A stretch of DNA of 64,000 bases from Flavobacteriaceae bacterium (GCA_018402385.1 JAGYJA010000004.1:186001-250000), one strand, 5' to 3'; positions 1 to 64,000 are shown, numbered from the stretch's first letter. Program-made: numbers and translations. The notes: generated by a model not told the origin, from the sequence alone.

Positions 1-1
1 C

Positions 2-1162
2 ACAGCACTTGATAACGGAATAAACAACACCGTAGGTACTGTATTACAACTGGAAGGTCACCGCCAAAACGAAATCATTCACAGCCCAGATTCTCAATCC
101 CTTATGCAATCGCGATTTGGGACTTTAAAGCCGGCAGTTGTGCTTCAATTTATTATTCCATTGCTGCTCATTTTTCTTGCTTTTGCCTCTGTGAGTAGTG
201 AAAAGGAACAAGGCAGGTTAAAACTTCTTTATTTACAAGGTGTTTCAACAAGAAAATTACTTTTTTCAAAAACAATAAGCTACTGGCTGATAGGAATTGT
301 ATTACTTATTCTTTCTTTAGGAATTCAATTTTTACTGTTTTCAAACAACTCTGGTCAAGACCTAATTAACAGACTCTTATTAATATTTTTGTTTTATGCG
401 CTCTTTTACTGGATTGTTTGTTCACTTACCGTTTACCTCTCGGCAGCTTTAAAAAACAATACAGCGGCTTTAACCAGTATGTTGGCTTTGTGGGTGCTCT
501 GGAGCATATTCCTACCCAAATTAGTAGGCGCTTTTACAGAAGAAACGCATCCCCTACCTTCCAGACAAGCATTTAGTGCAGCCATGCAAGAAGACAGAAG
601 TAAGGGGATCGACGGTCATAACCCCTTAAGCGAACAAGAAGAAAAACTTAAGGATAGTATTTTACAAGTTTATAGTGTTGAAAGCGTGGATGACTTGCCC
701 ATCAATTTTGATGGTTTGGTTATGCAAGCTGATGAAGACTTTGGTGCTAAAGTCTGGGATAAACATTTTGGGGCTTTGGATGCGACCTTACTTAAACAAA
801 AAAAGACCTTTCAAAGGAGTGGACTTATCAATCCCTTTGTTTCCCTTCAAAGTTTGAGTATGGGGCTTGCCGGAACAGACAACTGGCATCATACTCATTT
901 TCAACAAGAAGCAGAAAAATACAGACGTGTGTTTATTAAAACGCTCAATGACCATCACGCTTATGGCGGAAGTAAAACAGGCGACTGGAGCTGGACGGCA
1001 GACCAGGAATTTTATAACAGCGTGGCCGATTTTGACTATCAAACTCCAATCATTAATAAAGCCCTACCTGTTTATAAAACAGATATGGTTTTTATGGGGC
1101 TTTGGTTTTTTGGTAGCTTTCTATTATTGCTTATTGGTAACCCTAAAAATACACACTTATGA
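2..1162 (+). CDS. ABC transporter permease, DUF3526 family (5'-partial)
   Basis: Membrane subunit of an ABC exporter in the DUF3526/ABC-2 class; the substrate is not predictable. The frame is open from base 2, so the true start lies before the window; an internal ATG at 104 is not the start. 386 residues are visible. Hydrophobic segments occur near visible residues 44-64, 90-115, 125-150, 150-172 and at the C-terminus (about 360-380). They flank a long hydrophilic extracytoplasmic part (about 175-355), the layout typical of this family. The cytoplasmic loop after the first segment carries SSEKEQGRLKLL, a common coupling-region pattern. The stop overlaps the next permease by ATGA, so the two are probably translated together. 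The ATPase is not visible and presumably lies upstream. Confidence 0.85.
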   Translation, partial: TALDNGINNTVGTVLQLEGHRQNEIIHSPDSQSLMQSRFGTLKPAVVLQFIIPLLLIFLAFASVSSEKEQGRLKLLYLQGVSTRKLLFSKTISYWLIGIVLLILSLGIQFLLFSNNSGQDLINRLLLIFLFYALFYWIVCSLTVYLSAALKNNTAALTSMLALWVLWSIFLPKLVGAFTEETHPLPSRQAFSAAMQEDRSKGIDGHNPLSEQEEKLKDSILQVYSVESVDDLPINFDGLVMQADEDFGAKVWDKHFGALDATLLKQKKTFQRSGLINPFVSLQSLSMGLAGTDNWHHTHFQQEAEKYRRVFIKTLNDHHAYGGSKTGDWSWTADQEFYNSVADFDYQTPIINKALPVYKTDMVFMGLWFFGSFLLLLIGNPKNTHL

Positions 1163-2481
1163 ATTTATTAAACACTTTGAGGTTTGAAGCCCTGCACATA
1201 CTGCGAAGTACTTATAAAATAATAGCCATTCTACTATTTATTTTAGTTGCAGTATATGGTTTACACAATGGATATTCATTGTATGAGGAACGCAATAACG
1301 AGATTGCAACCATTAAAGAAACCAGTCAAAACCTTCCAAATGATGCTTTAAAATGGTATGAAACTGGTCAAAAAGGACCTGAAGAACGTCCTTGGGTTGA
1401 TGTAACTACACCTTTTTGGGCTATGTGGTATGCCAATCATCAGGTTATTGATGCACCCAGTCTGTTGATGACATATTCCATTGGCCAGGCTGAACAGTTT
1501 GCATATTATAAAAGAGTAAGCATGTGGTCAACAGCCTATGATAAAGACCTGACAGCCGAAATTTCAAATCCGGAGCGGGTGGCGATTGGGTCGCTTGATT
1601 TTAGCTTTGTTTGGTTGTTTTTGATGCCATTGCTTCTTATTGTCCTCACCTACTCTATTCACGGTTTAGAGCGGGATTTGGGTTTCACCAAACTGCTTTC
1701 TGTACAAGAACCCAATCGCAAAAGTTGGGTTGCAAAACGATTTATAGCTATTGGGGTATTTTGTAGTCTTCTGTTAGTGATTTTAGTTGTTATCCCGGCA
1801 CTTCTTGGAGGCTATTTGGGAAGTCATTCTGGAACTATCCTACTTTTAACTGCTTATAAATTCTTATACCTCGCCTTTTGGATACTTTTATTAGCAATCA
1901 TTAGCTATTTCGGAAAAGGGCAAACAGACATTGCTCTCAAAATGGTGGGGCTTTGGCTTGTTTTGACCATTGTATTACCCGGTCTGGTGCATCAATTTGC
2001 AACTTTAAAACAACCTCCCGGTTTTATGATGGAATATATCAATGCACAACGTGAAGACAGGGAAGAGATTTTTGACAAAGAACTGGACTCTGTAAAAAAA
2101 ATTGTGTTTGAGGCCTATCCCGCTTTACGCGAAAGCAAATTTGCTATAACAGATTCATTAATTAATCAACCTGCCAGAAACGGAATGTACAGAACGGCAC
2201 TTAACCTACATATGAATAAGGTTGTAAATGAAATCTTGGCAAATCATCAAAGCAGAAATCAATTAATTAGAAAGACTTATTTCATCAACCCTGTGATGGC
2301 TTTTCAAAATCGTATAAACGCCATTGTTGAAACAGATTTTGATACCAATCAAGAGTACCGTAAAAAAATTCAGGATGCCGCTACAAAAATAAATGAGCAG
2401 TTACTCATTGATGAGTGGAATGCTGTGCAAGTTGATGAAAACCATTTTAGAAACTATTTAAATCTGTTAAAAGAGGAATAG
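1159..2481 (+). CDS. ABC transporter permease, DUF3526 family
   Basis: Second permease of the pair, 440 residues, starting inside the stop of the first (ATGA overlap). It has a signal-anchor-like helix near residues 18-36, an extracytoplasmic region to about 150, then about five hydrophobic segments (near 155-170, 200-220, 230-250, 270-285). After these comes a second hydrophilic stretch containing NPVMAFQ near residue 378. The soluble domain sits between membrane segments, as in DUF3526 proteins. With its partner it probably forms a heterodimeric membrane channel driven by an unseen ATPase. It ends 13 bp before the convergent ketosynthase gene. The assignment to family is firm; the transported compound is unknown. 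Confidence 0.85.
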   Translation: MNLLNTLRFEALHILRSTYKIIAILLFILVAVYGLHNGYSLYEERNNEIATIKETSQNLPNDALKWYETGQKGPEERPWVDVTTPFWAMWYANHQVIDAPSLLMTYSIGQAEQFAYYKRVSMWSTAYDKDLTAEISNPERVAIGSLDFSFVWLFLMPLLLIVLTYSIHGLERDLGFTKLLSVQEPNRKSWVAKRFIAIGVFCSLLLVILVVIPALLGGYLGSHSGTILLLTAYKFLYLAFWILLLAIISYFGKGQTDIALKMVGLWLVLTIVLPGLVHQFATLKQPPGFMMEYINAQREDREEIFDKELDSVKKIVFEAYPALRESKFAITDSLINQPARNGMYRTALNLHMNKVVNEILANHQSRNQLIRKTYFINPVMAFQNRINAIVETDFDTNQEYRKKIQDAATKINEQLLIDEWNAVQVDENHFRNYLNLLKEE

Positions 2482-2494
2482 CAGACAAACAATT

Positions 2495-4027
2495 TTAAAA
2501 ATCAAGCTTTAATTTAATAATCCGTACTGCATCTTCCACAGTGTGCAATTGCTCCATGTCCTCATTGGTTAAAGTGAGGCTAAATGTATCTTCCAAGTCA
2601 AGAATAATATCCACCAAATGAGAGGAATTGATGTTCAGTTCCTTGGTAAGATTGCTTTCGGGCTTGATTTGTTCTATGGAAACATCCTCCGGGAGATACT
2701 CCTTGATGATGCTTTCCAGTTTGGAATAAATTTCTTTCTCTGTCATATTATTTTTTTTAAAGATAAGACACGCATTCACATCTCCAAAGCCAAAACTCGC
2801 TTTTGCAATGGTATTAAATGCACCATTTTTTAGCTTGCGCGGAATGCATTCAGCATCAATTACTTTTAAAATATTAGGATGGATGGTTTCACAATTTATA
2901 TTTGGAAATAAAAACTGCTTGTGCAATTGCAAAACACTTGCTACAGCTTCAATGCTTCCACTGGCACTCAAGCAATGACCCGTCATGCCCTTCAACGAAT
3001 TGATCAACGGAAAGTCACTTCCCTCCCGCCCCAATGCTTTTGCCCAGTTTTGAACTTCTTCAGCATCTTTGGTGGTGGCTGTGAGATGCCCATTGATGGC
3101 ATCAATTTCGTTTCCGGTAATACCGGCATCGTTCAATGCATCTGTAATACAACGCTGTACAGCGAACGGATTGGGTGCGGTCATACTGCCACCGTTTCGT
3201 TGTCCACCACTATTGATTGCACTACCAATTATTTCTGCATAAATTGTGGCTCCGCGAGCTTCTGCACTTTCTAATGACTCTAAAACAAGTGCACCGGCAC
3301 CACAACCGGGAACAAACCCCGAAGCATTCGCGCTCAAAGGTTGTGACGCATTTGTTGGATTTTCATTATAGCTATGCGGCAAAATGCGCATCGCATCAAA
3401 TCCCGCCCAGACATAAGGTCCGCCATCGCTGGTGCTTCCGGCAAGCATACGTTTTGCTTTTCCTGTTTTGATGCGTTCATAAGCAAGAGCTATGGCTTCA
3501 GTGCCTGTGGTGCAGGCAGACGAATTGGAAGTGACAATATTTCCCAGTCCCAACATTCCGCACAAATAAGCACTCACCCCACTACTCATTGTTTGCTGCA
3601 CCGAGGTACTTCCTAAACGTCGCGTCTTACCGGCATCAATTAAATGAATGCTTTCGCGGTATTTATCTACACCCAGGGTGCCAACGCCAAAAATGGTTCC
3701 GGAGTCATAATCCGGGTTTTCATTATTGATTTCCAGTCCGGCATCCTTCCAGGCGTCCATTCCTGCGATTACACCATAAAGAATGCCACTGCTGTTGAAG
3801 TTTTTGAGTTGGAGTTCAGTGAAATATTTTCGCTTTAGCTCCTCAGAAATGATGGGCATCCCCCCAATTTGGCAGGAAAAATGTAACTCTTTCAATTCTG
3901 GAAAAAAACCAATTCCCGACTTCCCTTTTTGTATTGCTTCTGTAAATGCTTGAATACCTACACCGTTTGGGGCAACAACCCCTATGCCGGTAACTACCAC
4001 ACGATTTTTGGAATTTTTTGAATGCAA
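2495..4027 (-). CDS. beta-ketoacyl-ACP synthase fused to acyl carrier protein
   Basis: Condensing enzyme (KAS II/FabF-like) elongating acyl chains on ACP by decarboxylative Claisen condensation. Residues 1-425 are a complete ketosynthase with the Cys-His-His triad: Cys172 (SSACTTG), His314 (INGHLTATT) and His351 (MTGHCLS). Residues 428-510 are a full 83-residue ACP with the phosphopantetheine serine near 468 (NINSSHLVD). The junction is only two Asn long and sits in a run of eight A at 2758-2751. With seven A the KS would stop in a TGA overlapping the ACP start ATG at 2746, so the fusion may be a one-base artefact or slippage site. It is probably part of the type III PKS cluster despite two opposing genes in between. 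Confidence 0.88.
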   Translation of the reverse strand: MHSKNSKNRVVVTGIGVVAPNGVGIQAFTEAIQKGKSGIGFFPELKELHFSCQIGGMPIISEELKRKYFTELQLKNFNSSGILYGVIAGMDAWKDAGLEINNENPDYDSGTIFGVGTLGVDKYRESIHLIDAGKTRRLGSTSVQQTMSSGVSAYLCGMLGLGNIVTSNSSACTTGTEAIALAYERIKTGKAKRMLAGSTSDGGPYVWAGFDAMRILPHSYNENPTNASQPLSANASGFVPGCGAGALVLESLESAEARGATIYAEIIGSAINSGGQRNGGSMTAPNPFAVQRCITDALNDAGITGNEIDAINGHLTATTKDAEEVQNWAKALGREGSDFPLINSLKGMTGHCLSASGSIEAVASVLQLHKQFLFPNINCETIHPNILKVIDAECIPRKLKNGAFNTIAKASFGFGDVNACLIFKKNNMTEKEIYSKLESIIKEYLPEDVSIEQIKPESNLTKELNINSSHLVDIILDLEDTFSLTLTNEDMEQLHTVEDAVRIIKLKLDF

Positions 4028-4238
4028 TTTTGATATTTTTAATAAAAATAAGATTATTAAATGAAATGTAATTTTTATTTAGATTCTGTTAACACAAACT
4101 ATTTATATTTTATACTTTCTAGTAGCATTTATAGCTTAAATTTATGAATGATTGTTCTGTCTTTTTTATGATTTAAGTCATAAGTAGATTACTTATAAAT
4201 CCTTAATTTTACAGTTAAATTTCATAAAAACAGTACTA

Positions 4239-4736
4239 ATGAAAAAAGTAGTTTTACTAGCAGTTTTAATCTCGATATTGATCTCTTGTGGGAATTCAGA
4301 AAAAGAAGAAAAACACCAGATAAAATTGGTTGATCATTCCGTTCAAAAAACGCCTTCTTCTACAACTACAAAAAGCGCCAATGACATGGTCGATTTTTCA
4401 AATAAGGGTATTGGCCCCATTAAATCTGTAGAACTAAGTGAAACTATTGATGTCGCAATGGCTGAAAGAGGGAAAGCTATTTTTGACAATATGTGTATCG
4501 CTTGCCATAGAATTGACAGAAAGTTCATTGGGCCAAAAGTACAAGGTGTGACCAAGCTAAGAGCTCCAGAATGGATTATGAATATGATAATAAACCCTGA
4601 AGAAATGATTCAAAAAGATCCAATTGCTCAACAATTGTTGATTGAATCAAACATGGCGGTAATGGCCAATCAAAACATTAAAGAGGATGAAGCACGAGCT
4701 ATCCTTGAATATTTTAGACAAATTGATCAAGAGTAG
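4239..4736 (+). CDS. monoheme cytochrome c lipoprotein
   Basis: 165 residues with a lipoprotein signal (hydrophobic core, then LISCGN with the lipidated Cys near residue 17), followed by a low-complexity linker. A class I cytochrome c fold spans about residues 70-160: the heme-binding CIACH motif is near residue 87, and Met residues near 131 and 133 (SNMAVMAN) are candidate axial ligands. It should be anchored in the periplasm and carry one electron, partner unknown. It is transcribed alone or with the hemerythrin gene 100 bp downstream, on the opposite strand to the surrounding biosynthetic genes. No oxidase or reductase is nearby to name its partner. Confidence 0.82.
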   Translation: MKKVVLLAVLISILISCGNSEKEEKHQIKLVDHSVQKTPSSTTTKSANDMVDFSNKGIGPIKSVELSETIDVAMAERGKAIFDNMCIACHRIDRKFIGPKVQGVTKLRAPEWIMNMIINPEEMIQKDPIAQQLLIESNMAVMANQNIKEDEARAILEYFRQIDQE

Positions 4737-4835
4737 TCCTTATTTTTCTTTATTTGTTTATTTAGTGAGTTAGTAAACATAACTCATAAAGAGTCTTCTA
4801 TAAAAAATCCGTATCTTTCAGTAGATTCTGGATAA

Positions 4836-5291
4836 ATGAACCAACCAATTAAAAGGCATAAAGCATTGCAACCTTGGAGCCGAGAGCATCATCATGGCTT
4901 GTTATTAAGCTGGAAAATCAAAAAAGGATTTTCTTTGAATGTAGATCCTCAGCGCATCAAAGATTATTGTGACTGGTTTTGGAAAACGCATCTTGAAGAC
5001 CATTTTGAAACCGAAGAAAACTACTTATTCCCAATACTTGGCAATGAAAACCAACTCGTAGAACAAGCACTCGATGAACACGGGCAGCTCAGGATTATGT
5101 TTGAGCAAAAAGAAGCAGATACTGATACACTCTCACAAATTGAAAGCCTTTTAAATGATCACATTCGTTTTGAAGAACGCGTGTTGTTCAATGCTTTACA
5201 AGAAGTAGCTTCCATATCTGAGTTAAAATTTTTGGAAAAGATTCATAAAAACAAAATTCTTGTGAGGCTTGGATGGATGAGTTTTGGGTAG
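4836..5291 (+). CDS. hemerythrin HHE domain protein
   Basis: 151 residues, cytoplasmic (no signal), a four-helix hemerythrin-type domain. Candidate diiron ligands are visible in order: the HHH cluster near residues 18-20 (SREHHHGL), H-x-x-x-H-x-x-x-E in the stretch HLEDHFETEENYLFP, His in DEHGQL, and H-x-x-x-E near the C-terminus (HIRFEERVLF). Such proteins bind oxygen or nitric oxide or store iron; which applies here cannot be read from sequence. It follows the cytochrome gene on the same strand, and both sit between the ketosynthase and dehydratase genes of the polyketide cluster, facing the other way. Its end is 23 bp from the convergent dehydratase stop. Confidence 0.82.
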   Translation: MNQPIKRHKALQPWSREHHHGLLLSWKIKKGFSLNVDPQRIKDYCDWFWKTHLEDHFETEENYLFPILGNENQLVEQALDEHGQLRIMFEQKEADTDTLSQIESLLNDHIRFEERVLFNALQEVASISELKFLEKIHKNKILVRLGWMSFG

Positions 5292-5314
5292 AAAAATAAA
5301 ACGCTCTTTAAAGA

Positions 5315-5770
5315 TTAGATTTCACGAACAACCATCATACCGCTTAAAACCCCTTTACAAACCACCTCCCCTTTTGAATTGGTCATTTTCACTTTACATT
5401 TTAGTTTATTAAATCTAAAGTACACCAGTTCAGAAATAACAGTAACATGTTCCTTTGGGTAAACAGGTTTTAAGAATTCGACTTCACTTTCAGTCAAAGC
5501 TACCTGAAACCCTGAAGTAGTTGATTGTTTTGGCAAGTTTTCACGGTATAAATAAATACCCAAACACACCAAACCAATCTGCGCCATACACTCAATTAAA
5601 ATCACTCCGGGTGTAATGGGAAAATCCTTAAAATGTGCCTTATAAAACAGTTCGTCTTCACGAAAGGTATAACTGCCTGTCACTCCATTTTCAGAGACAC
5701 TTTCCAGCTTATCCACAAATAAAAAGCTTTCGCCGAAAGGCAATTTTGATATGATTTCTTCTTTTGTCAC
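5315..5770 (-). CDS. FabZ-like 3-hydroxyacyl-ACP dehydratase
   Basis: 151-residue single hot-dog-fold protein. The FabZ active-site helix is present: His near residue 47 (AHFKDFP) and Glu near 60 (PGVILIECMAQ), so it should dehydrate 3-hydroxyacyl-ACP to trans-2-enoyl-ACP. It begins with GTG; no ATG is available in frame nearby. It lies 20-30 bp downstream of the enoyl reductase on the same strand, in the same transcription unit as the type III PKS. With the KS/ACP and the reductase it supplies a dedicated fatty-acyl starter. A housekeeping fabZ elsewhere is expected but not seen in this window. Confidence 0.85.
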   Translation of the reverse strand: MTKEEIISKLPFGESFLFVDKLESVSENGVTGSYTFREDELFYKAHFKDFPITPGVILIECMAQIGLVCLGIYLYRENLPKQSTTSGFQVALTESEVEFLKPVYPKEHVTVISELVYFRFNKLKCKVKMTNSKGEVVCKGVLSGMMVVREI

Positions 5771-5799
5771 TTATAAAATATTAATATTCACTCACAAAC

Positions 5800-6591
5800 T
5801 CAACCTAAACTCTCCCCTCCATCAACTTTGATAATAGTACCATTAATCCAAGCCGCTTCGTCTTTACATAAAAGATATACCACATTTCCCACGTCTTCAG
5901 GTGTAGTAAGGCGTTTAAATGGATTCTTTTTTTTGGAGATTTCAGCATACTTTTCACTTCCAGGAATGGCCCTAAACGAGGGAGTATCTACAGCACCCGC
6001 CTGAATACAGTTGGAGGTGATTCCCAAATCTGCAAATTCTACTGCCATATTGCGGGTGATGGCTTCCAGCGTCGCCTTAGCAGCAGAAACAGCAGCATAA
6101 TAAGGCCATGCTTTGGCATTGCCCTCACTGGTAAAAGAAACCACCCGCGCCGACTCGCTAAATAGTTCTTTCTCAATTATTGCTTTGGTCCAATCATACA
6201 AACTTATAGCCATGGCATCCAGGGTAATATGAAAATCTGCGTTCTGCAGACTGTCTTCGTCTGCAGCGTTCATCGGTTTTAAATTGCCTTTAGCTATACT
6301 GTGGACAAGTACACGCAAACAACCAGAAGCACCCATTGATTCTTTGAGAGCCTTTAAAATAGAGCTTCTCACCTCTTCTTTCAGCCCGTCTTCATTATAG
6401 GAGATGACTTTGATTTCTTTTTCGCGTAAGCGTTCAAATTCTGCTTCTATTTGCGGAAGGTTTTCCTTGCGGTCACGGTGTACTAGGCATAGATTCATAC
6501 CGTGTTGTGCTAATTTTTTGGCAGTCCCGAGACCCAGACCACTACTTCCGCCAAGGATGATTGCCCAATAATTTTTATTTTTAAATTCCAT
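5800..6591 (-). CDS. FabI/FabL-like enoyl-ACP reductase (SDR)
   Basis: Short-chain dehydrogenase, about 263 residues from the ATG at 6591; a GTG at 6609 would overlap the PKS stop and is less likely. The nucleotide-binding glycine motif GGSSGLGLG is at the N-terminus. The catalytic pair is Tyr-x6-Lys (YAAVSAAK), the spacing of enoyl-ACP reductases (FabI/FabL), not the Tyr-x3-Lys of ketoreductases. The C-terminal part (AGAVDTPSF, GTIIKVDGG) is also FabL-like. It would reduce the enoyl-ACP made by the adjacent dehydratase. No ketoreductase is in the cluster, so that step may be borrowed from primary metabolism, or this enzyme may act on another substrate. Confidence 0.8.
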   Translation of the reverse strand: MEFKNKNYWAIILGGSSGLGLGTAKKLAQHGMNLCLVHRDRKENLPQIEAEFERLREKEIKVISYNEDGLKEEVRSSILKALKESMGASGCLRVLVHSIAKGNLKPMNAADEDSLQNADFHITLDAMAISLYDWTKAIIEKELFSESARVVSFTSEGNAKAWPYYAAVSAAKATLEAITRNMAVEFADLGITSNCIQAGAVDTPSFRAIPGSEKYAEISKKKNPFKRLTTPEDVGNVVYLLCKDEAAWINGTIIKVDGGESLG

Positions 6592-6602
6592 AGTTTTATT
6601 AG

Positions 6603-7655
6603 TTACCACTTCACTAATGCCTGTTGAGCTGAAAAACCGGGTCCGAAGCTTAGTAGCAACCCATATTCATTTTCAGGCAATTGCTTGTCCATAAAGCGTT
6701 CTAAAACATACAATACCGTAGCACTACTCATATTTCCAAACAAACGTAAGACCTCTTTAGTGTCGTTGATGTTTTTGTCTAATTCGCCAAACAGCGCATC
6801 GACGGTTTCCATAATTTTACGGCCGCCTGGATGAAAGATCAGGTGATTTATGTCTTTGATGTCGAGCTTATTCTTCTCCAAAAAAGGGTGTATGATTTTG
6901 TTGAAATGAGCAGCTATGGTTTCAGGTACTTTTTGATCCAGTATCATTTTTAAGCCGTCGTTTGTGATTTCAAATCCCATCATTTTTTCGGCATCAAAAA
7001 AGTGGTACATTTCTGTGGCGATAAGCTCGGGTCCTGATGCTTGTTCTTCAGAAGATAACAAAACACAGGCGGCACCATCTCCAAAAATAGCCGCACTCAC
7101 AATATTTGCCATCGAGTAATCATTGAGCAAAAAAGTAGCTGTGGGGCTTTCAACCGCAATCACTGCTGCACGTTTACCGGGATTGGCCTGAAGAAATTCT
7201 TTCGCATAAATAAGCCCCGAAATTCCGGCTGCACAGCCCATTTCAGTGACAGGCAATCGCACAACATCCTGACGTAGTTGCAAACGGTTAATCAAATAAG
7301 CATCTAGTGACGGAATCATAATACCTGTGCAGCTTACAGTGATGATATAATCCACTGACTCTGTTTTCCATTGGGCTTTTTTCAAAGCTTTCAGTAATAC
7401 CTTTTCTCCTATTTTTACTGCTTCGCGCGAGTAGATTTTATTGCGTTCTTCAAAGGAGGTTTCCGTAAAAACTTCTTCGGGATTCATAATGGAGTAGCGT
7501 TTATCTACTAAGGCGTTTTCAAATATTTTGATTGCTTTTCGCTTTAAGCGAGGGTCTTGTCCTGCCATCCAGGCATCAACAAAGGGAAGTATATCTTTTG
7601 TTTCCTTTGAATATTCGGGTACTTGTGTGCTTACAGTATGTATTTTAACGCTCAT
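6603..7655 (-). CDS. type III polyketide synthase
   Basis: Chalcone/stilbene synthase-family enzyme, 350 residues from the ATG at 7655, which overlaps the methyltransferase stop by ATGA. An ATG at 7679 is in frame but less consistent with this coupling. The Cys-His-Asn triad is intact: Cys141 (EMGCAAG), His275 (FHPGG), Asn308 (FGNMSS); the C-terminal FGPGF loop is present. It would extend an acyl starter with malonyl-CoA and cyclise it, probably to an alkylresorcinol, alkylpyrone or acylphloroglucinol. The neighbouring methyltransferase and flavoprotein match the SrsA-SrsB-SrsC arrangement known for alkylresorcinol-derived quinones. The exact product cannot be told. Confidence 0.9.
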   Translation of the reverse strand: MSVKIHTVSTQVPEYSKETKDILPFVDAWMAGQDPRLKRKAIKIFENALVDKRYSIMNPEEVFTETSFEERNKIYSREAVKIGEKVLLKALKKAQWKTESVDYIITVSCTGIMIPSLDAYLINRLQLRQDVVRLPVTEMGCAAGISGLIYAKEFLQANPGKRAAVIAVESPTATFLLNDYSMANIVSAAIFGDGAACVLLSSEEQASGPELIATEMYHFFDAEKMMGFEITNDGLKMILDQKVPETIAAHFNKIIHPFLEKNKLDIKDINHLIFHPGGRKIMETVDALFGELDKNINDTKEVLRLFGNMSSATVLYVLERFMDKQLPENEYGLLLSFGPGFSAQQALVKW

Positions 7656-8365
7656 ATTTTCTTGATAATCCATTGCCATCTAAAGGCCCACTTGTATTTG
7701 ACACTATGCTTAGCTTGTGCGAAAGAGTTTGCAAAATACTCCAAATCAGCTTTTTTAAAACCACGGAGAATAGAAACCAGTCCGTCATGCTTGGCAATTT
7801 TGCTTTTAAAAAAGAAAAAGCTGTATAATTGAAACAAACGATAAGCAACTTTGCTGCGCTGCAAATCGTTGATGACCACCCCGACTTTTGCTTGTTCTAT
7901 TATTTTCTCTAAAATAGTCATTATTTCGCTTTCCTTAAAGTGGTGCAGTGTTAAAGAAAAAACAAAAATATCTGTTTCCTCCTCTTGGAATGATTTTGAA
8001 AACACATCTGCTTCAATATAACTTATATTTGGAAAAACAGCCGAATTTTTCTGTGCTAATCGTATTGTTTTTGGGTTAATATCCACCCCTGAAAGTATCC
8101 AGTTTTTATTATTTTTAAGCGCATAGCGCGCACAAACTTTCAAAGTCTCCCCATCGCCACAACCAATGTCTGTAATGCGAAGAGGTGCATTGGATTGCAA
8201 GTTTTTTTCTAACTCAAGAAGACCATTAATTGTAATTTTATTTCCACCCAAAAACGTATTCACATGATTAATATCCTGATATGCCTTTAGCAATTCGAGT
8301 TCGTCAACATCGGGATTGTCCATGATTTCAGTTCTATCAGTTCTTTGTGTGGTATTTATAATCAT
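7652..8365 (-). CDS. SAM-dependent class I methyltransferase
   Basis: 237 residues. The SAM-binding motif I reads DIGCGDGETL near residue 62, followed by the acidic end of strand 2 (GVDINPKTI) and a D/N-rich motif II (EADVFS). It starts 8 bp after the flavoprotein stop and overlaps the type III PKS start by ATGA, so all three are probably one operon. By analogy with SrsB it would methylate the phenolic lipid made by the PKS. The C-terminal region (about 150-237) is basic and moderately hydrophobic, which may suit a lipid substrate or membrane contact. Substrate is inferred from context only. Confidence 0.82.
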   Translation of the reverse strand: MIINTTQRTDRTEIMDNPDVDELELLKAYQDINHVNTFLGGNKITINGLLELEKNLQSNAPLRITDIGCGDGETLKVCARYALKNNKNWILSGVDINPKTIRLAQKNSAVFPNISYIEADVFSKSFQEEETDIFVFSLTLHHFKESEIMTILEKIIEQAKVGVVINDLQRSKVAYRLFQLYSFFFFKSKIAKHDGLVSILRGFKKADLEYFANSFAQAKHSVKYKWAFRWQWIIKKI

Positions 8366-8373
8366 CTTACGTT

Positions 8374-9483
8374 TTAAAAAGGTTTACCGTGTGTTTTTGA
8401 GATTAAATAAGGAATCAGTTTTTTAGAAGAACGATTCAGCCACATTCCGGTTGTGAGCAAGTTGCGATTCATGACTACTTTTTGAAGTAGCGCTCCCGCT
8501 TGCAATCTACTTGAAAATTCGTTTTCCCATTTTGATGTGTATGTTTCTTCTAATGCACTTACTATAGCATTTTTATCTTCTATAAATACTTCTGAAAGAA
8601 TTTTAGCACTTTTTATTGCCATGGCCATTCCATTTCCACAAAGGGGATGAATGAGGGAAGCGCTGTCTCCAATCATAAAAATATGATTTACAACCGGTTT
8701 TTTTCTTTCAAATGAAATCTGACTAATAGTAAGTGGTTTTTCAAACACTGGTTTGGCTTCGTTTAAAAATAAATCTAAATGAGGGTTCTTCCGCAACTCT
8801 TTTTCCTGAAAATCATCAATATTCTTGTATTTAGCAAAAACACGGTTTGAAACTAGATAACAGCAATTCACGTGATTGTTTTCCACCTTAGACAAGCCGG
8901 CATAGCCTCCTTGAAAGTGATGTAAAGCCACAAGGTCATTAGGAAATGAAGCTTTGTAATGTGCTTTTACTGCCAGCCAGGGTGTTTTCCTTTGTATAAA
9001 ACTTCGGTTTAAGGCTTTATCAAGGTTGGAACGCTTTCCAAAAGCACCAATCACATAAGTCGCCTGAAATTGTTTTTTGCTAAGTGCATCCAGTTGAAAA
9101 TAGGTTTCTTTAAATTGAATATCGAAAATGGTTTCTTGTTGAATTTCAGCCTGTTGCTTTACCTTCTCATATAAGAAGTGATCCAAACAATACCTGCTTA
9201 TCCCAAAGCCACCCAAAGGTAATGCTGCCTGTACTATTTTCCCTTTATGATTAGTAATTTGTATTTGATTGATATGCCTGGCATTTTTTTCAAAAGGGTC
9301 AATACCTAGAGATTTCAGATAGGGCAACACTTCGTTAGAAATGTATTCTCCACAAACTTTGTGATGAGGATAGCTATTTTTTTCGAAAAGGACCACTTGA
9401 AAGCCATTTTGACTTAAATGCAATGCAGCGGTGAGACCGGCCAAACCGCCACCAACAATTGCAAAGTCAAATTTCTTTTTCAT
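8374..9483 (-). CDS. FAD-dependent oxidoreductase (geranylgeranyl reductase/hydroxylase-like)
   Basis: 369 residues, first gene of the type III PKS operon. An N-terminal Rossmann FAD motif (VGGGLAGLTAA with downstream Glu in FEKNS) and the second FAD motif GDSASLIHPLCGNGMAMA near residue 280 identify the p-hydroxybenzoate hydroxylase/geranylgeranyl reductase superfamily. The HHKVCGEYIS stretch near residue 40 is typical of the geranylgeranyl-reductase branch. In Srs-type pathways a flavoprotein hydroxylates the methylated alkylresorcinol to a hydroquinone; that role is proposed here. It could instead reduce double bonds in the side chain. The terminator of the next gene upstream ends within 40 bp of its start, so its promoter must lie in or near that gap. 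Confidence 0.82.
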   Translation of the reverse strand: MKKKFDFAIVGGGLAGLTAALHLSQNGFQVVLFEKNSYPHHKVCGEYISNEVLPYLKSLGIDPFEKNARHINQIQITNHKGKIVQAALPLGGFGISRYCLDHFLYEKVKQQAEIQQETIFDIQFKETYFQLDALSKKQFQATYVIGAFGKRSNLDKALNRSFIQRKTPWLAVKAHYKASFPNDLVALHHFQGGYAGLSKVENNHVNCCYLVSNRVFAKYKNIDDFQEKELRKNPHLDLFLNEAKPVFEKPLTISQISFERKKPVVNHIFMIGDSASLIHPLCGNGMAMAIKSAKILSEVFIEDKNAIVSALEETYTSKWENEFSSRLQAGALLQKVVMNRNLLTTGMWLNRSSKKLIPYLISKTHGKPF

Positions 9484-9522
9484 ATCCTAATTATAATCAA
9501 TTAAATTAGCTCAGGAAATTAA

Positions 9523-9556
9523 AAAGCCGAATACATTTAGAAGTGTATTCGGCTTT
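9523..9556 (-). terminator. rho-independent terminator after the OmpA gene
   Basis: A 12-bp GC-containing stem (AAAGCCGAATAC and its complement) with a short loop, followed on the minus strand by CTTTTTAATT. It lies 20 bp after the OmpA-family stop and before the flavoprotein start, so it separates the OmpA unit from the polyketide operon. Confidence 0.8.
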
Positions 9557-9577
9557 ATAAATGTCATTTAGCAGCGA

Positions 9578-10285
9578 TTAGTTTTCGCCTGCTTCATTTT
9601 TAGCGTCTTGAATCATTTTTTCGTTTGGAACAATCGCCACATTTACACGACGGTTTTTTGCACGACCTTCGGCAGTACTGTTATCGTGAGTTGGTTGATC
9701 GGGACCAAACCATTCTGTAGTAAACCTGCCGCTGCTAAGCCCTTTGCCAACTAAATAATTAGTCACCGCTTGTGCTCTGTTTTTTGACAAAGTCATGTTG
9801 TATTCATAAGGACCGGTGCTGTCTGTATGTCCAACTACCAAAATATTTGTATCTACATATTCCTTCATCACCCCTGATAATTTGTCAAGGTTGGTTCTGG
9901 ATTGTTCATTGATATCATATTTATTTGTATCAAAATAAACCCCACTTCCTTCATCGAAAGTAATGACAATGGCATCGTCAATTCGCTCTACCTGAGCTCC
10001 CGGGATTTCTTCCTCGATTTTTTGTGCTTGCTTATCCATTCTGTTACCAATTAGAACACCTGCAGTACCTCCAACAACACCACCAATAACAGCTCCAATT
10101 TCACTGTTTCCGCCTTTGCCTACATTATTTCCTAGAATTGCTCCAAGTACAGCACCACCGGTTGCACCAATAACGCCTCCTTTTTGAGCATTACTGGCAT
10201 TTCTTGTGGCATCACAAGAGGATAAAGCACCAATAAATGCAATTGATAATATGAATATTCCAGTTTGTTTAATTAGTTTTCTCAT
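9578..10285 (-). CDS. OmpA-family lipoprotein with glycine zipper
   Basis: 235 residues. A lipoprotein signal ends at LSSCDA (Cys near 24). Residues 35-80 form a glycine-zipper membrane-associating segment (repeated GxxxG such as GATGGAVLGAILGNNVG). Residues about 110-220 are an OmpA C-terminal peptidoglycan-binding domain, with the NxxLSxxRAxxVxxYL signature (NMTLSKNRAQAVTNYL) and GHTDSTG preceding it. It should tether the outer membrane to the cell wall. It follows the lipocalin-like lipoprotein by 5 bp on the same strand, so they form a two-gene operon ending at a clear terminator. Confidence 0.9.
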   Translation of the reverse strand: MRKLIKQTGIFILSIAFIGALSSCDATRNASNAQKGGVIGATGGAVLGAILGNNVGKGGNSEIGAVIGGVVGGTAGVLIGNRMDKQAQKIEEEIPGAQVERIDDAIVITFDEGSGVYFDTNKYDINEQSRTNLDKLSGVMKEYVDTNILVVGHTDSTGPYEYNMTLSKNRAQAVTNYLVGKGLSSGRFTTEWFGPDQPTHDNSTAEGRAKNRRVNVAIVPNEKMIQDAKNEAGEN

Positions 10286-10290
10286 AATAA

Positions 10291-10764
10291 TTATATTTTA
10301 GTAAAATTCAAGTTAAGTCTAAATGGGTTTCCGTCAACTGTTAAATTCTGTTGCCAAGTCATGTTGGTTTCAGATAGTTGAGCTAATCGCATTCTAAAAC
10401 CTTGATTGGTTTCAGATTTTCCTCGTTCATTTGTAGGCTTTAATAGGAAATCGTAATAGCCAGTTGATGCGTCAATTTCCTGAATGGTGAAAATAAAGTT
10501 TCTGTCACCCACACTACATCCGGCAGATCCAATGGTATAGACTCCTGTATTGTTGTTTGGTATAAATCGCCAGGTACTTCCTTCAAAACAGTCTTTGGAC
10601 TCATCACCCAATAGAGTGATTTTGTATTCACCACTCTCACTATAGGTTACTGAATTCAAAACCCATTCGCCTTTAATTACTTTTTTTGATTCTTTAACTG
10701 CTTTCGGGGTAGCACAGGCAAACAATAGTGCACTGATTGTTATTAGATAGATTGCTTTTTTCAT
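10291..10764 (-). CDS. lipocalin-like lipoprotein
   Basis: 157 residues with a lipoprotein signal (LLFACATP, Cys near 17). The mature part fits the Bacteroidota lipocalin-like family: a conserved first strand (KGEWVLNSVTY), a central disulfide-like Cys pair (DCFEGSTWRF and SAGCSVGD) and a final strand ending in Trp-Gln rich and NLNFTKI. Ligand is unknown. It probably faces the periplasm or is carried to the cell surface. It is translationally close to the OmpA-family gene (5 bp gap), suggesting a shared envelope role. Confidence 0.75.
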   Translation of the reverse strand: MKKAIYLITISALLFACATPKAVKESKKVIKGEWVLNSVTYSESGEYKITLLGDESKDCFEGSTWRFIPNNNTGVYTIGSAGCSVGDRNFIFTIQEIDASTGYYDFLLKPTNERGKSETNQGFRMRLAQLSETNMTWQQNLTVDGNPFRLNLNFTKI

Positions 10765-10881
10765 AGTTTATGATTCATTATTTAGATATAAATCTACGCA
10801 AATTTTGATAAAATTTCTAAAAACTACCATTATCTTATTAATACATTAACATTTAATTAAAATCTTAACAAGAAAATTTTA

Positions 10882-11613
10882 TCAATATTGAATAAGGTTT
10901 AAGAGATCGACTTCAAATCGATTTTTAGCCAAATATTGCTTCTCTAAAGCTGATGCGAAAGGGATAGGAGTCTCCATACTAGCAACCCTTTTTACCGGTG
11001 CATCCAGCTGTTCAAAACAGTTTTCTATAATTAAAGCTGAAACATCTGAAGCAATTCCACCAAACAAGGAGTCTTCCTGAAGAATAATTACTTTGCCGGT
11101 CTTTTTAGCTGAAGTGTATATCGCCTCTGTATCCAGTGGTTGAAGTGTTCGTAAGTCAATCAAATCTGCTTGTATATCAGAATGTTTTTCTAACACTTCC
11201 AGAGCCCAATGCACACCGGCACCATAAGTAATTACAGTAACATCGCTACCTTCTTTTAAAAGAGCTGCTTTTCCTAAAGGTAGCGTATAATAATCAGTGG
11301 GTACATCCTGATAGATACTTCGGTACAAGGCTTTGTGCTCAAAAAACAACACAGGATTAGGATCTTCAATACTGGTAGCCAATAGTCCTTTAGCATCATA
11401 AGGAAATGCAGGGTAAACCACTTTCAATCCGGGTGTTTTGGTAAACCAGGCTTCATTGGTCTGACTGTGAAAGGGTCCCGCACCCACTCCGGCGCCACAG
11501 GGCATACGCACCACTACATCGGCATTTTCACTCCAGCGATAATGACTTTTAGCTAAGGTAATTAACAATGGGATTAAAACCCGAAGAAACAAAATCAGCA
11601 AACTGCATTTCAA
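10882..11613 (-). CDS. open C-terminal segment of the broken E1 gene (beta half)
   Basis: About 230 codons of E1 beta from LAKSHYRW onward (PCGAGVGAGPFHSQ, FFEHKALYRS, TYGAGVHWALE). The first 20 codons from the apparent ATG at 11613 are out-of-frame and not homologous. The preceding beta N-terminus (MGQDVAEYGGVFKIT) lies in another frame at about 11876-11615. On its own this piece would not make a functional subunit. Confidence 0.55.
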   Translation of the reverse strand: MKCSLLILFLRVLIPLLITLAKSHYRWSENADVVVRMPCGAGVGAGPFHSQTNEAWFTKTPGLKVVYPAFPYDAKGLLATSIEDPNPVLFFEHKALYRSIYQDVPTDYYTLPLGKAALLKEGSDVTVITYGAGVHWALEVLEKHSDIQADLIDLRTLQPLDTEAIYTSAKKTGKVIILQEDSLFGGIASDVSALIIENCFEQLDAPVKRVASMETPIPFASALEKQYLAKNRFEVDLLNLIQY

Positions 11614-12140
11614 TCAACTGCTTTGAAACCATTGATAGAAAGTCCCATCCCTGCAGAAACAATGGCCGATTCACAGATGGGTGTATTGCGCACGCGTTCT
11701 TTTCCAAAAGCATTTACAAAACCGTCAGTAATTTTAAAAACTCCACCATATTCTGCAACATCCTGACCCATAATTACCAAATTATGATGACGCTCCATGC
11801 TTTGCTTTAAACTTTCAGAAATGGCATCGATTAATCGTATATTTTTAACTTCACTATTTGGTTTAACTATCTTGATATAGCAAACTCTTTATATACATCA
11901 TTTAACTCATTTATTTCAGTTAGGACTCAATGATCAGGTTCCAGCGAAAGCAAGCTCAAGGTTTTCATCAATTTCCTGTTTGATTTCCTTTCTGAAATTT
12001 TGAATCATTTGTCCTCTTTAAGTACTTCAGTTTCTAAAAGATATTTTTCATAATTCTCAACTGGATCTTTGAGTGCCCAAGCATCCATAAGGTCCTGAGG
12101 AACATATTTGGTTCCACTTGCTTCCTCATGACCACGCATT

Positions 12141-12899
12141 CTAAAGGTGATGAACTCCAATAAATACAGGACGCGGATTTTCACGCATGCTTTCTGCAAG
12201 TTCAGATACTTTTGTATAAACTTCAAGGATGTTGTTCCCATCAATTTGATGGGCTTCCATACCATAACCCAATCCTTTATCAATCATGTGCTTGCAACGA
12301 TACTGCTCATTTGTAGGCGTTGAAAGTCCGTAGCCATTGTTTTCGATACAGAACAAAACAGGCAAATCCCATACAGCCGCTACATTTAAAGCTTCGTGAA
12401 AGTCACCTTCGCTGGTACCGCCTTCTCCGGTAAATACAGCTGTCACATGTTTGTTTTTCTTAAGCAGGTTCCCCAGTGCAATACCATCTGCAACACCCAG
12501 TTGCGGACCTAAATGGGAAATCATGCCCACAATTTTAAATTCTTGTGTTCCAAAATGGAAAGAACGATCACGTCCTTTGGTAAATCCGTTGGCTTTTCCC
12601 TGCCATTGAGAAAACAAACGAAATAAAGGGATGTCACGACCTGTGAAAACCCCCAGGTTTCTGTGCATCGGCAAAATATATTCTTCTTTTTTAAGGGCAG
12701 CAGTTACACCCACAGCAATCGCCTCTTGACCAATACCGCTAAACCATTTTGAAATCTTACCCTGACGCAATAATATCAACATTTTCTCCTCAATCAAACG
12801 AGGTTTCAGCATACGCTTATACAAGTTTATCTTTTGAGTGTTTTCCAGGTTGTTTGACACAAATTTTATTGTAGAATGTTCAGAAATGGTCGTGCTCAT
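12141..12899 (-). CDS. open N-terminal segment of the broken E1 gene (alpha half)
   Basis: 252 codons, ATG start. About the first 245 match E1 alpha, including the ThDP-binding region; the last few residues are out-of-frame after the +1 at about 12163. The alpha C-terminus continues one frame over to 12005 (GHEEASGTKYVP...). It could be translated as a truncated alpha chain, but it lacks the rest of the domain. Confidence 0.6.
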   Translation of the reverse strand: MSTTISEHSTIKFVSNNLENTQKINLYKRMLKPRLIEEKMLILLRQGKISKWFSGIGQEAIAVGVTAALKKEEYILPMHRNLGVFTGRDIPLFRLFSQWQGKANGFTKGRDRSFHFGTQEFKIVGMISHLGPQLGVADGIALGNLLKKNKHVTAVFTGEGGTSEGDFHEALNVAAVWDLPVLFCIENNGYGLSTPTNEQYRCKHMIDKGLGYGMEAHQIDGNNILEVYTKVSELAESMRENPRPVFIGVHHL

Positions 12900-13005
12900 A
12901 GTGTAGTTAAATTATTGGGTAAAAGTAGAAAAAAATGTTGTTTTAAATGACGCTTCAAACAAAATTACGAGCAAATAAATGGTTTTAATTCCTCTAGTTT
13001 TTTGG

Positions 13006-13013
13006 TATCTTTG
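13006..13013 (+). promoter_or_regulatory. Bacteroidota-type -7 element before the oxygenase gene
   Basis: TATCTTTG matches the Bacteroidota TAnnTTTG -7 consensus. It sits 25 bp before the ATG at 13038 and overlaps nothing coding. No convincing TTG -33 box is seen at the right distance. Its position argues that translation starts at 13038 and not at the TTG at 13017. Confidence 0.4.
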
Positions 13014-13037
13014 TAATTGCATTTTAAAATTAAGACA

Positions 13038-13988
13038 ATGAATAATATTCCCAGTGTGGATTTAGCCGACTTTGTTAGTGGGGATCCAAACAGAAAACAA
13101 AAGTTTGTGGACGAGATTGGTCGTGCTTATGAGGAAATTGGTTTTGTATCTTTAAAAAACCACTTCTTAGACGATCAGCTGGTTGACGAATTATATAAAG
13201 AAATAAAGGCATTTTTCGCTCTGCCGGTGGAAACTAAAAAGTACTATGAAGTTGAAGGTTTAGGAGGCCAGCGCGGTTATGTTTCCTTTGGAAAAGAACA
13301 CGCCAAAGGCAAAAAAGAAGGCGATTTAAAAGAATTCTGGCATTTTGGTCAGGAACCTGAAGCTGATGCCAATCTCATTGATGAATATCCAAAAAACGTT
13401 CAGGTAAGTGAGTTGCCTGATTTCAACAAAACCGGTATGGAAGCATACAGAATGCTGGAGAAAACTGGTATTTACGTTTTACGTGCTCTGGCACTCTATA
13501 TTGGTCTTGACGAGAACTATTTTGATCATTGGGCAAGCAATGGAAACAGTATTTTAAGACCCATCCACTACCCTCCTATTACTGAAGAACCCAAAGGAGC
13601 CGTAAGAGCAGGTGCTCACGGTGATATTAATTTGATTACCTTATTAATGGGAGCCTCCACCGGCGGACTGCAGGTGTTGCGGAAAGATGGTGTATGGATG
13701 GATGCGATTCCACAAGAAGACGAACTCGTCATCAATGTGGGTGATATGCTGGAGCGTCATACCAACAACAAATTGCGCTCAACGATTCACAGAGTCGTCA
13801 ATCCGCCTAAGGAAGAATGGGACAAACCCCGCTACTCGATACCTTTCTTTATGCACCCACGCAGTGATATGCCTTTAAACTGTTTGCCTGAGTGTATTGA
13901 TGAAACGCACCCAAAAGCTTTTGATGACATCACTGCCGGAGAATTTTTGTATGAACGTTTAGTGGATATCGGATTGATAAAAAAATAA
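13038..13988 (+). CDS. 2-oxoglutarate/Fe(II) oxygenase, isopenicillin N synthase family
   Basis: 316 residues from ATG 13038. An N-terminal DIOX_N-like region (IPSVDLADF, GFVSLKNH) is followed by the double-stranded beta-helix. The iron triad is HGD (AHGDINLITLL, near residue 197) plus the distal His in STIHRV, and the cosubstrate Arg-x-Ser is RYS in PRYSIPFF. It should hydroxylate or desaturate a small molecule using O2 and, probably, 2-oxoglutarate; ACC oxidase- or IPNS-like chemistry cannot be excluded. It starts a co-directional run of five genes (to 16518) with short gaps, of which only the DsrE and SUI1 genes follow tightly. Substrate unknown. Confidence 0.85.
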   Translation: MNNIPSVDLADFVSGDPNRKQKFVDEIGRAYEEIGFVSLKNHFLDDQLVDELYKEIKAFFALPVETKKYYEVEGLGGQRGYVSFGKEHAKGKKEGDLKEFWHFGQEPEADANLIDEYPKNVQVSELPDFNKTGMEAYRMLEKTGIYVLRALALYIGLDENYFDHWASNGNSILRPIHYPPITEEPKGAVRAGAHGDINLITLLMGASTGGLQVLRKDGVWMDAIPQEDELVINVGDMLERHTNNKLRSTIHRVVNPPKEEWDKPRYSIPFFMHPRSDMPLNCLPECIDETHPKAFDDITAGEFLYERLVDIGLIKK

Positions 13989-13990
13989 AT

Positions 13991-14344
13991 ATGAAGATAC
14001 TCATCATCATTAACGATGCACCATACGGTACTGAAAAAGCATACAATGCATTGCGTATAGCCAATCAAACCAACAAAGACTACCCGGAAACAGAAGTTTG
14101 TATATTTTTAATGGCAGACGCCGTCAATTGTGCTATTGCAAACCAAAACACACCAAATGGCTATTACAATATTGAGCGTATGCTCAAACTTTCCTTAAAT
14201 AAAGGAGCTTCTGTAAAATTATGTGGCAGTTGCATGGATGCCCGGGGTTTAAAACAGGAGTATATGATGGAAAACTCCCAACGAAGCACAATGGCTGAAC
14301 TCACCCAATTAATTGCAGAAAGCAATCAGGTTCTTACTTTTTAA
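13991..14344 (+). CDS. DsrE/DsrF-like sulfur-relay family protein
   Basis: 117 residues. It has the DsrE fold signature: KILIIINDAPYGTEKAYNALRIA at the N-terminus, a central VCIFLMADAVNCAI strand-helix and a CGSCMDARG segment near residue 77 with two Cys (CxxC) that could carry persulfide. Family members act in sulfur transfer or bind unknown ligands. It starts 2 bp after the oxygenase stop, so the two are co-translated. No other sulfur-relay gene is in the window, so its partner is unknown. Confidence 0.82.
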   Translation: MKILIIINDAPYGTEKAYNALRIANQTNKDYPETEVCIFLMADAVNCAIANQNTPNGYYNIERMLKLSLNKGASVKLCGSCMDARGLKQEYMMENSQRSTMAELTQLIAESNQVLTF

Positions 14345-14353
14345 AAAATTTCG

Positions 14354-14686
14354 ATGGACTTAAAAGATCAATTAAAAAACTTATTTCCCGATCATGAAGA
14401 GTCAGATCCTGTTCAGGAAAGTGATGAAGGCACTGATCAACTTTGGCTACAGGACGACCCACTCCTATGTAAATATGAAAAACGAAAAGGAAAACCCATT
14501 ACCATCATCGAAGGTTATACCGGAGCCGATGCTGATTTTAAAATGCTCTCCAGGGATATAAAAACCACACTGGGTGTTGGCGGTAGTTTTAAAAAAGAAA
14601 AAATCATTATTCAGGGCGATTACCGCGACCGAATCATGGAAATGCTTAAAGCGAAAGGGTTTAAAGTAAAACGCGTTGGAGGATAA
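14354..14686 (+). CDS. SUI1/eIF1-like translation factor (YciH family)
   Basis: 110 residues. The C-terminal 80 form an SUI1 domain: RKGKPITIIEGYTG, then TTLGVGGSFKKEKIIIQGD, and a final KAKGFKVKRVGG. These are the conserved eIF1 features (beta-strand hairpin and glycine-rich VGGS loop). Bacterial YciH-type proteins affect start-site fidelity in vitro, but their cell role is not settled. The first 35 residues are acidic and unconserved in appearance. It follows the DsrE gene by 9 bp on the same strand. Confidence 0.85.
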   Translation: MDLKDQLKNLFPDHEESDPVQESDEGTDQLWLQDDPLLCKYEKRKGKPITIIEGYTGADADFKMLSRDIKTTLGVGGSFKKEKIIIQGDYRDRIMEMLKAKGFKVKRVGG

Positions 14687-14696
14687 AAAGTTTCTC

Positions 14697-14784
14697 GTTT
14701 ATAGTTTCTGGTTTCTTGTTAAATTCTAGCAATCTACAAACTTTGGAACTTGAAACCTGAAACTTGAAACTTGAAACAAAAAAC
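14697..14784. repeat. degenerate AACTTGAAAC-type intergenic repeat
   Basis: Between the SUI1 and phosphorylase genes the sequence repeats AACTTGAAACCTGAAACTTGAAACTTGAAAC-like words three to four times. Related GAAGTT/TTGAAG words recur at 29195-29240, 40485-40540 and, as a perfect tandem array, at 54520-54673. It is non-coding; a TTG inside it is not a credible start. Confidence 0.6.
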
Positions 14785-15657
14785 ATGAAAATACCCGCAT
14801 CAGAACTTATATTAAACCCCAATGGAAGTGTTTACCACCTACAACTCCTTCCCGGGCAGGTAGCAGATACCGTCATCACTGTGGGCGACAGCGATCGTGT
14901 GGAAGAAATCACTAAACATTTTGAAAGTATAGAGTTTACGGTTCAAAACAGGGAGTTCAAAACTCAAACCGGTAATTTCAAAGGAAAACGCATTACCGTG
15001 ATTTCAACAGGTATCGGCACAGATAACATCGATATCGTTCTTAACGAACTCGATGCCGTAGTGAATATAGACCTTCAAAAAAGAGAAGTCAAAAATGACT
15101 TGATATCCCTGGATATTATTAGAATTGGCACCTCAGGTTCCATCAATCAGGAAGTGCCTTTGGATTCCTTTTTATTGAGTGAGATGTCTATCGGTTTTGA
15201 TAGTCTGATGCATTTTTATGAGTCAACCGGTGTGGAAGAAATGGATGCTACAAAAAAGTTTATGGAACACACCGGTTGGTTTTCCAAAAAATCAGAACCA
15301 TATGTCATTAAAGGTTCACAAAATTTAATTGCCAATTTTAAGTCTGATATGACTAAATCAGGTATAACGGCTACCAATATTGGTTTTTACGGTCCGCAGG
15401 GACGAGTACTTCGTTTACCGCTTCAAGACCCAACTATTAATAAAAAGCTGGCGTCATTTCAATACAAAGGACTCAACATTACCAATATGGAAATGGAAAC
15501 CGCAGGGATTTACGGACTCTCAAAATTACTGGGACACCGTGCAATTTCTCTCAATGCATTGATTGCCAATCGCGTTACCGGGGAGTTTAGTCAGAATCCC
15601 AAAAAATTAGTTGAAACACTAATCGATTATGCCCTTGAGCGTATATTAACCGTTTAA
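14785..15657 (+). CDS. nucleoside phosphorylase (uridine/purine phosphorylase family)
   Basis: 290 residues from the ATG at 14785 (a TTG seven codons earlier lies in a repeat). It belongs to the PNP/UDP family: VITVGDSDRVEEI near the N-terminus (phosphate loop), VISTGIGTDNIDIVL (GxG loop), RIGTSGSINQEV, and the nucleoside-binding NMEMETAGIYGLSKLLGH near residue 240, with the Glu pair that contacts ribose. It should split a nucleoside with phosphate to base and ribose-1-phosphate. Which base is not clear; the NMEMET pattern is common to uridine phosphorylases. The next gene follows by 6 bp. Confidence 0.85.
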   Translation: MKIPASELILNPNGSVYHLQLLPGQVADTVITVGDSDRVEEITKHFESIEFTVQNREFKTQTGNFKGKRITVISTGIGTDNIDIVLNELDAVVNIDLQKREVKNDLISLDIIRIGTSGSINQEVPLDSFLLSEMSIGFDSLMHFYESTGVEEMDATKKFMEHTGWFSKKSEPYVIKGSQNLIANFKSDMTKSGITATNIGFYGPQGRVLRLPLQDPTINKKLASFQYKGLNITNMEMETAGIYGLSKLLGHRAISLNALIANRVTGEFSQNPKKLVETLIDYALERILTV

Positions 15658-15663
15658 AAAATA

Positions 15664-16518
15664 ATGAAGAATTTCAAAATTGGTGGTGTACCCGAGCATT
15701 TTAACTTTCCATGGTATTTAGCTCTCAAGGAGAAATCCTTTCAGAAACAAAATATTAATTTACGCTGGATTGATTACCCGGGTGGTACCGGTCAAATGAA
15801 CAAAGCCTTGCGAAACAAGGAAATTGATATGGCCGTTATCTTAACCGAAGGAATTGTAAGAGATATTATAAAGGGCAATGAGGCAAAAATAGTTCAGGTG
15901 TTTGTGAAATCGCCTTTGATTTGGGGAATCCACGTCGCTAAAAATTCAGATTACCATACTGTCTCCGATTTAAAGGGAACCAATGCGGCAATCAGTCGGT
16001 TTGGTTCGGGTTCCCATTTGATGGCGTTTATCAATGCCAAAAATCATAACTGGGATATCAATTCCGACTTAAAATTTAAAGTAATCGATACTCTTGAAGG
16101 AGCGTTACAGGGACTTCCGGAAGGAAAAGGCGACTATTTTATGTGGGAAAAATTCACGACCAAACCCTTTGTGGATCAGGGGATTTTTCGCCGTGTAGGT
16201 AACTGCCCCACTCCCTGGCCTTGTTTTGTTATCGCTGTGAGAAATGACATTCTGGAAAATGAACCGGAAGCGGTCAAAGTTATTTTAGACATCATTAATG
16301 CAGAAACCAGGAAATTCAAAAGCATTCCAGATATTGATGTGTTGCTTTCAAATCGATACCAACAGAAACTGGAAGATGTGCAGGAATGGCTTTCTTTAAC
16401 GGAATGGAGCCGGAAAAACCTTACTGATGTTGAACTGGAAGAAGTGCAAAACCGCCTGTTGGAACTTAAACTGATCGATAGCAAAGTGCCTTCAGAAAAA
16501 ATAATTGCAAAAATTTAA
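15664..16518 (+). CDS. soluble substrate-binding-domain protein (NMT1/SsuA-like fold)
   Basis: 284 residues resembling the two-lobed periplasmic binding proteins of the NMT1/THI5 class: FKIGGVPEHFNFPWYLALKE at the start, a PGGTGQMNKALRNKEIDMAV motif near residue 35, SDLKGTNAAISRFGSGSH near 103, and a C-terminal helix bundle. It has no signal peptide, and no ABC permease or ATPase is next to it, so it is probably cytoplasmic. Possible roles are an enzyme of the MqnA/MqnD or THI5 kind or a ligand sensor. It starts 6 bp after the nucleoside phosphorylase and may be co-expressed. No closer function can be given. Confidence 0.75.
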   Translation: MKNFKIGGVPEHFNFPWYLALKEKSFQKQNINLRWIDYPGGTGQMNKALRNKEIDMAVILTEGIVRDIIKGNEAKIVQVFVKSPLIWGIHVAKNSDYHTVSDLKGTNAAISRFGSGSHLMAFINAKNHNWDINSDLKFKVIDTLEGALQGLPEGKGDYFMWEKFTTKPFVDQGIFRRVGNCPTPWPCFVIAVRNDILENEPEAVKVILDIINAETRKFKSIPDIDVLLSNRYQQKLEDVQEWLSLTEWSRKNLTDVELEEVQNRLLELKLIDSKVPSEKIIAKI

Positions 16519-16575
16519 CCTCAAAACGCAACCTTTTTAAATCAACGACATCTATATAGAAATAACCAATTAGAT

Positions 16576-16683
16576 ATGATGACTGTTTTGATTATTATCG
16601 GTGCTCTGGTTGCTTGTAACTTTCTATTGTTACACTTTAGTTGTAACGATGCTTCAGAAACCAAAACACCCGGAGAAGAATAA
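16576..16683 (+). CDS. small predicted membrane protein, 35 residues
   Basis: ATG at 16576 opens 35 codons: one hydrophobic helix (TVLIIIGALVACNFLLLHFSC) and a short polar C-terminus (NDASETKTPGEE). The orientation rule suggests the tail is outside or in the periplasm, but the charge bias is weak. Two Cys near the helix end (positions 14 and 23) could be lipidated, though this is not a standard lipobox. Short proteins of this appearance occur in other Flavobacteriia from memory. It is in the gap between the binding protein and ung, and no other gene fits there. Confidence 0.5.
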   Translation: MMTVLIIIGALVACNFLLLHFSCNDASETKTPGEE

Positions 16684-16722
16684 AAAATTTGTTTTAGTAC
16701 TGTTATCCATCCCCCTTTACTT

Positions 16723-17388
16723 TTACCAGTTTATTTCCTGTTTTCCCTTTTCTTTTAAATATGCATTTACTTTGCTAAAATGTTTATTTCCAAACCAAAA
16801 ACCCCTGTTGGCACTCAATGGTGAGGGATGTCCACAAGTAAGGATAAGATGTTTGTTGTCATCTATTAATTTTGCTTTCTTTTTGGCAAAACCGCCCCAA
16901 AGTAAAAACACCACCCCTTCTTTTTCATCTGAAATTGTTTCTATCACGGAATCGGTAAAGAGCTCCCACCCTTTGTTTTGATGGCTCCCGGCTTGATGGG
17001 CTCTAACGGTAAGTGTAGCATTCAATAAAAACACCCCTTGATCTGCCCAGCGTTCAAGATTACCACTCTCCGGAATGGGAATACCCAAATCCTGCTGAAT
17101 CTCCCTAAATATATTTTGTAATGAAGGGGGCTTCAAAATCCCATCGTTTACAGAAAAACACAACCCATTGGCTTGACCGGGTCCGTGATAAGGGTCTTGA
17201 CCCAGAATTACTACTTTTACTTTCTCAAAAGGGGCGTGATCAAAAGCAGCAAAAATAGTAGTCCCCGGTGGATAGCAGGTGTGGGATTGGTATTCACTTT
17301 TTACAAATGCTGCCAATTCCTTGAAATAGGCTTTCTCAAATTCGTCCTTGAGTTTTGCATTCCAACTTTCTTCTATTTTTACCTGCAT
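16723..17388 (-). CDS. ung: uracil-DNA glycosylase
   Basis: Family 1 UNG, 221 residues from ATG 17388, which excises uracil from DNA at the start of base-excision repair. The water-activating loop is GQDPYHG (Asp65), followed by FSVNDG (base stacking), a NATLTVRAHQAGSH segment, LLWGGFAKKK, and the DNA-intercalation loop HPSPLSA near residue 188. A longer reading from 17508 is open but adds 40 residues unlike any UNG and would overlap mutS2, so I reject it. It is divergent from mutS2 over 53 bp; TATTTTTG (17410-17403) on the minus strand fits a -7 element. Confidence 0.95.
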   Translation of the reverse strand: MQVKIEESWNAKLKDEFEKAYFKELAAFVKSEYQSHTCYPPGTTIFAAFDHAPFEKVKVVILGQDPYHGPGQANGLCFSVNDGILKPPSLQNIFREIQQDLGIPIPESGNLERWADQGVFLLNATLTVRAHQAGSHQNKGWELFTDSVIETISDEKEGVVFLLWGGFAKKKAKLIDDNKHLILTCGHPSPLSANRGFWFGNKHFSKVNAYLKEKGKQEINW

Positions 17389-17441
17389 TATCCTTACTTT
17401 TACAAAAATATTCAGGCATAAAATTAAGTAGAAATCCGCAC

Positions 17442-19616
17442 ATGATTCAAATACATTCCAAAACACTTTTAGATCTGGAGTTTCCCACTGTTTTAGATCA
17501 GGCAGCATCCCATTGTGTTACCCAATTAGGTAAAGACAAACTGCTTGAAACAAGACCTTTTCAAAACATAGAAACTGCTCGCACGGCACTTTTGGAAGTA
17601 AATCAATATAAAGTCTCCCTGGAGGGCGACAATCGCATTCCCAATCACGGCTTTGATGCCATCACCTCTGAACTTAATTTATTGGGAGTTGAAAATAGCA
17701 CCCTGGAAGTGGGGTCTTTTAGAAAAATACTCAGTGTTTGCCAAACCACAGCCGAACTGCTTTCTTTTTTTAAAAAATACAATCAGTTTTACATCCATCT
17801 ATTTGAACGCTCAGAAGAAATTCATCTTGATAAAACCATTTCAGAGGCTATTAAAGGTATCATTGACCGCTTTGGAGAAATAAGAGATGACGCTTCACCC
17901 GATTTGGCCGTCATAAGAAGAGCTATGAACGGAATGAAAGGAAAAATCAATGCTTCCTTCATGACCGCACTCAGTCAGGCAGCAGCAGGGGAATATCTGG
18001 ATGAAATAAAGGAATCCATCATTGATAACAGACGCGTCCTGGCAGTTAAAGCAATGTATCGAAAAAAAGTAAAAGGAGCAGCAATGGGCACTTCAAAAAC
18101 CGGAAGTATTGTCTTTATTGAGCCTGCAGCAACACTCGAATTATCACGCGAACTTAACAATCTGCTCTTTGATGAAAAAGAAGAAATCAAGAAAATTCTC
18201 AAACAACTCACTGAGTTCATCAGGCCATTCAGGGAGGATTTAAAAGCGTATCAAAATTATTTGATTGAAATTGATGTGATTTCGGCGAAAGCCAAATATT
18301 CAAAAAAAATAAATGGCGTTCTACCCTCCATTACCAAAGAACGAAACCTCTATTTGAAAGATGCTTTCCACCCCATTCTCTACCTCAGTAATTTAAAGAA
18401 GAAAGAAAAAACCTTTCCGCAGACTATTGGACTTCAAACTAATAAACGCATTATCGTTATTTCAGGACCCAATGCCGGCGGGAAAAGCATCACTTTAAAA
18501 ACCGTAGGACTGTTGCAGGTCATGTTACAAAGTGGATTTTTAATTCCGGTGGACCCGAAAAGCGAACTCTGCTTTTTTGACCGCATTCTCACTGATATAG
18601 GTGATAACCAATCTATTGAAAATCATTTGAGCACCTACAGCTACCGCCTGAAAATGATGAACCAGTTTCTGAAGAAGTGCAATGATAAAACGCTTTTTCT
18701 AATCGATGAATTTGGAACCGGAAGTGACCCCGAACTGGGTGGCGCGCTGGCCGAAACATTTCTGGAAGTTTTCTATGAACGGGAAGCTTTTGGAATCATC
18801 ACAACACATTATAGCAATCTAAAAATGCTTGCAAACGAACTGCCTCACGCCGTGAATGCCAACATGCAGTTTGACCAAAAAACACTGGAGCCTGTTTACC
18901 AGCTTCACATTGGTGAAGCCGGAAGCTCTTTTACTTTTGAGGTGGCTCAAAAAAATGGGATTCCATACAGTTTAATCAACAAAGCCAAAAAGAAAATTGA
19001 ACGCAGCAAAGTGCGCTTTGACAAAACCATCGCCGATTTACAAAAAGAACGAGCCAAGCTAAGAAAAACATCAGAATCACTAAAAAGCGAAGAAGACAAA
19101 GCCAAAACAGAAAGCAAACAACTGGAAGAAATCAATACAAAAATCCAGCAAAAACTGGAAAGCTATCAGGAATTGTATGACAGCAATCAAAAATTAATTT
19201 ATTTAGGCAAAAAAATCGATACTCTTGCCGAAAACTTTTTGAATAATAAAAAGAAGAAACAACTCATAGACGAATTTTTAAAAATTGTAGCTGTAGAAAA
19301 TTCAAAAAAGAAAAAGGATCCACCCAAGGTTAAAAAGGAAGTAAAAGCCAAGGAAAAAGAAATAGAGAAAGAGGTTACTCAAAAGGTAGCTGTCATCAGA
19401 GAGAAAAAGAAAAAGGAAAAAGCCATCGAGAAAAAAAAGGAAGACAACAAGCCCAAGGTAGAACTAAAAGTGGGCGATCGCGTGCGAATGCAAGACGGCC
19501 GAGCCATTGGTATTATTGATAGTATCGAAAAGAAAAAAGCCATCGTCAATTATGGGATGTTTACCACCAATGTTTCCATCACCGAACTTGAGTTTGTTGA
19601 ACGAAAAAAGAAGTAA
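17442..19616 (+). CDS. MutS2-family ATPase without an obvious Smr domain
   Basis: 724 residues from ATG 17442. The N-terminal core and lever domain runs to about 320, followed by the MutS ABC-type ATPase: Walker A GPNAGGKS near 342, the ST-rich signature (ENHLSTYSYRLK) and Walker B LIDEFGTGSDP near 425. Residues about 530-690 are Lys/Glu-rich coiled coil. The C-terminus is a KOW-like beta segment (VGDRVRMQDGRAIGII), and the chain ends there: the C-terminal Smr endonuclease domain of Bacillus MutS2 is missing. MutS2 proteins act on recombination intermediates or stalled ribosomes rather than mismatches. The divergent neighbour is ung. Confidence 0.9.
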   Translation: MIQIHSKTLLDLEFPTVLDQAASHCVTQLGKDKLLETRPFQNIETARTALLEVNQYKVSLEGDNRIPNHGFDAITSELNLLGVENSTLEVGSFRKILSVCQTTAELLSFFKKYNQFYIHLFERSEEIHLDKTISEAIKGIIDRFGEIRDDASPDLAVIRRAMNGMKGKINASFMTALSQAAAGEYLDEIKESIIDNRRVLAVKAMYRKKVKGAAMGTSKTGSIVFIEPAATLELSRELNNLLFDEKEEIKKILKQLTEFIRPFREDLKAYQNYLIEIDVISAKAKYSKKINGVLPSITKERNLYLKDAFHPILYLSNLKKKEKTFPQTIGLQTNKRIIVISGPNAGGKSITLKTVGLLQVMLQSGFLIPVDPKSELCFFDRILTDIGDNQSIENHLSTYSYRLKMMNQFLKKCNDKTLFLIDEFGTGSDPELGGALAETFLEVFYEREAFGIITTHYSNLKMLANELPHAVNANMQFDQKTLEPVYQLHIGEAGSSFTFEVAQKNGIPYSLINKAKKKIERSKVRFDKTIADLQKERAKLRKTSESLKSEEDKAKTESKQLEEINTKIQQKLESYQELYDSNQKLIYLGKKIDTLAENFLNNKKKKQLIDEFLKIVAVENSKKKKDPPKVKKEVKAKEKEIEKEVTQKVAVIREKKKKEKAIEKKKEDNKPKVELKVGDRVRMQDGRAIGIIDSIEKKKAIVNYGMFTTNVSITELEFVERKKK

Positions 19617-19625
19617 CTTTGCACT

Positions 19626-20033
19626 ATGGGCACTCAAGACAAAAAAATTATTCTCTTTGACGGTGTATGTAATCTCTGCAACGGTTCTGTAGTGTTGATC
19701 ATTAAAAGGGATAAAAAGGATTTGTTTCGGTTTGCTGCTATTCAATCTAATGAAGGCCAGGAGTTGATTGAAACTCATAATATTGACACATCAAAAGTGG
19801 ATTCCATTTTACTTATTGACGGTGAACACTACTATTCAAAATCAACAGCAGCTTTAAAGATAGCCCGTCACCTGGCCGGTGGTTATCCCCTGCTTTATGG
19901 TTTTATGATATTGCCCCGCTTTTTCAGGAATTGGGTCTATGATATCATTGCCCGAAACCGCTACAAATGGTTTGGTAAAAAAGAAAGCTGTATGATTCCC
20001 ACTCCTGAACTGCGCTCTAAGTTTTTAGAATAG
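19626..20033 (+). CDS. DCC-family (DUF393) thiol-disulfide oxidoreductase-like protein
   Basis: 135 residues. The family motif DGVCNLCNGSV (DxxCxxC) is at residues 12-22, the putative redox-active CxxC. The remainder has the family signatures FAAIQSNEGQ, SKSTAALKIARHL and the basic C-terminal ARNRYKWFGKKESC. It is predicted to be cytoplasmic; its reaction is not established. It starts 9 bp after mutS2 and is probably co-transcribed. A degenerate second copy lies at about 22100-22296, so this gene has been locally duplicated once. Confidence 0.85.
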   Translation: MGTQDKKIILFDGVCNLCNGSVVLIIKRDKKDLFRFAAIQSNEGQELIETHNIDTSKVDSILLIDGEHYYSKSTAALKIARHLAGGYPLLYGFMILPRFFRNWVYDIIARNRYKWFGKKESCMIPTPELRSKFLE

Positions 20034-20050
20034 TGATGATCTATGTTTTG

Positions 20051-20971
20051 TCAATTACAACTAACAACAATATTATCTAAATAATAATATTCATCAGCAG
20101 CCCAGGTTTGAAGACGAACCCTAATGATAAGGCTCGTGCCTGATATTCCGGAAACGGAAACTGTAACAGTTCCGGTCAAATTATCTACAAGTGTATGATT
20201 TATAGTGCCCAGTCCGATATAGTTGGTAATTTTTGTAAAGGAAATACCCCCATCAGTAGAATAGGCTAAATCAAAATAATCAGAGTTATCAAAACCACAA
20301 GTAAAATCATCAATATGCTGTGAAGGAGCATATTCCAGGTCACCTCCCGTACTCACTTCCATAGAAATCCCTATATCTGTATATCCTGATATATCAATTT
20401 CTTGTGTCTGAAATTGGAAAATACCGTTTGTGTCCCTGAGTGCCAATTTACCTGATTGCACCAATGCAAAATCGTTTGCATCCAAAAGTGTCCCGGGCAA
20501 TGACGGTGTACTGCTACCATAAGATTCAAAACTGGTCAAGGTCCATTTTGTGACACCTGATGGATAATCTCCACTGGAGGATGTGACTCCTGAGACACCC
20601 GTATCTCCAACATAACTATCAAAATCTTCTACAAATAAGATATCGCCGCTACAAGTAACATTCAGGCAATTTATGCTCCTCCAGGCATGAACAATACCAT
20701 CATAAATATCCCAGCATTGTTTTCCCGTTACGGGATCACTGACAAATACCATCAGTCCGTCATCTCTGTCATCTGAAATAGAAACCGGGATACTGCTTTG
20801 TTCACTTTCAGTAACCACAGGCATTAAAAACCCGCCTATTTTTGTTGTCTGTACATTTTCTGCTTCCAGGTGCAATACAGCAGCACTGCTCAGATTAGTA
20901 GTGTTTATCCCCACCTGGGCATCCATAGGAACAAAATGAATTAATAGAACTATAACTAATACCTTTTTCAT
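20051..20971 (-). CDS. secreted surface protein, paralogue A (VGINT N-terminal module)
   Basis: 306 residues with a Sec signal (to about residue 18, MDAQVGINTTN). The first 100 residues are the module common in Flavobacteriia secreted proteins: VGINTTNLSSAAVLHLEA, GGFLMPVVTESEQ, DDGLMVFVSDP and a Trp-rich end. The C-terminal part is a beta-sandwich-like domain (FVEDFDSY, FTCGFDNSDYFDLAYSTDGG, WAADEYYYLDNIVVSC), as in choice-of-anchor or carbohydrate-binding modules. No T9SS C-terminal signal is evident. It shares the N-terminal module with 21057-21965 and 25609-26484, but has a different C-terminal domain. Function unknown; surface adhesion or glycan binding is plausible. Confidence 0.75.
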   Translation of the reverse strand: MKKVLVIVLLIHFVPMDAQVGINTTNLSSAAVLHLEAENVQTTKIGGFLMPVVTESEQSSIPVSISDDRDDGLMVFVSDPVTGKQCWDIYDGIVHAWRSINCLNVTCSGDILFVEDFDSYVGDTGVSGVTSSSGDYPSGVTKWTLTSFESYGSSTPSLPGTLLDANDFALVQSGKLALRDTNGIFQFQTQEIDISGYTDIGISMEVSTGGDLEYAPSQHIDDFTCGFDNSDYFDLAYSTDGGISFTKITNYIGLGTINHTLVDNLTGTVTVSVSGISGTSLIIRVRLQTWAADEYYYLDNIVVSCN

Positions 20972-21056
20972 ATTATAAGCGGTGCCATTAAATGTATTTG
21001 TTGGAAATCCTTTATCTTTCTTTGGAACATATATAGCTTCGTTTTTTGGAATAAAG

Positions 21057-21965
21057 TTAATTTACATATCCCCGAACGATAAGGTCATCGCCAGTTTGAA
21101 AATTATTTAAGTACCAGGTACCACCGGCTGCACTTGCTCCCCAATTTACTAATCTAAAAGTAACCGTTGTTGCAGATGTTAAATTCTGCAAAGCAGGGAT
21201 ACCACTTAAATCCATTGCAGGTTGTAGATTTCCAGCTGCCGAAGTGGTACCTCCCCAGGTTATTGGGCTACCAATATCAAAAAAATCCACTCCATTTATA
21301 CTGTATTGCCAAATCCCTGTTGTAGGTCCTGTTCCGGAGCGTCTGATATTGTATGGGTCTATATCGGTTATGGAAACATTTTCCCCAGAAGAAGGGGTTA
21401 TGGTAAATGTCGCAAATTTATTATTAGTGATAGCATTCGCCTTTGTCGTCACATTAAAACTATTTCCTCCCCAAGCACCTGTTGCTCCGGAACCACCTGT
21501 TCCAATACCAGCACCTCGGATTAATCCTCCAACTATAACAGAAGGACTTGTGGCAGTTGCTGCAAATGGACTTGGACCATAATTACCTGATCCCCCTGTT
21601 AACGGACTTACATTCCATCCTGCCAAAAGAGTATAAACAGGATCATTTACAGGCATGCAATACACATTTGACCAGGCAGATTCAATAGCGTCATAAATTT
21701 GCAAACAGCGGTTGGTACCTTCAGAGAGAAAAACCATCAAGCCGTCATCATTTGTGCCTACAGGTATATTATTGCGCTGTGTAAGGGATACTTTGGGCGG
21801 TAGAAATCCACCAAAATTGATTCCATCATTAGAACTGTTTACATCCAGTACCGCTGCCGGACTTGGGTTTGATGTATTTATCCCCACCTGACCCACGCCT
21901 TTGTAAGAAAATAAAAAACAGAAAATTAAAACACATAATCGCCAATAATCATGGGGATAATTCAT
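21057..21965 (-). CDS. secreted surface protein, paralogue B
   Basis: 302 residues with a Sec signal and the VGINTSNPSPAAVLDVNSS module (residues about 26-120, including FGGFLPPKVSLTQR and DDGLMVFLSEG). The C-terminal 180 residues hold Gly/Ser/Thr-rich beta structure with IRRSGTGPTTGIWQYSIN followed by GVDFFDIG, also found in 25609-26484. It ends without a T9SS signal. It lies 85 bp upstream of paralogue A on the same strand. Paralogues B and C are much closer to each other than to A. Function unknown. Confidence 0.75.
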   Translation of the reverse strand: MNYPHDYWRLCVLIFCFLFSYKGVGQVGINTSNPSPAAVLDVNSSNDGINFGGFLPPKVSLTQRNNIPVGTNDDGLMVFLSEGTNRCLQIYDAIESAWSNVYCMPVNDPVYTLLAGWNVSPLTGGSGNYGPSPFAATATSPSVIVGGLIRGAGIGTGGSGATGAWGGNSFNVTTKANAITNNKFATFTITPSSGENVSITDIDPYNIRRSGTGPTTGIWQYSINGVDFFDIGSPITWGGTTSAAGNLQPAMDLSGIPALQNLTSATTVTFRLVNWGASAAGGTWYLNNFQTGDDLIVRGYVN

Positions 21966-22099
21966 AAATAAGCTTTTTGATATAGTGGAGACAAACTTAA
22001 AAACAATTAAAAACTACTAGGTTTTTTTTGTGTTATTTTAAAGTTACCATAAAAGGTTATTCTGATGTAAATGGTTAAGACGCCTGAAAGGATACTTAT

Positions 22100-22296
22100 T
22101 GCGCGAAGTATATTATGGCACTAAAAGTTGCCATAAATTTGAAATGGGTTTACCTCCTGCTTGCGGTTTTTTGTTTCCTTCAGGCTTATTTAGAAATTGG
22201 GTATAGACCACCGGTGCCAAAAACCGTTACAAATGGTTTGGCAAAAAAGAAAACTGCATGATTCCCACACCGGAGTTGAAATCAAAGTTTTTGTAA
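22100..22296 (+). pseudogene. remnant of a second DCC-family (DUF393) gene
   Basis: Translation recovers the DCC C-terminus in pieces: ALKVAINLKWG from 22118 and, one frame over, FRNWV-stop-TTGAKNRYKWFGKKENCMIPTPELKSKFL from about 22189 to the TAA at 22294. It is clearly homologous to the end of the intact gene at 19626-20033. It carries a TAG at 22204-22206 and at least one frameshift, and the CxxC half is absent. It is a degenerate duplicate and should not be called as a gene. The rest of the 347-bp gap (21966-22312) holds nothing else I can see. Confidence 0.8.
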
Positions 22297-22312
22297 CTGA
22301 ACTCGTTAAAAC

Positions 22313-23494
22313 TTATTTGAGATTGTCCAGAATAAATTCCAACTTGGAATTGGTGTTTCTGTTTTCGGCGAAAGCATAATTTTCATAAGTATTTGCCGCA
22401 GCCAAACCTTCATTTTTCCACTTTTCAACAATGTGGTTGTACTCTAAAGTCACTTTTCCGCTTAAGAGATTATCAAGGGACTCCCTGTTTTTATAGTGGT
22501 TATAGATTTTTTTCAGTCCGGTGAGGTACATATAATCTTTTGTAAATCCGCCACCTCTGTGCGCTCTTAGCGAAATATTGTAAGCCTCTTCCCTATTGAG
22601 TTTATACTGATTGTGCAACAAGTCAAAAGTGTCACAAAAATCAAATCCTTTGCGCAAACTATCTGCTGCAAGTACACGATAAGAAAGCTCTTTTAAACGA
22701 TACAAAGTAAGGCAACCGCTCATATACTCACTAAAAACAGCAAGCCCTTCCTGGGTTTCTACATTTTGAGGGAAACCGTTATGAAAAATTTTAAGAGGTT
22801 GATTTAATCCGTTGAAGGTAGTAACCAAATGCACTCCAATCTCATGGTTTGCAAGCACTTTCAATTGATTGGCACTGTATAAATGGTTTTTCTTTAAAAT
22901 AAGTGTCTGGGTGTTGTTTTGCACCATAGCCGCAGCCGTGATTTTTGTCGAAACCTTGATGTTAAAAGGAAAATCATACACTTTCATAAAGTCTCTGAAA
23001 TAATCAATGGCATCATTCACATTATAAGCCGGCTGAAGTTCAGGGTCAAAAGCATCATCTGTAAAGTGCAAAATAAAACGGGCGTTTTCAACGTCTTTGT
23101 CTTTGGGTGTACCAAAAGATTTCAACGCATTGAAATAAAATTTTTGCGGCTGACTAATAGTCTCTATACATTGAATGAGTCCTGAGTAATCATAAATGAT
23201 ATCCCGGTAAAAAGCTCTGGATTCTGCGTCCTTAATCGTGTCGATTGGTTGTGAAAACAGTTCTTGTTGCATTTTGTGAGCATCAAAATCAATCCGGCGG
23301 TACTTGAATTTCGGATTGATGTTGTATTTGGATGCGAAGAAGTTGCGCTTTTCCTGCTCGATGTTTATTGGGTTGATGTAATTGAGCAATTCAATCTTTT
23401 GCACAAGCTGATTGAGGTGGTTGTCAATTTTGACCAGATTGGGATGTTCTTTTTTAACTTTTTCGGAAAGGGATGAGTTATTTTTTGTGTGCAT
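22313..23494 (-). CDS. DUF1704 / QEGLA-motif metallopeptidase-like protein
   Basis: 393 residues from ATG 23494 (an ATG at 23512 is also possible). The family motif HEIGVH (H217, E218, H222) is an H-E-x3-H zinc site, followed by QEGLA (248-252) whose Glu may be the third ligand. The family name 'flavohemoglobin expression-modulating QEGLA protein' (TIGR02421) reflects an old phenotype. DUF1704 also includes human MATCAP (KIAA0895L), a tubulin tyrosine carboxypeptidase, so a C-terminal peptidase activity is inferred. It starts inside the end of the N-formylglutamate amidohydrolase-like gene (17-bp overlap) and follows the ATP-grasp gene. The substrate is unknown. Confidence 0.85.
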   Translation of the reverse strand: MHTKNNSSLSEKVKKEHPNLVKIDNHLNQLVQKIELLNYINPINIEQEKRNFFASKYNINPKFKYRRIDFDAHKMQQELFSQPIDTIKDAESRAFYRDIIYDYSGLIQCIETISQPQKFYFNALKSFGTPKDKDVENARFILHFTDDAFDPELQPAYNVNDAIDYFRDFMKVYDFPFNIKVSTKITAAAMVQNNTQTLILKKNHLYSANQLKVLANHEIGVHLVTTFNGLNQPLKIFHNGFPQNVETQEGLAVFSEYMSGCLTLYRLKELSYRVLAADSLRKGFDFCDTFDLLHNQYKLNREEAYNISLRAHRGGGFTKDYMYLTGLKKIYNHYKNRESLDNLLSGKVTLEYNHIVEKWKNEGLAAANTYENYAFAENRNTNSKLEFILDNLK

Positions 23495-24308
23495 TGTAAA
23501 AGGAGTAAGCATGTGATTTGATTTTTTCTCTCAATTGAATTTCGATTGCAGAAACCACCTCAGGGAAGATGATTTGGGCATATTCATCACAATATATTTT
23601 TTTGAATTCTGTTGCCAAAACTAAGGTATTTTTAAAGTTTTTGGTAATATATTTTAGGAAATATCCATTGCCTTGAAAGGTGTCATTGATTTTGGAGGTG
23701 GCGATGATACCGTGTGGTAATTCCAATTCTGCTAAAGAGGTCCTCCAAGATTCTACCTGATTTCCAAAGCGCTTATTATCAATATTGGCTGTTCCCAAGT
23801 TGATGACAGGCACTTCCCTGTCCCATCGTCGCCAATTGTAGGAATGCATATCATAGACGATTACAGCACCAAATTTTGCTTCCAATTTTGATATTAAAGC
23901 GCTTACAACCTTATAAAAGTTAAGATGTTTTTGAAGGCTTTGTTGTTTTTGATTGTCGGGCAAGGGGGTTTTCCATAGTTTTTTACCCCAGGCATCTTCA
24001 TAGATGGCATTTTCAGGGTCGCGATTGAGGTCATATTCAAATCGGCTGTCACAACCGGCAATGACTATGGGATGGGATTTGACAAATTCTTTGGTACAAG
24101 GGTCTTCTTCAAACCATCGGTCATATTGTGTATGCAGGCAGTTGTCCCAAAGTTCTTTCCTGAACTGATGCCCGTCGTGTACAGCACCACAGATATAAGG
24201 AACATATTCATCTATCTTTATGGTAAAAGAATAATCGTCAACAACAGCTTCAAATTGAAGCTCATTTTCAATATTTTTTAGTATCTGTTTTATGGAAAGT
24301 CGTTTCAT
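23478..24308 (-). CDS. N-formylglutamate amidohydrolase-family hydrolase
   Basis: 276 residues, PF05013-like. The metal-binding motifs AVHDGHQFR (residues about 41-49) and DMHSYNWRR (about 155-163) are present, with a C-terminal ATEFKKIYCDE. Classical members remove a formyl group from formylglutamate in histidine degradation, but no other hut gene is here. The Bacteroidota branch, as in this case, sits with an ATP-grasp and a DUF1704 gene, so a deacylase or amidase of a modified peptide is as likely. It begins 137 bp after the ATP-grasp gene and overlaps the DUF1704 gene start. Confidence 0.82.
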   Translation of the reverse strand: MKRLSIKQILKNIENELQFEAVVDDYSFTIKIDEYVPYICGAVHDGHQFRKELWDNCLHTQYDRWFEEDPCTKEFVKSHPIVIAGCDSRFEYDLNRDPENAIYEDAWGKKLWKTPLPDNQKQQSLQKHLNFYKVVSALISKLEAKFGAVIVYDMHSYNWRRWDREVPVINLGTANIDNKRFGNQVESWRTSLAELELPHGIIATSKINDTFQGNGYFLKYITKNFKNTLVLATEFKKIYCDEYAQIIFPEVVSAIEIQLREKIKSHAYSFYNAHKK

Positions 24309-24445
24309 GAATTGTATTTCAAATCTTGAAATTAGAAATTTGTTATTTGTTGATGGAATGATTTATAAGAATTTTTTTAGAAAAAACGTAAAACACCCAG
24401 CATCCAAGGAGCAATACTCACTGACTCAATGACTCAAAAACTCAT

Positions 24446-25474
24446 TTACGCTTCATCAACGTGTTTACGCAGTTTTTTTCTTCGTTCAAAGGCATTGACC
24501 ATCTCTAACACTTTATCTTCTACAAAGTCGATGACCTTTTCCTGAACTTTTGTTTTATACACTGTATTCATATAAGTAATACCCCCGGGTGACATGACAT
24601 TGACTTCAACCAGCATCCCGTTAATGATATCAATACCCACAAAATAGAGTCCGTCTTTTACCAGTTTCGGGCCAATGCGTCTGCAAAGCTCTTTTTCCTG
24701 TTTTGTCAAGCTGTGTTTTTCAACACGTCCTCCAGCACTCACGTTAGAACGGTGATCCTCTTCACCGGGTACACGTCGCATAGCGCCTATGGGTTTTCCA
24801 TTAAGAATCAAAACCCTCACATCCCCCTGGTCTGCACCTTCAATATACTCCTGAAGGATGACATAATTTGAAGTGCCATCGGCATTGTCGATATAAAAGT
24901 CAAGCAACGAATTAATACTTTTCATAGCTCGTTTTTCCAAAAGGATTACTCCTGAACCACCAAAACCATTCAAAGGTTTCAAAATCATTTTATCGGGTCC
25001 GTCTTTAATGACACTTTTTAAGTATTCTTTATTTTTAGTCACATGCGTACGCGGAATGATTTCATTGTTTTCATCCTCAAAAACAGCAGTATAGAGCTTG
25101 TTGTTTGCACGGCGTATCCCATCGAGGTCATTCATAATGAAAACATCATCTTTCACTGAATCCAAAAAGTTGAGCATAATCATATCCAACGGCGGGTTGC
25201 TCCTCAGGATAATCACATCAAAACCGGCAAGTGGAAGCATTTCATCATAAAACTCTGCTTTAGTGTGAAAAGATTTTAAATTGTTGGAAATTTTATCTTT
25301 TCGTTTCATCACTCTTGAGAAGGCAAATGCAACGCTGTCTCTAATCGTAAGATTGGCTGGTGTGGTGATGGCCAGTCCGTGACCGCGCTTTACAAACTCG
25401 TGAATCATGGCCAACGTGGAGTCATTCTCAGGTGATATCTCGTGCCAAGGGTACATTATAAAGCAAACATTCAT
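24446..25474 (-). CDS. ATP-grasp ligase, glutathione synthetase (GshB)-like
   Basis: 342 residues from ATG 25474 (an ATG eight codons earlier is less likely). N-terminal GshB-like domain: MNVCFIMYPWHEISPENDST and DVIILRSNPPLDMIMLNFLDS. The ATP-grasp part has DKMILKPLNGFGGSGVILL (ATP loop and Lys), QEYIEGADQGDVRVLILNGKPIGAMRRVP, and VGIDIINGMLVEVNVMSPGG (metal site). It would form an amide bond at ATP cost. It may be true glutathione synthase, but no GshA is near and the window encodes BshA of bacillithiol synthesis. Its constant partners here are the NFGA-like and DUF1704 genes, so a different ligation is possible. Confidence 0.82.
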   Translation of the reverse strand: MNVCFIMYPWHEISPENDSTLAMIHEFVKRGHGLAITTPANLTIRDSVAFAFSRVMKRKDKISNNLKSFHTKAEFYDEMLPLAGFDVIILRSNPPLDMIMLNFLDSVKDDVFIMNDLDGIRRANNKLYTAVFEDENNEIIPRTHVTKNKEYLKSVIKDGPDKMILKPLNGFGGSGVILLEKRAMKSINSLLDFYIDNADGTSNYVILQEYIEGADQGDVRVLILNGKPIGAMRRVPGEEDHRSNVSAGGRVEKHSLTKQEKELCRRIGPKLVKDGLYFVGIDIINGMLVEVNVMSPGGITYMNTVYKTKVQEKVIDFVEDKVLEMVNAFERRKKLRKHVDEA

Positions 25475-25608
25475 AAGGTGATGGTTTGAAGAAAGCAAAT
25501 CACTTTCAAGTTGTTAAATAATCGAATTTTAAAACTAAACAATTTTAACAACTAACAAAATAAAAAAGTAGAAAATTAAATCCCGGAATCAAATAGTAAA
25601 TCATATAA

Positions 25609-26484
25609 CTATCGCAAGTTTCCTTTCACTATCAAATCATTGCCGTTAATGTTGTTGATGTACCAGGTCCCTCCGGCTCCTGTGGCACCCCAATTGACAA
25701 TCCTTAAAGTTACAGTTGTTGTTGAAGTCAAATTTTGAAGGGCTGCGATACCGCTTAAATCAATGGCTGATTGATCGTTTCCTGGAGCAGTTGTAACTGG
25801 GCCCCAAATGATGGGTGTCCCGATATCAAAAAAATCGGTTCCATTGATACTGTATTGCCAAATTCCTGTTGTAGGACCTGTTCCTGAACGTCTTATGTTG
25901 TATGGCTCTATAGTTGTTAAAGAAACATTGACTCCAAAATTAGGAGTGATGGTAAAAGTTACAAATCTGTTATTAGTGACTGAAAGAGCCTGAGTTTGTG
26001 TTGGAAAACCGACTACAAACCATCCGTCAGCTCCCCAAGAATCATTTGATCCCCCGCCTGATGTTGTTAAGCCTCCTCCACGGGTTAATCCCCCAATCGT
26101 TACACTTGGGCTTGTTGTTGCAGCATCAAAAGGACTAGGTCCAAAAGCAGGGACACCCAAAACCTCCCAAGCCGCCAAAACAGCTGAAAACTCAATGTTC
26201 TGAGGAAAAAGAGTTTGCCAGGCACTCCCATCCCATATCTGAAGTTGACTGTTGGGTGGGTTGATTACATACACCAGCATGCCTTCATCTGCAGTGGTTA
26301 CAGGAATAGCATCCCGTTCAGTTGGAGTTACCCGTGGTGGCATAAAGCCGCCAAAATCTGTTCCGTTTGAGCTGCTATTCACTTCTAGCACTGCGGCCGG
26401 ACTAGGATTCGTAGTGTTTATTCCCACTTGGGCGACACTACTATAAGTAAACAACAAGCAACTTATTAGTACAAAAAATTTCAT
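25609..26484 (-). CDS. secreted surface protein, paralogue C
   Basis: 291 residues with a Sec signal (SSVAQVGINTTN) and the same N-terminal module as paralogues A and B (PSPAAVLEVNSS, FGGFMPPRVTPTER, DEGMLVYV, QIWDGSAWQ). Its C-terminal 190 residues closely match paralogue B: IRRSGTGPTTGIWQYSIN, then GTDFFDIGTPI, and a final GGTWYINNINGNDLIVKG. No T9SS signal. It lies upstream of the ATP-grasp gene on the same strand, separated by 110 bp. The duplicates therefore bracket the three-gene ATP-grasp unit. Function unknown. Confidence 0.75.
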   Translation of the reverse strand: MKFFVLISCLLFTYSSVAQVGINTTNPSPAAVLEVNSSSNGTDFGGFMPPRVTPTERDAIPVTTADEGMLVYVINPPNSQLQIWDGSAWQTLFPQNIEFSAVLAAWEVLGVPAFGPSPFDAATTSPSVTIGGLTRGGGLTTSGGGSNDSWGADGWFVVGFPTQTQALSVTNNRFVTFTITPNFGVNVSLTTIEPYNIRRSGTGPTTGIWQYSINGTDFFDIGTPIIWGPVTTAPGNDQSAIDLSGIAALQNLTSTTTVTLRIVNWGATGAGGTWYINNINGNDLIVKGNLR

Positions 26485-26673
26485 CTTCTGTGTATTTACG
26501 CAGAAGCAGGAGTTAAGATTTGAGGACTGTAAAAATAGATTTAAAAAGCTATGTTGTATTAACTATAAAGTTATCAAATAATAAATTAATTGTAAAAAGA
26601 TGTATTCAATTGATAATTAATGTCATGCAAATTAATAATTTTAGTAATATTGTAAAAATTAATTTTAATTTTT

Positions 26674-26706
26674 TTTGACTAAACCATTAAATTGGCATTA
26701 GATTTG
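26674..26706 (+). promoter_or_regulatory. Bacteroidota promoter of the DUF4476 gene
   Basis: TTTG at 26674-26677, a 21-bp spacer and TAGATTTG at 26699-26706 match the Bacteroidota sigma-A pattern TTG-N(17-23)-TAnnTTTG. Transcription would begin near 26713, giving a leader of about 28 bases before the ATG at 26742. Confidence 0.6.
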
Positions 26707-26741
26707 TAAATCTCAAATAAAAAACTAAAAAACCCTACTTT

Positions 26742-27635
26742 ATGAAAACAATTACGCTCAGTGTTTTAACACTATTTTTTACAGCTATTGTCTCTGCTCA
26801 ATTAAACTATAACGTCATTATTTTTACCGAAGACAATTCAAAATTTACCTTATTTCTGAACAATATTCAACAACACGAATTTCCGGAATCCAATGTATTG
26901 GTTACCAACTTGAATGCACCTCTTTACAGGGCAAAATTGGTATTTGAATCACCGGATAAGGAAACTTTGGAAACCAATTTGTACATGCCGGAACAATCTG
27001 CTGAAATTACATATCGTGTAATCGAGAAAAAAGGAAAACTTAAATTGCGAATGTTTTCTGCAGTTCCACTGCCTGATGTTTATGTAGAAGTTCCCAATCA
27101 GCGGGTTATTGGCACAGTTGTCACTGAACCGGTTTACACAGAAACTGTATCAACACGTGTAAACACCGGTGGTACCATGGGCGGAATGAATATGGATGTG
27201 AATGTTGGTGGCACAGGTGTTAGCGTCAATGTGAATGTGAATGATAATTTAGGTTATTATGAAGAAACAACTACAGTAGTCTCAAGTGGCTCTCAACAAA
27301 ATCACTATGTCATGCAGGGTTATGGTGGACCCATCGGTTGTCCCTGGCCTATGGAAGTATCAGACTTTCAAGACGCTAAAAGTACAGTGGCTTCAAAGAG
27401 TTGGGATGAAACCCGTTTAAGCTTAGCAAAACAAATTGTTGCTTCAAATTGTTTATTTGCAGACCAGGTGCGAGATATAGTTCAATTGATGGAATGGGAA
27501 GAAACAAAGCTTGACTTTGCCAAGTTTGCTTATGATTATACTTATGACATTGGAAACTATTTTAAAGTGTCTCAGGCTTTTGAATGGGAAGCTTCAACAG
27601 AGGAACTAAATCGTTACATAGCAAACAGAAGATAA
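26742..27635 (+). CDS. secreted DUF4476 domain protein
   Basis: 297 residues with a Sec signal (ending near SAQ, residue 18). Residues 20-115 are a PEGA-like beta region (VIIFTEDNSKFTLFLNNIQQ) met in this family. A Gly/Val/Asn repeat linker follows (MNMDVNVGGTGVSVNVNVN, about 145-170). Residues 205-295 are the DUF4476 helical domain (KSWDETRLSLAKQIVASNCL...MEWEETKLDFAKFAYD). The function is unknown. It stands alone on the plus strand with its own promoter and a terminator shared with the convergent symporter gene. Confidence 0.82.
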   Translation: MKTITLSVLTLFFTAIVSAQLNYNVIIFTEDNSKFTLFLNNIQQHEFPESNVLVTNLNAPLYRAKLVFESPDKETLETNLYMPEQSAEITYRVIEKKGKLKLRMFSAVPLPDVYVEVPNQRVIGTVVTEPVYTETVSTRVNTGGTMGGMNMDVNVGGTGVSVNVNVNDNLGYYEETTTVVSSGSQQNHYVMQGYGGPIGCPWPMEVSDFQDAKSTVASKSWDETRLSLAKQIVASNCLFADQVRDIVQLMEWEETKLDFAKFAYDYTYDIGNYFKVSQAFEWEASTEELNRYIANRR

Positions 27636-27640
27636 AACAA

Positions 27641-27668
27641 TTAAACCTGCAAAATTGCAGGTTTAATT
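27641..27668. terminator. bidirectional terminator between DUF4476 and symporter genes
   Basis: Perfect 12-bp inverted repeat (ATTAAACCTGCA, loop AAAT, complement) lying exactly between two convergent stops, with T-rich sequence following on both strands. It probably serves both genes. Confidence 0.75.
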
Positions 27669-29114
27669 TTATTCTTTAATTTCAAAAGTTTCTGAGGGAC
27701 TCTCAACATCTCGATAATTTAACATCCCTTCCCCGTCTGCTATAATTGATGAAACTGTGGCATCTCCGGTAACATTCACCACGGTTCTAAACATATCCAA
27801 TATCCTGTCAACAGGAAAAATAATCGCGATCCACGCAGGGTTTAAGCCCACAGAATCCAGTACAATGATTAACATAACTAAACCGGCACTTGGAACTGCT
27901 GCAGATCCTATGGATGCCAAGGTTGCCGTCATAACCACTATCAATTGCTGGCCAATCGTCAAATCTATCATATGCATTTGTGCCAAAAAGACAACAGCAA
28001 TCGCTTGATAAAGACTGGTTCCATCCATATTAACAGTAGCCCCAATAGGAAGTACAAAACTGGATATTTTTTTATCAACACCCAGGTTGTTCTCCACACA
28101 CTCCATAGTTACCGGTAAAGTTGCGGCACTGCTTGAAGTGGAAAAAGCCAGAGTTTGAGCAGGCCCCATTCCTTTGAAAAAGCCTTTGTAAGGAATTTTT
28201 TTGACAAATATCTTGAGTACCAAAGGATAGATAACAAAAATCATCAGTAAAAGCCCCCCAAGAACAGTCAATGAATACCAACTCAAGCCTTTAAAAATTT
28301 CAATTACTTTTCCAATATCGTCTCCTGCCATTTTACTTACTACTCCTGCTAACAATGCAAAAACAAAAAACGGTGCGGCTTGCATGACCAAATCAACCAT
28401 TTTGAGGAACACCTCCAAGGTACCATCCACAAAGGATAAAACCGGCTTTGACTTGTCTGAAGGTATAAACAAGAGACAGACCCCAAAAAAGATGGCAAAA
28501 AAGATAATTTGAAGCATCAAGCCATTGTTTGATAAAGAGTAAAAGAAATTATCAGGAACAATATCAATCAAAGGTTGAAGCGGAGTGGTTTCTTTTCTTT
28601 TGTCTGCTGTTTCAAGCTTGTCTGAAACGGAAGCTTCTTTAAGTTCACTTTTCGTTAATTCGGATATTTCTTGTGCCCGTTCAAAAAAATCAGGATCTTG
28701 TAAATAGTTAATCCCGTCTTTTATTTCATAACCTTGTTCAGATGCCCATATTTCATAACTTATTCTATTATCGATGCGGCTTTGTTCGTCAATTAATTTT
28801 CCCGGTTTTATGACATTTACAAGTACAAGTCCGATACCAATCGCAAAAACAGTTGTCATTAAATAAATTAAAAGGGTCTTCCCTCCCATTCTTCCCAGGC
28901 TTTTAGGGTCTCCAATATTGGCTACACCACTTATGATGGAAAACAACACTAGTGGAACTGCAATTAATTTTAATAAATTGATAAAAATCGTTCCAAAGGG
29001 GTCAATCCAATTGATGGTAAAGGCACTCCAGCCCATGGTACTTGACAACAGCGCCCAAATGATTCCGAGAACCATCCCTATGATTATTTTCCAATGTAGT
29101 GCAAGTTTTTTCAT
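27669..29114 (-). CDS. dicarboxylate/amino acid:cation symporter (DAACS, GltP-like)
   Basis: 481 residues, an inner-membrane Na+ or H+ coupled importer of dicarboxylic amino acids or C4-dicarboxylates. The family signatures are the serine-rich STSSSAATLPVT re-entrant loop near residue 330 and NMDGTSLYQAIAVVFLAQ near 364 (the NMDGT cation site), then GSAAVPSAG. About eight membrane helices are visible. An insertion of about 75 charged residues (about 115-190) after the third helix is longer than in GltP. It is monocistronic and convergent with the DUF4476 gene; the closest upstream gene is aroC. Confidence 0.9.
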   Translation of the reverse strand: MKKLALHWKIIIGMVLGIIWALLSSTMGWSAFTINWIDPFGTIFINLLKLIAVPLVLFSIISGVANIGDPKSLGRMGGKTLLIYLMTTVFAIGIGLVLVNVIKPGKLIDEQSRIDNRISYEIWASEQGYEIKDGINYLQDPDFFERAQEISELTKSELKEASVSDKLETADKRKETTPLQPLIDIVPDNFFYSLSNNGLMLQIIFFAIFFGVCLLFIPSDKSKPVLSFVDGTLEVFLKMVDLVMQAAPFFVFALLAGVVSKMAGDDIGKVIEIFKGLSWYSLTVLGGLLLMIFVIYPLVLKIFVKKIPYKGFFKGMGPAQTLAFSTSSSAATLPVTMECVENNLGVDKKISSFVLPIGATVNMDGTSLYQAIAVVFLAQMHMIDLTIGQQLIVVMTATLASIGSAAVPSAGLVMLIIVLDSVGLNPAWIAIIFPVDRILDMFRTVVNVTGDATVSSIIADGEGMLNYRDVESPSETFEIKE

Positions 29115-29194
29115 TGATACGTTTTTAAAGTTTAAGCTGAATATCAGCTGCTTTTTTTATATAAATTAATTTACTTGTATTAAAGTGTTTAAAA

Positions 29195-29240
29195 AATTGA
29201 ACTTCTAACGTCTAACTTTAAACTTCTAACTTCTAACCAC
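29195..29240. repeat. short degenerate CTTCTAACTT-type repeat
   Basis: AACTTCTAAC-like words repeat three to four times between the symporter and aroC genes; on the minus strand they read GTTAGAAGTT, the word of the arrays at 40485 and 54520. It ends over the last codons of aroC. Confidence 0.5.
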
Positions 29241-30290
29241 TTTATTCAATAAATAAAAATCTGCCAATACCAATGCTGCCATAGCTTCAACAATGGGCAC
29301 TGCACGAGGAACTACACAAGGGTCGTGACGTCCCTTGCCTTGTATTTCAGTGGCATTCCCATCTTTGTCTATTGTTTGTTGGTTTTGCATAAGGGTAGCC
29401 ACAGGCTTGAATGCTACCCGAAAGTAAATGTCCATTCCGTTGCTGATACCGCCTTGAATACCACCACTTAAATTGGTTTTAGTCGTGCCATCTTCCTGAA
29501 AAAGATCATTATGTTCACTTCCTTTCATTCGGGCACCACAAAAGCCGCTTCCATATTCAAAGCCTTTTACAGCATTGATACTTAACATAGCTTGTCCCAG
29601 ACGGGCGTGTAATTTATCAAAAACAGGTTCGCCAAGTCCTACATGTACATTTTGAATCACACACGTAATGGTTCCTCCAACAGTATCTCCTTCTTTTTTA
29701 ATTTTTTTGATGAGTTGCTCCATTTTTTTGGCGGTCACTTCATCGGGACAACGCACGTCATTGGTTTCGGTTTTTGAGAAATCGAGTTCCTGATAGGGTT
29801 TGTCAATAAACAATTCCCCAACCGATGAAACAAAAGCATTGATTTGTATATTTTTCAGGAGCTGTTTCGCCACAGCGCCTCCCACTACCCAATTGGCGGT
29901 CTCGCGTGCAGAAGACCTCCCACCTCCCCGATAATCTCTCAATCCATATTTTTTATCATAAGTGAAGTCGGCATGGGAAGGTCGAAAAACGTCTTTGTTA
30001 TGGGAATAATCTTTTGATTTTTGATTGGTGTTTTTTATTTGAAAAGCTATGGGGCTTCCTGTGGTAATGCCATCAAAAATACCGCTCAGGAAGAGTACTT
30101 CATCTTCTTCTTTTCGTTGCGTTACAATTTTTGATTGCCCGGGTTTTCTGCGTTGCATTTCGGCTTGGACTGCATCAATATCTATTTTTAAACCGGCGGG
30201 ACAACCCTCTATGACACCTCCAATGGCCTCACCGTGAGATTCTCCAAATGTGCTCAAACGAAACAGTGAACCAAATGTATTGCCTGCCAT
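29226..30290 (-). CDS. aroC: chorismate synthase
   Basis: 354 residues; FMN-dependent conversion of EPSP to chorismate, last step of the shikimate pathway. The three family signatures are visible: [18 protein letters not shown] at residues about 12-30, [12 protein letters not shown] near 120, and [17 protein letters not shown] near 325, with [13 protein letters not shown] around 280. The length and start ([20 protein letters not shown]) are standard. It is monocistronic, without other aro genes around. The stop lies in the short CTTCTAAC repeat. Confidence 0.96.
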
Positions 30291-30815
30291 AAATAAAATG
30301 CTTTCAACAAATGTAATTTTTAAAATACAGATTTAAAAATAATGTTTTCTATATTGTTTATCCAAGAGACTAAATTTGAAAGAAAAAGTGCCACTAATGC
30401 ACGAATATACCTTAAGAGATTTTATTTTTTAATTATATGTTTTTCAATTTCAAATATTTATAACTTTAAATTCTCTTAGTGTTGTTATGGCATTAGAATA
30501 GCGTTCAACCCAATTAAAAAAGTCCGCCTTTATGCACCTAAGTTAAACCTTCTGTAACAGCTTGCGGACAACCTGAATTGAGTTGAATAGCGTTTTCAAA
30601 ATTATTATACCACTACAATGTTAAAAAGTAGTACTTTAAAAACATTGGTGCATTCGTGGCTTTAATATCTGTAGCTACGAATTTTCTGATTGATAGAAAA
30701 AAATGATCACTAAATTTTGAACTAATAATAAGTTCAATTAATCATTCCCTAATATTCAATTTGTGTTGGTGACAAAATCATAACATGGATTTAAGTATCT
30801 AATAAACTGTTTTTA
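30291..30815. other. 525-bp gap without a gene, holding an inverted motif pair
   Basis: I find no open frame of note. GCCACTAATGCACGAAT (30387-30403) and, inverted, a near-copy of it in ATTGGTGCATTCGTGGC (30644-30660) bracket about 240 bp of AT-rich DNA. The word is also found in the hairpin repeats at 48.7-48.9 kb. The gap separates the divergent aroC and LpxH-like genes, so both promoters should lie within it. Confidence 0.5.
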
Positions 30816-31694
30816 TTGCTTGATTATCACCAAACAGTGAAATTTGTAAAAATCCAATCTATTTTGAAAAGAAAAGTTGATATTGTTGTCATTTCAGATG
30901 TGCACTTGGGCACTTATGGATGTCAAGCAAAGGAGTTGTTGCATTATTTAAATAGTATTCGTCCCAAAAAAATCATTTTAAATGGCGATATTATCGATAT
31001 TTGGCAATTCAGAAAAAGTTACTTTCCCAAAGCCCACCTTCAGGTCATTAAAAAAATCATTTCGTTTGCAACTAAAGGAACCAAAGTCTATTATATCACC
31101 GGAAATCACGACGAAAAACTTAGGAAATTCAGTGAAACCAAGATGGGAAATATTCAGGTTTTGGACAAGTTGGTGCTCAACCTTGATGGCAAAAAAGCCT
31201 GGTTTTTTCACGGTGATGTTTTTGATGCTTCTATTCAGCACGCCAAGTGGATTGCTAAACTAGGAGGTTGGGGATATGATTTTTTAATCCTTATCAATCA
31301 AGTGGTAAATTGGTTTTTACTAAAAATGGGGCATGAAAAATACTCGCTTTCAAAACGCATCAAAGCCAGTGTTAAACGCGCGGTTAAGTTTATTGGAGAT
31401 TTTGAAAAAACAGCTTCAGACCTTGCCATAGAAAATGGTTTTGACTATGTAGTTTGTGGACACATTCACCAACCACAGATAGAAACTAAAACCAACTTTA
31501 AAGGTTCTTGTGTCTATTTAAACAGTGGGGATTGGGTTGAAAACCTAACCGCTCTTGAATACAACAATGAAAAATGGGAATTATATACATACAATCCAAA
31601 GGGCTATAAAAGTCCGCCGGTAGAATCTTATTTAGAAGAAAGTGATGATTTACCCGATTTGCTTTCTGCGATGCTCATGCCGCAACGATTTTAA
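30816..31694 (+). CDS. LpxH-like metallophosphoesterase (UDP-2,3-diacylglucosamine diphosphatase family)
   Basis: Calcineurin-type phosphoesterase with its dimetal motifs in order: SDVHLG (DxH), LNGDIID (GD), GNHDEK (GNHD), FHGDVFD, and CGHIHQP (GHxH). In this family it would cleave UDP-diacylglucosamine to lipid X in lipid A synthesis, at the membrane face; a different phosphodiester substrate is possible. The start is unclear: no ATG is in frame, and TTG (30816), GTG (30837) and TTG (30864, giving KRKVDIVVISD) all fit. The homologous part begins near 30864. Its stop overlaps the stop of the convergent FAD/Fe-S gene in TTAA. Confidence 0.82.
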   Translation: MLDYHQTVKFVKIQSILKRKVDIVVISDVHLGTYGCQAKELLHYLNSIRPKKIILNGDIIDIWQFRKSYFPKAHLQVIKKIISFATKGTKVYYITGNHDEKLRKFSETKMGNIQVLDKLVLNLDGKKAWFFHGDVFDASIQHAKWIAKLGGWGYDFLILINQVVNWFLLKMGHEKYSLSKRIKASVKRAVKFIGDFEKTASDLAIENGFDYVVCGHIHQPQIETKTNFKGSCVYLNSGDWVENLTALEYNNEKWELYTYNPKGYKSPPVESYLEESDDLPDLLSAMLMPQRF

Positions 31695-34501
31695 GACTTC
31701 AAGGCTTTTTTTAAAACAGTCACCGGATGAATCGCATCACGCTGAGTCCCTTCTTTGATTTGATGCCTGCAACTAGTTCCTGAAGCTACTATGATTGTAT
31801 CTGGGTTAGCCTTACGTACAGCAGGAAACAAAGTGAGTTCGCCCATTTGCATACTAATATCATAATGCTCCTTTTCATACCCAAAAGAACCTGCCATACC
31901 ACAACACCCAGAAGGAATAACAGTTACCTTATAATTTTTTGGAAGATTGAGGATATTAAATGTGTGTTCTACGGATGAAAGGGCTTTTTGATGACAATGT
32001 AAGTGAAGCTTAACAGTTTTAACTTCTTCCGTAAATAAATCTGAGGGAATATTTCCATTTTTTATTTCTTTCGAAAGAAATTCATCAATGGTAAACGAAT
32101 TTTTAGCCAAATGTGCTGCTGCTTTCTTGTCATCACCCAGTCTGAGATATTCATCTCTAAAAGTTAATATTGCTGAAGGCTCTAAACCAATCAAGGGGAT
32201 CTCATTAGTTATAAGTTCTTTAAAAATTTCGATATTTGCATTTGCACATGCTTTAGCTTCCTTTAAAAAGCCCTTGGAAATCATAGCTCTTCCACTCTCC
32301 ACATGGTGAACAACAAGTACTTGATACCCCAAATGAAACAATAATTTTATAGCATCTATTCCAATTGATGTATCTAGGAATTCTGTAAACTCATCTATAA
32401 ATAAATAAACTTCTTTTTTATTACTAATGAATTGTTTTTTAATAAGTTGATATTCTTTATTTAAATCTATAGATGATAGTAACGGGAGCTTTCTTTTTGG
32501 AGCAATTCCCATACTTTTTTTTATTAAATAAGAGGAAATCGGGTGACTGAAAAGAAAGTTTGTCACAGGTCTGAACCGGCTCCCCATTTTGTTATAGTGA
32601 TGGTTTTTAGCAAAGACTTTTGACCGAAGACTTTTTCCGTTTTCTTTTTGGTATTGATATTCAAACTCGGCTTTCAAAGCGGCCATATCTACATTTGACG
32701 GGCACTCACTTTTACAACCTTTGCAACTGATGCACAAATCAAAAACTTCTTTCAGTTCCCTGTGGTCAAACTTATTTACTTTTTCGCTGTTGGTGAGAAA
32801 TTCACGCAAGGCATTGGCGCGACCCCGTGTACTATCCTTTTCATCCTTTGTCACACGATAACTGGGACACATCATGCCGCCGGCAGCTTCCAGTTTTCGG
32901 CAATCACCACTACCGTTGCATTTTTCTGCTGCCCTAAGAATGCCCTTCGAATCTGAAAAATTCAAAAGAGTTTGTATTTGAGGTTCTTCACGTTCCGGTA
33001 TATACCTCAGGTTATCAGTGATGTGATAAGAATCAATAATTTTTCCGGGGTTCATGATTCCGTTAGGATCAAAAAGGTTTTTAAGTTGTTTTAATAGTTC
33101 ATAATTGGCTTCCCCAATCAAAAAGGGAATGAAGGAAGACCTCACGATACCATCACCGTGCTCTCCACTCATGGATCCTCTGTATTTTTTAACCAGATTT
33201 GCAACAGCATTTGTGATTTCTTCAAACAGTTTTACATCGTCTTTTTTCTTTAAGTTTAGTATGGGTCGCAAATGGAGTTCGCCTGCACCCGCGTGTGCAT
33301 AATACACCGCTTTTTGCCCAAATTTTTTCATCAACTCTGTAAATTCATTGATATAGTCTGTCAAGTCATCAAGAGCTACTGCAGTATCTTCAATACAAGC
33401 TACTGCTTTTTTATCGCCAACCATATTTCCCAATAAACCAAGACCGGCTTTGCGCAGCTCCAATGCTTTATCTATATCCGCTCCTTGTAATATGGGTAAG
33501 GCATAAGCCAGATTTTGTTGTTCCAAATCATCACAAAGTAATTGTGCTTTCTTCAAAGATTCTTCCGGGGAGTGTGATTTAATTTCCAAAAGAAGAATTG
33601 CCTCCGGATCTCCATCAATAAACAAGCGGTACTCTTTGTATTTTAAACTTGCTTTGGTGCAATCCAGGATCACTTTATCCATCATCTCACAGGTAAACAA
33701 ATCGTGTTTCATAGCTGGAACAACTGCTTTCATACAGTTTTCAATGGAATCAAAATGTGCTGCAATCATCACGGTTTCAGCAGGGGGCAAATCGTCGAGT
33801 TGCAGCTTGATTTTTGAAGTAAAAGCAAGTGTTCCTTCACTTCCGCAAAGGAGTTTACAAAGATTAAAGGTGTTTCCGTTCTCTGTAAATACTTCTGTTT
33901 TTATTAATTCATCAATTGCATACCCGGTATTTCTTCGATGAATTTCAGGTTTTGGAAAGGAATCGATGATGTTTTTTTGAACAGCTTTATCGGCTAAAAG
34001 TTGATAAAGGTATTTATAAATTTTTCCTTCCAAAGTGGTTTCTTTCGCTTTAGCGAAAAATGTATTTACATCAATTTCACCAAAAGTTACCAATGAGCCA
34101 TCTGTCAAAACAACTTCCATTTGAAGTACCTTATCTCTTGTGACACCATATTTGATGGAAGTGGTTCCGCTGGAATTGTTTCCCACCATCCCTCCTATCA
34201 TACAGCGGTTTGACGTGGAAGTATTTGGACCAAAAAAAAGTTGGTGCTTTGCCAATTCCCGATTTAAATCATCACGAATAACACCGGGGGCTACGGTTAC
34301 TGTTTTATTGGTTTTATCAATCTCAAGTATTTGTGTGAAGTGCTTTGAAACATCTACCACTATACCTTTTCCAACACATTGCCCGGCGAGAGAAGTACCG
34401 GCTGTGCGCGGAATTAAGCCAATTCCTTCTTTGCTTGCAAAAGCGAGTAATTTTTGTAAATCGGAAGTATTTTTAGGAAAAGCAACCCCCAAAGGCAGCA
34501 T
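31691..34501 (-). CDS. FAD- and Fe-S-containing oxidoreductase (D-lactate/glycolate dehydrogenase type), start codon damaged
   Basis: 936 residues as drawn, a fusion of a FAD-linked oxidase (PCMH: PRTAGTSLAGQCVGKGIVVD, then GGMVGNNSSGTTSIKYG; FAD-oxidase C-terminus with AHAGAGELHLRP and SGEHGDGIVRS) and a GlpC-like half. The latter has Cys clusters CNGSGDCRKL...MMCPS (near residue 530), CISCKGCKSECPS (near 590) and a C-terminal GCCGMAGSFG. It would oxidise a 2-hydroxy acid and pass electrons to the membrane. Homology continues upstream for about 38 codons (KSLNEYKLKQLADNLEG..., ATDASVYR) to 34618 without ATG, GTG or TTG. The codon at 34618 is AGG, one base from ATG. Confidence 0.88.
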   Translation of the reverse strand: MLPLGVAFPKNTSDLQKLLAFASKEGIGLIPRTAGTSLAGQCVGKGIVVDVSKHFTQILEIDKTNKTVTVAPGVIRDDLNRELAKHQLFFGPNTSTSNRCMIGGMVGNNSSGTTSIKYGVTRDKVLQMEVVLTDGSLVTFGEIDVNTFFAKAKETTLEGKIYKYLYQLLADKAVQKNIIDSFPKPEIHRRNTGYAIDELIKTEVFTENGNTFNLCKLLCGSEGTLAFTSKIKLQLDDLPPAETVMIAAHFDSIENCMKAVVPAMKHDLFTCEMMDKVILDCTKASLKYKEYRLFIDGDPEAILLLEIKSHSPEESLKKAQLLCDDLEQQNLAYALPILQGADIDKALELRKAGLGLLGNMVGDKKAVACIEDTAVALDDLTDYINEFTELMKKFGQKAVYYAHAGAGELHLRPILNLKKKDDVKLFEEITNAVANLVKKYRGSMSGEHGDGIVRSSFIPFLIGEANYELLKQLKNLFDPNGIMNPGKIIDSYHITDNLRYIPEREEPQIQTLLNFSDSKGILRAAEKCNGSGDCRKLEAAGGMMCPSYRVTKDEKDSTRGRANALREFLTNSEKVNKFDHRELKEVFDLCISCKGCKSECPSNVDMAALKAEFEYQYQKENGKSLRSKVFAKNHHYNKMGSRFRPVTNFLFSHPISSYLIKKSMGIAPKRKLPLLSSIDLNKEYQLIKKQFISNKKEVYLFIDEFTEFLDTSIGIDAIKLLFHLGYQVLVVHHVESGRAMISKGFLKEAKACANANIEIFKELITNEIPLIGLEPSAILTFRDEYLRLGDDKKAAAHLAKNSFTIDEFLSKEIKNGNIPSDLFTEEVKTVKLHLHCHQKALSSVEHTFNILNLPKNYKVTVIPSGCCGMAGSFGYEKEHYDISMQMGELTLFPAVRKANPDTIIVASGTSCRHQIKEGTQRDAIHPVTVLKKALKS

Positions 34502-34755
34502 TCTGTAAACAGAAGCATCTGTTGCATAAAGAGCAAGGGTTGTACTATCATAAGCCAGATTTCCCTCTAAATTATCAGCTAACTGTTTCAGTTTGTATTC
34601 GTTTAGTGATTTTACCCTCTAAAGGTACGATTTCCTTAAAAAATACTATTAACATGATTTAATACTTATTAACTAAACATTAGTAGTAAACATAAAATAG
34701 TATTCATTATTTTAAGTTAAATTGCAGAATAATCATTAAATAATTAATTTATATT

Positions 34756-35241
34756 ATGAAAAAAGTATTGTTTACAGTATTATTTTTTACAGGATTATTA
34801 TTAACAGCTGAAGCGCAACAGATTGCCGACAACGCAATTGGTATTCGTATTGGAGATAATGACGGTTTTGGAACTGAAGTGAATTATCAACGCGCAATTG
34901 GAGGAAATAACAGATTGGAATTTGGTCTTGGATGGAGAAGCAATAGTGATTTAAATGCTTTTAAACTCACAGGACTTTACCAGTGGGTATGGAATATAGA
35001 CGGTGGATTTAACTGGTATGCTGGTGTTGGCGGAGGTGTTGGAAGTATTGATTTTGACAGGGATTTTCCCGAAAACCCGGATAATGAAACATTTATATTT
35101 GTTGCCGGTGACGTTGGTATTGAATACAATTTTGACATTCCATTAATGATATCTCTTGATTTCAGACCTGAAATTGGGTTTGGAGATTACAGAGATGATT
35201 TGGGATTTGATATCGGACTTGGTTTAAGATATCAATTCTAG
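34756..35241 (+). CDS. small outer-membrane beta-barrel-like protein
   Basis: 161 residues with a Sec signal (LLLTAEAQQ, cleaved near residue 21). The mature part is alternating hydrophobic/polar beta strands (NRLEFGLGWRS, FKLTGLYQWVWNI, FNWYAGVGGGVGSIDF, IEYNFDIPLMISLDFRPEIGFG, LGLGLRYQF) ending in an aromatic residue (F), as in eight-stranded outer-membrane barrels. No enzymatic motif is seen. It has its own terminator. Function unknown. Confidence 0.75.
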   Translation: MKKVLFTVLFFTGLLLTAEAQQIADNAIGIRIGDNDGFGTEVNYQRAIGGNNRLEFGLGWRSNSDLNAFKLTGLYQWVWNIDGGFNWYAGVGGGVGSIDFDRDFPENPDNETFIFVAGDVGIEYNFDIPLMISLDFRPEIGFGDYRDDLGFDIGLGLRYQF

Positions 35242-35263
35242 TTACAAGAAGTAACTAAAATTT

Positions 35264-35303
35264 AAAATCGCATTACTGAAAGTTCAGTAATGCGATTTTT
35301 TTT
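35264..35303. terminator. strong terminator between barrel and PrcB-like genes
   Basis: A 16-17 bp stem (AAATCGCATTACTGA, loop AAGT) followed by eight T on the plus strand, 22 bp after the barrel gene stop. The A-run on the left arm lets it serve the convergent gene too. Confidence 0.85.
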
Positions 35304-35315
35304 ATGTATCATTTA

Positions 35316-35759
35316 TTATTTAAAGATAATTGTTTCATTTTTATCGATTACAGCAATACAAAATGGATTTGTAAGTGCCATAGTTACCGGTTCGTCCGCG
35401 TTTGGTGTGGTGGTTTTTACGGTCACATAAGTGATAGTTCCATTAACTTCAACATTTTCCACTCCAATACTATAACCGCCGGTATTGTGCAAACCGGAAT
35501 GTAGAGATAAAACAACTTGTTTGTTAAAATCAATGGACTTCATTTTATTCATAGCAATTTCTTCCATCTGAAGTCCTTCTATGGATTTATTGAGTTCATC
35601 TTGGGTTTTGATGACCTCATAGCTTTTGGTTTCTTTGCCTCCATAATCACTTTGAGCGATGATCTCAAAATTTGCATTGGGATTGTTATCTTGTGTTTGT
35701 TTTGTGCTTTCACAATTAGAGAAAAAGAGTGCAGCTAGAATAATCGTAATATATTTCAT
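35316..35759 (-). CDS. PrcB-like lipoprotein
   Basis: 147 residues; lipoprotein signal (LFFSNCEST, Cys near 15). The C-terminal 70 residues match the PrcB_C pattern: QVVLSLHSGLHNTGGYSIGVENVEV, then YVTVKTTTP and a closing strand NPFCIAVID. PrcB was named as a subunit of the Treponema dentilisin protease complex; in Bacteroidota it is a stand-alone lipoprotein of unknown role. Its ATG shares one base with the bshA stop (TAATG), so it is probably translated by coupling to bshA. Confidence 0.75.
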   Translation of the reverse strand: MKYITIILAALFFSNCESTKQTQDNNPNANFEIIAQSDYGGKETKSYEVIKTQDELNKSIEGLQMEEIAMNKMKSIDFNKQVVLSLHSGLHNTGGYSIGVENVEVNGTITYVTVKTTTPNADEPVTMALTNPFCIAVIDKNETIIFK

Positions 35760-36901
35760 TATAGTTTTATTTTTAATTTTTCAACGGATTGAAGGTACAA
35801 CTTTTCATAAACAGGTACAATTTTATGAATATCAAATCTTGCAGCTGTCTTCTTAGCTTCAATTTTAAAGATGTTTAGTGTCGTCTTATCTTTTAAAATC
35901 TTCAGTGTATTTTTAGTCATCTCCTGTACATCTCCCACATCACTTAAAAAACCACTTATACCGTGCTCGTTAACTTCCGGCAAACCGCCAGTATTTGTAG
36001 ATATTACAGGAACACCACAAGCCATTGCTTCTAGTGCAGCTAGTCCGAAGCTCTCTTTTTCTGATGGGAGTAAAAAGATATCTGTAAAACAGAGGATTTC
36101 TATCACTTCATCACTATTGCCCAGAAATATTACTTTATTTTCGATATTTAATTTTTGGCAGAGCTCCTCTGCAATTTCTTTTTCAGGTCCCTCACCCACC
36201 ATTATCAGTTTTGCAGGAATTGATTTTTGTACCTCATAAAACACCTTCACCACATCATCGATACGTTTTACTTTCCTGAAATTACTCACGTGTGTGAGAA
36301 TATACTCGTGCTCTTCGGCCATCACATGTCGCTGGCAATCATTTGATTTTGTATTGTTGTGTTTGTCCAAATCTATAAAATTTGGAACGACCTCAATAGG
36401 TACTTTTGTGTCAAACAATCGCAAGGTATCGTCTTTTAAACTTTGAGAAACCGATGTTACCACATCACTTTTATTGATACTAAATGTCACTGCCGGCTTA
36501 TAAAAGGGGTGATTGCCCACCAAAGTGATATCTGTGCCATGGAGTGTAGTTACCATGGGAATTTTAATCCCTTCTTCTTCCAGCATTTTTTTAGCCATAT
36601 ACCCTGCATACGCATGTGGAATAGCATAATGCACATGCAACACTTCAATGGAATGCAGTTTCACGACATCCACTAGTTTACTGGAAAGCGCTAACTCATA
36701 AGGCTGGTATTTAAATAGAGGATACTCCGGTATATTTACTTCGTGAAAATGAATATGATTTGCTAACAGTTCGAGTCGCACCGGTTGCTTATAAGTAATA
36801 AAATGTATTTCGTGACCTCTTTTTGCCAGTTCAGTTCCTAGCTCGGTAGCGACGACACCACTACCTCCAAAAGTTGGGTAACATACTATGGCAATTTTCA
36901 T
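35759..36901 (-). CDS. bshA: N-acetyl-alpha-D-glucosaminyl L-malate synthase
   Basis: 380 residues, GT4 glycosyltransferase, first enzyme of bacillithiol synthesis (UDP-GlcNAc plus L-malate). BshA signatures: IVCYPTFGGSGVVATELGTELAKRGHEIHF at the start, LHVHYAIPHAYAGYMAK near 100, TLHGTDITLVGNHPFYKP near 123, the nucleotide-binding SNFRKVKRIDDVV near 212 and the ESFGLAALEAMACGVPVI motif near 287. Length is standard. bshB and bshC are not in the window. The predicted low-molecular-weight thiol is therefore bacillithiol, which bears on the reading of the GshB-like gene. Confidence 0.92.
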   Translation of the reverse strand: MKIAIVCYPTFGGSGVVATELGTELAKRGHEIHFITYKQPVRLELLANHIHFHEVNIPEYPLFKYQPYELALSSKLVDVVKLHSIEVLHVHYAIPHAYAGYMAKKMLEEEGIKIPMVTTLHGTDITLVGNHPFYKPAVTFSINKSDVVTSVSQSLKDDTLRLFDTKVPIEVVPNFIDLDKHNNTKSNDCQRHVMAEEHEYILTHVSNFRKVKRIDDVVKVFYEVQKSIPAKLIMVGEGPEKEIAEELCQKLNIENKVIFLGNSDEVIEILCFTDIFLLPSEKESFGLAALEAMACGVPVISTNTGGLPEVNEHGISGFLSDVGDVQEMTKNTLKILKDKTTLNIFKIEAKKTAARFDIHKIVPVYEKLYLQSVEKLKIKL

Positions 36902-36965
36902 ATTTTGATGGTTATTGGTTAATGGTTGTATTGTGCGTTTTTATTGGATTTTGGAATATTATATT

Positions 36966-39887
36966 TTAATAATCAATCGCATCATATATGGCTTGTTGAA
37001 TTTCAGTTCTTATGTTGCTTCTAATCAATTCTCTGTTGTTGACATCCGGATAGGTTCTGTTTGATAAAAATACATACACAATTTCACTTTCAGGATCTGC
37101 CCATGTATAAGTGCCTGTAAAGCCCGAATGACCAAAACTGGTCATAGAAACACAACCACAAGTGGGACCCACTGTTCCCAATTGGGGCTTATCAAAGCCT
37201 ACTCCTCTTCTCACATTTTCATCACAAAAATAACAGGTATTGAATGCGTCAAGGGATTCCGGAACAAAATAGCGTTTTCCTCCATAAAAACCTCTTTGAA
37301 CATACATTTGCATGATTTTAGCGATGTCATTGGCATTGGAAAAAATTCCGGCATGACCGTTTACTCCACCCATCATCGCAGCTCCTTGGTCGTGAACATA
37401 GCCGTGAACTTTCTGCATTCTAAAATCATTGTCTATCTCTGTGGGAGGAATTTTAGTTAGCGGAAACCGTTTGGTAGGCAAATATCCGGTAAAATTTGCT
37501 CCCAAGCTTTCATAATATTCTTCTTGGACAATTTCTTCGAGAGGCTTTTCATAATGGTTTTCTATGAACTTTTTTAAAATATAATAAGGTAAATCACTGT
37601 ACAAATATTTTACAGGACTTGAAACATCACTCTCCAGAATAATTTGCTGGATACTATCTTCCAAATCATCGCGGGCATAAAGATTTTCACTTACAATGGT
37701 TGAAAATCCGTGTTCCGGTGATAACCGATAATAATTTGAAGCCGGTTTTTTTGTAATACTGTCTAATGTCTTTTTATAAAAAGGTATCCATGATTTTAAA
37801 CCTGCATAATGGGATAAGAGCTCCTTTAATGGAATGAATGATTTGTTTGATAATTTGTACTCAGGCAGCAAATCGCCTAATGTACTTTCCAGGGTAATAA
37901 CTCCCTGATCTGCCAGTTTGATGAGTATGGGAACCGATGCTAAAATTTTGGTAAGGGAGGCGACATCATAGATATGATCATCTTCCACAGCAATTTTCTT
38001 TTCTTGCGTGTGGTATCCATAGTTTTTTTGAAAGATTACTTTTCCGTGACGTGCGACCAAAACCTGAACACCGGGAGCCATGTTTTGTGAAACAACCCTT
38101 CTAGCCAAACTATCGACTTTTTTAAGTTTTTGGGTGTTCATACCCACACTTTCAGGCGTTCCATAACTTAAGCGACCCATAAAGTTTGTGGTTATTTTAG
38201 TATTCACAGGAAAAGCTTCCCCGGCAGAAACGGGTAATTTGCCTTTTGCTGCCCGGGCCCCAAAAATAATTTGTGCAGAAATTTCCTGTGCCACATTACT
38301 GTTCTGATAAGATACTACTATTCCTTCAAAATTGGTGGTCGTTTTTAAATCCAACAAGGCATAAGGTCTGGTAAAAATATTAAGAATTACTTTATTTGTG
38401 CGCGCAATTTCATAAATCCATGTGAGCTCTCTTTGGCTCATTTTGTAGCTTTGCCAGGGATTGTCATTGGGCTTATGGAAACCAATAATTATAGTTTCAT
38501 ATGCTTTTAATTGAGCTATTAAATCATCCAGGGTGGTTGCCTTCACCCAATCTACCTGCGCATACTTTTGCAATTGTTTTAAAAATGGTTGTCCATCTGC
38601 ATCCCCAAAATTTACGTAAGCAAATTTTTTATTTTTCAATTCCTTGACCGGTAAAACATCCTTGCTGTTTTTGACGACAGTTATTGCATTTTCAATTAGT
38701 TCTTCATACAGTTTATGATCCAAAGGTGAATTGAGTTCTTCAAACAAATACTCCGTTTTTACAGGTTTAAACTCGTTGAGTCCCACCTTGAATTTAGCCA
38801 TCAAGATTTTTTTGACAGAATGTGCCAAACGTTCTTCGGTTATGTTTCCCTTTTTAAAGCTCTCTACAATAAGGCCAATCGCTTTAGGAACGTTTTCTGA
38901 AATGAGTAAAACATCATTTCCGGCTTGAAAAGCCGCTAAATCCACCTCACCGGGTGCCGTAAAATTTGAAACACCTTTCATATTCAAAGCATCTGTAAAG
39001 ATCAAACCTTGAAAGCCCATCTTTTCTTTTAGTAAATCTGTAACGATGGGTTTAGACAATGAGGAAGGATAATTTTGACGAGGTTCCAGACCGGGTACAT
39101 TCAAATGGGCTACCATCACACTGGCGAGACCTCTTGAAAACAGGTGTTTGTATGGATACAGTTCGACACTATCAATACGCTGTTGCGAAAACGAAATGGT
39201 TGGCAAGGTTTTATGAGAATCACTATCCGTATCACCGTGACCCGGAAAATGCTTGGCATTTGCCAAAACCCCTGTGCTTTGCATCCCCTGCATAAAAGCA
39301 GCAGATTTCATAGTGACATTTTCAAGGTCTTCGCCAAAAGAACGATTCCCAATAATGGGATTGTTGGGATTTGTATTGATATCAACAACCGGAGCAAAAT
39401 TAATATGAACACCCAGGCGCTTGTTGTGCTCGCCAATGCGTTTTCCAACTTTATAAATTAGTTGCGGATCTTCTATGGCTCCCAAGGTCATATTCCAAGG
39501 AAAAGCAAAGGTAGAATCCAATCTCATTGCGAGGCCCCATTCTGCATCCATTGCAATTAACAAGGGGGTTTTTGATGCTCTTTGAAAATCGTTTGTGATT
39601 TTTGCCTGCCTGCCGGGACCACCTTTTGAAAAAATAATTCCACCAATGTGAAAGTCAGTGATTAACTTTTTGATGCTCGCTATTTTTGATTTGGGGTCTG
39701 AAGAAAATAAATCGACCATAAACAATTGTCCTACACGCTCTTCAAGGCTCATGGCATCATAAATACTATCCACCCATTTCTGCTGATTTTCAAAGTTATC
39801 AAGTTTGTGAAGGGGGTGTAACTGTTGTGAAAAAACAGCATAAATATTTATAAGAAAAAAAGCGGTTGTTATAAGGTATTTATTCAT
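36966..39887 (-). CDS. GH3 beta-N-acetylglucosaminidase fused to a serine beta-lactamase-like hydrolase
   Basis: 973 residues with a Sec signal. Residues about 30-370 are a NagZ-type GH3 domain: KHFPGHGDTDSDSH (the catalytic His-loop) and IFTDALNMKG (Asp nucleophile). A GH3 C-terminal domain follows (about 400-570). Residues about 600-970 are a class C beta-lactamase/PBP4-like domain with S-x-x-K (SLTK), Y-x-N-type YSD and HSG motifs, all intact. Periplasmic; likely to trim peptidoglycan muropeptides, cutting sugar and perhaps peptide or ester. The fusion is known in Bacteroidota. It stands alone between bshA and a conserved hypothetical gene. Confidence 0.9.
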   Translation of the reverse strand: MNKYLITTAFFLINIYAVFSQQLHPLHKLDNFENQQKWVDSIYDAMSLEERVGQLFMVDLFSSDPKSKIASIKKLITDFHIGGIIFSKGGPGRQAKITNDFQRASKTPLLIAMDAEWGLAMRLDSTFAFPWNMTLGAIEDPQLIYKVGKRIGEHNKRLGVHINFAPVVDINTNPNNPIIGNRSFGEDLENVTMKSAAFMQGMQSTGVLANAKHFPGHGDTDSDSHKTLPTISFSQQRIDSVELYPYKHLFSRGLASVMVAHLNVPGLEPRQNYPSSLSKPIVTDLLKEKMGFQGLIFTDALNMKGVSNFTAPGEVDLAAFQAGNDVLLISENVPKAIGLIVESFKKGNITEERLAHSVKKILMAKFKVGLNEFKPVKTEYLFEELNSPLDHKLYEELIENAITVVKNSKDVLPVKELKNKKFAYVNFGDADGQPFLKQLQKYAQVDWVKATTLDDLIAQLKAYETIIIGFHKPNDNPWQSYKMSQRELTWIYEIARTNKVILNIFTRPYALLDLKTTTNFEGIVVSYQNSNVAQEISAQIIFGARAAKGKLPVSAGEAFPVNTKITTNFMGRLSYGTPESVGMNTQKLKKVDSLARRVVSQNMAPGVQVLVARHGKVIFQKNYGYHTQEKKIAVEDDHIYDVASLTKILASVPILIKLADQGVITLESTLGDLLPEYKLSNKSFIPLKELLSHYAGLKSWIPFYKKTLDSITKKPASNYYRLSPEHGFSTIVSENLYARDDLEDSIQQIILESDVSSPVKYLYSDLPYYILKKFIENHYEKPLEEIVQEEYYESLGANFTGYLPTKRFPLTKIPPTEIDNDFRMQKVHGYVHDQGAAMMGGVNGHAGIFSNANDIAKIMQMYVQRGFYGGKRYFVPESLDAFNTCYFCDENVRRGVGFDKPQLGTVGPTCGCVSMTSFGHSGFTGTYTWADPESEIVYVFLSNRTYPDVNNRELIRSNIRTEIQQAIYDAIDY

Positions 39888-39997
39888 AGAGAATGCAAAA
39901 CAAAAAGTGTGCTAAAAATTATTTGGTATCCTTACAAATGTACTAAATTTAAGAAGGATAAAAATGGTAAGAAAAACTAAATTTACTTGAAAACAGC

Positions 39998-40480
39998 TTA
40001 AAAAAGCCGCGCATGCCAACTCTCTTCAGCAGGCACTTCCCAGTTTTCGATATATTCAGCTTTCGAATTGACCAGGTTATTAAAAACAATTGTGCTTTTG
40101 GAAATGGCTTTGGATTTTGCCATTGCTTTGAAATCGTTTAAAGTTTTATGTGCAATGAATTGACCAGTATAATAAGTCACATTCATTTTGTCGAGCAAGT
40201 CCACTTGAAATTGCTTTTCCAATTGTTGTATAAAATGCACAGAAGCATCTATAGAACAACCAGAGGCAGAAGCATTCTCCTGATTTAAACCAATAACAAT
40301 AAATCGGTTGTATTTGATTTCAAAACCCGCTTCCAGAGAACTGCCATGAGCTGTCCATTGTGTTAAAAAATCGGTAAGCTGCACACTCAATTGAGTCACT
40401 TCTTCATCACTGAATTTCCTGTTGGATTGATAAATCCAAAGGCGGGAATGATCTGGTAAGGTTTCAAAATCTACGAACAT
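39998..40480 (-). CDS. conserved Bacteroidota protein of unknown function
   Basis: 160 residues, cytoplasmic, no signal. Conserved-looking features are the N-terminal SRLWIYQSNRKFS, a central GLNQENASASGCSIDASVHFIQQLEK (Cys-Ser with a Gly, near residue 75) and a final WEVPAEESWHARLF. I recall homologues labelled 'ABC transporter ATPase', but there is no Walker A, signature or Walker B motif, so that name is not supported. It lies 60 bp downstream of the Hdr-like Fe-S gene on the same strand and may belong to that unit. Confidence 0.75.
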   Translation of the reverse strand: MFVDFETLPDHSRLWIYQSNRKFSDEEVTQLSVQLTDFLTQWTAHGSSLEAGFEIKYNRFIVIGLNQENASASGCSIDASVHFIQQLEKQFQVDLLDKMNVTYYTGQFIAHKTLNDFKAMAKSKAISKSTIVFNNLVNSKAEYIENWEVPAEESWHARLF

Positions 40481-40484
40481 AATT

Positions 40485-40540
40485 TGAAGTTTGAAGTTAG
40501 AAGAACGAGGTTAGAAATACGAGGTTAGAAGTTGGATCTT
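40485..40540. repeat. degenerate GAAGTTTGAAGTTAGAAG-type repeat
   Basis: GAAGTTTGAAG, GTTAGAAG, GAGGTTAGAAAT and GAGGTTAGAAG words follow each other between two genes on the same strand. They match the unit of the 54520-54673 array with changes. Confidence 0.6.
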
Positions 40541-40542
40541 CA

Positions 40543-41334
40543 TTATAAATCTTGGGCATTGGCGATCATTTCAGCGACATCCATCACTTCGATTTGGTCT
40601 TCTTTGTTTTTACTTTTCACACCGTCTGTGAGCATGGTATTGCAAAATGGACACCCGGCAGCAATAAATTCAGGTTTGGTTTCTAGGGCTTCTTCCGTTC
40701 GTTCAATATTGATATCCTTAGCACCCTTTTCAGGTTCTTTAAACATTTGCGCCCCTCCTGCACCACAACAAAGACCACGTGTTTTACAGCGTTTCATTTC
40801 TACCAATTCCACTTCTAGTTTTTCTAAAAGTTCACGGGGTGCTTCATATTCACCATTGGCTCTTCCCAAATAACAAGGGTCGTGAAAAGTGATTCTTTTA
40901 CCTTTGAACTTTCCACCTTCCACTTTTAACTTTCCTTCATTTAAAAGGGTTTTTAAAAATTGGGTGTGGTGCATCACTTCATAGTTTCCACCTAGTTCCG
41001 GATATTCATTTTTAAGGGTATTGAAGCAATGCGGACAAGCAGTGACAATTTTTTTAACTTCATATCCATTGAGTACTTCAATATTTGTCATTGCCTGCAT
41101 TTGGAACAGAAATTCATTTCCGGCACGTTTTGCTGGGTCACCGGTACAACTTTCTTCTGTGCCCAAAACAGCAAAATCAACATTGGTTTTATTGAGTATT
41201 CGCACAAATGCTTTTGTTATTTTTTTTGCCCTGTCATCAAAGCTTCCGGCGCAACCCACCCAAAACAGTACTTCGGGTTGCTTTCCTTGTGCCATATACT
41301 CGGCCATTGTGGGTACTTTTATCGCTTCGCTCAT
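40543..41334 (-). CDS. CCG-domain Fe-S protein (HdrB/GlpC-like)
   Basis: 263 residues with two cysteine-rich CCG-type domains: first half ACPHCFNTLKNEYPELG with a WVGCAGS near 27, second half HDPCYLGRANGEYEA, CKTRGLCCGAGGAQMF and AAGCPFCNTML. These form a catalytic iron-sulfur site in HdrB, GlpC and LutA proteins, usually for electron transfer or disulfide chemistry. It works with the membrane Fe-S protein at 41861-43195, from which it is separated by a HAD gene. Its substrate in Flavobacteriia is unknown; quinone-linked oxidation of a 2-hydroxy acid is a possibility. Confidence 0.88.
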   Translation of the reverse strand: MSEAIKVPTMAEYMAQGKQPEVLFWVGCAGSFDDRAKKITKAFVRILNKTNVDFAVLGTEESCTGDPAKRAGNEFLFQMQAMTNIEVLNGYEVKKIVTACPHCFNTLKNEYPELGGNYEVMHHTQFLKTLLNEGKLKVEGGKFKGKRITFHDPCYLGRANGEYEAPRELLEKLEVELVEMKRCKTRGLCCGAGGAQMFKEPEKGAKDINIERTEEALETKPEFIAAGCPFCNTMLTDGVKSKNKEDQIEVMDVAEMIANAQDL

Positions 41335-41412
41335 AGTTTATTTGTTACTTGTTATTTGTTAATGATATCCTCTACTAACAAATAAAATCATCATTCAAAA
41401 TTCAATATTCAC

Positions 41413-41847
41413 TTAGTCTTTAAAGACCTGTATGGTTACATCTTTATCAACTAAGTCGGTAAATTTACCTTTATAACGGGTGGCTTTGACCAAATGATTA
41501 TCAATCCAATGGTAATTGCCGCCACGAGGTTTTCCCATTAAAAGGCTGTGGTATTTAAATCCGTGTTTTTTTAACCAAGTCTCTGTATAACCGCGATGGG
41601 TTTCAGTTCGGGAAGTGAAAAAACATATAATATGTCCTTCCTCATACCATTTATTTAAAGTTTTTAACGCATCAGGATAGACCGCTGCAGTTAACATTCG
41701 CTCCGGCTCTTCATTGGGAATATCATCACAAATGGTCCCATCAATATCAATGAGATAATTTTTAATGCCTTCTGGTAGAACAGGACTCACATGGGCTCCG
41801 TTCTCCACTTTTTCAGATAAAATATTTTCTACGTCTTCTTTCTTCAT
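41413..41847 (-). CDS. HAD-superfamily hydrolase-like protein
   Basis: 144 residues from ATG 41847; an ATG at 41871 would overlap the preceding stop. HAD motif I NYLIDIDGTICDD is near residue 32-44, motif II is FFTSRTE near 83, and the late motif is IDNHL near 117. The first 25 residues are charged. It is a small HAD without cap, of the kind sometimes labelled phosphoheptose isomerase, which I see no support for. It sits between the two Fe-S genes in one operon and may act on a phosphorylated metabolite. Confidence 0.78.
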   Translation of the reverse strand: MKKEDVENILSEKVENGAHVSPVLPEGIKNYLIDIDGTICDDIPNEEPERMLTAAVYPDALKTLNKWYEEGHIICFFTSRTETHRGYTETWLKKHGFKYHSLLMGKPRGGNYHWIDNHLVKATRYKGKFTDLVDKDVTIQVFKD

Positions 41848-41860
41848 GGTAAAGCTCTTT

Positions 41861-43195
41861 TTATGATTCATTTTTCCAATTCAATCGATCCATCTGGTTG
41901 TAAGGCCAGGGAGCCCCATTGTTTTCAATATTTGTCATCGAGATATTGAGTTCATTGGGTGCTGCAGATTGTTCCATAACCAGGTATTGACGCATCTCCA
42001 TAATGATAGAGAGCGGGTCAATACTCACCGGGCAGGCTTCCACACAAGCGTTACAGGTGGTACATGCCCAAAGTTCTTCTCGCGTGATATAATCATCAAG
42101 CAATTGCTTGTTGTCTGGAACAAATTTGCCATTTTTATCGATATTTTTTCCCACTTCTTCCAGTCTGTCCCGGGTATCCATCATTATTTTTCTGGGCGAA
42201 AGTTTTTTTCCTGTTTGACTAGCCGGGCATTCACTAGTGCAACGGCCACATTCTGTACAGGTGTATGCGTTGAGGAGTTGTACCCAATTCAAATCCATCA
42301 CATCGCTGGCGCCAAATTTTTCAGGAACTGCCACCTCGCCTTCAGGGGGAGCAGCAAATGGGTCGGCAGCGGGATCCATCATCAACTTTACTTCATTGGT
42401 GACTGTTTCATTGTTTGGGAATTTACCATAAGCGTTTAGTTTCCCAAAATAAGTATTTGGAAAAGCCAGTAATATGTGTAAATGCTTTGAATAATAGAGG
42501 TAATTAAGGAATAATAAAATTCCTAAAATATGCAACCACCAGGCGGTTCTTTCAATGATAATAACAGATCCTTCACCCATATTTTCAAAAAGTGGTGTGA
42601 TGTATTGGCTCACGGGAAAGCTTCCGGCTATGGTATAGCCGGCTGCACCAATGCTTTGTAAATGCAAATCTGCCGCATTCATTGTCAAAAACAAGGTCAT
42701 TAATACCACTTCAATATAAAGTATGATATTGGCATCATTTTTTGGCCAGCCTTTCATTTCGGGATTTAGGAAGCGCTTTACTTTTTGGACATTTCGGCGC
42801 AGCCAAAATAAAACAACACTCACAATGACTAATAGCGCCAGAATTTCAAAAGAAGCAATCAGAAAGTCATAAAAACCACCTAATATCGAAAAGGCTCTGT
42901 GAGTACCAATGAGTCCGTCATAAATGATTTCCAGCACTTCAATATTGATAATAATAAAGCCCACATATACAATCAAGTGAAGAAAACCGGAAATGGGCCT
43001 TTTCACCATTTTGGATTGACCAAAAGCAATCATCAACAGGTTTTTAAAACGTTGCTTTGGATTGTCATAGACATCCACCTCTTTTCCCAGATTAATATTC
43101 CTTCTAAGTTTTCTTACGTTTTGAATAAAATACCCAATTCCTATAAAAAGAGCAATCAGAAAGAGGATATTTGGAATAAAGTACATCGTATTCAT
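41861..43195 (-). CDS. membrane-bound 4Fe-4S protein (HdrC/DsrK-like)
   Basis: 444 residues. The N-terminal half is membrane-bound (about six helices between residues 5 and 240, with His residues in them, such as ILHLH and WWLHIL, suitable for heme b). The C-terminal half has two 4Fe-4S clusters: CTECGRCTSECPAS near 315 and CTTCNACVEACPVS near 378. It is a likely quinone-linked electron carrier and partner of the CCG protein. From its start, a second in-frame ATG lies at 43186. It ends before the HAD gene. The unit (Fe-S membrane, HAD, CCG) recurs in Flavobacteriia. Confidence 0.88.
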   Translation of the reverse strand: MNTMYFIPNILFLIALFIGIGYFIQNVRKLRRNINLGKEVDVYDNPKQRFKNLLMIAFGQSKMVKRPISGFLHLIVYVGFIIINIEVLEIIYDGLIGTHRAFSILGGFYDFLIASFEILALLVIVSVVLFWLRRNVQKVKRFLNPEMKGWPKNDANIILYIEVVLMTLFLTMNAADLHLQSIGAAGYTIAGSFPVSQYITPLFENMGEGSVIIIERTAWWLHILGILLFLNYLYYSKHLHILLAFPNTYFGKLNAYGKFPNNETVTNEVKLMMDPAADPFAAPPEGEVAVPEKFGASDVMDLNWVQLLNAYTCTECGRCTSECPASQTGKKLSPRKIMMDTRDRLEEVGKNIDKNGKFVPDNKQLLDDYITREELWACTTCNACVEACPVSIDPLSIIMEMRQYLVMEQSAAPNELNISMTNIENNGAPWPYNQMDRLNWKNES

Positions 43196-43207
43196 TTACA
43201 ACAAATT

Positions 43208-44158
43208 TTATTGTTCTCTGCTTTCAGGTTCTTGAAATTCACCGGCTTTCTTTCCAAAAACAGAAACGTGAATATAGCGTTTTGGGTTGAGTTTTATATC
43301 TTGAAGCAGTTCTTCAAGTTGTTTTGTGGCATATTCAAGATTTGTGTAGAGCGACTCATCTTTCATTAGCTTTCCAAGGGTTCCTTCACCACTATTGAGG
43401 TTTTCTGAAAGCTCCTTAAAGTTTGCCAGGGTTGTCTCCAGCTCACTCACCATTTGTCCCAAATTGATTTGTGCCAGTGAATCTGAAAGTTTTGCAAAGT
43501 TTTGAGAAGCCACATCCAAATTCTCAAAAGTATTATTTAGTTTTTGCTCATTTTCTTTGAGTAAGTTTTCAAGTGATTTTGAACTGACTGCAAAAGAAGA
43601 AGTGATTTTATTTAAATTATCTATACTTTCTCTCAAACTTTTTCTGGATTTTGGGTCCATAACTTCGTTTACAGAAAACATTAAACTGTCCACTCCCTCA
43701 ACAGCACTTTCAATTTTAGTTTGAAGCGGTGTAAGTCTGTCATTGACCAGCTCCATAATTCCTTCTTCTATTTCCCCTTGAAGTGTATCTCCGTCCTTTG
43801 CCGGTATTTTTGATTCATAATTTGGTACAATTGCAAGCGATTTGCCTCCAATGATTCCTCCTCCATATATACGCGCTACACTTTGGTTTGAGAAAACAAA
43901 ATCTCTTTTAATTTTAAAACTGACTATAAGTTTACCATCTGTTGGGCTTATATTAATTTCCTGAACTTTTCCCACATCCAATCCATTGAGTGTGACAGGA
44001 GAAGAAGTATCAAGCCCCTCTACATTGTCATAAACGACATAAAATACACGTTCTGATTGAAATAAGGAAGACCCTTTTAAATAATTGTACCCTAAAATAA
44101 ATGTGGAAATGGCAAAAACTGCAAGTAAGCCTGTTTTAAGTTCTTTAGTTAATTTCAC
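43208..44158 (-). CDS. MCE/MlaD-family lipid-transport protein
   Basis: 316 residues from GTG 44158 (KLTKELKTG...), the expected start; a TTG at 44182 would add eight codons. One N-terminal membrane helix (GLLAVFAISTFILGYNY) is followed by a single MCE domain (residues about 35-115: NVEGLDTSSPVTLNGLDVGKV). A long alpha-helical C-terminal tail (about 125-300) forms coiled coil, as in needle-like MCE proteins. It should carry phospholipids between membranes. The MlaE/MlaF partners are not visible here. It follows the amidase gene by about 60 bp. Confidence 0.85.
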   Translation of the reverse strand: MKLTKELKTGLLAVFAISTFILGYNYLKGSSLFQSERVFYVVYDNVEGLDTSSPVTLNGLDVGKVQEINISPTDGKLIVSFKIKRDFVFSNQSVARIYGGGIIGGKSLAIVPNYESKIPAKDGDTLQGEIEEGIMELVNDRLTPLQTKIESAVEGVDSLMFSVNEVMDPKSRKSLRESIDNLNKITSSFAVSSKSLENLLKENEQKLNNTFENLDVASQNFAKLSDSLAQINLGQMVSELETTLANFKELSENLNSGEGTLGKLMKDESLYTNLEYATKQLEELLQDIKLNPKRYIHVSVFGKKAGEFQEPESREQ

Positions 44159-44220
44159 GTACGAATGGTATTTAATTAACAAATTTAGAAAAATAATTAG
44201 ACCCTTAGGTTAAAACTGCG

Positions 44221-45324
44221 CTAATTTATTATATCAGCCAATTTAACCCGCTTTCCATTTTTGTAAGCGACAATGAAGGCAGAGGTATATCCTTTTAAAC
44301 GGGCTTCTTTTTGAAGCGCCTGAATTAGATTGTAATCAGACGTATTTCCATAATAATATTTAAACAAGCCACCTTCCTGTTCCCGGCTAATCATCGTTAA
44401 CCCTTTAAAATTTGCAGGCTTGGTGTCTAATTTTCTGGAGCCGGCAGCAATTTGAACTTTAAACAGGATATCTTCATAAATATCAACCTCAGGAACTGTT
44501 TTTGAATTGTTGTTAATCTGCTGATTTTCAGAAATGTCTGTTATGTAAGAAGACTTCACTGAATTGTAATAATCCAAAATGGCCTGTGCTATGGCACCTG
44601 CCATTTCCTGTTGTCCTTTTTTGGAGTTTAAGTATGTTCCTTCTTCTTTATTTGAAACAAAACCTGTTTCAATCAAAACACTGGGCATGTAAGTATTGTG
44701 TAAAACCCAAAATCCTGCCTGCTTCACACTGCGGTCTCTTCGTTTGAGTTTATTGGTGAAATTATTTTGAATTAATGCTGCCAGTTCAATACTTTGATCA
44801 AGATATTCTTCCTGCATCAAAGTCAATCCAATAAGAGACTCAGGAGATGCAGGGTCAAAATCACCATAAATTTCCTCATAGTTATCTTCCAGATAAATCA
44901 CCTGATTTTCCTTTTTGGCGACTTCAAAATTTTCCTGAGATTTGTGAAGCCCCAATACAAAGGTTTCAGTTCCATAGGCAGATTTGTTGGCGGCAGCATT
45001 GGCATGGATGGAGACAAACAAATTGGCATCTGCTTTATTGGCAATAGCCGCCCGTCTGTGAAGTTCTAGAAAGACATCTTTCTTACGGGTATAAATCACT
45101 TCAATTCCCATATTTTTTTCTAAAATCGCCCCGGCTAAAAGGGTAATATTCAGGGCTATTTCCTTTTCTTTAAAACCATAATAAGAAGCTCCGGGGTCAT
45201 GACCACCGTGACCGGCATCTATCACTACTTTGAATTTCTTATTTTGAGCGTTGAGTTGTGGTAAAAAAAACAGTGAGCAAATAAAAAGAAGCGATACGAA
45301 ATTGACAAAAGGTTTCGTTTTCAT
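44221..45324 (-). CDS. N-acetylmuramoyl-L-alanine amidase
   Basis: 367 residues, Sec signal, Amidase_3 family. The zinc-site motifs are DAGHGGHDPGA near residue 36 (first His), ENFEVAKKEN-type loop, SIHANAA near 105, and IETGFVSNKEE near 220 (catalytic Glu). The C-terminal 80 residues (FKVQIAAGSR...AFIVAYKNGKRV) resemble a SPOR domain that binds denuded glycan strands at the division site. It should split peptide from MurNAc in septum separation. It is divergent from lptD across 130 bp and upstream of the MCE gene. Confidence 0.9.
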   Translation of the reverse strand: MKTKPFVNFVSLLFICSLFFLPQLNAQNKKFKVVIDAGHGGHDPGASYYGFKEKEIALNITLLAGAILEKNMGIEVIYTRKKDVFLELHRRAAIANKADANLFVSIHANAAANKSAYGTETFVLGLHKSQENFEVAKKENQVIYLEDNYEEIYGDFDPASPESLIGLTLMQEEYLDQSIELAALIQNNFTNKLKRRDRSVKQAGFWVLHNTYMPSVLIETGFVSNKEEGTYLNSKKGQQEMAGAIAQAILDYYNSVKSSYITDISENQQINNNSKTVPEVDIYEDILFKVQIAAGSRKLDTKPANFKGLTMISREQEGGLFKYYYGNTSDYNLIQALQKEARLKGYTSAFIVAYKNGKRVKLADIIN

Positions 45325-45403
45325 ATAACAGGAACGTCTTAAGTATGATTTATATTTTAATTTTTGCAGGGTATAAAAAGATACCCAAAAAATATGTTTA
45401 ATT

Positions 45404-45434
45404 TTGACACTTCAATAATTAAGCCATAGCTTTA
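45404..45434 (+). promoter_or_regulatory. Bacteroidota promoter of the lptD gene
   Basis: TTG at 45404-45406, 20-bp spacer, TAGCTTTA at 45427-45434 (consensus TAnnTTTG with one mismatch). Transcription would begin about 15 bases before the TTG start at 45455, which supports that start. Confidence 0.4.
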
Positions 45435-45454
45435 CAAAAATAGGATTATTACCA

Positions 45455-48151
45455 TTGCAAACAAATAAACTTCATCTAGTTTTATTGCTTTTTTATATCC
45501 TCTTGGGGACTCATATTATTCGAGCTCAAGAAATTGGTACAAACCCCTTTACCCCTTTACCAACAGTAGCAGATTCACTTAGTTTTCCTGACATTCCAAT
45601 GATTGAAAATGCAAATGAACGCGTTGTCGATACTGTTAAAACAGACACCATTGCCCCTCCTGATGAAACCCTTAAAGATGTAGTTGATTATTATGGCGAA
45701 GATTATGTTTATATGCACCGGCAGGAAAACAAAATTTATATGTACAATAAAGCCTATATCATTTATGAAGATATGCGCATTGACGCCGGATTGATTATTC
45801 TGGACTACAATAAAAAAGAAGTGTATGCCAAAGGAATCATGGACTCGTTGGGCAATTATTCCCAGCTTCCGGTTTTTGTTCAAGGGACCAATAAAGTAGA
45901 GCCCGATTCCATTCGTTTTAATTATGACACTCAAAAAGCCCTTATTTTTAATTCCCGTACTGAGCAGGGTGAATTCAAAGTCAAGGCCGAAGTTTCAAAA
46001 AGAGAGAACGACTCGGTTGTCTATTTGAATAATGTCAAATTCACAACGGCAAAGGATATTGACAATCCCGAGTATTACTTTTATTCCCGCAAAGTAAAAT
46101 TTGTGCCCCAAAAGAAAATTGTAACCGGCCTCACCAATATGTACATCGCAGATGTACCCACACCCCTAGGGCTTCCTTTCGGGTATTTTCCGCTAACTGA
46201 AGAAAGAGCTTCCGGTTTTATTATTCCCACTATTGGCGAAAATAGCAACAGGGGTTTCTTCTTCCAGAACGGAGGTTATTATTTTGCTATTAATGATTAT
46301 GTTGATTTATTAACCCTTGGGGATTACTATACAAACGGAAGCTATGCATTGCGATTGGAGTCCAATTATGCATTGCGCTACCGCTTTCGCGGAAACCTTA
46401 GCTTTCGGTATGAAAAACTCCTGAACAGTGAGCGCGGGTTCCCCGATTTTTCTGAAGCCTCTGTTTACAATATAAGATGGTCCCACTCCCAGGACGCTAA
46501 GGCCAACCCCAGTTCCCGCTTTTCCGCATCGGTAAACCTTGGAAGTAGCCGATTTTTTCAAGAGTCCATCAATCAATTAAACACATCCAGCTTTTTAAAC
46601 AACACCCTTAGCTCCTCTGTTTCTTATTCCAAAACCTTTGAAGGTGAGCCTCAGGTAAACGTAAACATTGCAGCTACGCATTCTCAAAATACAAATACCC
46701 AGGAAATCAATTTAACATTACCCACAGTTTCTGCAAGTGTTTCCAGAATATTTCCTTTTTCTCCGGCAAGTGGTATTAAAAAGGGTGCTTTACAAAACAT
46801 CAATTTTCAATATGATGTAAGAGCAGAAAACCGAATGCTTACAACAGACTCCTTGTTTTTTACCCCGAAAATGTTTGAAGATGCCCAGTTGGGAGCCAGA
46901 CATACGGTTCCCATCAGTACCAATTTTAAAATATTAAATTACCTGAGTGCCAGTGCGAGTACTAGTTTTCAGGAGACCTGGGTAATGAAAACTACGAGAC
47001 GCTCTTTCGATCGTGAATTAAACCAGGTGGTTATTGATACTGTAAATGGTTTTGATAGTTTTAGGACCTATAATTTTTCTACCAGCCTGGGAACCACTTT
47101 GTATGGGATGTTTAATTTTGGTGAGGACAAAAAGATTCAAACCATAAGACACGTGATGCGCCCCAATGTGAGCTACTCCATCAATCCGGGTTTTGATCAG
47201 TATTATGAGGAATTGAAGTACAGTCCCACGATAGCTGGCGGTATGACTGAGGAGGAAATACTCGTGTATTCAAGATTTCAGAACACTATGTTTGGCGCAC
47301 CCAATCAAAATTACTCCAGCAACATTGGTTTTGGTTTAAGTAACACCATTGAAGCCAAAGTGAGAAATCGCGATAGCACAGCAACAGAACCCAAGCGCAT
47401 TGCCCTTCTCAATAACCTTAATTTTTCGACCTCGTATTCCATTTCAGCAGATAGTCTTAAATGGTCACCTGTCAACATTTCCGGTAGTATTCCCATTGTT
47501 GAAAAACTAGACATCAACTTCAATGGAACACTGGACCCTTATGCGCTAAACAATAACAACAATAAAATCAATACGTTTAATATCGATAATGGCGGCAGCC
47601 TTTTTCGTCTCACGCAAGCCAATATGAGTTTAAATTACTCCTTTTCAAGTCGTGATTTTGAGAGTAAGTCTGAAGAACGGGAAGATAATGAAACTTTCCG
47701 AAGCGGGGGACGCCCCGATGATTTGTTTGGAAACTCAAGTGAACTCTCAGACCCCACGTTTGTTGGTAAGCGAAATCCTGAAGAAGATCGTGATGTGAAT
47801 ATCGGGCGATACAATTATACTGTTCCGTGGGATTTTAGACTGGCTTATACTGTAACCTATTCTAACAGTCGCCGTGAGGACGAAATTTCTTCTCACTCCT
47901 TAATGTTTAGCGGGAATGTAGATTTATCACCCCGCTGGTCAGTGGGTGCCTCTTCCGGTTATGATTTTAAGGGAAAGGGTTTTACTTTTACCCAATTTCG
48001 CTTTCAACGGGATTTAGAGAGTTGGCAAATGAGCTTTAACTGGGTTCCCTTTAGCGCGCGAAGTTCGTGGTATTTCTTTGTGGGTATCAAATCCTCTGTG
48101 TTGAGCGATATCAAATACGACAAGCGCAACGAGCCGGACAGGAGGTTATAA
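45455..48151 (+). CDS. LptD/OstA-like LPS-assembly outer-membrane protein
   Basis: 898 residues. TTG start (45455), with a signal peptide (LVLLLFYILLGTHIIRAQ). The N-terminal region (about 70-230) is an OstA/LptA-type jellyroll (YMHRQENKIYMYNKAYIIYEDMRIDAGLIILDYNKKEVYAKG), and the rest is a large transmembrane barrel with repeated beta strands and an aromatic-rich end. It would insert LPS into the outer leaflet. A long flexible stretch (about 745-800, EDNETFRSGGRPDDLFG) is an extra loop. The gene is divergent from the amidase, with ridA following at 132 bp. No alternative ATG lies near the start. Confidence 0.87.
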   Translation: MQTNKLHLVLLLFYILLGTHIIRAQEIGTNPFTPLPTVADSLSFPDIPMIENANERVVDTVKTDTIAPPDETLKDVVDYYGEDYVYMHRQENKIYMYNKAYIIYEDMRIDAGLIILDYNKKEVYAKGIMDSLGNYSQLPVFVQGTNKVEPDSIRFNYDTQKALIFNSRTEQGEFKVKAEVSKRENDSVVYLNNVKFTTAKDIDNPEYYFYSRKVKFVPQKKIVTGLTNMYIADVPTPLGLPFGYFPLTEERASGFIIPTIGENSNRGFFFQNGGYYFAINDYVDLLTLGDYYTNGSYALRLESNYALRYRFRGNLSFRYEKLLNSERGFPDFSEASVYNIRWSHSQDAKANPSSRFSASVNLGSSRFFQESINQLNTSSFLNNTLSSSVSYSKTFEGEPQVNVNIAATHSQNTNTQEINLTLPTVSASVSRIFPFSPASGIKKGALQNINFQYDVRAENRMLTTDSLFFTPKMFEDAQLGARHTVPISTNFKILNYLSASASTSFQETWVMKTTRRSFDRELNQVVIDTVNGFDSFRTYNFSTSLGTTLYGMFNFGEDKKIQTIRHVMRPNVSYSINPGFDQYYEELKYSPTIAGGMTEEEILVYSRFQNTMFGAPNQNYSSNIGFGLSNTIEAKVRNRDSTATEPKRIALLNNLNFSTSYSISADSLKWSPVNISGSIPIVEKLDINFNGTLDPYALNNNNNKINTFNIDNGGSLFRLTQANMSLNYSFSSRDFESKSEEREDNETFRSGGRPDDLFGNSSELSDPTFVGKRNPEEDRDVNIGRYNYTVPWDFRLAYTVTYSNSRREDEISSHSLMFSGNVDLSPRWSVGASSGYDFKGKGFTFTQFRFQRDLESWQMSFNWVPFSARSSWYFFVGIKSSVLSDIKYDKRNEPDRRL

Positions 48152-48283
48152 TTAAGGTTTCCGTTTGGAAAAGTAATTGCTTTGTCGGCCAAAATTTTAT
48201 TAAAAGTGAGTTGTTAATGATTTGTCGCTTTTCAATTCTAATTTAAGTTTCATCTAGTTTTCATACTTAATACTCATAGATTC

Positions 48284-48664
48284 ATGAAAAAAATAATACA
48301 TACTCAGGATGCTCCGGCACCAATTGGCCCCTACAATCAGGCGGTATTGGTGGGGAATACACTTTATACTTCAGGTCAAATTGCCATCGACCCTGCTACT
48401 GGAAACTTGGTTACCAATGACATTCAGTCAGAAACTCGATTGGTCATGGAAAATTTAAAAGCCGTGCTGGCTGCAGCCGAAATGACGTTTGAGCAGGTTG
48501 TAAAGGCTTCTATTTTTGTTAGTGATATGCATAATTTTTCCAAAATCAATGAAGTCTATGCTCAGTATTTTAATGAAGAGACCGCTCCGGCAAGGGAAAC
48601 TGTGGAAGTGGCCAATTTACCCCGATTTGTCAATGTGGAAATATCTGTGATTGCAATCAAGTAG
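48284..48664 (+). CDS. RidA-family enamine/imine deaminase
   Basis: 126 residues, cytoplasmic trimer-forming protein that hydrolyses reactive 2-aminoacrylate-type enamines. Signatures: IGPYNQAVLVGNTLYTSGQI near 17, DIQSETRLVMENLKAVL near 47, and the C-terminal PARETVEVANLP with the conserved active-site Arg near residue 105. Length is standard. It follows lptD, then a gap with two repeated hairpins before the broken tamB. Confidence 0.9.
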   Translation: MKKIIHTQDAPAPIGPYNQAVLVGNTLYTSGQIAIDPATGNLVTNDIQSETRLVMENLKAVLAAAEMTFEQVVKASIFVSDMHNFSKINEVYAQYFNEETAPARETVEVANLPRFVNVEISVIAIK

Positions 48665-48689
48665 ATTTTTATTATTTCACAAGAAATGT

Positions 48690-48982
48690 CGTCCTTAAAG
48701 AGACTTGAGAGACTGTTTAAGAAAAGCCACGAACCTGCCTACCGGCAAAGGCAGGTGCACGAATGTTTTTCTAATGGGGGTTCCCTGCTTTTTTATTCGT
48801 GCATTGTTGGAGATATCAAAATTGTAGTTTGAATTTAAAAGAGCTAGGACTTTTAAAACTTGCACAAGATAGGTCTTGCTAAAAGGGACTTGAGAGACTT
48901 TTTAAGAAAAGTCACGAACCTGCCTACCAGCAAAGGCAGGTGCACGAATGTTTTTCAAAAGGGGATTCCCTTCTTTTTTATT
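48690..48982. repeat. two imperfect direct repeats, each with a CCTGCC hairpin
   Basis: Copies at 48690-48799 and 48875-48982 (offset 185 bp) share GACTTGAGAGACT, AAGAAAAG(C/T)CACGAA, a hairpin (CCTGCCTAC...AAAGGCAGG at 48734-48755 and 48919-48940), then TGCACGAATG and a T-rich tail. The second copy runs into the last codons of tamB. The hairpin splits the word GCCACGAA-TGCACGAATG. This fills the 313-bp gap between ridA and tamB; I see no gene in it. Confidence 0.8.
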
Positions 48983-50822
48983 CACCTTCCTTCTTTTCCT
49001 TCGGCTTTGTTTCATCATCAACGGGAAGGGTTTCCAACAAACGTCTTTCAATGCGTTCCTGAGGTGCTACCTCTGTCTCTTCTTCTTTTTTTGCATTTCT
49101 TCTAAAAATACGCCTGCTAAATTCTTTGAAGGTATCAAACTCGAGGGAATAGGACAAACCGGTGCCTTGTTCAAAACCCTGATTTTCACCAATAAACTGA
49201 ATCTGTGTTTCTCTGTTGAAAATGTTCCATTTAAAATTACCTTCTTCATTGAGCAATACCTGAATTTGAAAATCACCCGCAACCGTGTTTTCCTGAACGC
49301 CTCCCACGGGAACCCCCACTCTACCATCAATCAATATGCGTTCACTAATTTGTGACGAAAAAGTTAAGCCCAGCCTGTCTGAAGTTTCGATATCTCGTGT
49401 GCGCATTCCGGGAGAATAGTTTAATCCCACATTGAATTTACCATCTTCATCTGCAAATATTTCATTAACAAGTCCTGAAAATCGTTCCACAAAAGTGGCT
49501 GTACCTTGTTCCAGGGTAAAACGGTCACTGGAAAAGGAACCGGTTGAAATTAAGTACAAGACCTGCAACTCACGCTGCTGTTTATCACTTAGTTTAAAGT
49601 CCAATTCAGATTTCAAAAGGGAGCTTGCATTGGGAAAATTAATGATGTACTCCATTTGCGGTGAAATAAGTTCTCCGTTAAGTTCGATGGCGACATCGAC
49701 CGGTATTTTTCTGTTTATACTAGGGTTGTCAAGCAATGGAGATGGATTTGCAGAGGTTTCATAAATGGCTTTGATATCAATATTCGCCCTTTCAGGATCG
49801 CCATTCCAACTAATGTTACCACCTCTTTCCACTATAAATGGTTTTTGAACAATGCCCAAATACCTAAAATCATAAATCGCACTGTACACCAGAAAATCCC
49901 CCCACATATTAAAGCGTCCCAAGGTGTTGATTTCAATGAAGAGAATTCCCTCTCCACGACCTTTTAGAGTAGAGTTATTTTTAATATCTACTACCACTTC
50001 TACTTCGGCATCGCGTGTGATTTGTAAATCAAATTCAAGCGTAAGCCCTTTTAAGTCTTCTCTTATTAATTCTTCCCCTGAAATGCGTGCTGCCTTTTCT
50101 TCCGGTGAGAGGAAATAAATAAATGAATCATCGCCAATGGATTCTGTATCACTTATGGGAATTTTAAATGTGGTGCCTTCAGCAGTCGTTGCATCTACTT
50201 TAATAACCAATTCATCTACAGGCCCAAAGATAGAAGCCGAACCTGAAATAAAAGCAGTCCCATAATAAAGAGATTCTTCGTCACCTTCGGTATCCAACAC
50301 TAAAATACGATCTGTATCGATGTCCAGGTTCATTGACCAGTTTGAAAAATTAGAATGTTCAAAATATCCAATCAGGTTGCCTTTGGTGTTGTATTTAGAA
50401 TCGGTGATTTCAGTGCGGGGAATGGTAAACCTGTTTTTAGTCAACAGCACACGGGTCTGATCCTTAAATTCAAAATCGGTATTGAGTTCCGGAATTTTTA
50501 GCCCTGTTTGATTTAAATTTAGTCTTCCGGAGATATCAGGGGATTTATAATCTCCCACAACTTTAGCATTGCCCGATACAAAACCGCGAATGTTTGTAAT
50601 TACATCCCCACCAAACGGACTCACCGCTTTCAGATTAAAATCATTTAAACCCACATCGAGATTGATGGTGGAGTTGAGTTCGTTTACCTGAATACTTCCA
50701 ATTGCTGTAAGGGACTTGATATCCTGATTCGTAAGTGTGGTGTTGATTGAATAACTGGTTAAATCTTCATTACCGGAAATATCAAGCAAGAGGTTTCCCA
50801 ATTCATTGTCATTCACAATCAA
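48978..50822 (-). CDS. open C-terminal segment of the frameshifted tamB
   Basis: 614 codons holding the DUF490 domain (VYSAIYDFRYLGIVQKPF, FNVGLNYSPGMRTRD). It would be read as part of the long protein if the missing T at 50879-50881 is restored. The apparent ATG at 50822 is internal. Confidence 0.6.
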   Translation of the reverse strand: MIVNDNELGNLLLDISGNEDLTSYSINTTLTNQDIKSLTAIGSIQVNELNSTINLDVGLNDFNLKAVSPFGGDVITNIRGFVSGNAKVVGDYKSPDISGRLNLNQTGLKIPELNTDFEFKDQTRVLLTKNRFTIPRTEITDSKYNTKGNLIGYFEHSNFSNWSMNLDIDTDRILVLDTEGDEESLYYGTAFISGSASIFGPVDELVIKVDATTAEGTTFKIPISDTESIGDDSFIYFLSPEEKAARISGEELIREDLKGLTLEFDLQITRDAEVEVVVDIKNNSTLKGRGEGILFIEINTLGRFNMWGDFLVYSAIYDFRYLGIVQKPFIVERGGNISWNGDPERANIDIKAIYETSANPSPLLDNPSINRKIPVDVAIELNGELISPQMEYIINFPNASSLLKSELDFKLSDKQQRELQVLYLISTGSFSSDRFTLEQGTATFVERFSGLVNEIFADEDGKFNVGLNYSPGMRTRDIETSDRLGLTFSSQISERILIDGRVGVPVGGVQENTVAGDFQIQVLLNEEGNFKWNIFNRETQIQFIGENQGFEQGTGLSYSLEFDTFKEFSRRIFRRNAKKEEETEVAPQERIERRLLETLPVDDETKPKEKKEGE

Positions 50823-52525
50823 GTTGTCAATCGTGACATTTGAACTGGGGTAATACGAGGCTTCCCGTTGTAAAAAGTAAAGTTCCCGTTGACATTTCCT
50901 GAAAGCGAAAGGCTGTCAATCTCAGGAGTTATTTTTCCAATATCGACATTCTTGAAATACAAGCGCACATCCTTATAACTGCTATCACTGAGTTTTCCTG
51001 CCATTTGTATGAGCTCATTATCGTGGCTCAAAACCAATGAATCCAGAATGACATCGTTAAAGTTGTTGTCAAATACAATTTTATTAAGGGTATCGTTGGC
51101 TTCATTGACATACCAGAGGTTTTCTTTAAACAGAATGTCTGAGCGCTTCATCCCCACGACAGATTTTCCATTATCATTGATGGTATGGTATAGCGAAAGG
51201 TTAAAGAGATCACTTTTTGAGGGTCCACCCTTGAATTCAGACCTTACAAAAAGGGTGTCAGAGAGCGTCACATTGATGAGGTTCATCTCTGAAAACTGAT
51301 AGAAACCGGCATCCAGTGAGTCGATTTCAATATAGGTATTAAAAAGCGGGTTGTTATTGTCCACCTGCACTGCAATTTTATTGATGTAATTGCCATAGGC
51401 CGTGATTTCGGGAGACCGGAAATTGAGTTTAAACTGTGACTCATCTGAGGCAACCGTCCCTCTTATGGTAGTATTTTCTCCCAGCTTTATTTCAGGAACA
51501 AAAACCTCAACAATTTTATTAAAGATTTCAAAATTAAAAGTGATATACTGATTTTCAGTTGTTTTCAGAGGCACATAGTTTGTATAAATACTCGCTACAG
51601 CATTCTGAAAAAGATTGGGAATATCTGCCAATTGGAAACGCCCGGTGAGCTTTCCGGTTATAACATCAGGTGAAATGACCTGTAATGTGCGTTCTTCTTC
51701 TTCAAAAGTAGAGAGCACTAAAATGTCGTCAAAGTAATAATCATCGATCAGGTTTTGATAGGTACTTTCAAAAATCCTTACAACTCCCTCCACATCATCA
51801 ACACTGGTTCCCCGCATATCCATACCAATATTTCCCGTAAAAATGGAGATGCTGTCCCTTTTAAAAAGATTGGTTTTATACAGGTCTGCATACTTTATTT
51901 TGGCGTCAAAATCATAGACATTTCGTTCATCGGAGACATCGATTAACCCCTCAAAGTCGAGCTCCATATTCGGGTCATTTACTGTTAGCTTTCCGTTGAA
52001 GATGGGGTTTTCAAGCGTCCCGCTCACAACCACATTTTGATAGGTATAGTCGTTAAATCGAAAGCTAGAAATGCGCCCTGAAAGTTCTGAATTGATTGTT
52101 TCCTGTGAAAACCCTTTTCCGTCAAAAAGCAAATTTGCCGTTACCCGGCCAATGGTTTTTGTCCCCAATAAACGTCCAATATCAAATTGGGTCACATCCA
52201 TACTTCCCTTATAAGTCGCTTGATTGACATTGTTTATGGAGGTCATTTTCAAATTGGTTTTCAAGTTTCCAAGTCCTGATTGAATGGCAACATCTGTATC
52301 GAGATTGGTCCCGGTGATTGTTGTGTTTCCAATTAGGGAAAAATCACGTAAAGCCTCCATTTCTTTTGGCATCACACTCCCCAGAACATTGGGCATAAAA
52401 CGCCTTAAATCATAATAATTGGAACGTATGGTGTGATTGGTGGCATTGATTTCATAGGTATCCGCCCCTGCCAGTAAATCCTTGAATGTAAAGTCACCGC
52501 TAATAAAAGTTCCCTGATTGCTCAA
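50819..52525 (-). CDS. open middle segment of the frameshifted tamB
   Basis: 568 codons of beta-rich repeat between the lesions at 52612-52616 and 50879-50881. The apparent start at 52525 is internal to the original gene (homology continues upstream to about 52612). No independent promoter is evident. Confidence 0.55.
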   Translation of the reverse strand: MSNQGTFISGDFTFKDLLAGADTYEINATNHTIRSNYYDLRRFMPNVLGSVMPKEMEALRDFSLIGNTTITGTNLDTDVAIQSGLGNLKTNLKMTSINNVNQATYKGSMDVTQFDIGRLLGTKTIGRVTANLLFDGKGFSQETINSELSGRISSFRFNDYTYQNVVVSGTLENPIFNGKLTVNDPNMELDFEGLIDVSDERNVYDFDAKIKYADLYKTNLFKRDSISIFTGNIGMDMRGTSVDDVEGVVRIFESTYQNLIDDYYFDDILVLSTFEEEERTLQVISPDVITGKLTGRFQLADIPNLFQNAVASIYTNYVPLKTTENQYITFNFEIFNKIVEVFVPEIKLGENTTIRGTVASDESQFKLNFRSPEITAYGNYINKIAVQVDNNNPLFNTYIEIDSLDAGFYQFSEMNLINVTLSDTLFVRSEFKGGPSKSDLFNLSLYHTINDNGKSVVGMKRSDILFKENLWYVNEANDTLNKIVFDNNFNDVILDSLVLSHDNELIQMAGKLSDSSYKDVRLYFKNVDIGKITPEIDSLSLSGNVNGNFTFYNGKPRITPVQMSRLTT

Positions 52526-52551
52526 TTCCAGATTGGTCAGGCTGAAGTCAT

Positions 52552-53115
52552 TCAGCGGTCCGCGTAATTGTCCTTTAAAGACAAGGTTTTGGTCTGTGCC
52601 AAATTCATTGTAAAAACATTCAAATCATTGGTGGATATGTCGGCTTCCTTGAAATCTACCTCAAAAACCACTGTGTTTTCAAAATCTGAAAATCCTCTTT
52701 CATCAAAAAGTAAAGTGAGGTCTCCCACCAACATACTTTCTGTTGTTTTTAAATCCAAGCCTTTTAGGTCTATCCTGTTTTTTGTAATCCCAAAATCGGC
52801 TTTTAGATTTTCAACTACAAGCTGGTCATTGTAAACAAAATTCATTTGTTGGATATCTGCAAATACATCCACATCAAGTACCTGAAAGTCATCTGCTTCT
52901 ATGTTTACATTTTTAAAAGATACTACTTCAGGGGTTTCCCGGTTTTCATTGGTGATATTGATAGAGGCATTGTTCAGGCGGAGCCTGTTGGCTTCAAGAA
53001 CAAAGGGAGGTGGGTTTTCAAGAGGTGTTTCCGGAGCAAATTTTTTGGAAAAAACAGAGAGGTTGTCTGTGTCTTCTCCTTTGTATGTTTTTACATTAAG
53101 TAGGGCATCATCCAA
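52552..53115 (-). CDS. open N-proximal segment of the frameshifted tamB
   Basis: 187 codons; coding homology extends upstream in the same frame to the lesion at 53319 without an ATG (TKNLNERYDTDINIDRLG...LKLDD). The last 15 codons, after 52612, are out-of-frame. Not a separate gene. Confidence 0.45.
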   Translation of the reverse strand: MDDALLNVKTYKGEDTDNLSVFSKKFAPETPLENPPPFVLEANRLRLNNASINITNENRETPEVVSFKNVNIEADDFQVLDVDVFADIQQMNFVYNDQLVVENLKADFGITKNRIDLKGLDLKTTESMLVGDLTLLFDERGFSDFENTVVFEVDFKEADISTNDLNVFTMNLAQTKTLSLKDNYADR

Positions 53116-53499
53116 TTTTAAGTCCCCAAAATTGAGATTGGTTTTAAGAAGATTTCTAAAACTTAAAATGGTGGTGCTTACTTCTTTTGCATAAATTAAA
53201 GTATCCTGATGATGGTCTGTAATAAAGACTCCTTCCAGGGTTACTTCACCCTTTCTGTTGATGCCCAGCCGGTCAATATTGATGTCGGTATCATAGCGTT
53301 CATTGAGATTTTTAGTGACTTTTTGGCTACATAGGTCTGTACAGAAGGAAAGGTCAAAGCGATGAGAACTGCTATCAAAAGCAAGAAAATTGCAAGGAAA
53401 AAACGAAACAGTATTTTTTTGAATTTTTTGATAGCGGTTATTGTTTTAACTTTGCCTGAAATTTGACCATAAAAGTAACAATTTTTGTGCCTAAATAAA

Positions 53500-54519
53500 A
53501 TGGAACCCTCAATATATATTTTAGGAATTGAATCCTCTTGTGACGACACTGCGGCCGCCGTAATACACAACGGTAAGATCCTGTCCAATGTTGTTGCTAC
53601 ACAGAAAATTCACGAAGAATATGGCGGTGTGGTTCCCGAGCTCGCTTCCAGAGCACATCAGCAAAACATTGTTCCTGTGATTGCCCTGGCTATTCAAAAA
53701 GCCGGTATTGATAAAAAAGACCTCAGTGCCATTGCCTTTACACGCGGTCCCGGGTTGATGGGTTCATTGCTGGTCGGGTCCTCGTTTGCTAAATCGCTGT
53801 CTATGGGATTGAACATACCCCTCATTGAAGTAAACCATATGCAGGCTCATATCTTGGCTCATTTTATAGAAGCCGAAGGGCAAACCAAACCCCATTTTCC
53901 ATTTATAGCCCTTACCATTAGTGGCGGCCATACTCAAATTGTTCAGGTCAATGATTATTTTGATATGAAAATCATTGGGCAAACCATCGATGATGCTGTG
54001 GGGGAAGCCTTTGACAAGTCGGCTAAAATATTGGGACTGCCTTATCCGGGTGGGCCGTTACTAGACAAATATGCACAGGAAGGTAACCCGAAAGCTTATA
54101 CATTCACCAAACCCAAAGTGGGCGACCTTGACTTTAGCTTTAGCGGACTCAAAACCGCCGTTTTGTATTTCATACAGAATGAGGTAAAAAAGAATCCCAA
54201 CTTTGTGGAAGAAAACCTGGCAGATATTTGTGCTTCTATACAGTTTACGATTGTTGATTATCTGATGGATAAAATCAAAAATGCCGTCAAAGCCACCGGA
54301 ATCAAGGAAATCGCAATTGGCGGCGGGGTCTCGGCAAACAGTGGAATTAGAAAAGCTTTGCAAGAAGCCGAAATGAACTATGGCTGGAAAACACATATTC
54401 CCAGATTTGAATTTTGCACAGACAATGCCGCGATGATTGCCATCGTTGGCGAATTAAAATATAAAAACAAGGATTTTACTGAACTCAGTATTGGGTCTAA
54501 AGCCAGAATGGAGTTTTAA
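53500..54519 (+). CDS. tsaD: tRNA N6-threonylcarbamoyladenosine transferase subunit TsaD
   Basis: 339 residues from ATG 53500 (a TTG at 53485 is discarded). It transfers the threonylcarbamoyl group to A37 of ANN-decoding tRNAs. Signatures: LGIESSCDDTAAAV near the N-terminus, the metal-binding HMQAHILAH near residue 109, ISGGHTQIVQV near 135, AFDKSAKILGLPYPGG near 168, and a C-terminal GGGVSANSGIRKAL with FCTDNAAMIA. Length and motifs are complete. It is divergent from the tamB start by about 30 bp. A tandem repeat array follows directly after its stop. Confidence 0.95.
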   Translation: MEPSIYILGIESSCDDTAAAVIHNGKILSNVVATQKIHEEYGGVVPELASRAHQQNIVPVIALAIQKAGIDKKDLSAIAFTRGPGLMGSLLVGSSFAKSLSMGLNIPLIEVNHMQAHILAHFIEAEGQTKPHFPFIALTISGGHTQIVQVNDYFDMKIIGQTIDDAVGEAFDKSAKILGLPYPGGPLLDKYAQEGNPKAYTFTKPKVGDLDFSFSGLKTAVLYFIQNEVKKNPNFVEENLADICASIQFTIVDYLMDKIKNAVKATGIKEIAIGGGVSANSGIRKALQEAEMNYGWKTHIPRFEFCTDNAAMIAIVGELKYKNKDFTELSIGSKARMEF

Positions 54520-54718
54520 GTTTGAAGTACGAAGTTTGAAGTACGAAGTTTGAAGTACGAAGTTTGAAGTACGAAGTTTGAAGTACGAAGTTTGAAGTAC
54601 GAAGTTTGAAGTACGAAGTTTGAAGTACGAAGTTTGAAGTACGAAGTTAGAAGTACGAAGTTAGAAGTACGAAGGTAGAGGTTAGAGGTTAGAAGTTTGA
54701 TGTATGAAGTATGAAGTT
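54520..54718. repeat. 14-bp tandem repeat array
   Basis: Nine perfect copies of GTTTGAAGTACGAA run from 54520 to 54645 with no spacer, starting at the base after the tsaD stop. Two copies with GTTAGAAG follow to 54673, then degraded copies (GGTAGAGGTTAGAGG, GAAGTTTGATGTATGAAGTATG) to about 54718. The 14-bp unit is not a multiple of three and the array is not coding. It fills the gap between tsaD and rsmE. Confidence 0.92.
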
Positions 54719-54746
54719 TTTTTGAATAGCAAATTTTAAAATATTT

Positions 54747-55457
54747 ATGCAGTTATTTTATCATCCTGAAGCCCGGAATAAAAATCAAGCGCTTGTTTTT
54801 GACAAAGATGAAAGTCGGCATATAGTTAAAGTATTGCGTAAGAGTGTTGGGTCTATTTTAAATATAACCAATGGTTTAGGAAAGTTTTTTGTTTCAGAAA
54901 TTGTGATTGCCAATCACAACAAGTGCAGTGTGCTTCTCACGGAGGTGACTGAACAAGCACCCCTGCCCTACCAACTTCATCTGGCAGTTGCCCCCACCAA
55001 ACTCAACGACCGTTTTGAATGGTTTTTGGAAAAGGCCACAGAGATTGGCGTTACTGAAATCACTCCTGTTTTTTGTGAACACAGCGAGCGTACCAAAATA
55101 AAACCGGAGCGGTATGAGAAAATCCTTCAGAGTGCGATGAAACAATCCCTCAAAGCTTATTTACCCAAACTTAACAAAGCGGTTTCCTTTTCAGAATTTA
55201 TTGCATTACAGTCTCAAAATAGCGCCCAAAAATACATTGCTCACTGCGCTGAAGGCGAAAAAAACTCCCTAAAAGCGGTCTTAAAACCCAAAGATGATGT
55301 GCTTATTTTAATTGGTCCTGAGGGTGATTTCGCTTTACGCGAAATTGAACTGGCTTTACAACATCATTTTGTCCCGGTGAGTTTGGGTGAAAGCAGGCTG
55401 CGAACAGAAACTGCAGCGATTGTTGCTTGTCACAGTGTGGCTTTTGTCAATGAATAA
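54747..55457 (+). CDS. rsmE: 16S rRNA (uracil1498-N3)-methyltransferase
   Basis: 236 residues, SPOUT-fold methyltransferase that modifies U1498 of 16S rRNA. An N-terminal PUA-like domain (MQLFYHPEARN, DESRHIVKVLRKSVG) leads to the knotted domain: AVAPTKLNDRFEWFLEKATEIGVTEITPVFCEHSERT, KQSLKAYLPKL, LILIGPEGDF (SAM loop) and the C-terminal SLGESRLRTETAAIVACHSV. Length is standard. It ends before a bidirectional terminator and is downstream of the repeat array. Confidence 0.94.
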   Translation: MQLFYHPEARNKNQALVFDKDESRHIVKVLRKSVGSILNITNGLGKFFVSEIVIANHNKCSVLLTEVTEQAPLPYQLHLAVAPTKLNDRFEWFLEKATEIGVTEITPVFCEHSERTKIKPERYEKILQSAMKQSLKAYLPKLNKAVSFSEFIALQSQNSAQKYIAHCAEGEKNSLKAVLKPKDDVLILIGPEGDFALREIELALQHHFVPVSLGESRLRTETAAIVACHSVAFVNE

Positions 55458-55495
55458 AAAAGCCGTTTCCTTTATGAAAAGAAAACGGCTTTTTT
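55457..55495. terminator. bidirectional terminator between rsmE and the PID-CTERM gene
   Basis: Inverted repeat AAAAAGCCGTTT (55457-55468) with its complement (55483-55494), T-rich after the right arm and A-rich before the left, lying between convergent genes. Confidence 0.85.
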
Positions 55496-55514
55496 AATAA
55501 CAGTTTATTATAAT

Positions 55515-55724
55515 TTATTTCTTGCCTTTCAACCTCCTAATGCCATACAAGGCGCCTGCGGCAATGCCCAGACCCACTAAGCCATCAATGGGAGCTGCCG
55601 GAGTAGAATCATCTACATCGTCATCAAAAGTGATTTGCGCCTGTAGCGGCTGAAAAGCCAAGGCTGCAAAAAACAGTGTGGCTGTTAAAACTAGTTTTGA
55701 TATCGGAAATTTTAATTTTTTCAT
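55515..55724 (-). CDS. small PID-CTERM sorting-domain protein
   Basis: 69 residues: a Sec signal (FFAALAFQPLQAQ), an acidic stretch (TFDDDVDDSTP) and a C-terminal PID-CTERM tripartite signal: APIDG, a hydrophobic helix (LVGLGIAAGALYGI) and basic RRLKGKK. Such signals are typical of Bacteroidota exosortase-type sorting; the enzyme is not seen here. The mature part is only about 20 residues, so the protein is close to a bare sorting signal. It lies 12 bp downstream of the 1,098-residue T9SS protein on the same strand, and may be co-transcribed. Confidence 0.75.
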   Translation of the reverse strand: MKKLKFPISKLVLTATLFFAALAFQPLQAQITFDDDVDDSTPAAPIDGLVGLGIAAGALYGIRRLKGKK

Positions 55725-55736
55725 CTTTCAGCGGGT

Positions 55737-58700
55737 TTATTTTTTAATGAATTTTGTCGTGAACTGTCCTTTGTTGTGTGTGAGCTTGAGTACATACACG
55801 CCTTGTGACAAGGAAGATGCATCCAGAGTAAGCTGTCCGTTTGCCTTTACGGTCTGTGTTTGTGTATAGACAGTCTGTCCCAGCAGATTGGTCATACTTA
55901 ACTGCACCTCTTCACTGTTTATTCCTTTTGTTGCCAGAGTGATTTCGCCTTGAGCGGGATTGGGAAACAATACAAAGCCATTTCCAAAGGCTACATCGAT
56001 TGTGCTCAACAGCTCTTCAAATACAATCTCAAAGCGGTCTGTCGCACTGCTTGCTGCATCATCGGGGTCGATGGTGAAGGCATAGAGGGTGTTATCATTG
56101 TTTTCCAACAGGGTATCCGTACCGGTATAGTGATCTCTTAAAAGAACGTTGATGTCATTGACTTCCGTGAGGATGGCTTCAAAAACATAGTCGGTGGTGC
56201 GGTAGGCATTGGTGAACAACGGAATGCTTTCTCCTTCCTCCGGAAGCGCCCTGCTTTCAATACTCCACAAACGGTCGTCGTTTGAACTTGCCAGGTTTTC
56301 ATCCTGATTGTAAAACTTAGGGGCGTCTAGCGACGTGATGGCATTGGTATTGTCTGTGCCAAACTTCAATCGGAGTCCGTCTGAGGGGGTTTCTCCTGCA
56401 GCATATGCGGCGGCTCTGTACAAACGCACATCCATCTGAGAGCTGATGTCAAAAACGGTTGTTTGCGGTGCAACTACATTTTTCTGTGTCTCTTCAAACT
56501 GAAGACTTGCAGCGCCGTTTGCCAATGTAAGTACAAAGGCTGCCTGACCGGGTTGTAAATACCTGTTACCCGCTGAGCCAACAGTGTTTGTGCCATCACC
56601 ATCAGATAAATCGATGGTCACATAAGCTCCGCGACCGTTTGCTCCGCTCAATGTGGGGTCCCAGATATAGTAGAAATTCGAATTGATATTGGTGGAGGCT
56701 GCGATGACATCGTTCATATCCACTGCGGCAGGATAGGGATTTCCAAAGAAATTGAATTCATTTGCTACGGCACTTAAATTGTTTACTGTTAAGGGTCCTG
56801 TATGCAGGGTTCCGGTGGTGCGCAGGGTGGTGTTTGTGGGTGTGGCTGCGTTATCAGTCAGATTGATTGAGCGGTCACCACGCACCATCAAACGATATGC
56901 GGTACCGGCGGTGATGGTGTTGACATCAGTATTGGTTACGGCTTCCCAGGATTGTGCTGCATTGTTCAATGTAAAGAGCGAGGGATTCCCGCTTGGGGTG
57001 GCGTCAAAACCGTTTTCGCCAGTCGTCGAACCGGTGATATGTGTGCCAAATCCGGGGTTGGTATTAGAATTGTCTCCAGGGAAATTGGCTCCAGTGTTGT
57101 TTTGTCCCTCCTGCCAGTTAGAATTGATAGTGGTTGTGGTCGTTACGGCAGAAGACAGGAGTCTGAAAGCACGGCGTGCCGGGATGTAGCGTTGAATTCC
57201 TACTTCTCCCAAAATGCTTGAAGTAGATGGCACTACATCTAATTGTGCCGTTGTATTAGTATTACTATTAAAAGTTAAAAAACCATTATTAATAAGGTCA
57301 CCGCTTATTTTTAAATTATCAATAAAAGCTACTTCAGCACCTGGATTAATAGTGATGTTACCAAAATCCATATCCCCAGTGTTAAATTCGATTGGATCAC
57401 TTATAGCCAGCAGGTCATCACCTGCCTCTAATGAACCGGTTGTGTGATATACAGGAAATGAAAGAACACCCGTCTGGGTATAAACAAGGTTTCCGGGATT
57501 TGCCGTAAGTCTAATGTCATCAATGGCAAACTCGTCACGGCTTCCTCCTCCTGATACATCATTTGTATTCCAGCGCAGATAATAAAAAGCATTGTCAGGA
57601 ATGTTTATAAAACCTATCAGAACAGTATAAGTAGTTGCTATCCATGCTGCTGATGTCGCTGCGGTTTCTTCTGAAATTACTTCAAGTAAGGGTTGCTGCG
57701 TAAAGGTATTGTTATCATTAGAATAGCTAAAACTTACGTTATTGGAACGTCCTTGATCGTTGTAAACATAGACCGTATATGTAACTCGCAGTGTTTCTAG
57801 TGATCCACCGGTTTGGTTTTGTAAACGCAGGATGATACTACCTGGATTAAAATCACTTGCTGTTGCTTGCCAGCCAAAAGCACGATTTGCTGTGGCCACT
57901 TCAAAAGCATAAAAACCACCACTGCTAACCCCACCGGTACTTGTCTCGCCAATATAATCACCTGTTGTATATGGACCACCCCCAAAAGAAGTGTCTCCAT
58001 CACTCATACCGGTAGTAGCAAAGGCATTGCTGTTCAATCTTCCAGTGGCGGGTGAGGTTTCAAAACCCGTACCGGCATATTGACCTTCGTTTACTCCAAT
58101 AACGGTATTGTCAAAGTCGATGACGTATTCATTATTTGTAGTATTGATTTGCCAACCGAGTACTGGTTCGGGTTGTACTTCGCCGTTAAGAGTTACGGTG
58201 GTATTCTGAGTAGCCCCGCCCCCACTGATGGTGATGTCATCTGTATAGGTGTTTATCGCCAAACCTGCTTTTAGACGTACATAAATGGTGGTCGCTGTAC
58301 CATCAAAAGCCGTAAAGTTTAAGGAATCAGAAAAGTTTGTATTATCTGCGGAGATTTCAAAATCACTCAAAGCCGGTAATACCACATCGACATCATCACC
58401 ATTTAGATTGGCCCCGGAGAGTTCAAAGGATTGAGAGGCTGAGGGGCCGTTGCCTACTATATAATCCAAACCGGTGATGGTGGTTGGAGAGGCGGAGAGT
58501 ATGGGTGTTACTCCGCTAAAAGCCGTCCAAGAAATATCATCAATAATAATTTGTTTAGATGTAATATTTCTAATTTCAATTATAACATTTCCACTAATAT
58601 TAATATTATTAACTGTAAATATCTGTTCATTAAAATTATCAAAAGGTATAGAAGTTCCTTGTGAAATACCGTTTACAAAAATCTCTACTTGACGATTACC

Positions 58701-59033
58701 TCCACCGGTAAATCCTTTGTATAATTTTACAGAAAAATTACCAATACCTCCAGGTATTGCACTAGAAGTAATTTTACTACCTTTAGATACTTCTCTGAGC
58801 ATTAATGCTGGTAAATTAATCCCCGAGTTATTCGTATCATTGTTAGCGTCTCTTGAATGTACATAAGACCAAGTAATACCTCCATTTCCAACAAAAAAGT
58901 CATCATCATAAGAAGTTGTAGCATTCGAATTTGTAAAATCCTCTAGTCCCTGTGCTGAAACATCAGAACTTCCTCCGAGACAAAGTAGTGTTAATAGTAA
59001 AGTAAACAGGGGCCATTGTAATCGTGTTTTCAT
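55737..59033 (-). CDS. large secreted beta-rich protein with T9SS type A sorting domain
   Basis: 1,098 residues from ATG 59033 (MKTRLQWP...; an earlier ATG at 59057 lacks a signal-like start). Sec signal ends near residue 28 (SDVSAQG). Domains, from the N-terminus: a beta-sandwich (ITWSYVH...IEIRNITSKQIIIDDISW), a choice-of-anchor-like repeat region (about 200-290, FELSGANLNGDDVDV), and a second lectin-like module near 300-510. A long hydrophilic region to about 1,010 follows. The last 85 residues are the T9SS type A signal (VLFPNPAQGEITLA, NLLGQTVYTQ, LDASSLSQGVYVLKL). It is exported across the outer membrane and attached to the surface. Substrate unknown. Confidence 0.85.
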   Translation of the reverse strand: MKTRLQWPLFTLLLTLLCLGGSSDVSAQGLEDFTNSNATTSYDDDFFVGNGGITWSYVHSRDANNDTNNSGINLPALMLREVSKGSKITSSAIPGGIGNFSVKLYKGFTGGGNRQVEIFVNGISQGTSIPFDNFNEQIFTVNNINISGNVIIEIRNITSKQIIIDDISWTAFSGVTPILSASPTTITGLDYIVGNGPSASQSFELSGANLNGDDVDVVLPALSDFEISADNTNFSDSLNFTAFDGTATTIYVRLKAGLAINTYTDDITISGGGATQNTTVTLNGEVQPEPVLGWQINTTNNEYVIDFDNTVIGVNEGQYAGTGFETSPATGRLNSNAFATTGMSDGDTSFGGGPYTTGDYIGETSTGGVSSGGFYAFEVATANRAFGWQATASDFNPGSIILRLQNQTGGSLETLRVTYTVYVYNDQGRSNNVSFSYSNDNNTFTQQPLLEVISEETAATSAAWIATTYTVLIGFINIPDNAFYYLRWNTNDVSGGGSRDEFAIDDIRLTANPGNLVYTQTGVLSFPVYHTTGSLEAGDDLLAISDPIEFNTGDMDFGNITINPGAEVAFIDNLKISGDLINNGFLTFNSNTNTTAQLDVVPSTSSILGEVGIQRYIPARRAFRLLSSAVTTTTTINSNWQEGQNNTGANFPGDNSNTNPGFGTHITGSTTGENGFDATPSGNPSLFTLNNAAQSWEAVTNTDVNTITAGTAYRLMVRGDRSINLTDNAATPTNTTLRTTGTLHTGPLTVNNLSAVANEFNFFGNPYPAAVDMNDVIAASTNINSNFYYIWDPTLSGANGRGAYVTIDLSDGDGTNTVGSAGNRYLQPGQAAFVLTLANGAASLQFEETQKNVVAPQTTVFDISSQMDVRLYRAAAYAAGETPSDGLRLKFGTDNTNAITSLDAPKFYNQDENLASSNDDRLWSIESRALPEEGESIPLFTNAYRTTDYVFEAILTEVNDINVLLRDHYTGTDTLLENNDNTLYAFTIDPDDAASSATDRFEIVFEELLSTIDVAFGNGFVLFPNPAQGEITLATKGINSEEVQLSMTNLLGQTVYTQTQTVKANGQLTLDASSLSQGVYVLKLTHNKGQFTTKFIKK

Positions 59034-59057
59034 AATAACAAATTTAAATTTTGTCAA

Positions 59058-59419
59058 AACTACACATGCGCTATATGAATGGTATTAACATAACTTAAAA
59101 TAAATGTTATTTTTTTTATGAATAAATGTAAGAATAGATGAAGTGATGAATGCTTACTGTAATGATTATGATTTAATCTTTAGTGCAGTTAAATAAACTT
59201 ATAAGAGCTTGCATTCAAAAGCTGCCCATTGAAATTGCTTATAAAATTAGTATAGACCATTTAGTAACAGACTTATTATGATTTTTTGAACGAAAACAAA
59301 CGTGTAGTGTAATATCGTGTATGATATAAAAAAGGGTCTAGGTTTACATTTACTCCCTATTTTAAGAAGTTAGCCCCAAAACTAGTATCTTAAAAGCAAA
59401 TGATAATTAACCTAGACCT
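59058..59419. other. 362-bp gap: upstream of the T9SS protein and terminator of the receiver-like gene
   Basis: No gene found. A 10-bp inverted repeat (GGTCTAGGTT 59335-59344; AACCTAGACC 59409-59418) is followed on the minus strand by a CCC-TTTTTT run, so it is a terminator-like hairpin with a 64-base loop for the gene ending at 59420. Confidence 0.5.
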
Positions 59420-59872
59420 TTATATTGCAGTTTGTAAATACTCGTATTCAGAATTTTCTTTTTTCAAAAATTTGATATACGGATTATTTGATGATTTGAT
59501 TGAGCTGTTTAACTGATCTTTTTTAACCTGGAACATCCAAACTAAAATCTGCTTAATCCAATTGTACTTGATAGTCTTTAAAGAAACAAACTCAAAAGGT
59601 ATGTCTAATAGAATTGTATCATTATTGAAAGTGTCTGAACAAATTAAAACATTCTTATAACTAGCATTGAGAGTGTTCTTTAAAAGTTTAATATTTTCAG
59701 GATCTGACACCATAAAAACATATAAGTTCTTCTCATCTACAGGTAATTTCTCTAGATTATTAAAATTTGAATTGTTATAGACATTTGATTTAATAAAAAG
59801 CTTACTTAAGTACAAACCATAAGCACTGCTATCGTCCATTATTATTACTTTTGCGCTTTTTGAATTTTTCAT
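59420..59872 (-). CDS. receiver-like protein of unknown function
   Basis: 150 residues. The N-terminal 110 resemble a response-regulator receiver: AKVIIMDDSSAYGLYLSKLFI (the acidic pair DD), LYVFMVSDPENIKLLKN where the phospho-acceptor Asp would be at the strand end, and NVLICSDTFN. The acceptor position is not clearly Asp, and the switch Thr and Lys are not evident, so phosphorylation is doubtful. A basic C-terminal tail (KFLKKENSEYEYL) has no known output domain. It is AT-rich, alone, with no histidine kinase nearby. It may be a pseudo-receiver or an unrelated Rossmann-like protein. Confidence 0.55.
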   Translation of the reverse strand: MKNSKSAKVIIMDDSSAYGLYLSKLFIKSNVYNNSNFNNLEKLPVDEKNLYVFMVSDPENIKLLKNTLNASYKNVLICSDTFNNDTILLDIPFEFVSLKTIKYNWIKQILVWMFQVKKDQLNSSIKSSNNPYIKFLKKENSEYEYLQTAI

Positions 59873-59976
59873 ATTTTAATAATTCTTAGTTATACTAACT
59901 TTATGTTGTAAATGTAATTGATGTAAATAAGACAATTTTTTAATTATTAAGAAATTTCTTTAGATTATAAATTAAA

Positions 59977-60005
59977 AAACCCGACTGTGGGGATTCAGCC
60001 GGGAA
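59977..60005 (-). terminator. orphan minus-strand terminator
   Basis: On the minus strand, CCCGGCT, a ten-base loop, AGTCGGG and then TTTTTT: a typical intrinsic terminator. A second smaller hairpin (AAACGA/TCGTTT at about 60013-60032) lies just upstream. No gene precedes it on this strand before the terminator at 60414, so a short transcript may end here. Confidence 0.65.
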
Positions 60006-60413
60006 TGATGGCAAACGAGATGTATCGTTTACACTAGTATTGGTTTTTATAAATCAATTGATTATTTTTAAAATTAAGACTTACTTGATATAGATTAGTA
60101 ATACTTATTTAATTGTATCATAAGGAAATCTATTTAAAGCGCTCTCTTTGTTTTTGATTTATTTAAGCCGGTATACTTTATTTATACTTTTAGTTAACTA
60201 ATTAAAATTAATTTCCTACTGTTGAGATACCTGTTCACACTACTGAATTTGTGAAGTCTTCTGCTTTAACAACTAAGATCATATTCAAATAGTCATTTTA
60301 ACTATTCTCATCATTTTAACTATTCAAATATAATCAATAGTTAAAAGCTTTTTTTTAAGTCATTTGTAGAATACTTTAACTCATTAGGATTTAAAAAAGT
60401 ACCTTTTAAACAA

Positions 60414-60439
60414 AAAACCCCGGCTTGTGCCGGGGTTTT
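60414..60439 (-). terminator. strong terminator of the HYR-repeat gene
   Basis: Perfect 11-bp inverted repeat AAAACCCCGGC with loop TTGT. On the minus strand the right arm ends in TTTTTTG, 24 bp after the HYR gene stop. Confidence 0.9.
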
Positions 60440-60462
60440 CTTTTATATAACTGTCTGTGTAT

Positions 60463-63400
60463 TTATTTTCTAATCAAACGTTTCACGCGCTGTTTGCCGG
60501 CGCTCTCTATCACTACCATATAGACAGCAGAAGATAAATCACTCACATTGATGGTCTGGCTTCCGGTTGCTCCGTTTGTGTTTATACTGAACACCAATCT
60601 GCCTTGAATATCATAAATCGAGACCTTATCAATAGCGATCGATTCTGGATTGCCAATCGTTACCGTTCTTTCTGCAGGGTTGGGATACATCGTCAAGCTG
60701 CTGAAGTCTGTGCGGTCCTCGGTTCCAAGTATCGTTTCAACCGTAAGTTCAAATGTACAGGTCGATTCATTGCCATACGCATCTTCTGCGGTCAATGCTA
60801 TGGTATAAACCCCATCAACTAACAAGGTTCCCGCAGCTGGTGTTTGACTTACTATCGTCACCGGATCTGTACAGTTGTCTGTCGCTGTGGCTAGACCCTC
60901 TCCAAAATAATCAGGAAGTGTGTACGTAATCGAATTTTCATCTGTATCTACCGTCTGGTCTCCAGGACAATCAATCACAGGACCTAAAGTATCAACCACA
61001 GTCACTATGGCTGTACAAGAGGCAATGTTGCCCGATGAATCACTGGCAAAATAAGTCACCAATACCGGTGTACCAATGTCTGAACAATCAAACGCCTCTA
61101 TGTCGATCGCTGTGATGGTAATCGCACAGTTGTCTGTCGAGCTGCCCCCAAGATCTTCCGGGGTTAAGATGGCTGTTCCCTCCGCTCCCAATTCCAGCGT
61201 AAAGTCGATACAGCTCACCACTGGTGCAATCACATCTATCACTGTGATAGTCGTGGTACAAGTGCTACTGTTGCCGGCTACATCTGTTATGGTAAGGATG
61301 ATTTCATTGGCTCCTAAATCGGAACAGCTAAACGTACTTTGACTCAAAGTGATGCTATCAATACTACAGTTGTCTGTACTTCCTGCATCGATATCGGCTG
61401 CTGTGATGGTTGCTTGTCCGTCTGCATCAAGCTCGATGGTAAACGGTGCCACACAAAGCGCTAACGGTGCAATGCTGTCTTCTACCGTTACGATAGCCGT
61501 ACACGTACTGCTGTTGCCGGATGCATCTGTGACTGTTAAGAGAATGGTGTTGGCTCCAAGATCACTGCAGTCAAATTGTGTTTGAGATGCACTAAAGCTA
61601 AGTGCTCCAGATCCACAATTATCGGTAGATCCGCCATTGAGGTCTTCCGCATTGATGACGGCCAGTCCATTTTCATCCAGTTGGATGGTGATGTTCTGAC
61701 AGACTGCAAGTGGTGCCTGATTGTCTTCCACAGTGATGGTGAAACTACAGGTAGCTACATTTCCGGCAGCATCTGTCGCCGAAAAGGTGATTAACGTATC
61801 CCCAACAGGGAAGAAACTTCCACTTACTGGACCTGCGGTTTGAACCGTAGGAAGGAATCCGCTACAAGCGTCTAAAGCGGTTGCATTACCAAAGAATACC
61901 TGTGCACCGCACATACCCGGCTCTGCGTTGATGATAATATCCAGCGGACAAACGATTTGTGGTGCTAAGTCATCTACAACAGTTACTACCGTACTACAGG
62001 TAGAAACGTTGCCGTTGGTATCTGTAACCGTTAAGGTCACTACATTCTCACCAAGGTCTGCACAGCTAAATTCAGAAGTGTCTATTGTCATCGATGCAAT
62101 ACCACAGGCGTCATTACTGCCATTGTCAATGTCATCGACTGTGATGCTTGCTTGTCCAAATAAATCAAGGAAAACAGTAAAGGGGGCTGCACAAATTGCT
62201 TGGGGTGCTATGTTGTCTTCTACAGTTACGGTAAAACTACAATCAGCGGTATTGCTACTGCCGTCTGTAGCGGTCCAGGTTACCGTGGTTACACCAAGGT
62301 TGAAGGTCACTCCGTTTAAGGATGTTCCTGTTCCGGTGGTGGCGCCTGTTAATTCATACGTAAGACTGCTTACTGTAGTACAATTATCGGTTGCTGTAGC
62401 ATCCCAGGCAGTTCCTGTATGTGTGTAAGTACAGCTTCCTGCATCGGTATCGACTGTTTGATTTACTACACAAGTAACAACCGGTATTTCATTATCTTCA
62501 ACAGTTACGGTAAACGAACATTCACCATTATTACTACTGCCGTCTGTAGCGGTCCAGGTTACCGTGGTTACACCAAGGTTGAAGGTCACACCGTTTAAGG
62601 ATGTTCCTGTTCCGGTGGTGGCGCCCGTTAATACATACGTAATACTGCTTACTGTAGAGCAGTTATCGGTTGCCGTAGCATCCCAGGCAGTTCCTGTATG
62701 TGTGTAAGTACAGTTTCCTGCATCGGTATCCACGGTTTGATTTCCAGCACAAGTGATTACAGGTGCAATGTTATCTTGAACGGTTACAGTAGCTGTACCG
62801 GTAGATGAATTACCACTGGCATCTGTTGCTGTTAGTGTTACCAAAACTCCGGAAGAACAATTGGTATTTTCTACCGGTGTTCCAAATGAGGTCCAGGCTG
62901 AACTTTGGTCAAAATTAACTAAGTTTCCATCGTGATTACCGGTAAGATCAGTTAATACAAGATCGCCAGAAACCCCATTAAAATCATAATAAGCTAATAG
63001 GTTTACATCTGATGTGTTTACGTTACCGCAAGATAAATCTTTGATTTGTTGTTCAGTTAATACAGATGACCAAACAGAAAGCTCATCAATTTGTCCATTA
63101 AATAACCCTTGATAACTTCCATTTGCAAAGATAGAACCTATAGAGCTATTTGTTGGACTTGATACATATTTTGTAACTGATCCTGTGACATCTAAATTAC
63201 CATCTATATAAATTCTAACTTCTCCAGTAGATGCTCTGGAAACTGCTACGTGATGCCAGTTGCCATCAATAACATTTACAGTACCTGTTACTGATTCAAC
63301 TGGAGCAGTACCATTACCAGCATAATATCTTACACTTCCGCCAATAAATGACAGCGAGGAGTAATTATTGATACCTGAGCCTCCCCAACCAAAAACATTT

Positions 63401-64000
63401 CTGTTAATAGTTGATGATTGAATCCAAGCTGCTATCGTATGATTTGTTGTTTGAGGTATTACTGAAGAATGAATAACATTGTCATCAACACCATCAAAAC
63501 GCAAAACTGTTTCTCCATCAAATGTGGCAGGTCCTGTACTAATATCATCACAACTAAATGATGTTATATCTAATGACAACGAAGCAATTCCACAGTTATC
63601 TGAAGAGCCATTATCGATGTCAGAAACCCCAATAGTGGCTTCACCATTAGCATCCAACTGTACCGTAATGTTTTGTGTTATAACTGTGGGAGCTATGTTG
63701 TCTTCAACGGTTACGGTAAACGAACATTCACCATTATTACTACTGCCGTCTGTAGCGGTCCAGGTTACCGTGGTTACACCAGGGTTGAAGGTCACACCGT
63801 TTAAGGATGTTCCTGTTCCGGTGGTGGCGCCTGTTAATTCATACGTAAGACTGCTTACTGTAGTACAGTTATCGGTTGCTGTGGCATCCCAGGCAGTTCC
63901 TGTATGTGTGTAAGTACATACACCGGCATCGGTATCGACGGTTTGATTTGCTACACAAGTAACAACCGGGTTTTCATTGTCTTCAACAGTTACGGTAAAC
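60463..64000 (-). CDS. giant HYR-repeat surface protein with T9SS signal (5'-partial)
   Basis: About 1,178 residues are visible, open at the window edge. The visible part has two types of HYR-like beta repeat: a 93-codon type with WTATDGSSN(N/T) (copies at 63966-63690, 62745-62475, 62470-62200, and one cut at the edge), and a type with APLALCVAPFTIELDADG...SSTC motifs. A LamG/concanavalin-like domain (about 63550-62850, VLRFDGVDDNVIHSS...) lies inside one of the latter repeats. The C-terminus is a T9SS type A signal (MYPNPAERTVTI, IYDIQGRLVFSI, LSSAVYMVVI, RLIRK). It is surface-anchored, probably for adhesion. An ATG at 63795 is internal. Confidence 0.88.
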   Translation of the reverse strand, partial: FTVTVEDNENPVVTCVANQTVDTDAGVCTYTHTGTAWDATATDNCTTVSSLTYELTGATTGTGTSLNGVTFNPGVTTVTWTATDGSSNNGECSFTVTVEDNIAPTVITQNITVQLDANGEATIGVSDIDNGSSDNCGIASLSLDITSFSCDDISTGPATFDGETVLRFDGVDDNVIHSSVIPQTTNHTIAAWIQSSTINRNVFGWGGSGINNYSSLSFIGGSVRYYAGNGTAPVESVTGTVNVIDGNWHHVAVSRASTGEVRIYIDGNLDVTGSVTKYVSSPTNSSIGSIFANGSYQGLFNGQIDELSVWSSVLTEQQIKDLSCGNVNTSDVNLLAYYDFNGVSGDLVLTDLTGNHDGNLVNFDQSSAWTSFGTPVENTNCSSGVLVTLTATDASGNSSTGTATVTVQDNIAPVITCAGNQTVDTDAGNCTYTHTGTAWDATATDNCSTVSSITYVLTGATTGTGTSLNGVTFNLGVTTVTWTATDGSSNNGECSFTVTVEDNEIPVVTCVVNQTVDTDAGSCTYTHTGTAWDATATDNCTTVSSLTYELTGATTGTGTSLNGVTFNLGVTTVTWTATDGSSNTADCSFTVTVEDNIAPQAICAAPFTVFLDLFGQASITVDDIDNGSNDACGIASMTIDTSEFSCADLGENVVTLTVTDTNGNVSTCSTVVTVVDDLAPQIVCPLDIIINAEPGMCGAQVFFGNATALDACSGFLPTVQTAGPVSGSFFPVGDTLITFSATDAAGNVATCSFTITVEDNQAPLAVCQNITIQLDENGLAVINAEDLNGGSTDNCGSGALSFSASQTQFDCSDLGANTILLTVTDASGNSSTCTAIVTVEDSIAPLALCVAPFTIELDADGQATITAADIDAGSTDNCSIDSITLSQSTFSCSDLGANEIILTITDVAGNSSTCTTTITVIDVIAPVVSCIDFTLELGAEGTAILTPEDLGGSSTDNCAITITAIDIEAFDCSDIGTPVLVTYFASDSSGNIASCTAIVTVVDTLGPVIDCPGDQTVDTDENSITYTLPDYFGEGLATATDNCTDPVTIVSQTPAAGTLLVDGVYTIALTAEDAYGNESTCTFELTVETILGTEDRTDFSSLTMYPNPAERTVTIGNPESIAIDKVSIYDIQGRLVFSINTNGATGSQTINVSDLSSAVYMVVIESAGKQRVKRLIRK

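Follow-up and report, generated by a model that had tools for sequence, protein, structure and literature searches.

The window, by which we mean the entire 64,000-nucleotide stretch of Flavobacteriaceae DNA that was analysed, contains three neighbouring genes on its minus strand that encode a GshB-like ATP-grasp ligase, a metal hydrolase resembling N-formylglutamate amidohydrolase (FGase) and a protein of the MATCAP (DUF1704) family (Table 1). The first-pass annotation had described these genes, an overlap between the last two and the motifs HEIGVH and QEGLA in the DUF1704 protein; the coordinates and Pfam matches obtained here agree with that description, and both motifs were located. The ATP-grasp gene lies upstream of the FGase gene at a spacing of 137 nt and starts with the ATG at 25474, an alternative upstream TTG being present at 25498 in the ORF listing. 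The FGase and MATCAP genes share 35 nt if the longest MATCAP start is used and fewer with the next in-frame ATG. A simple Kyte-Doolittle scan of the ligase, FGase and MATCAP revealed no hydrophobic run of the kind expected for a signal or membrane segment, so all three proteins are probably cytoplasmic.

Table 1. Positions of the cassette genes, their motifs and a common neighbour, counted from the first nucleotide of the window.
Feature	Position	Strand	Basis or remark
GshB-like ATP-grasp carboxylate-amine ligase, 342 aa	24446-25474	minus	PF02951+PF02955, NF009110; predicted cytoplasmic
FGase, N-formylglutamate amidohydrolase-like metal hydrolase, 276 aa	23478-24308	minus	PF05013 and model
FGase motif HDGH, likely metal site	24168-24179	minus	conservation in 12 homologues
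FGase motif DMHSYN, likely metal/active site	23835-23852	minus	all but M invariant among 12 homologues
MATCAP/DUF1704 (PF08014) metallocarboxypeptidase-fold protein, 399 aa	22313-23512	minus	PF08014 and model
MATCAP metal motif HEIGVH, residues 223-228	22829-22846	minus	conservation and register with human MATCAP
MATCAP third-ligand motif QEGLA, residues 254-258	22739-22753	minus	conservation and alignment with human EEG
Dicarboxylate/glutamate-type symporter (DAACS by sequence)	27669-29114	minus	common neighbour, not a core part

The cassette is flanked by two secreted-looking genes (21057-21965 and 25609-26484) that are duplicates of each other, two stretches of 131 nt (73% DNA identity) and 178 nt (79%) being alignable, and for which no Pfam match was found. 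Just behind the MATCAP gene, at 22184-22292, 109 nt (19918-20026) from the 3′ end of a small DCC-type gene (19626-20033) recur at 77% identity, and two surface-type genes lie between the two copies. This looks like an insertion with partial duplication, because in relatives a small gene of similar size to the DCC-type gene is often found directly beyond MATCAP. A phage or defence origin of the cassette was considered and rejected, as neither PADLOC nor PHROG gave a match.

MATCAPs became known in 2022-2023 as enzymes that trim tubulin tails. The window protein matches the PF08014 'MATCAP' profile at 321.5 bits against a cut-off of 27, over profile positions 2-363 of 365, and misses the TIGR02421 QEGLA equivalog cut-off (302.7 vs 338.65 bits). 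The H, E, G and H of HEIGVH and the Q, E and G of QEGLA are invariant in 11 homologues, and the latter motif aligns with the human EEG motif. A profile of the bacterial family searched against the PDB found human MATCAP with an E value of 3.4e-17, HEIGvH and (E/Q)EG being in register. The modelled structure (pLDDT 92.4) superposes on human MATCAP 7z5g with a Z score of 26.3 and 2.8 Å over 293 residues; the next families are DUF885 at Z 16.5 and the M32 carboxypeptidases near 12, the latter coming directly after human MATCAP among enzymes of known activity in the structure search. The relationship to MATCAP that had been proposed for the DUF1704 protein is borne out by this structural comparison, in which the motif is in register in both alignment and superposition, and sequence and model together indicate that the protein is a true MATCAP homologue with a conserved metal motif. 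In humans, the MATCAP/TMCP enzymes take Tyr and Glu off C-termini and trim polyglutamate chains, for which the glutamate of their HExxxH motif is essential (PMC10499314). We infer that the window protein is a metal-dependent carboxypeptidase.

Enzymes of the FGase and AstE/ASPA families cleave the amide bond of N-acyl acidic amino acids. The window FGase exceeds the PF05013 cut-off (50.1 vs 28.9 bits) and falls far short of the score required for the HutG equivalog (21.5 against 278.75 bits). In 12 homologues, H44 and G46 of HDGH are invariant and H47 nearly so, and D153, H155, S156, Y157 and N158 of DMHSYN are all invariant. Comparison of its sequence with the PDB gave no match, and the fold was therefore modelled (pLDDT 93.5), yielding a Z score of 24.4 to N-formylglutamate amidohydrolase 2q7s and scores of 10-12 to M14 carboxypeptidases, succinylglutamate desuccinylase (AstE), poly-gamma-glutamate hydrolase and CCP5, those for the M14 enzymes and AstE being about 11. 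A fold shared with these enzymes, as modelled here, is no proof of function.

The ligase consists of GSH-S_N and GSH-S_ATP domains (PF02951, 86.9 bits; PF02955, 182.5 bits). It passes NF009110 (448 bits vs a cut-off of 408) and NF003573, which carry the names 'glutathione synthetase/synthase', and misses the cut-offs of TIGR01380 glut_syn (236.2 vs 299.05 bits) and of the RimK family (105.4 vs 143.4 bits). The PF03133 (TTL) profile has no match in it at E<=0.01, and one relative of the type C described below shows a weak sub-threshold match. Among the residues invariant across 14 relatives, spanning types A-C, are those that line up with the E. coli GshB catalytic positions, the GshB residues that bind ATP and metal being taken from knowledge of the family. 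In ATP-grasps of the GshB, RimK and TTL type, an acyl-phosphate is formed and an amine is linked to a carboxyl end. Glutathione synthesis by the window ligase appears unlikely, because the genome (92.5% complete) has no match anywhere to the glutamate-cysteine ligase (gshA) profiles PF04107 and PF04262, both of which matched their positive controls, and because bshA (35789-36901 in the window) and bshC (elsewhere in the genome) are present. PF08886 likewise had no match in the genome, but its positive control had none either. That reading was rejected on these grounds. A gshA elsewhere in the genome had been named beforehand as a finding that would tell against the first-pass reading, which came through this check for the two families PF04107 and PF04262. 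The first-pass view that the ATP-grasp is unlikely to serve only glutathione is upheld to the extent that it is no ordinary glutathione synthetase.

Co-occurrence of DUF1704 with an ATP-grasp and PF05013 had been set beforehand as a test of the grouping, and the grouping held across 247 evenly sampled Bacteroidota genomes, 15 of which have MATCAP and 17 the GSH-S_N domain: the ligase lies within 6 kb of MATCAP in 14 of the 15 MATCAP genomes, and an FGase lies within about 2 kb in 13. The fourteenth ligase genome (G111) has an AstE/ASPA-like gene in place of the FGase. The shared presence of ligase and MATCAP in the 247 genomes corresponds to a hypergeometric P of 4e-19, a value that ignores shared ancestry and so overstates the significance. 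MATCAP was also found in 22 of the 60 nearest relatives, and the same partners occur in the neighbourhoods of 25 loci. A scan of named genomes provided 80 Flavobacteriaceae loci, which are the best 80 matches and therefore give no measure of breadth; all three genes are on one strand in 71 of them, and the ATP-grasp and FGase genes overlap or almost touch in about half of these 71. Among the same best 80 loci, the symporter is present in 64, usually beside aroC, and the cassette itself contains a rhodanese sulfurtransferase in 19 and a small gene, TerB-like by eye and without a Pfam match, in 17. Such optional genes are exemplified by the rhodanese at L030:5933-6763 and by the 111-aa TerB-like protein at L034:9857-10192. 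The module is found in Alphaproteobacteria and Photobacterium as well, the same trio being present in Aminobacter, on pSymB of S. meliloti and, by annotation, in Shinella. Inter-protein distance correlations of the trio, with AroC controlled, are modest (0.26-0.42) and carry no weight as evidence. These surveys support the view that the three genes are a real, widely conserved functional unit whose grouping goes beyond local chance.

The unit takes several forms. In type A, to which the window belongs, the ligase, FGase and MATCAP are separate genes. In type B, FGase and MATCAP form one protein; there are five such fusions in all, four of them with an adjoining ligase (L035, L044, L061 and the Photobacterium plasmid, L146) and one, on a Vibrio plasmid, without a ligase nearby. 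In type C, MATCAP carries an additional N-terminal domain of 230 aa and is followed by a more distant GshB-like ligase, the hydrolase partner being either a separate FGase (as in Aminobacter, S. meliloti pSymB and, by annotation, Shinella) or an AstE/ASPA-like gene. Profile comparison identifies the additional domain as a degenerate FGase (hhalign 96.9%, E 1.5e-10) that lacks the HDGH and DxHSYN motifs; it is fused to the long MATCAPs of L037, L042, L048, L055, L056, L058, L060 and L148 and, judging from the loss of the metal motifs, is a dead copy. The link between FGase and MATCAP thus persists through neighbouring genes, fusions and fusions to a dead domain, and the range of arrangements makes simple inheritance a poor explanation for the linkage between ligase and MATCAP. 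At the aroC-symporter site, eight of the best 80 named loci (L090, L107, L125, L129, L132, L137, L138 and L144) retain MATCAP alone, its motif intact, the ligase and FGase having gone from the neighbourhood. Together with the Vibrio fusion, these loci suggest that the hydrolase can work independently of the ligase. A further lone MATCAP (L038:7907-9058) has a broken motif (HEIGVN, QAGLA) and neither ligase nor FGase beside it, and its genome also contains a type C cassette.

Other loci were noted in passing. The standalone MATCAP at L052:7431-8705 (HEAYVH; PF08014, 361 bits) probably represents a separate subfamily, and no GSH-S_N ligase was found in its genome. Similarity to human MATCAP, which is not to be read as a tree, decreases from type A (E 3e-6) through type C (0.39) to a standalone MATCAP from another genome, which gave no match. 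At L053 and L054, two different GshB-like ligases, of types A and C, lie on either side of one FGase and one MATCAP. An apparent 956-aa ATP-grasp fusion in G286 (L059) was discarded as a high-GC frame artefact, the locus consisting of FGase, MATCAP and ATP-grasp.

We propose that the three genes constitute an operon-like module which makes and trims an amide-linked amino-acid modification, a reading to which we would give an even chance of being correct. The ATP-grasp would use ATP to activate a carboxyl end, be it on a protein tail, a peptide or a small metabolite, and ligate an amino acid there, in the manner of GshB, RimK and TTL; MATCAP, acting as a metal-dependent carboxypeptidase, would take C-terminal residues off the product; and FGase, or the AstE/ASPA-like enzyme of other genomes, would cleave the amide between an acyl group and an attached acidic amino acid. 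The residue added is most likely glutamate or aspartate. This is a guess from family knowledge, made because both hydrolase families and the human MATCAPs act on amides of acidic residues, and the exchange of FGase for an AstE/ASPA-like hydrolase in some loci of the same module, together with the deglutamylase activity of human MATCAP, points to the same two residues. A symporter beside the cassette agrees with an acidic residue and may equally reflect plain synteny with aroC. The rhodanese or small extra gene present in a fraction of the type A loci lies outside the make-and-trim model and counts against it, as do the lone MATCAPs with intact motif and the Vibrio fusion that has no ligase next to it.

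The first-pass annotation had gone further and suggested a cycle in which an amino acid is added to and removed from the C-terminus of a protein or peptide. The conserved association of a ligase with carboxypeptidase-fold hydrolases upholds this in part, but the candidate target, ribosomal protein S6, chosen by analogy with RimK, was rejected: in the 17 relatives with a readable S6 the tails are basic, and no acidic tail is tied to the cassette. In its most ambitious form the proposal would be a bacterial tail code, in which the ligase puts Glu (or Asp) on a cellular protein, at its C-terminus or on a side chain, while MATCAP trims the chain and FGase takes off the residue at the attachment point, eukaryotic MATCAP being descended from such a module. 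We regard this version as speculative and rather improbable.

The most serious alternative to the make-and-trim module is one-way biosynthesis of a small peptide metabolite or cofactor, in which the ATP-grasp would build the compound and both hydrolases would strip protecting or leader residues from it. From family knowledge, GshB-type ATP-grasps mostly make small peptides; the neighbourhoods examined contain no gene for a precursor peptide or a constant protein target; and the paired ligases of L053 and L054 resemble stepwise assembly. However, the cluster lacks a constant gene for transport, a carrier or tailoring, and the known substrates of the MATCAP family are protein tails (PMC10499314). 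We consider such a pathway unlikely, with perhaps one chance in a few of being correct.

We give little probability to a role in breaking down peptides or N-acyl amino acids, in which the ligase would be secondary. Hydrolases make up two of the three enzymes, FGase shares its family with an enzyme of histidine degradation, and the dicarboxylate/glutamate-type symporter often adjoins; yet in nearly all MATCAP genomes of the Bacteroidota sample (14 of 15) the hydrolases are accompanied by an ATP-using ligase, and we recognised no hut gene adjacent to the cassette. It is more doubtful still that the module serves low-molecular-weight thiol metabolism, the ligase making a glutathione-like thiol and the hydrolases degrading its conjugates. 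The NF009110 name, glutathione synthetase, and the rhodanese of 19 of the best 80 named loci would fit this role, but the rhodanese is optional, the genome has bshA and bshC and no gshA recognisable by PF04107 or PF04262, and 18 of the 22 MATCAP-bearing relatives have no PF04107 match. Finally, that the genes are neighbours merely through shared ancestry of the chromosome region, with no common function, is scarcely credible and nearly refuted. The stability of the region around aroC and the symporter in Flavobacteriaceae and the tracking of AroC by MATCAP distances (Spearman 0.65) would fit it, but the trio also occurs in other phyla, where gene order and surroundings differ and gene fusions are found.

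The conserved linkage places the MATCAP family in bacteria alongside fixed partners, one of them an ATP-using ligase, and the ancestral function of MATCAP thereby becomes testable in culturable species. If its target is a protein, the proposed module would be a second bacterial system for adding and removing amino acids, beside RimABK. We found no bacterial gene set or bacterial role for the MATCAP family in the literature searched, although this neighbourhood may already have been described, notably in the 2009 survey of ATP-grasp amidoligases by Iyer and colleagues. We would also argue that the labels 'glutathione synthetase' and 'flavohemoglobin expression-modulating' are misleading for these genes.

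Among known single enzymes, HutG resembles the window FGase in PF05013 membership and in fold, but the window protein is far below the HutG equivalog cut-off and is not seen with histidine-degradation genes. GshB has the same two Pfam domains as the window ligase, which scores about 140 bits against the E. coli enzyme and keeps its catalytic residues. In contrast to GshB, the window ligase is encoded beside two hydrolases in a genome without a PF04107/PF04262 gshA, and it has SPGG near the C-terminus where E. coli GshB has SPTC. The eukaryotic tubulin-tail cycle of TTL/TTLL ligases, CCP deglutamylases and MATCAP/TMCP enzymes also combines an ATP-grasp superfamily ligase, a hydrolase of M14-like fold and a MATCAP homologue; of these three fold types, homology has been demonstrated for MATCAP only. 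The bacterial ligase is GshB-like and unmatched by PF03133 (TTL) at E<=0.01, FGase has just a fold in common with CCP5 (Z 10.2), and the bacterial module comes without tubulin or a known tail substrate. In the RimABK system of Pseudomonas, RimK adds glutamates to ribosomal protein S6 and the protease RimB removes them, and RimB-RimK hybrids exist (PMC11957791). RimB is a retropepsin-like aspartic protease, whereas the window cluster consists of ATP-grasp, FGase and MATCAP; the window ligase scores too low for the RimK family, and S6 tails do not track the cassette. RimABK is nevertheless the nearest working bacterial analogue of the proposed module, as a system in which an ATP-grasp adds amino acids, a protease removes them and the two occur as ligase/protease hybrids.
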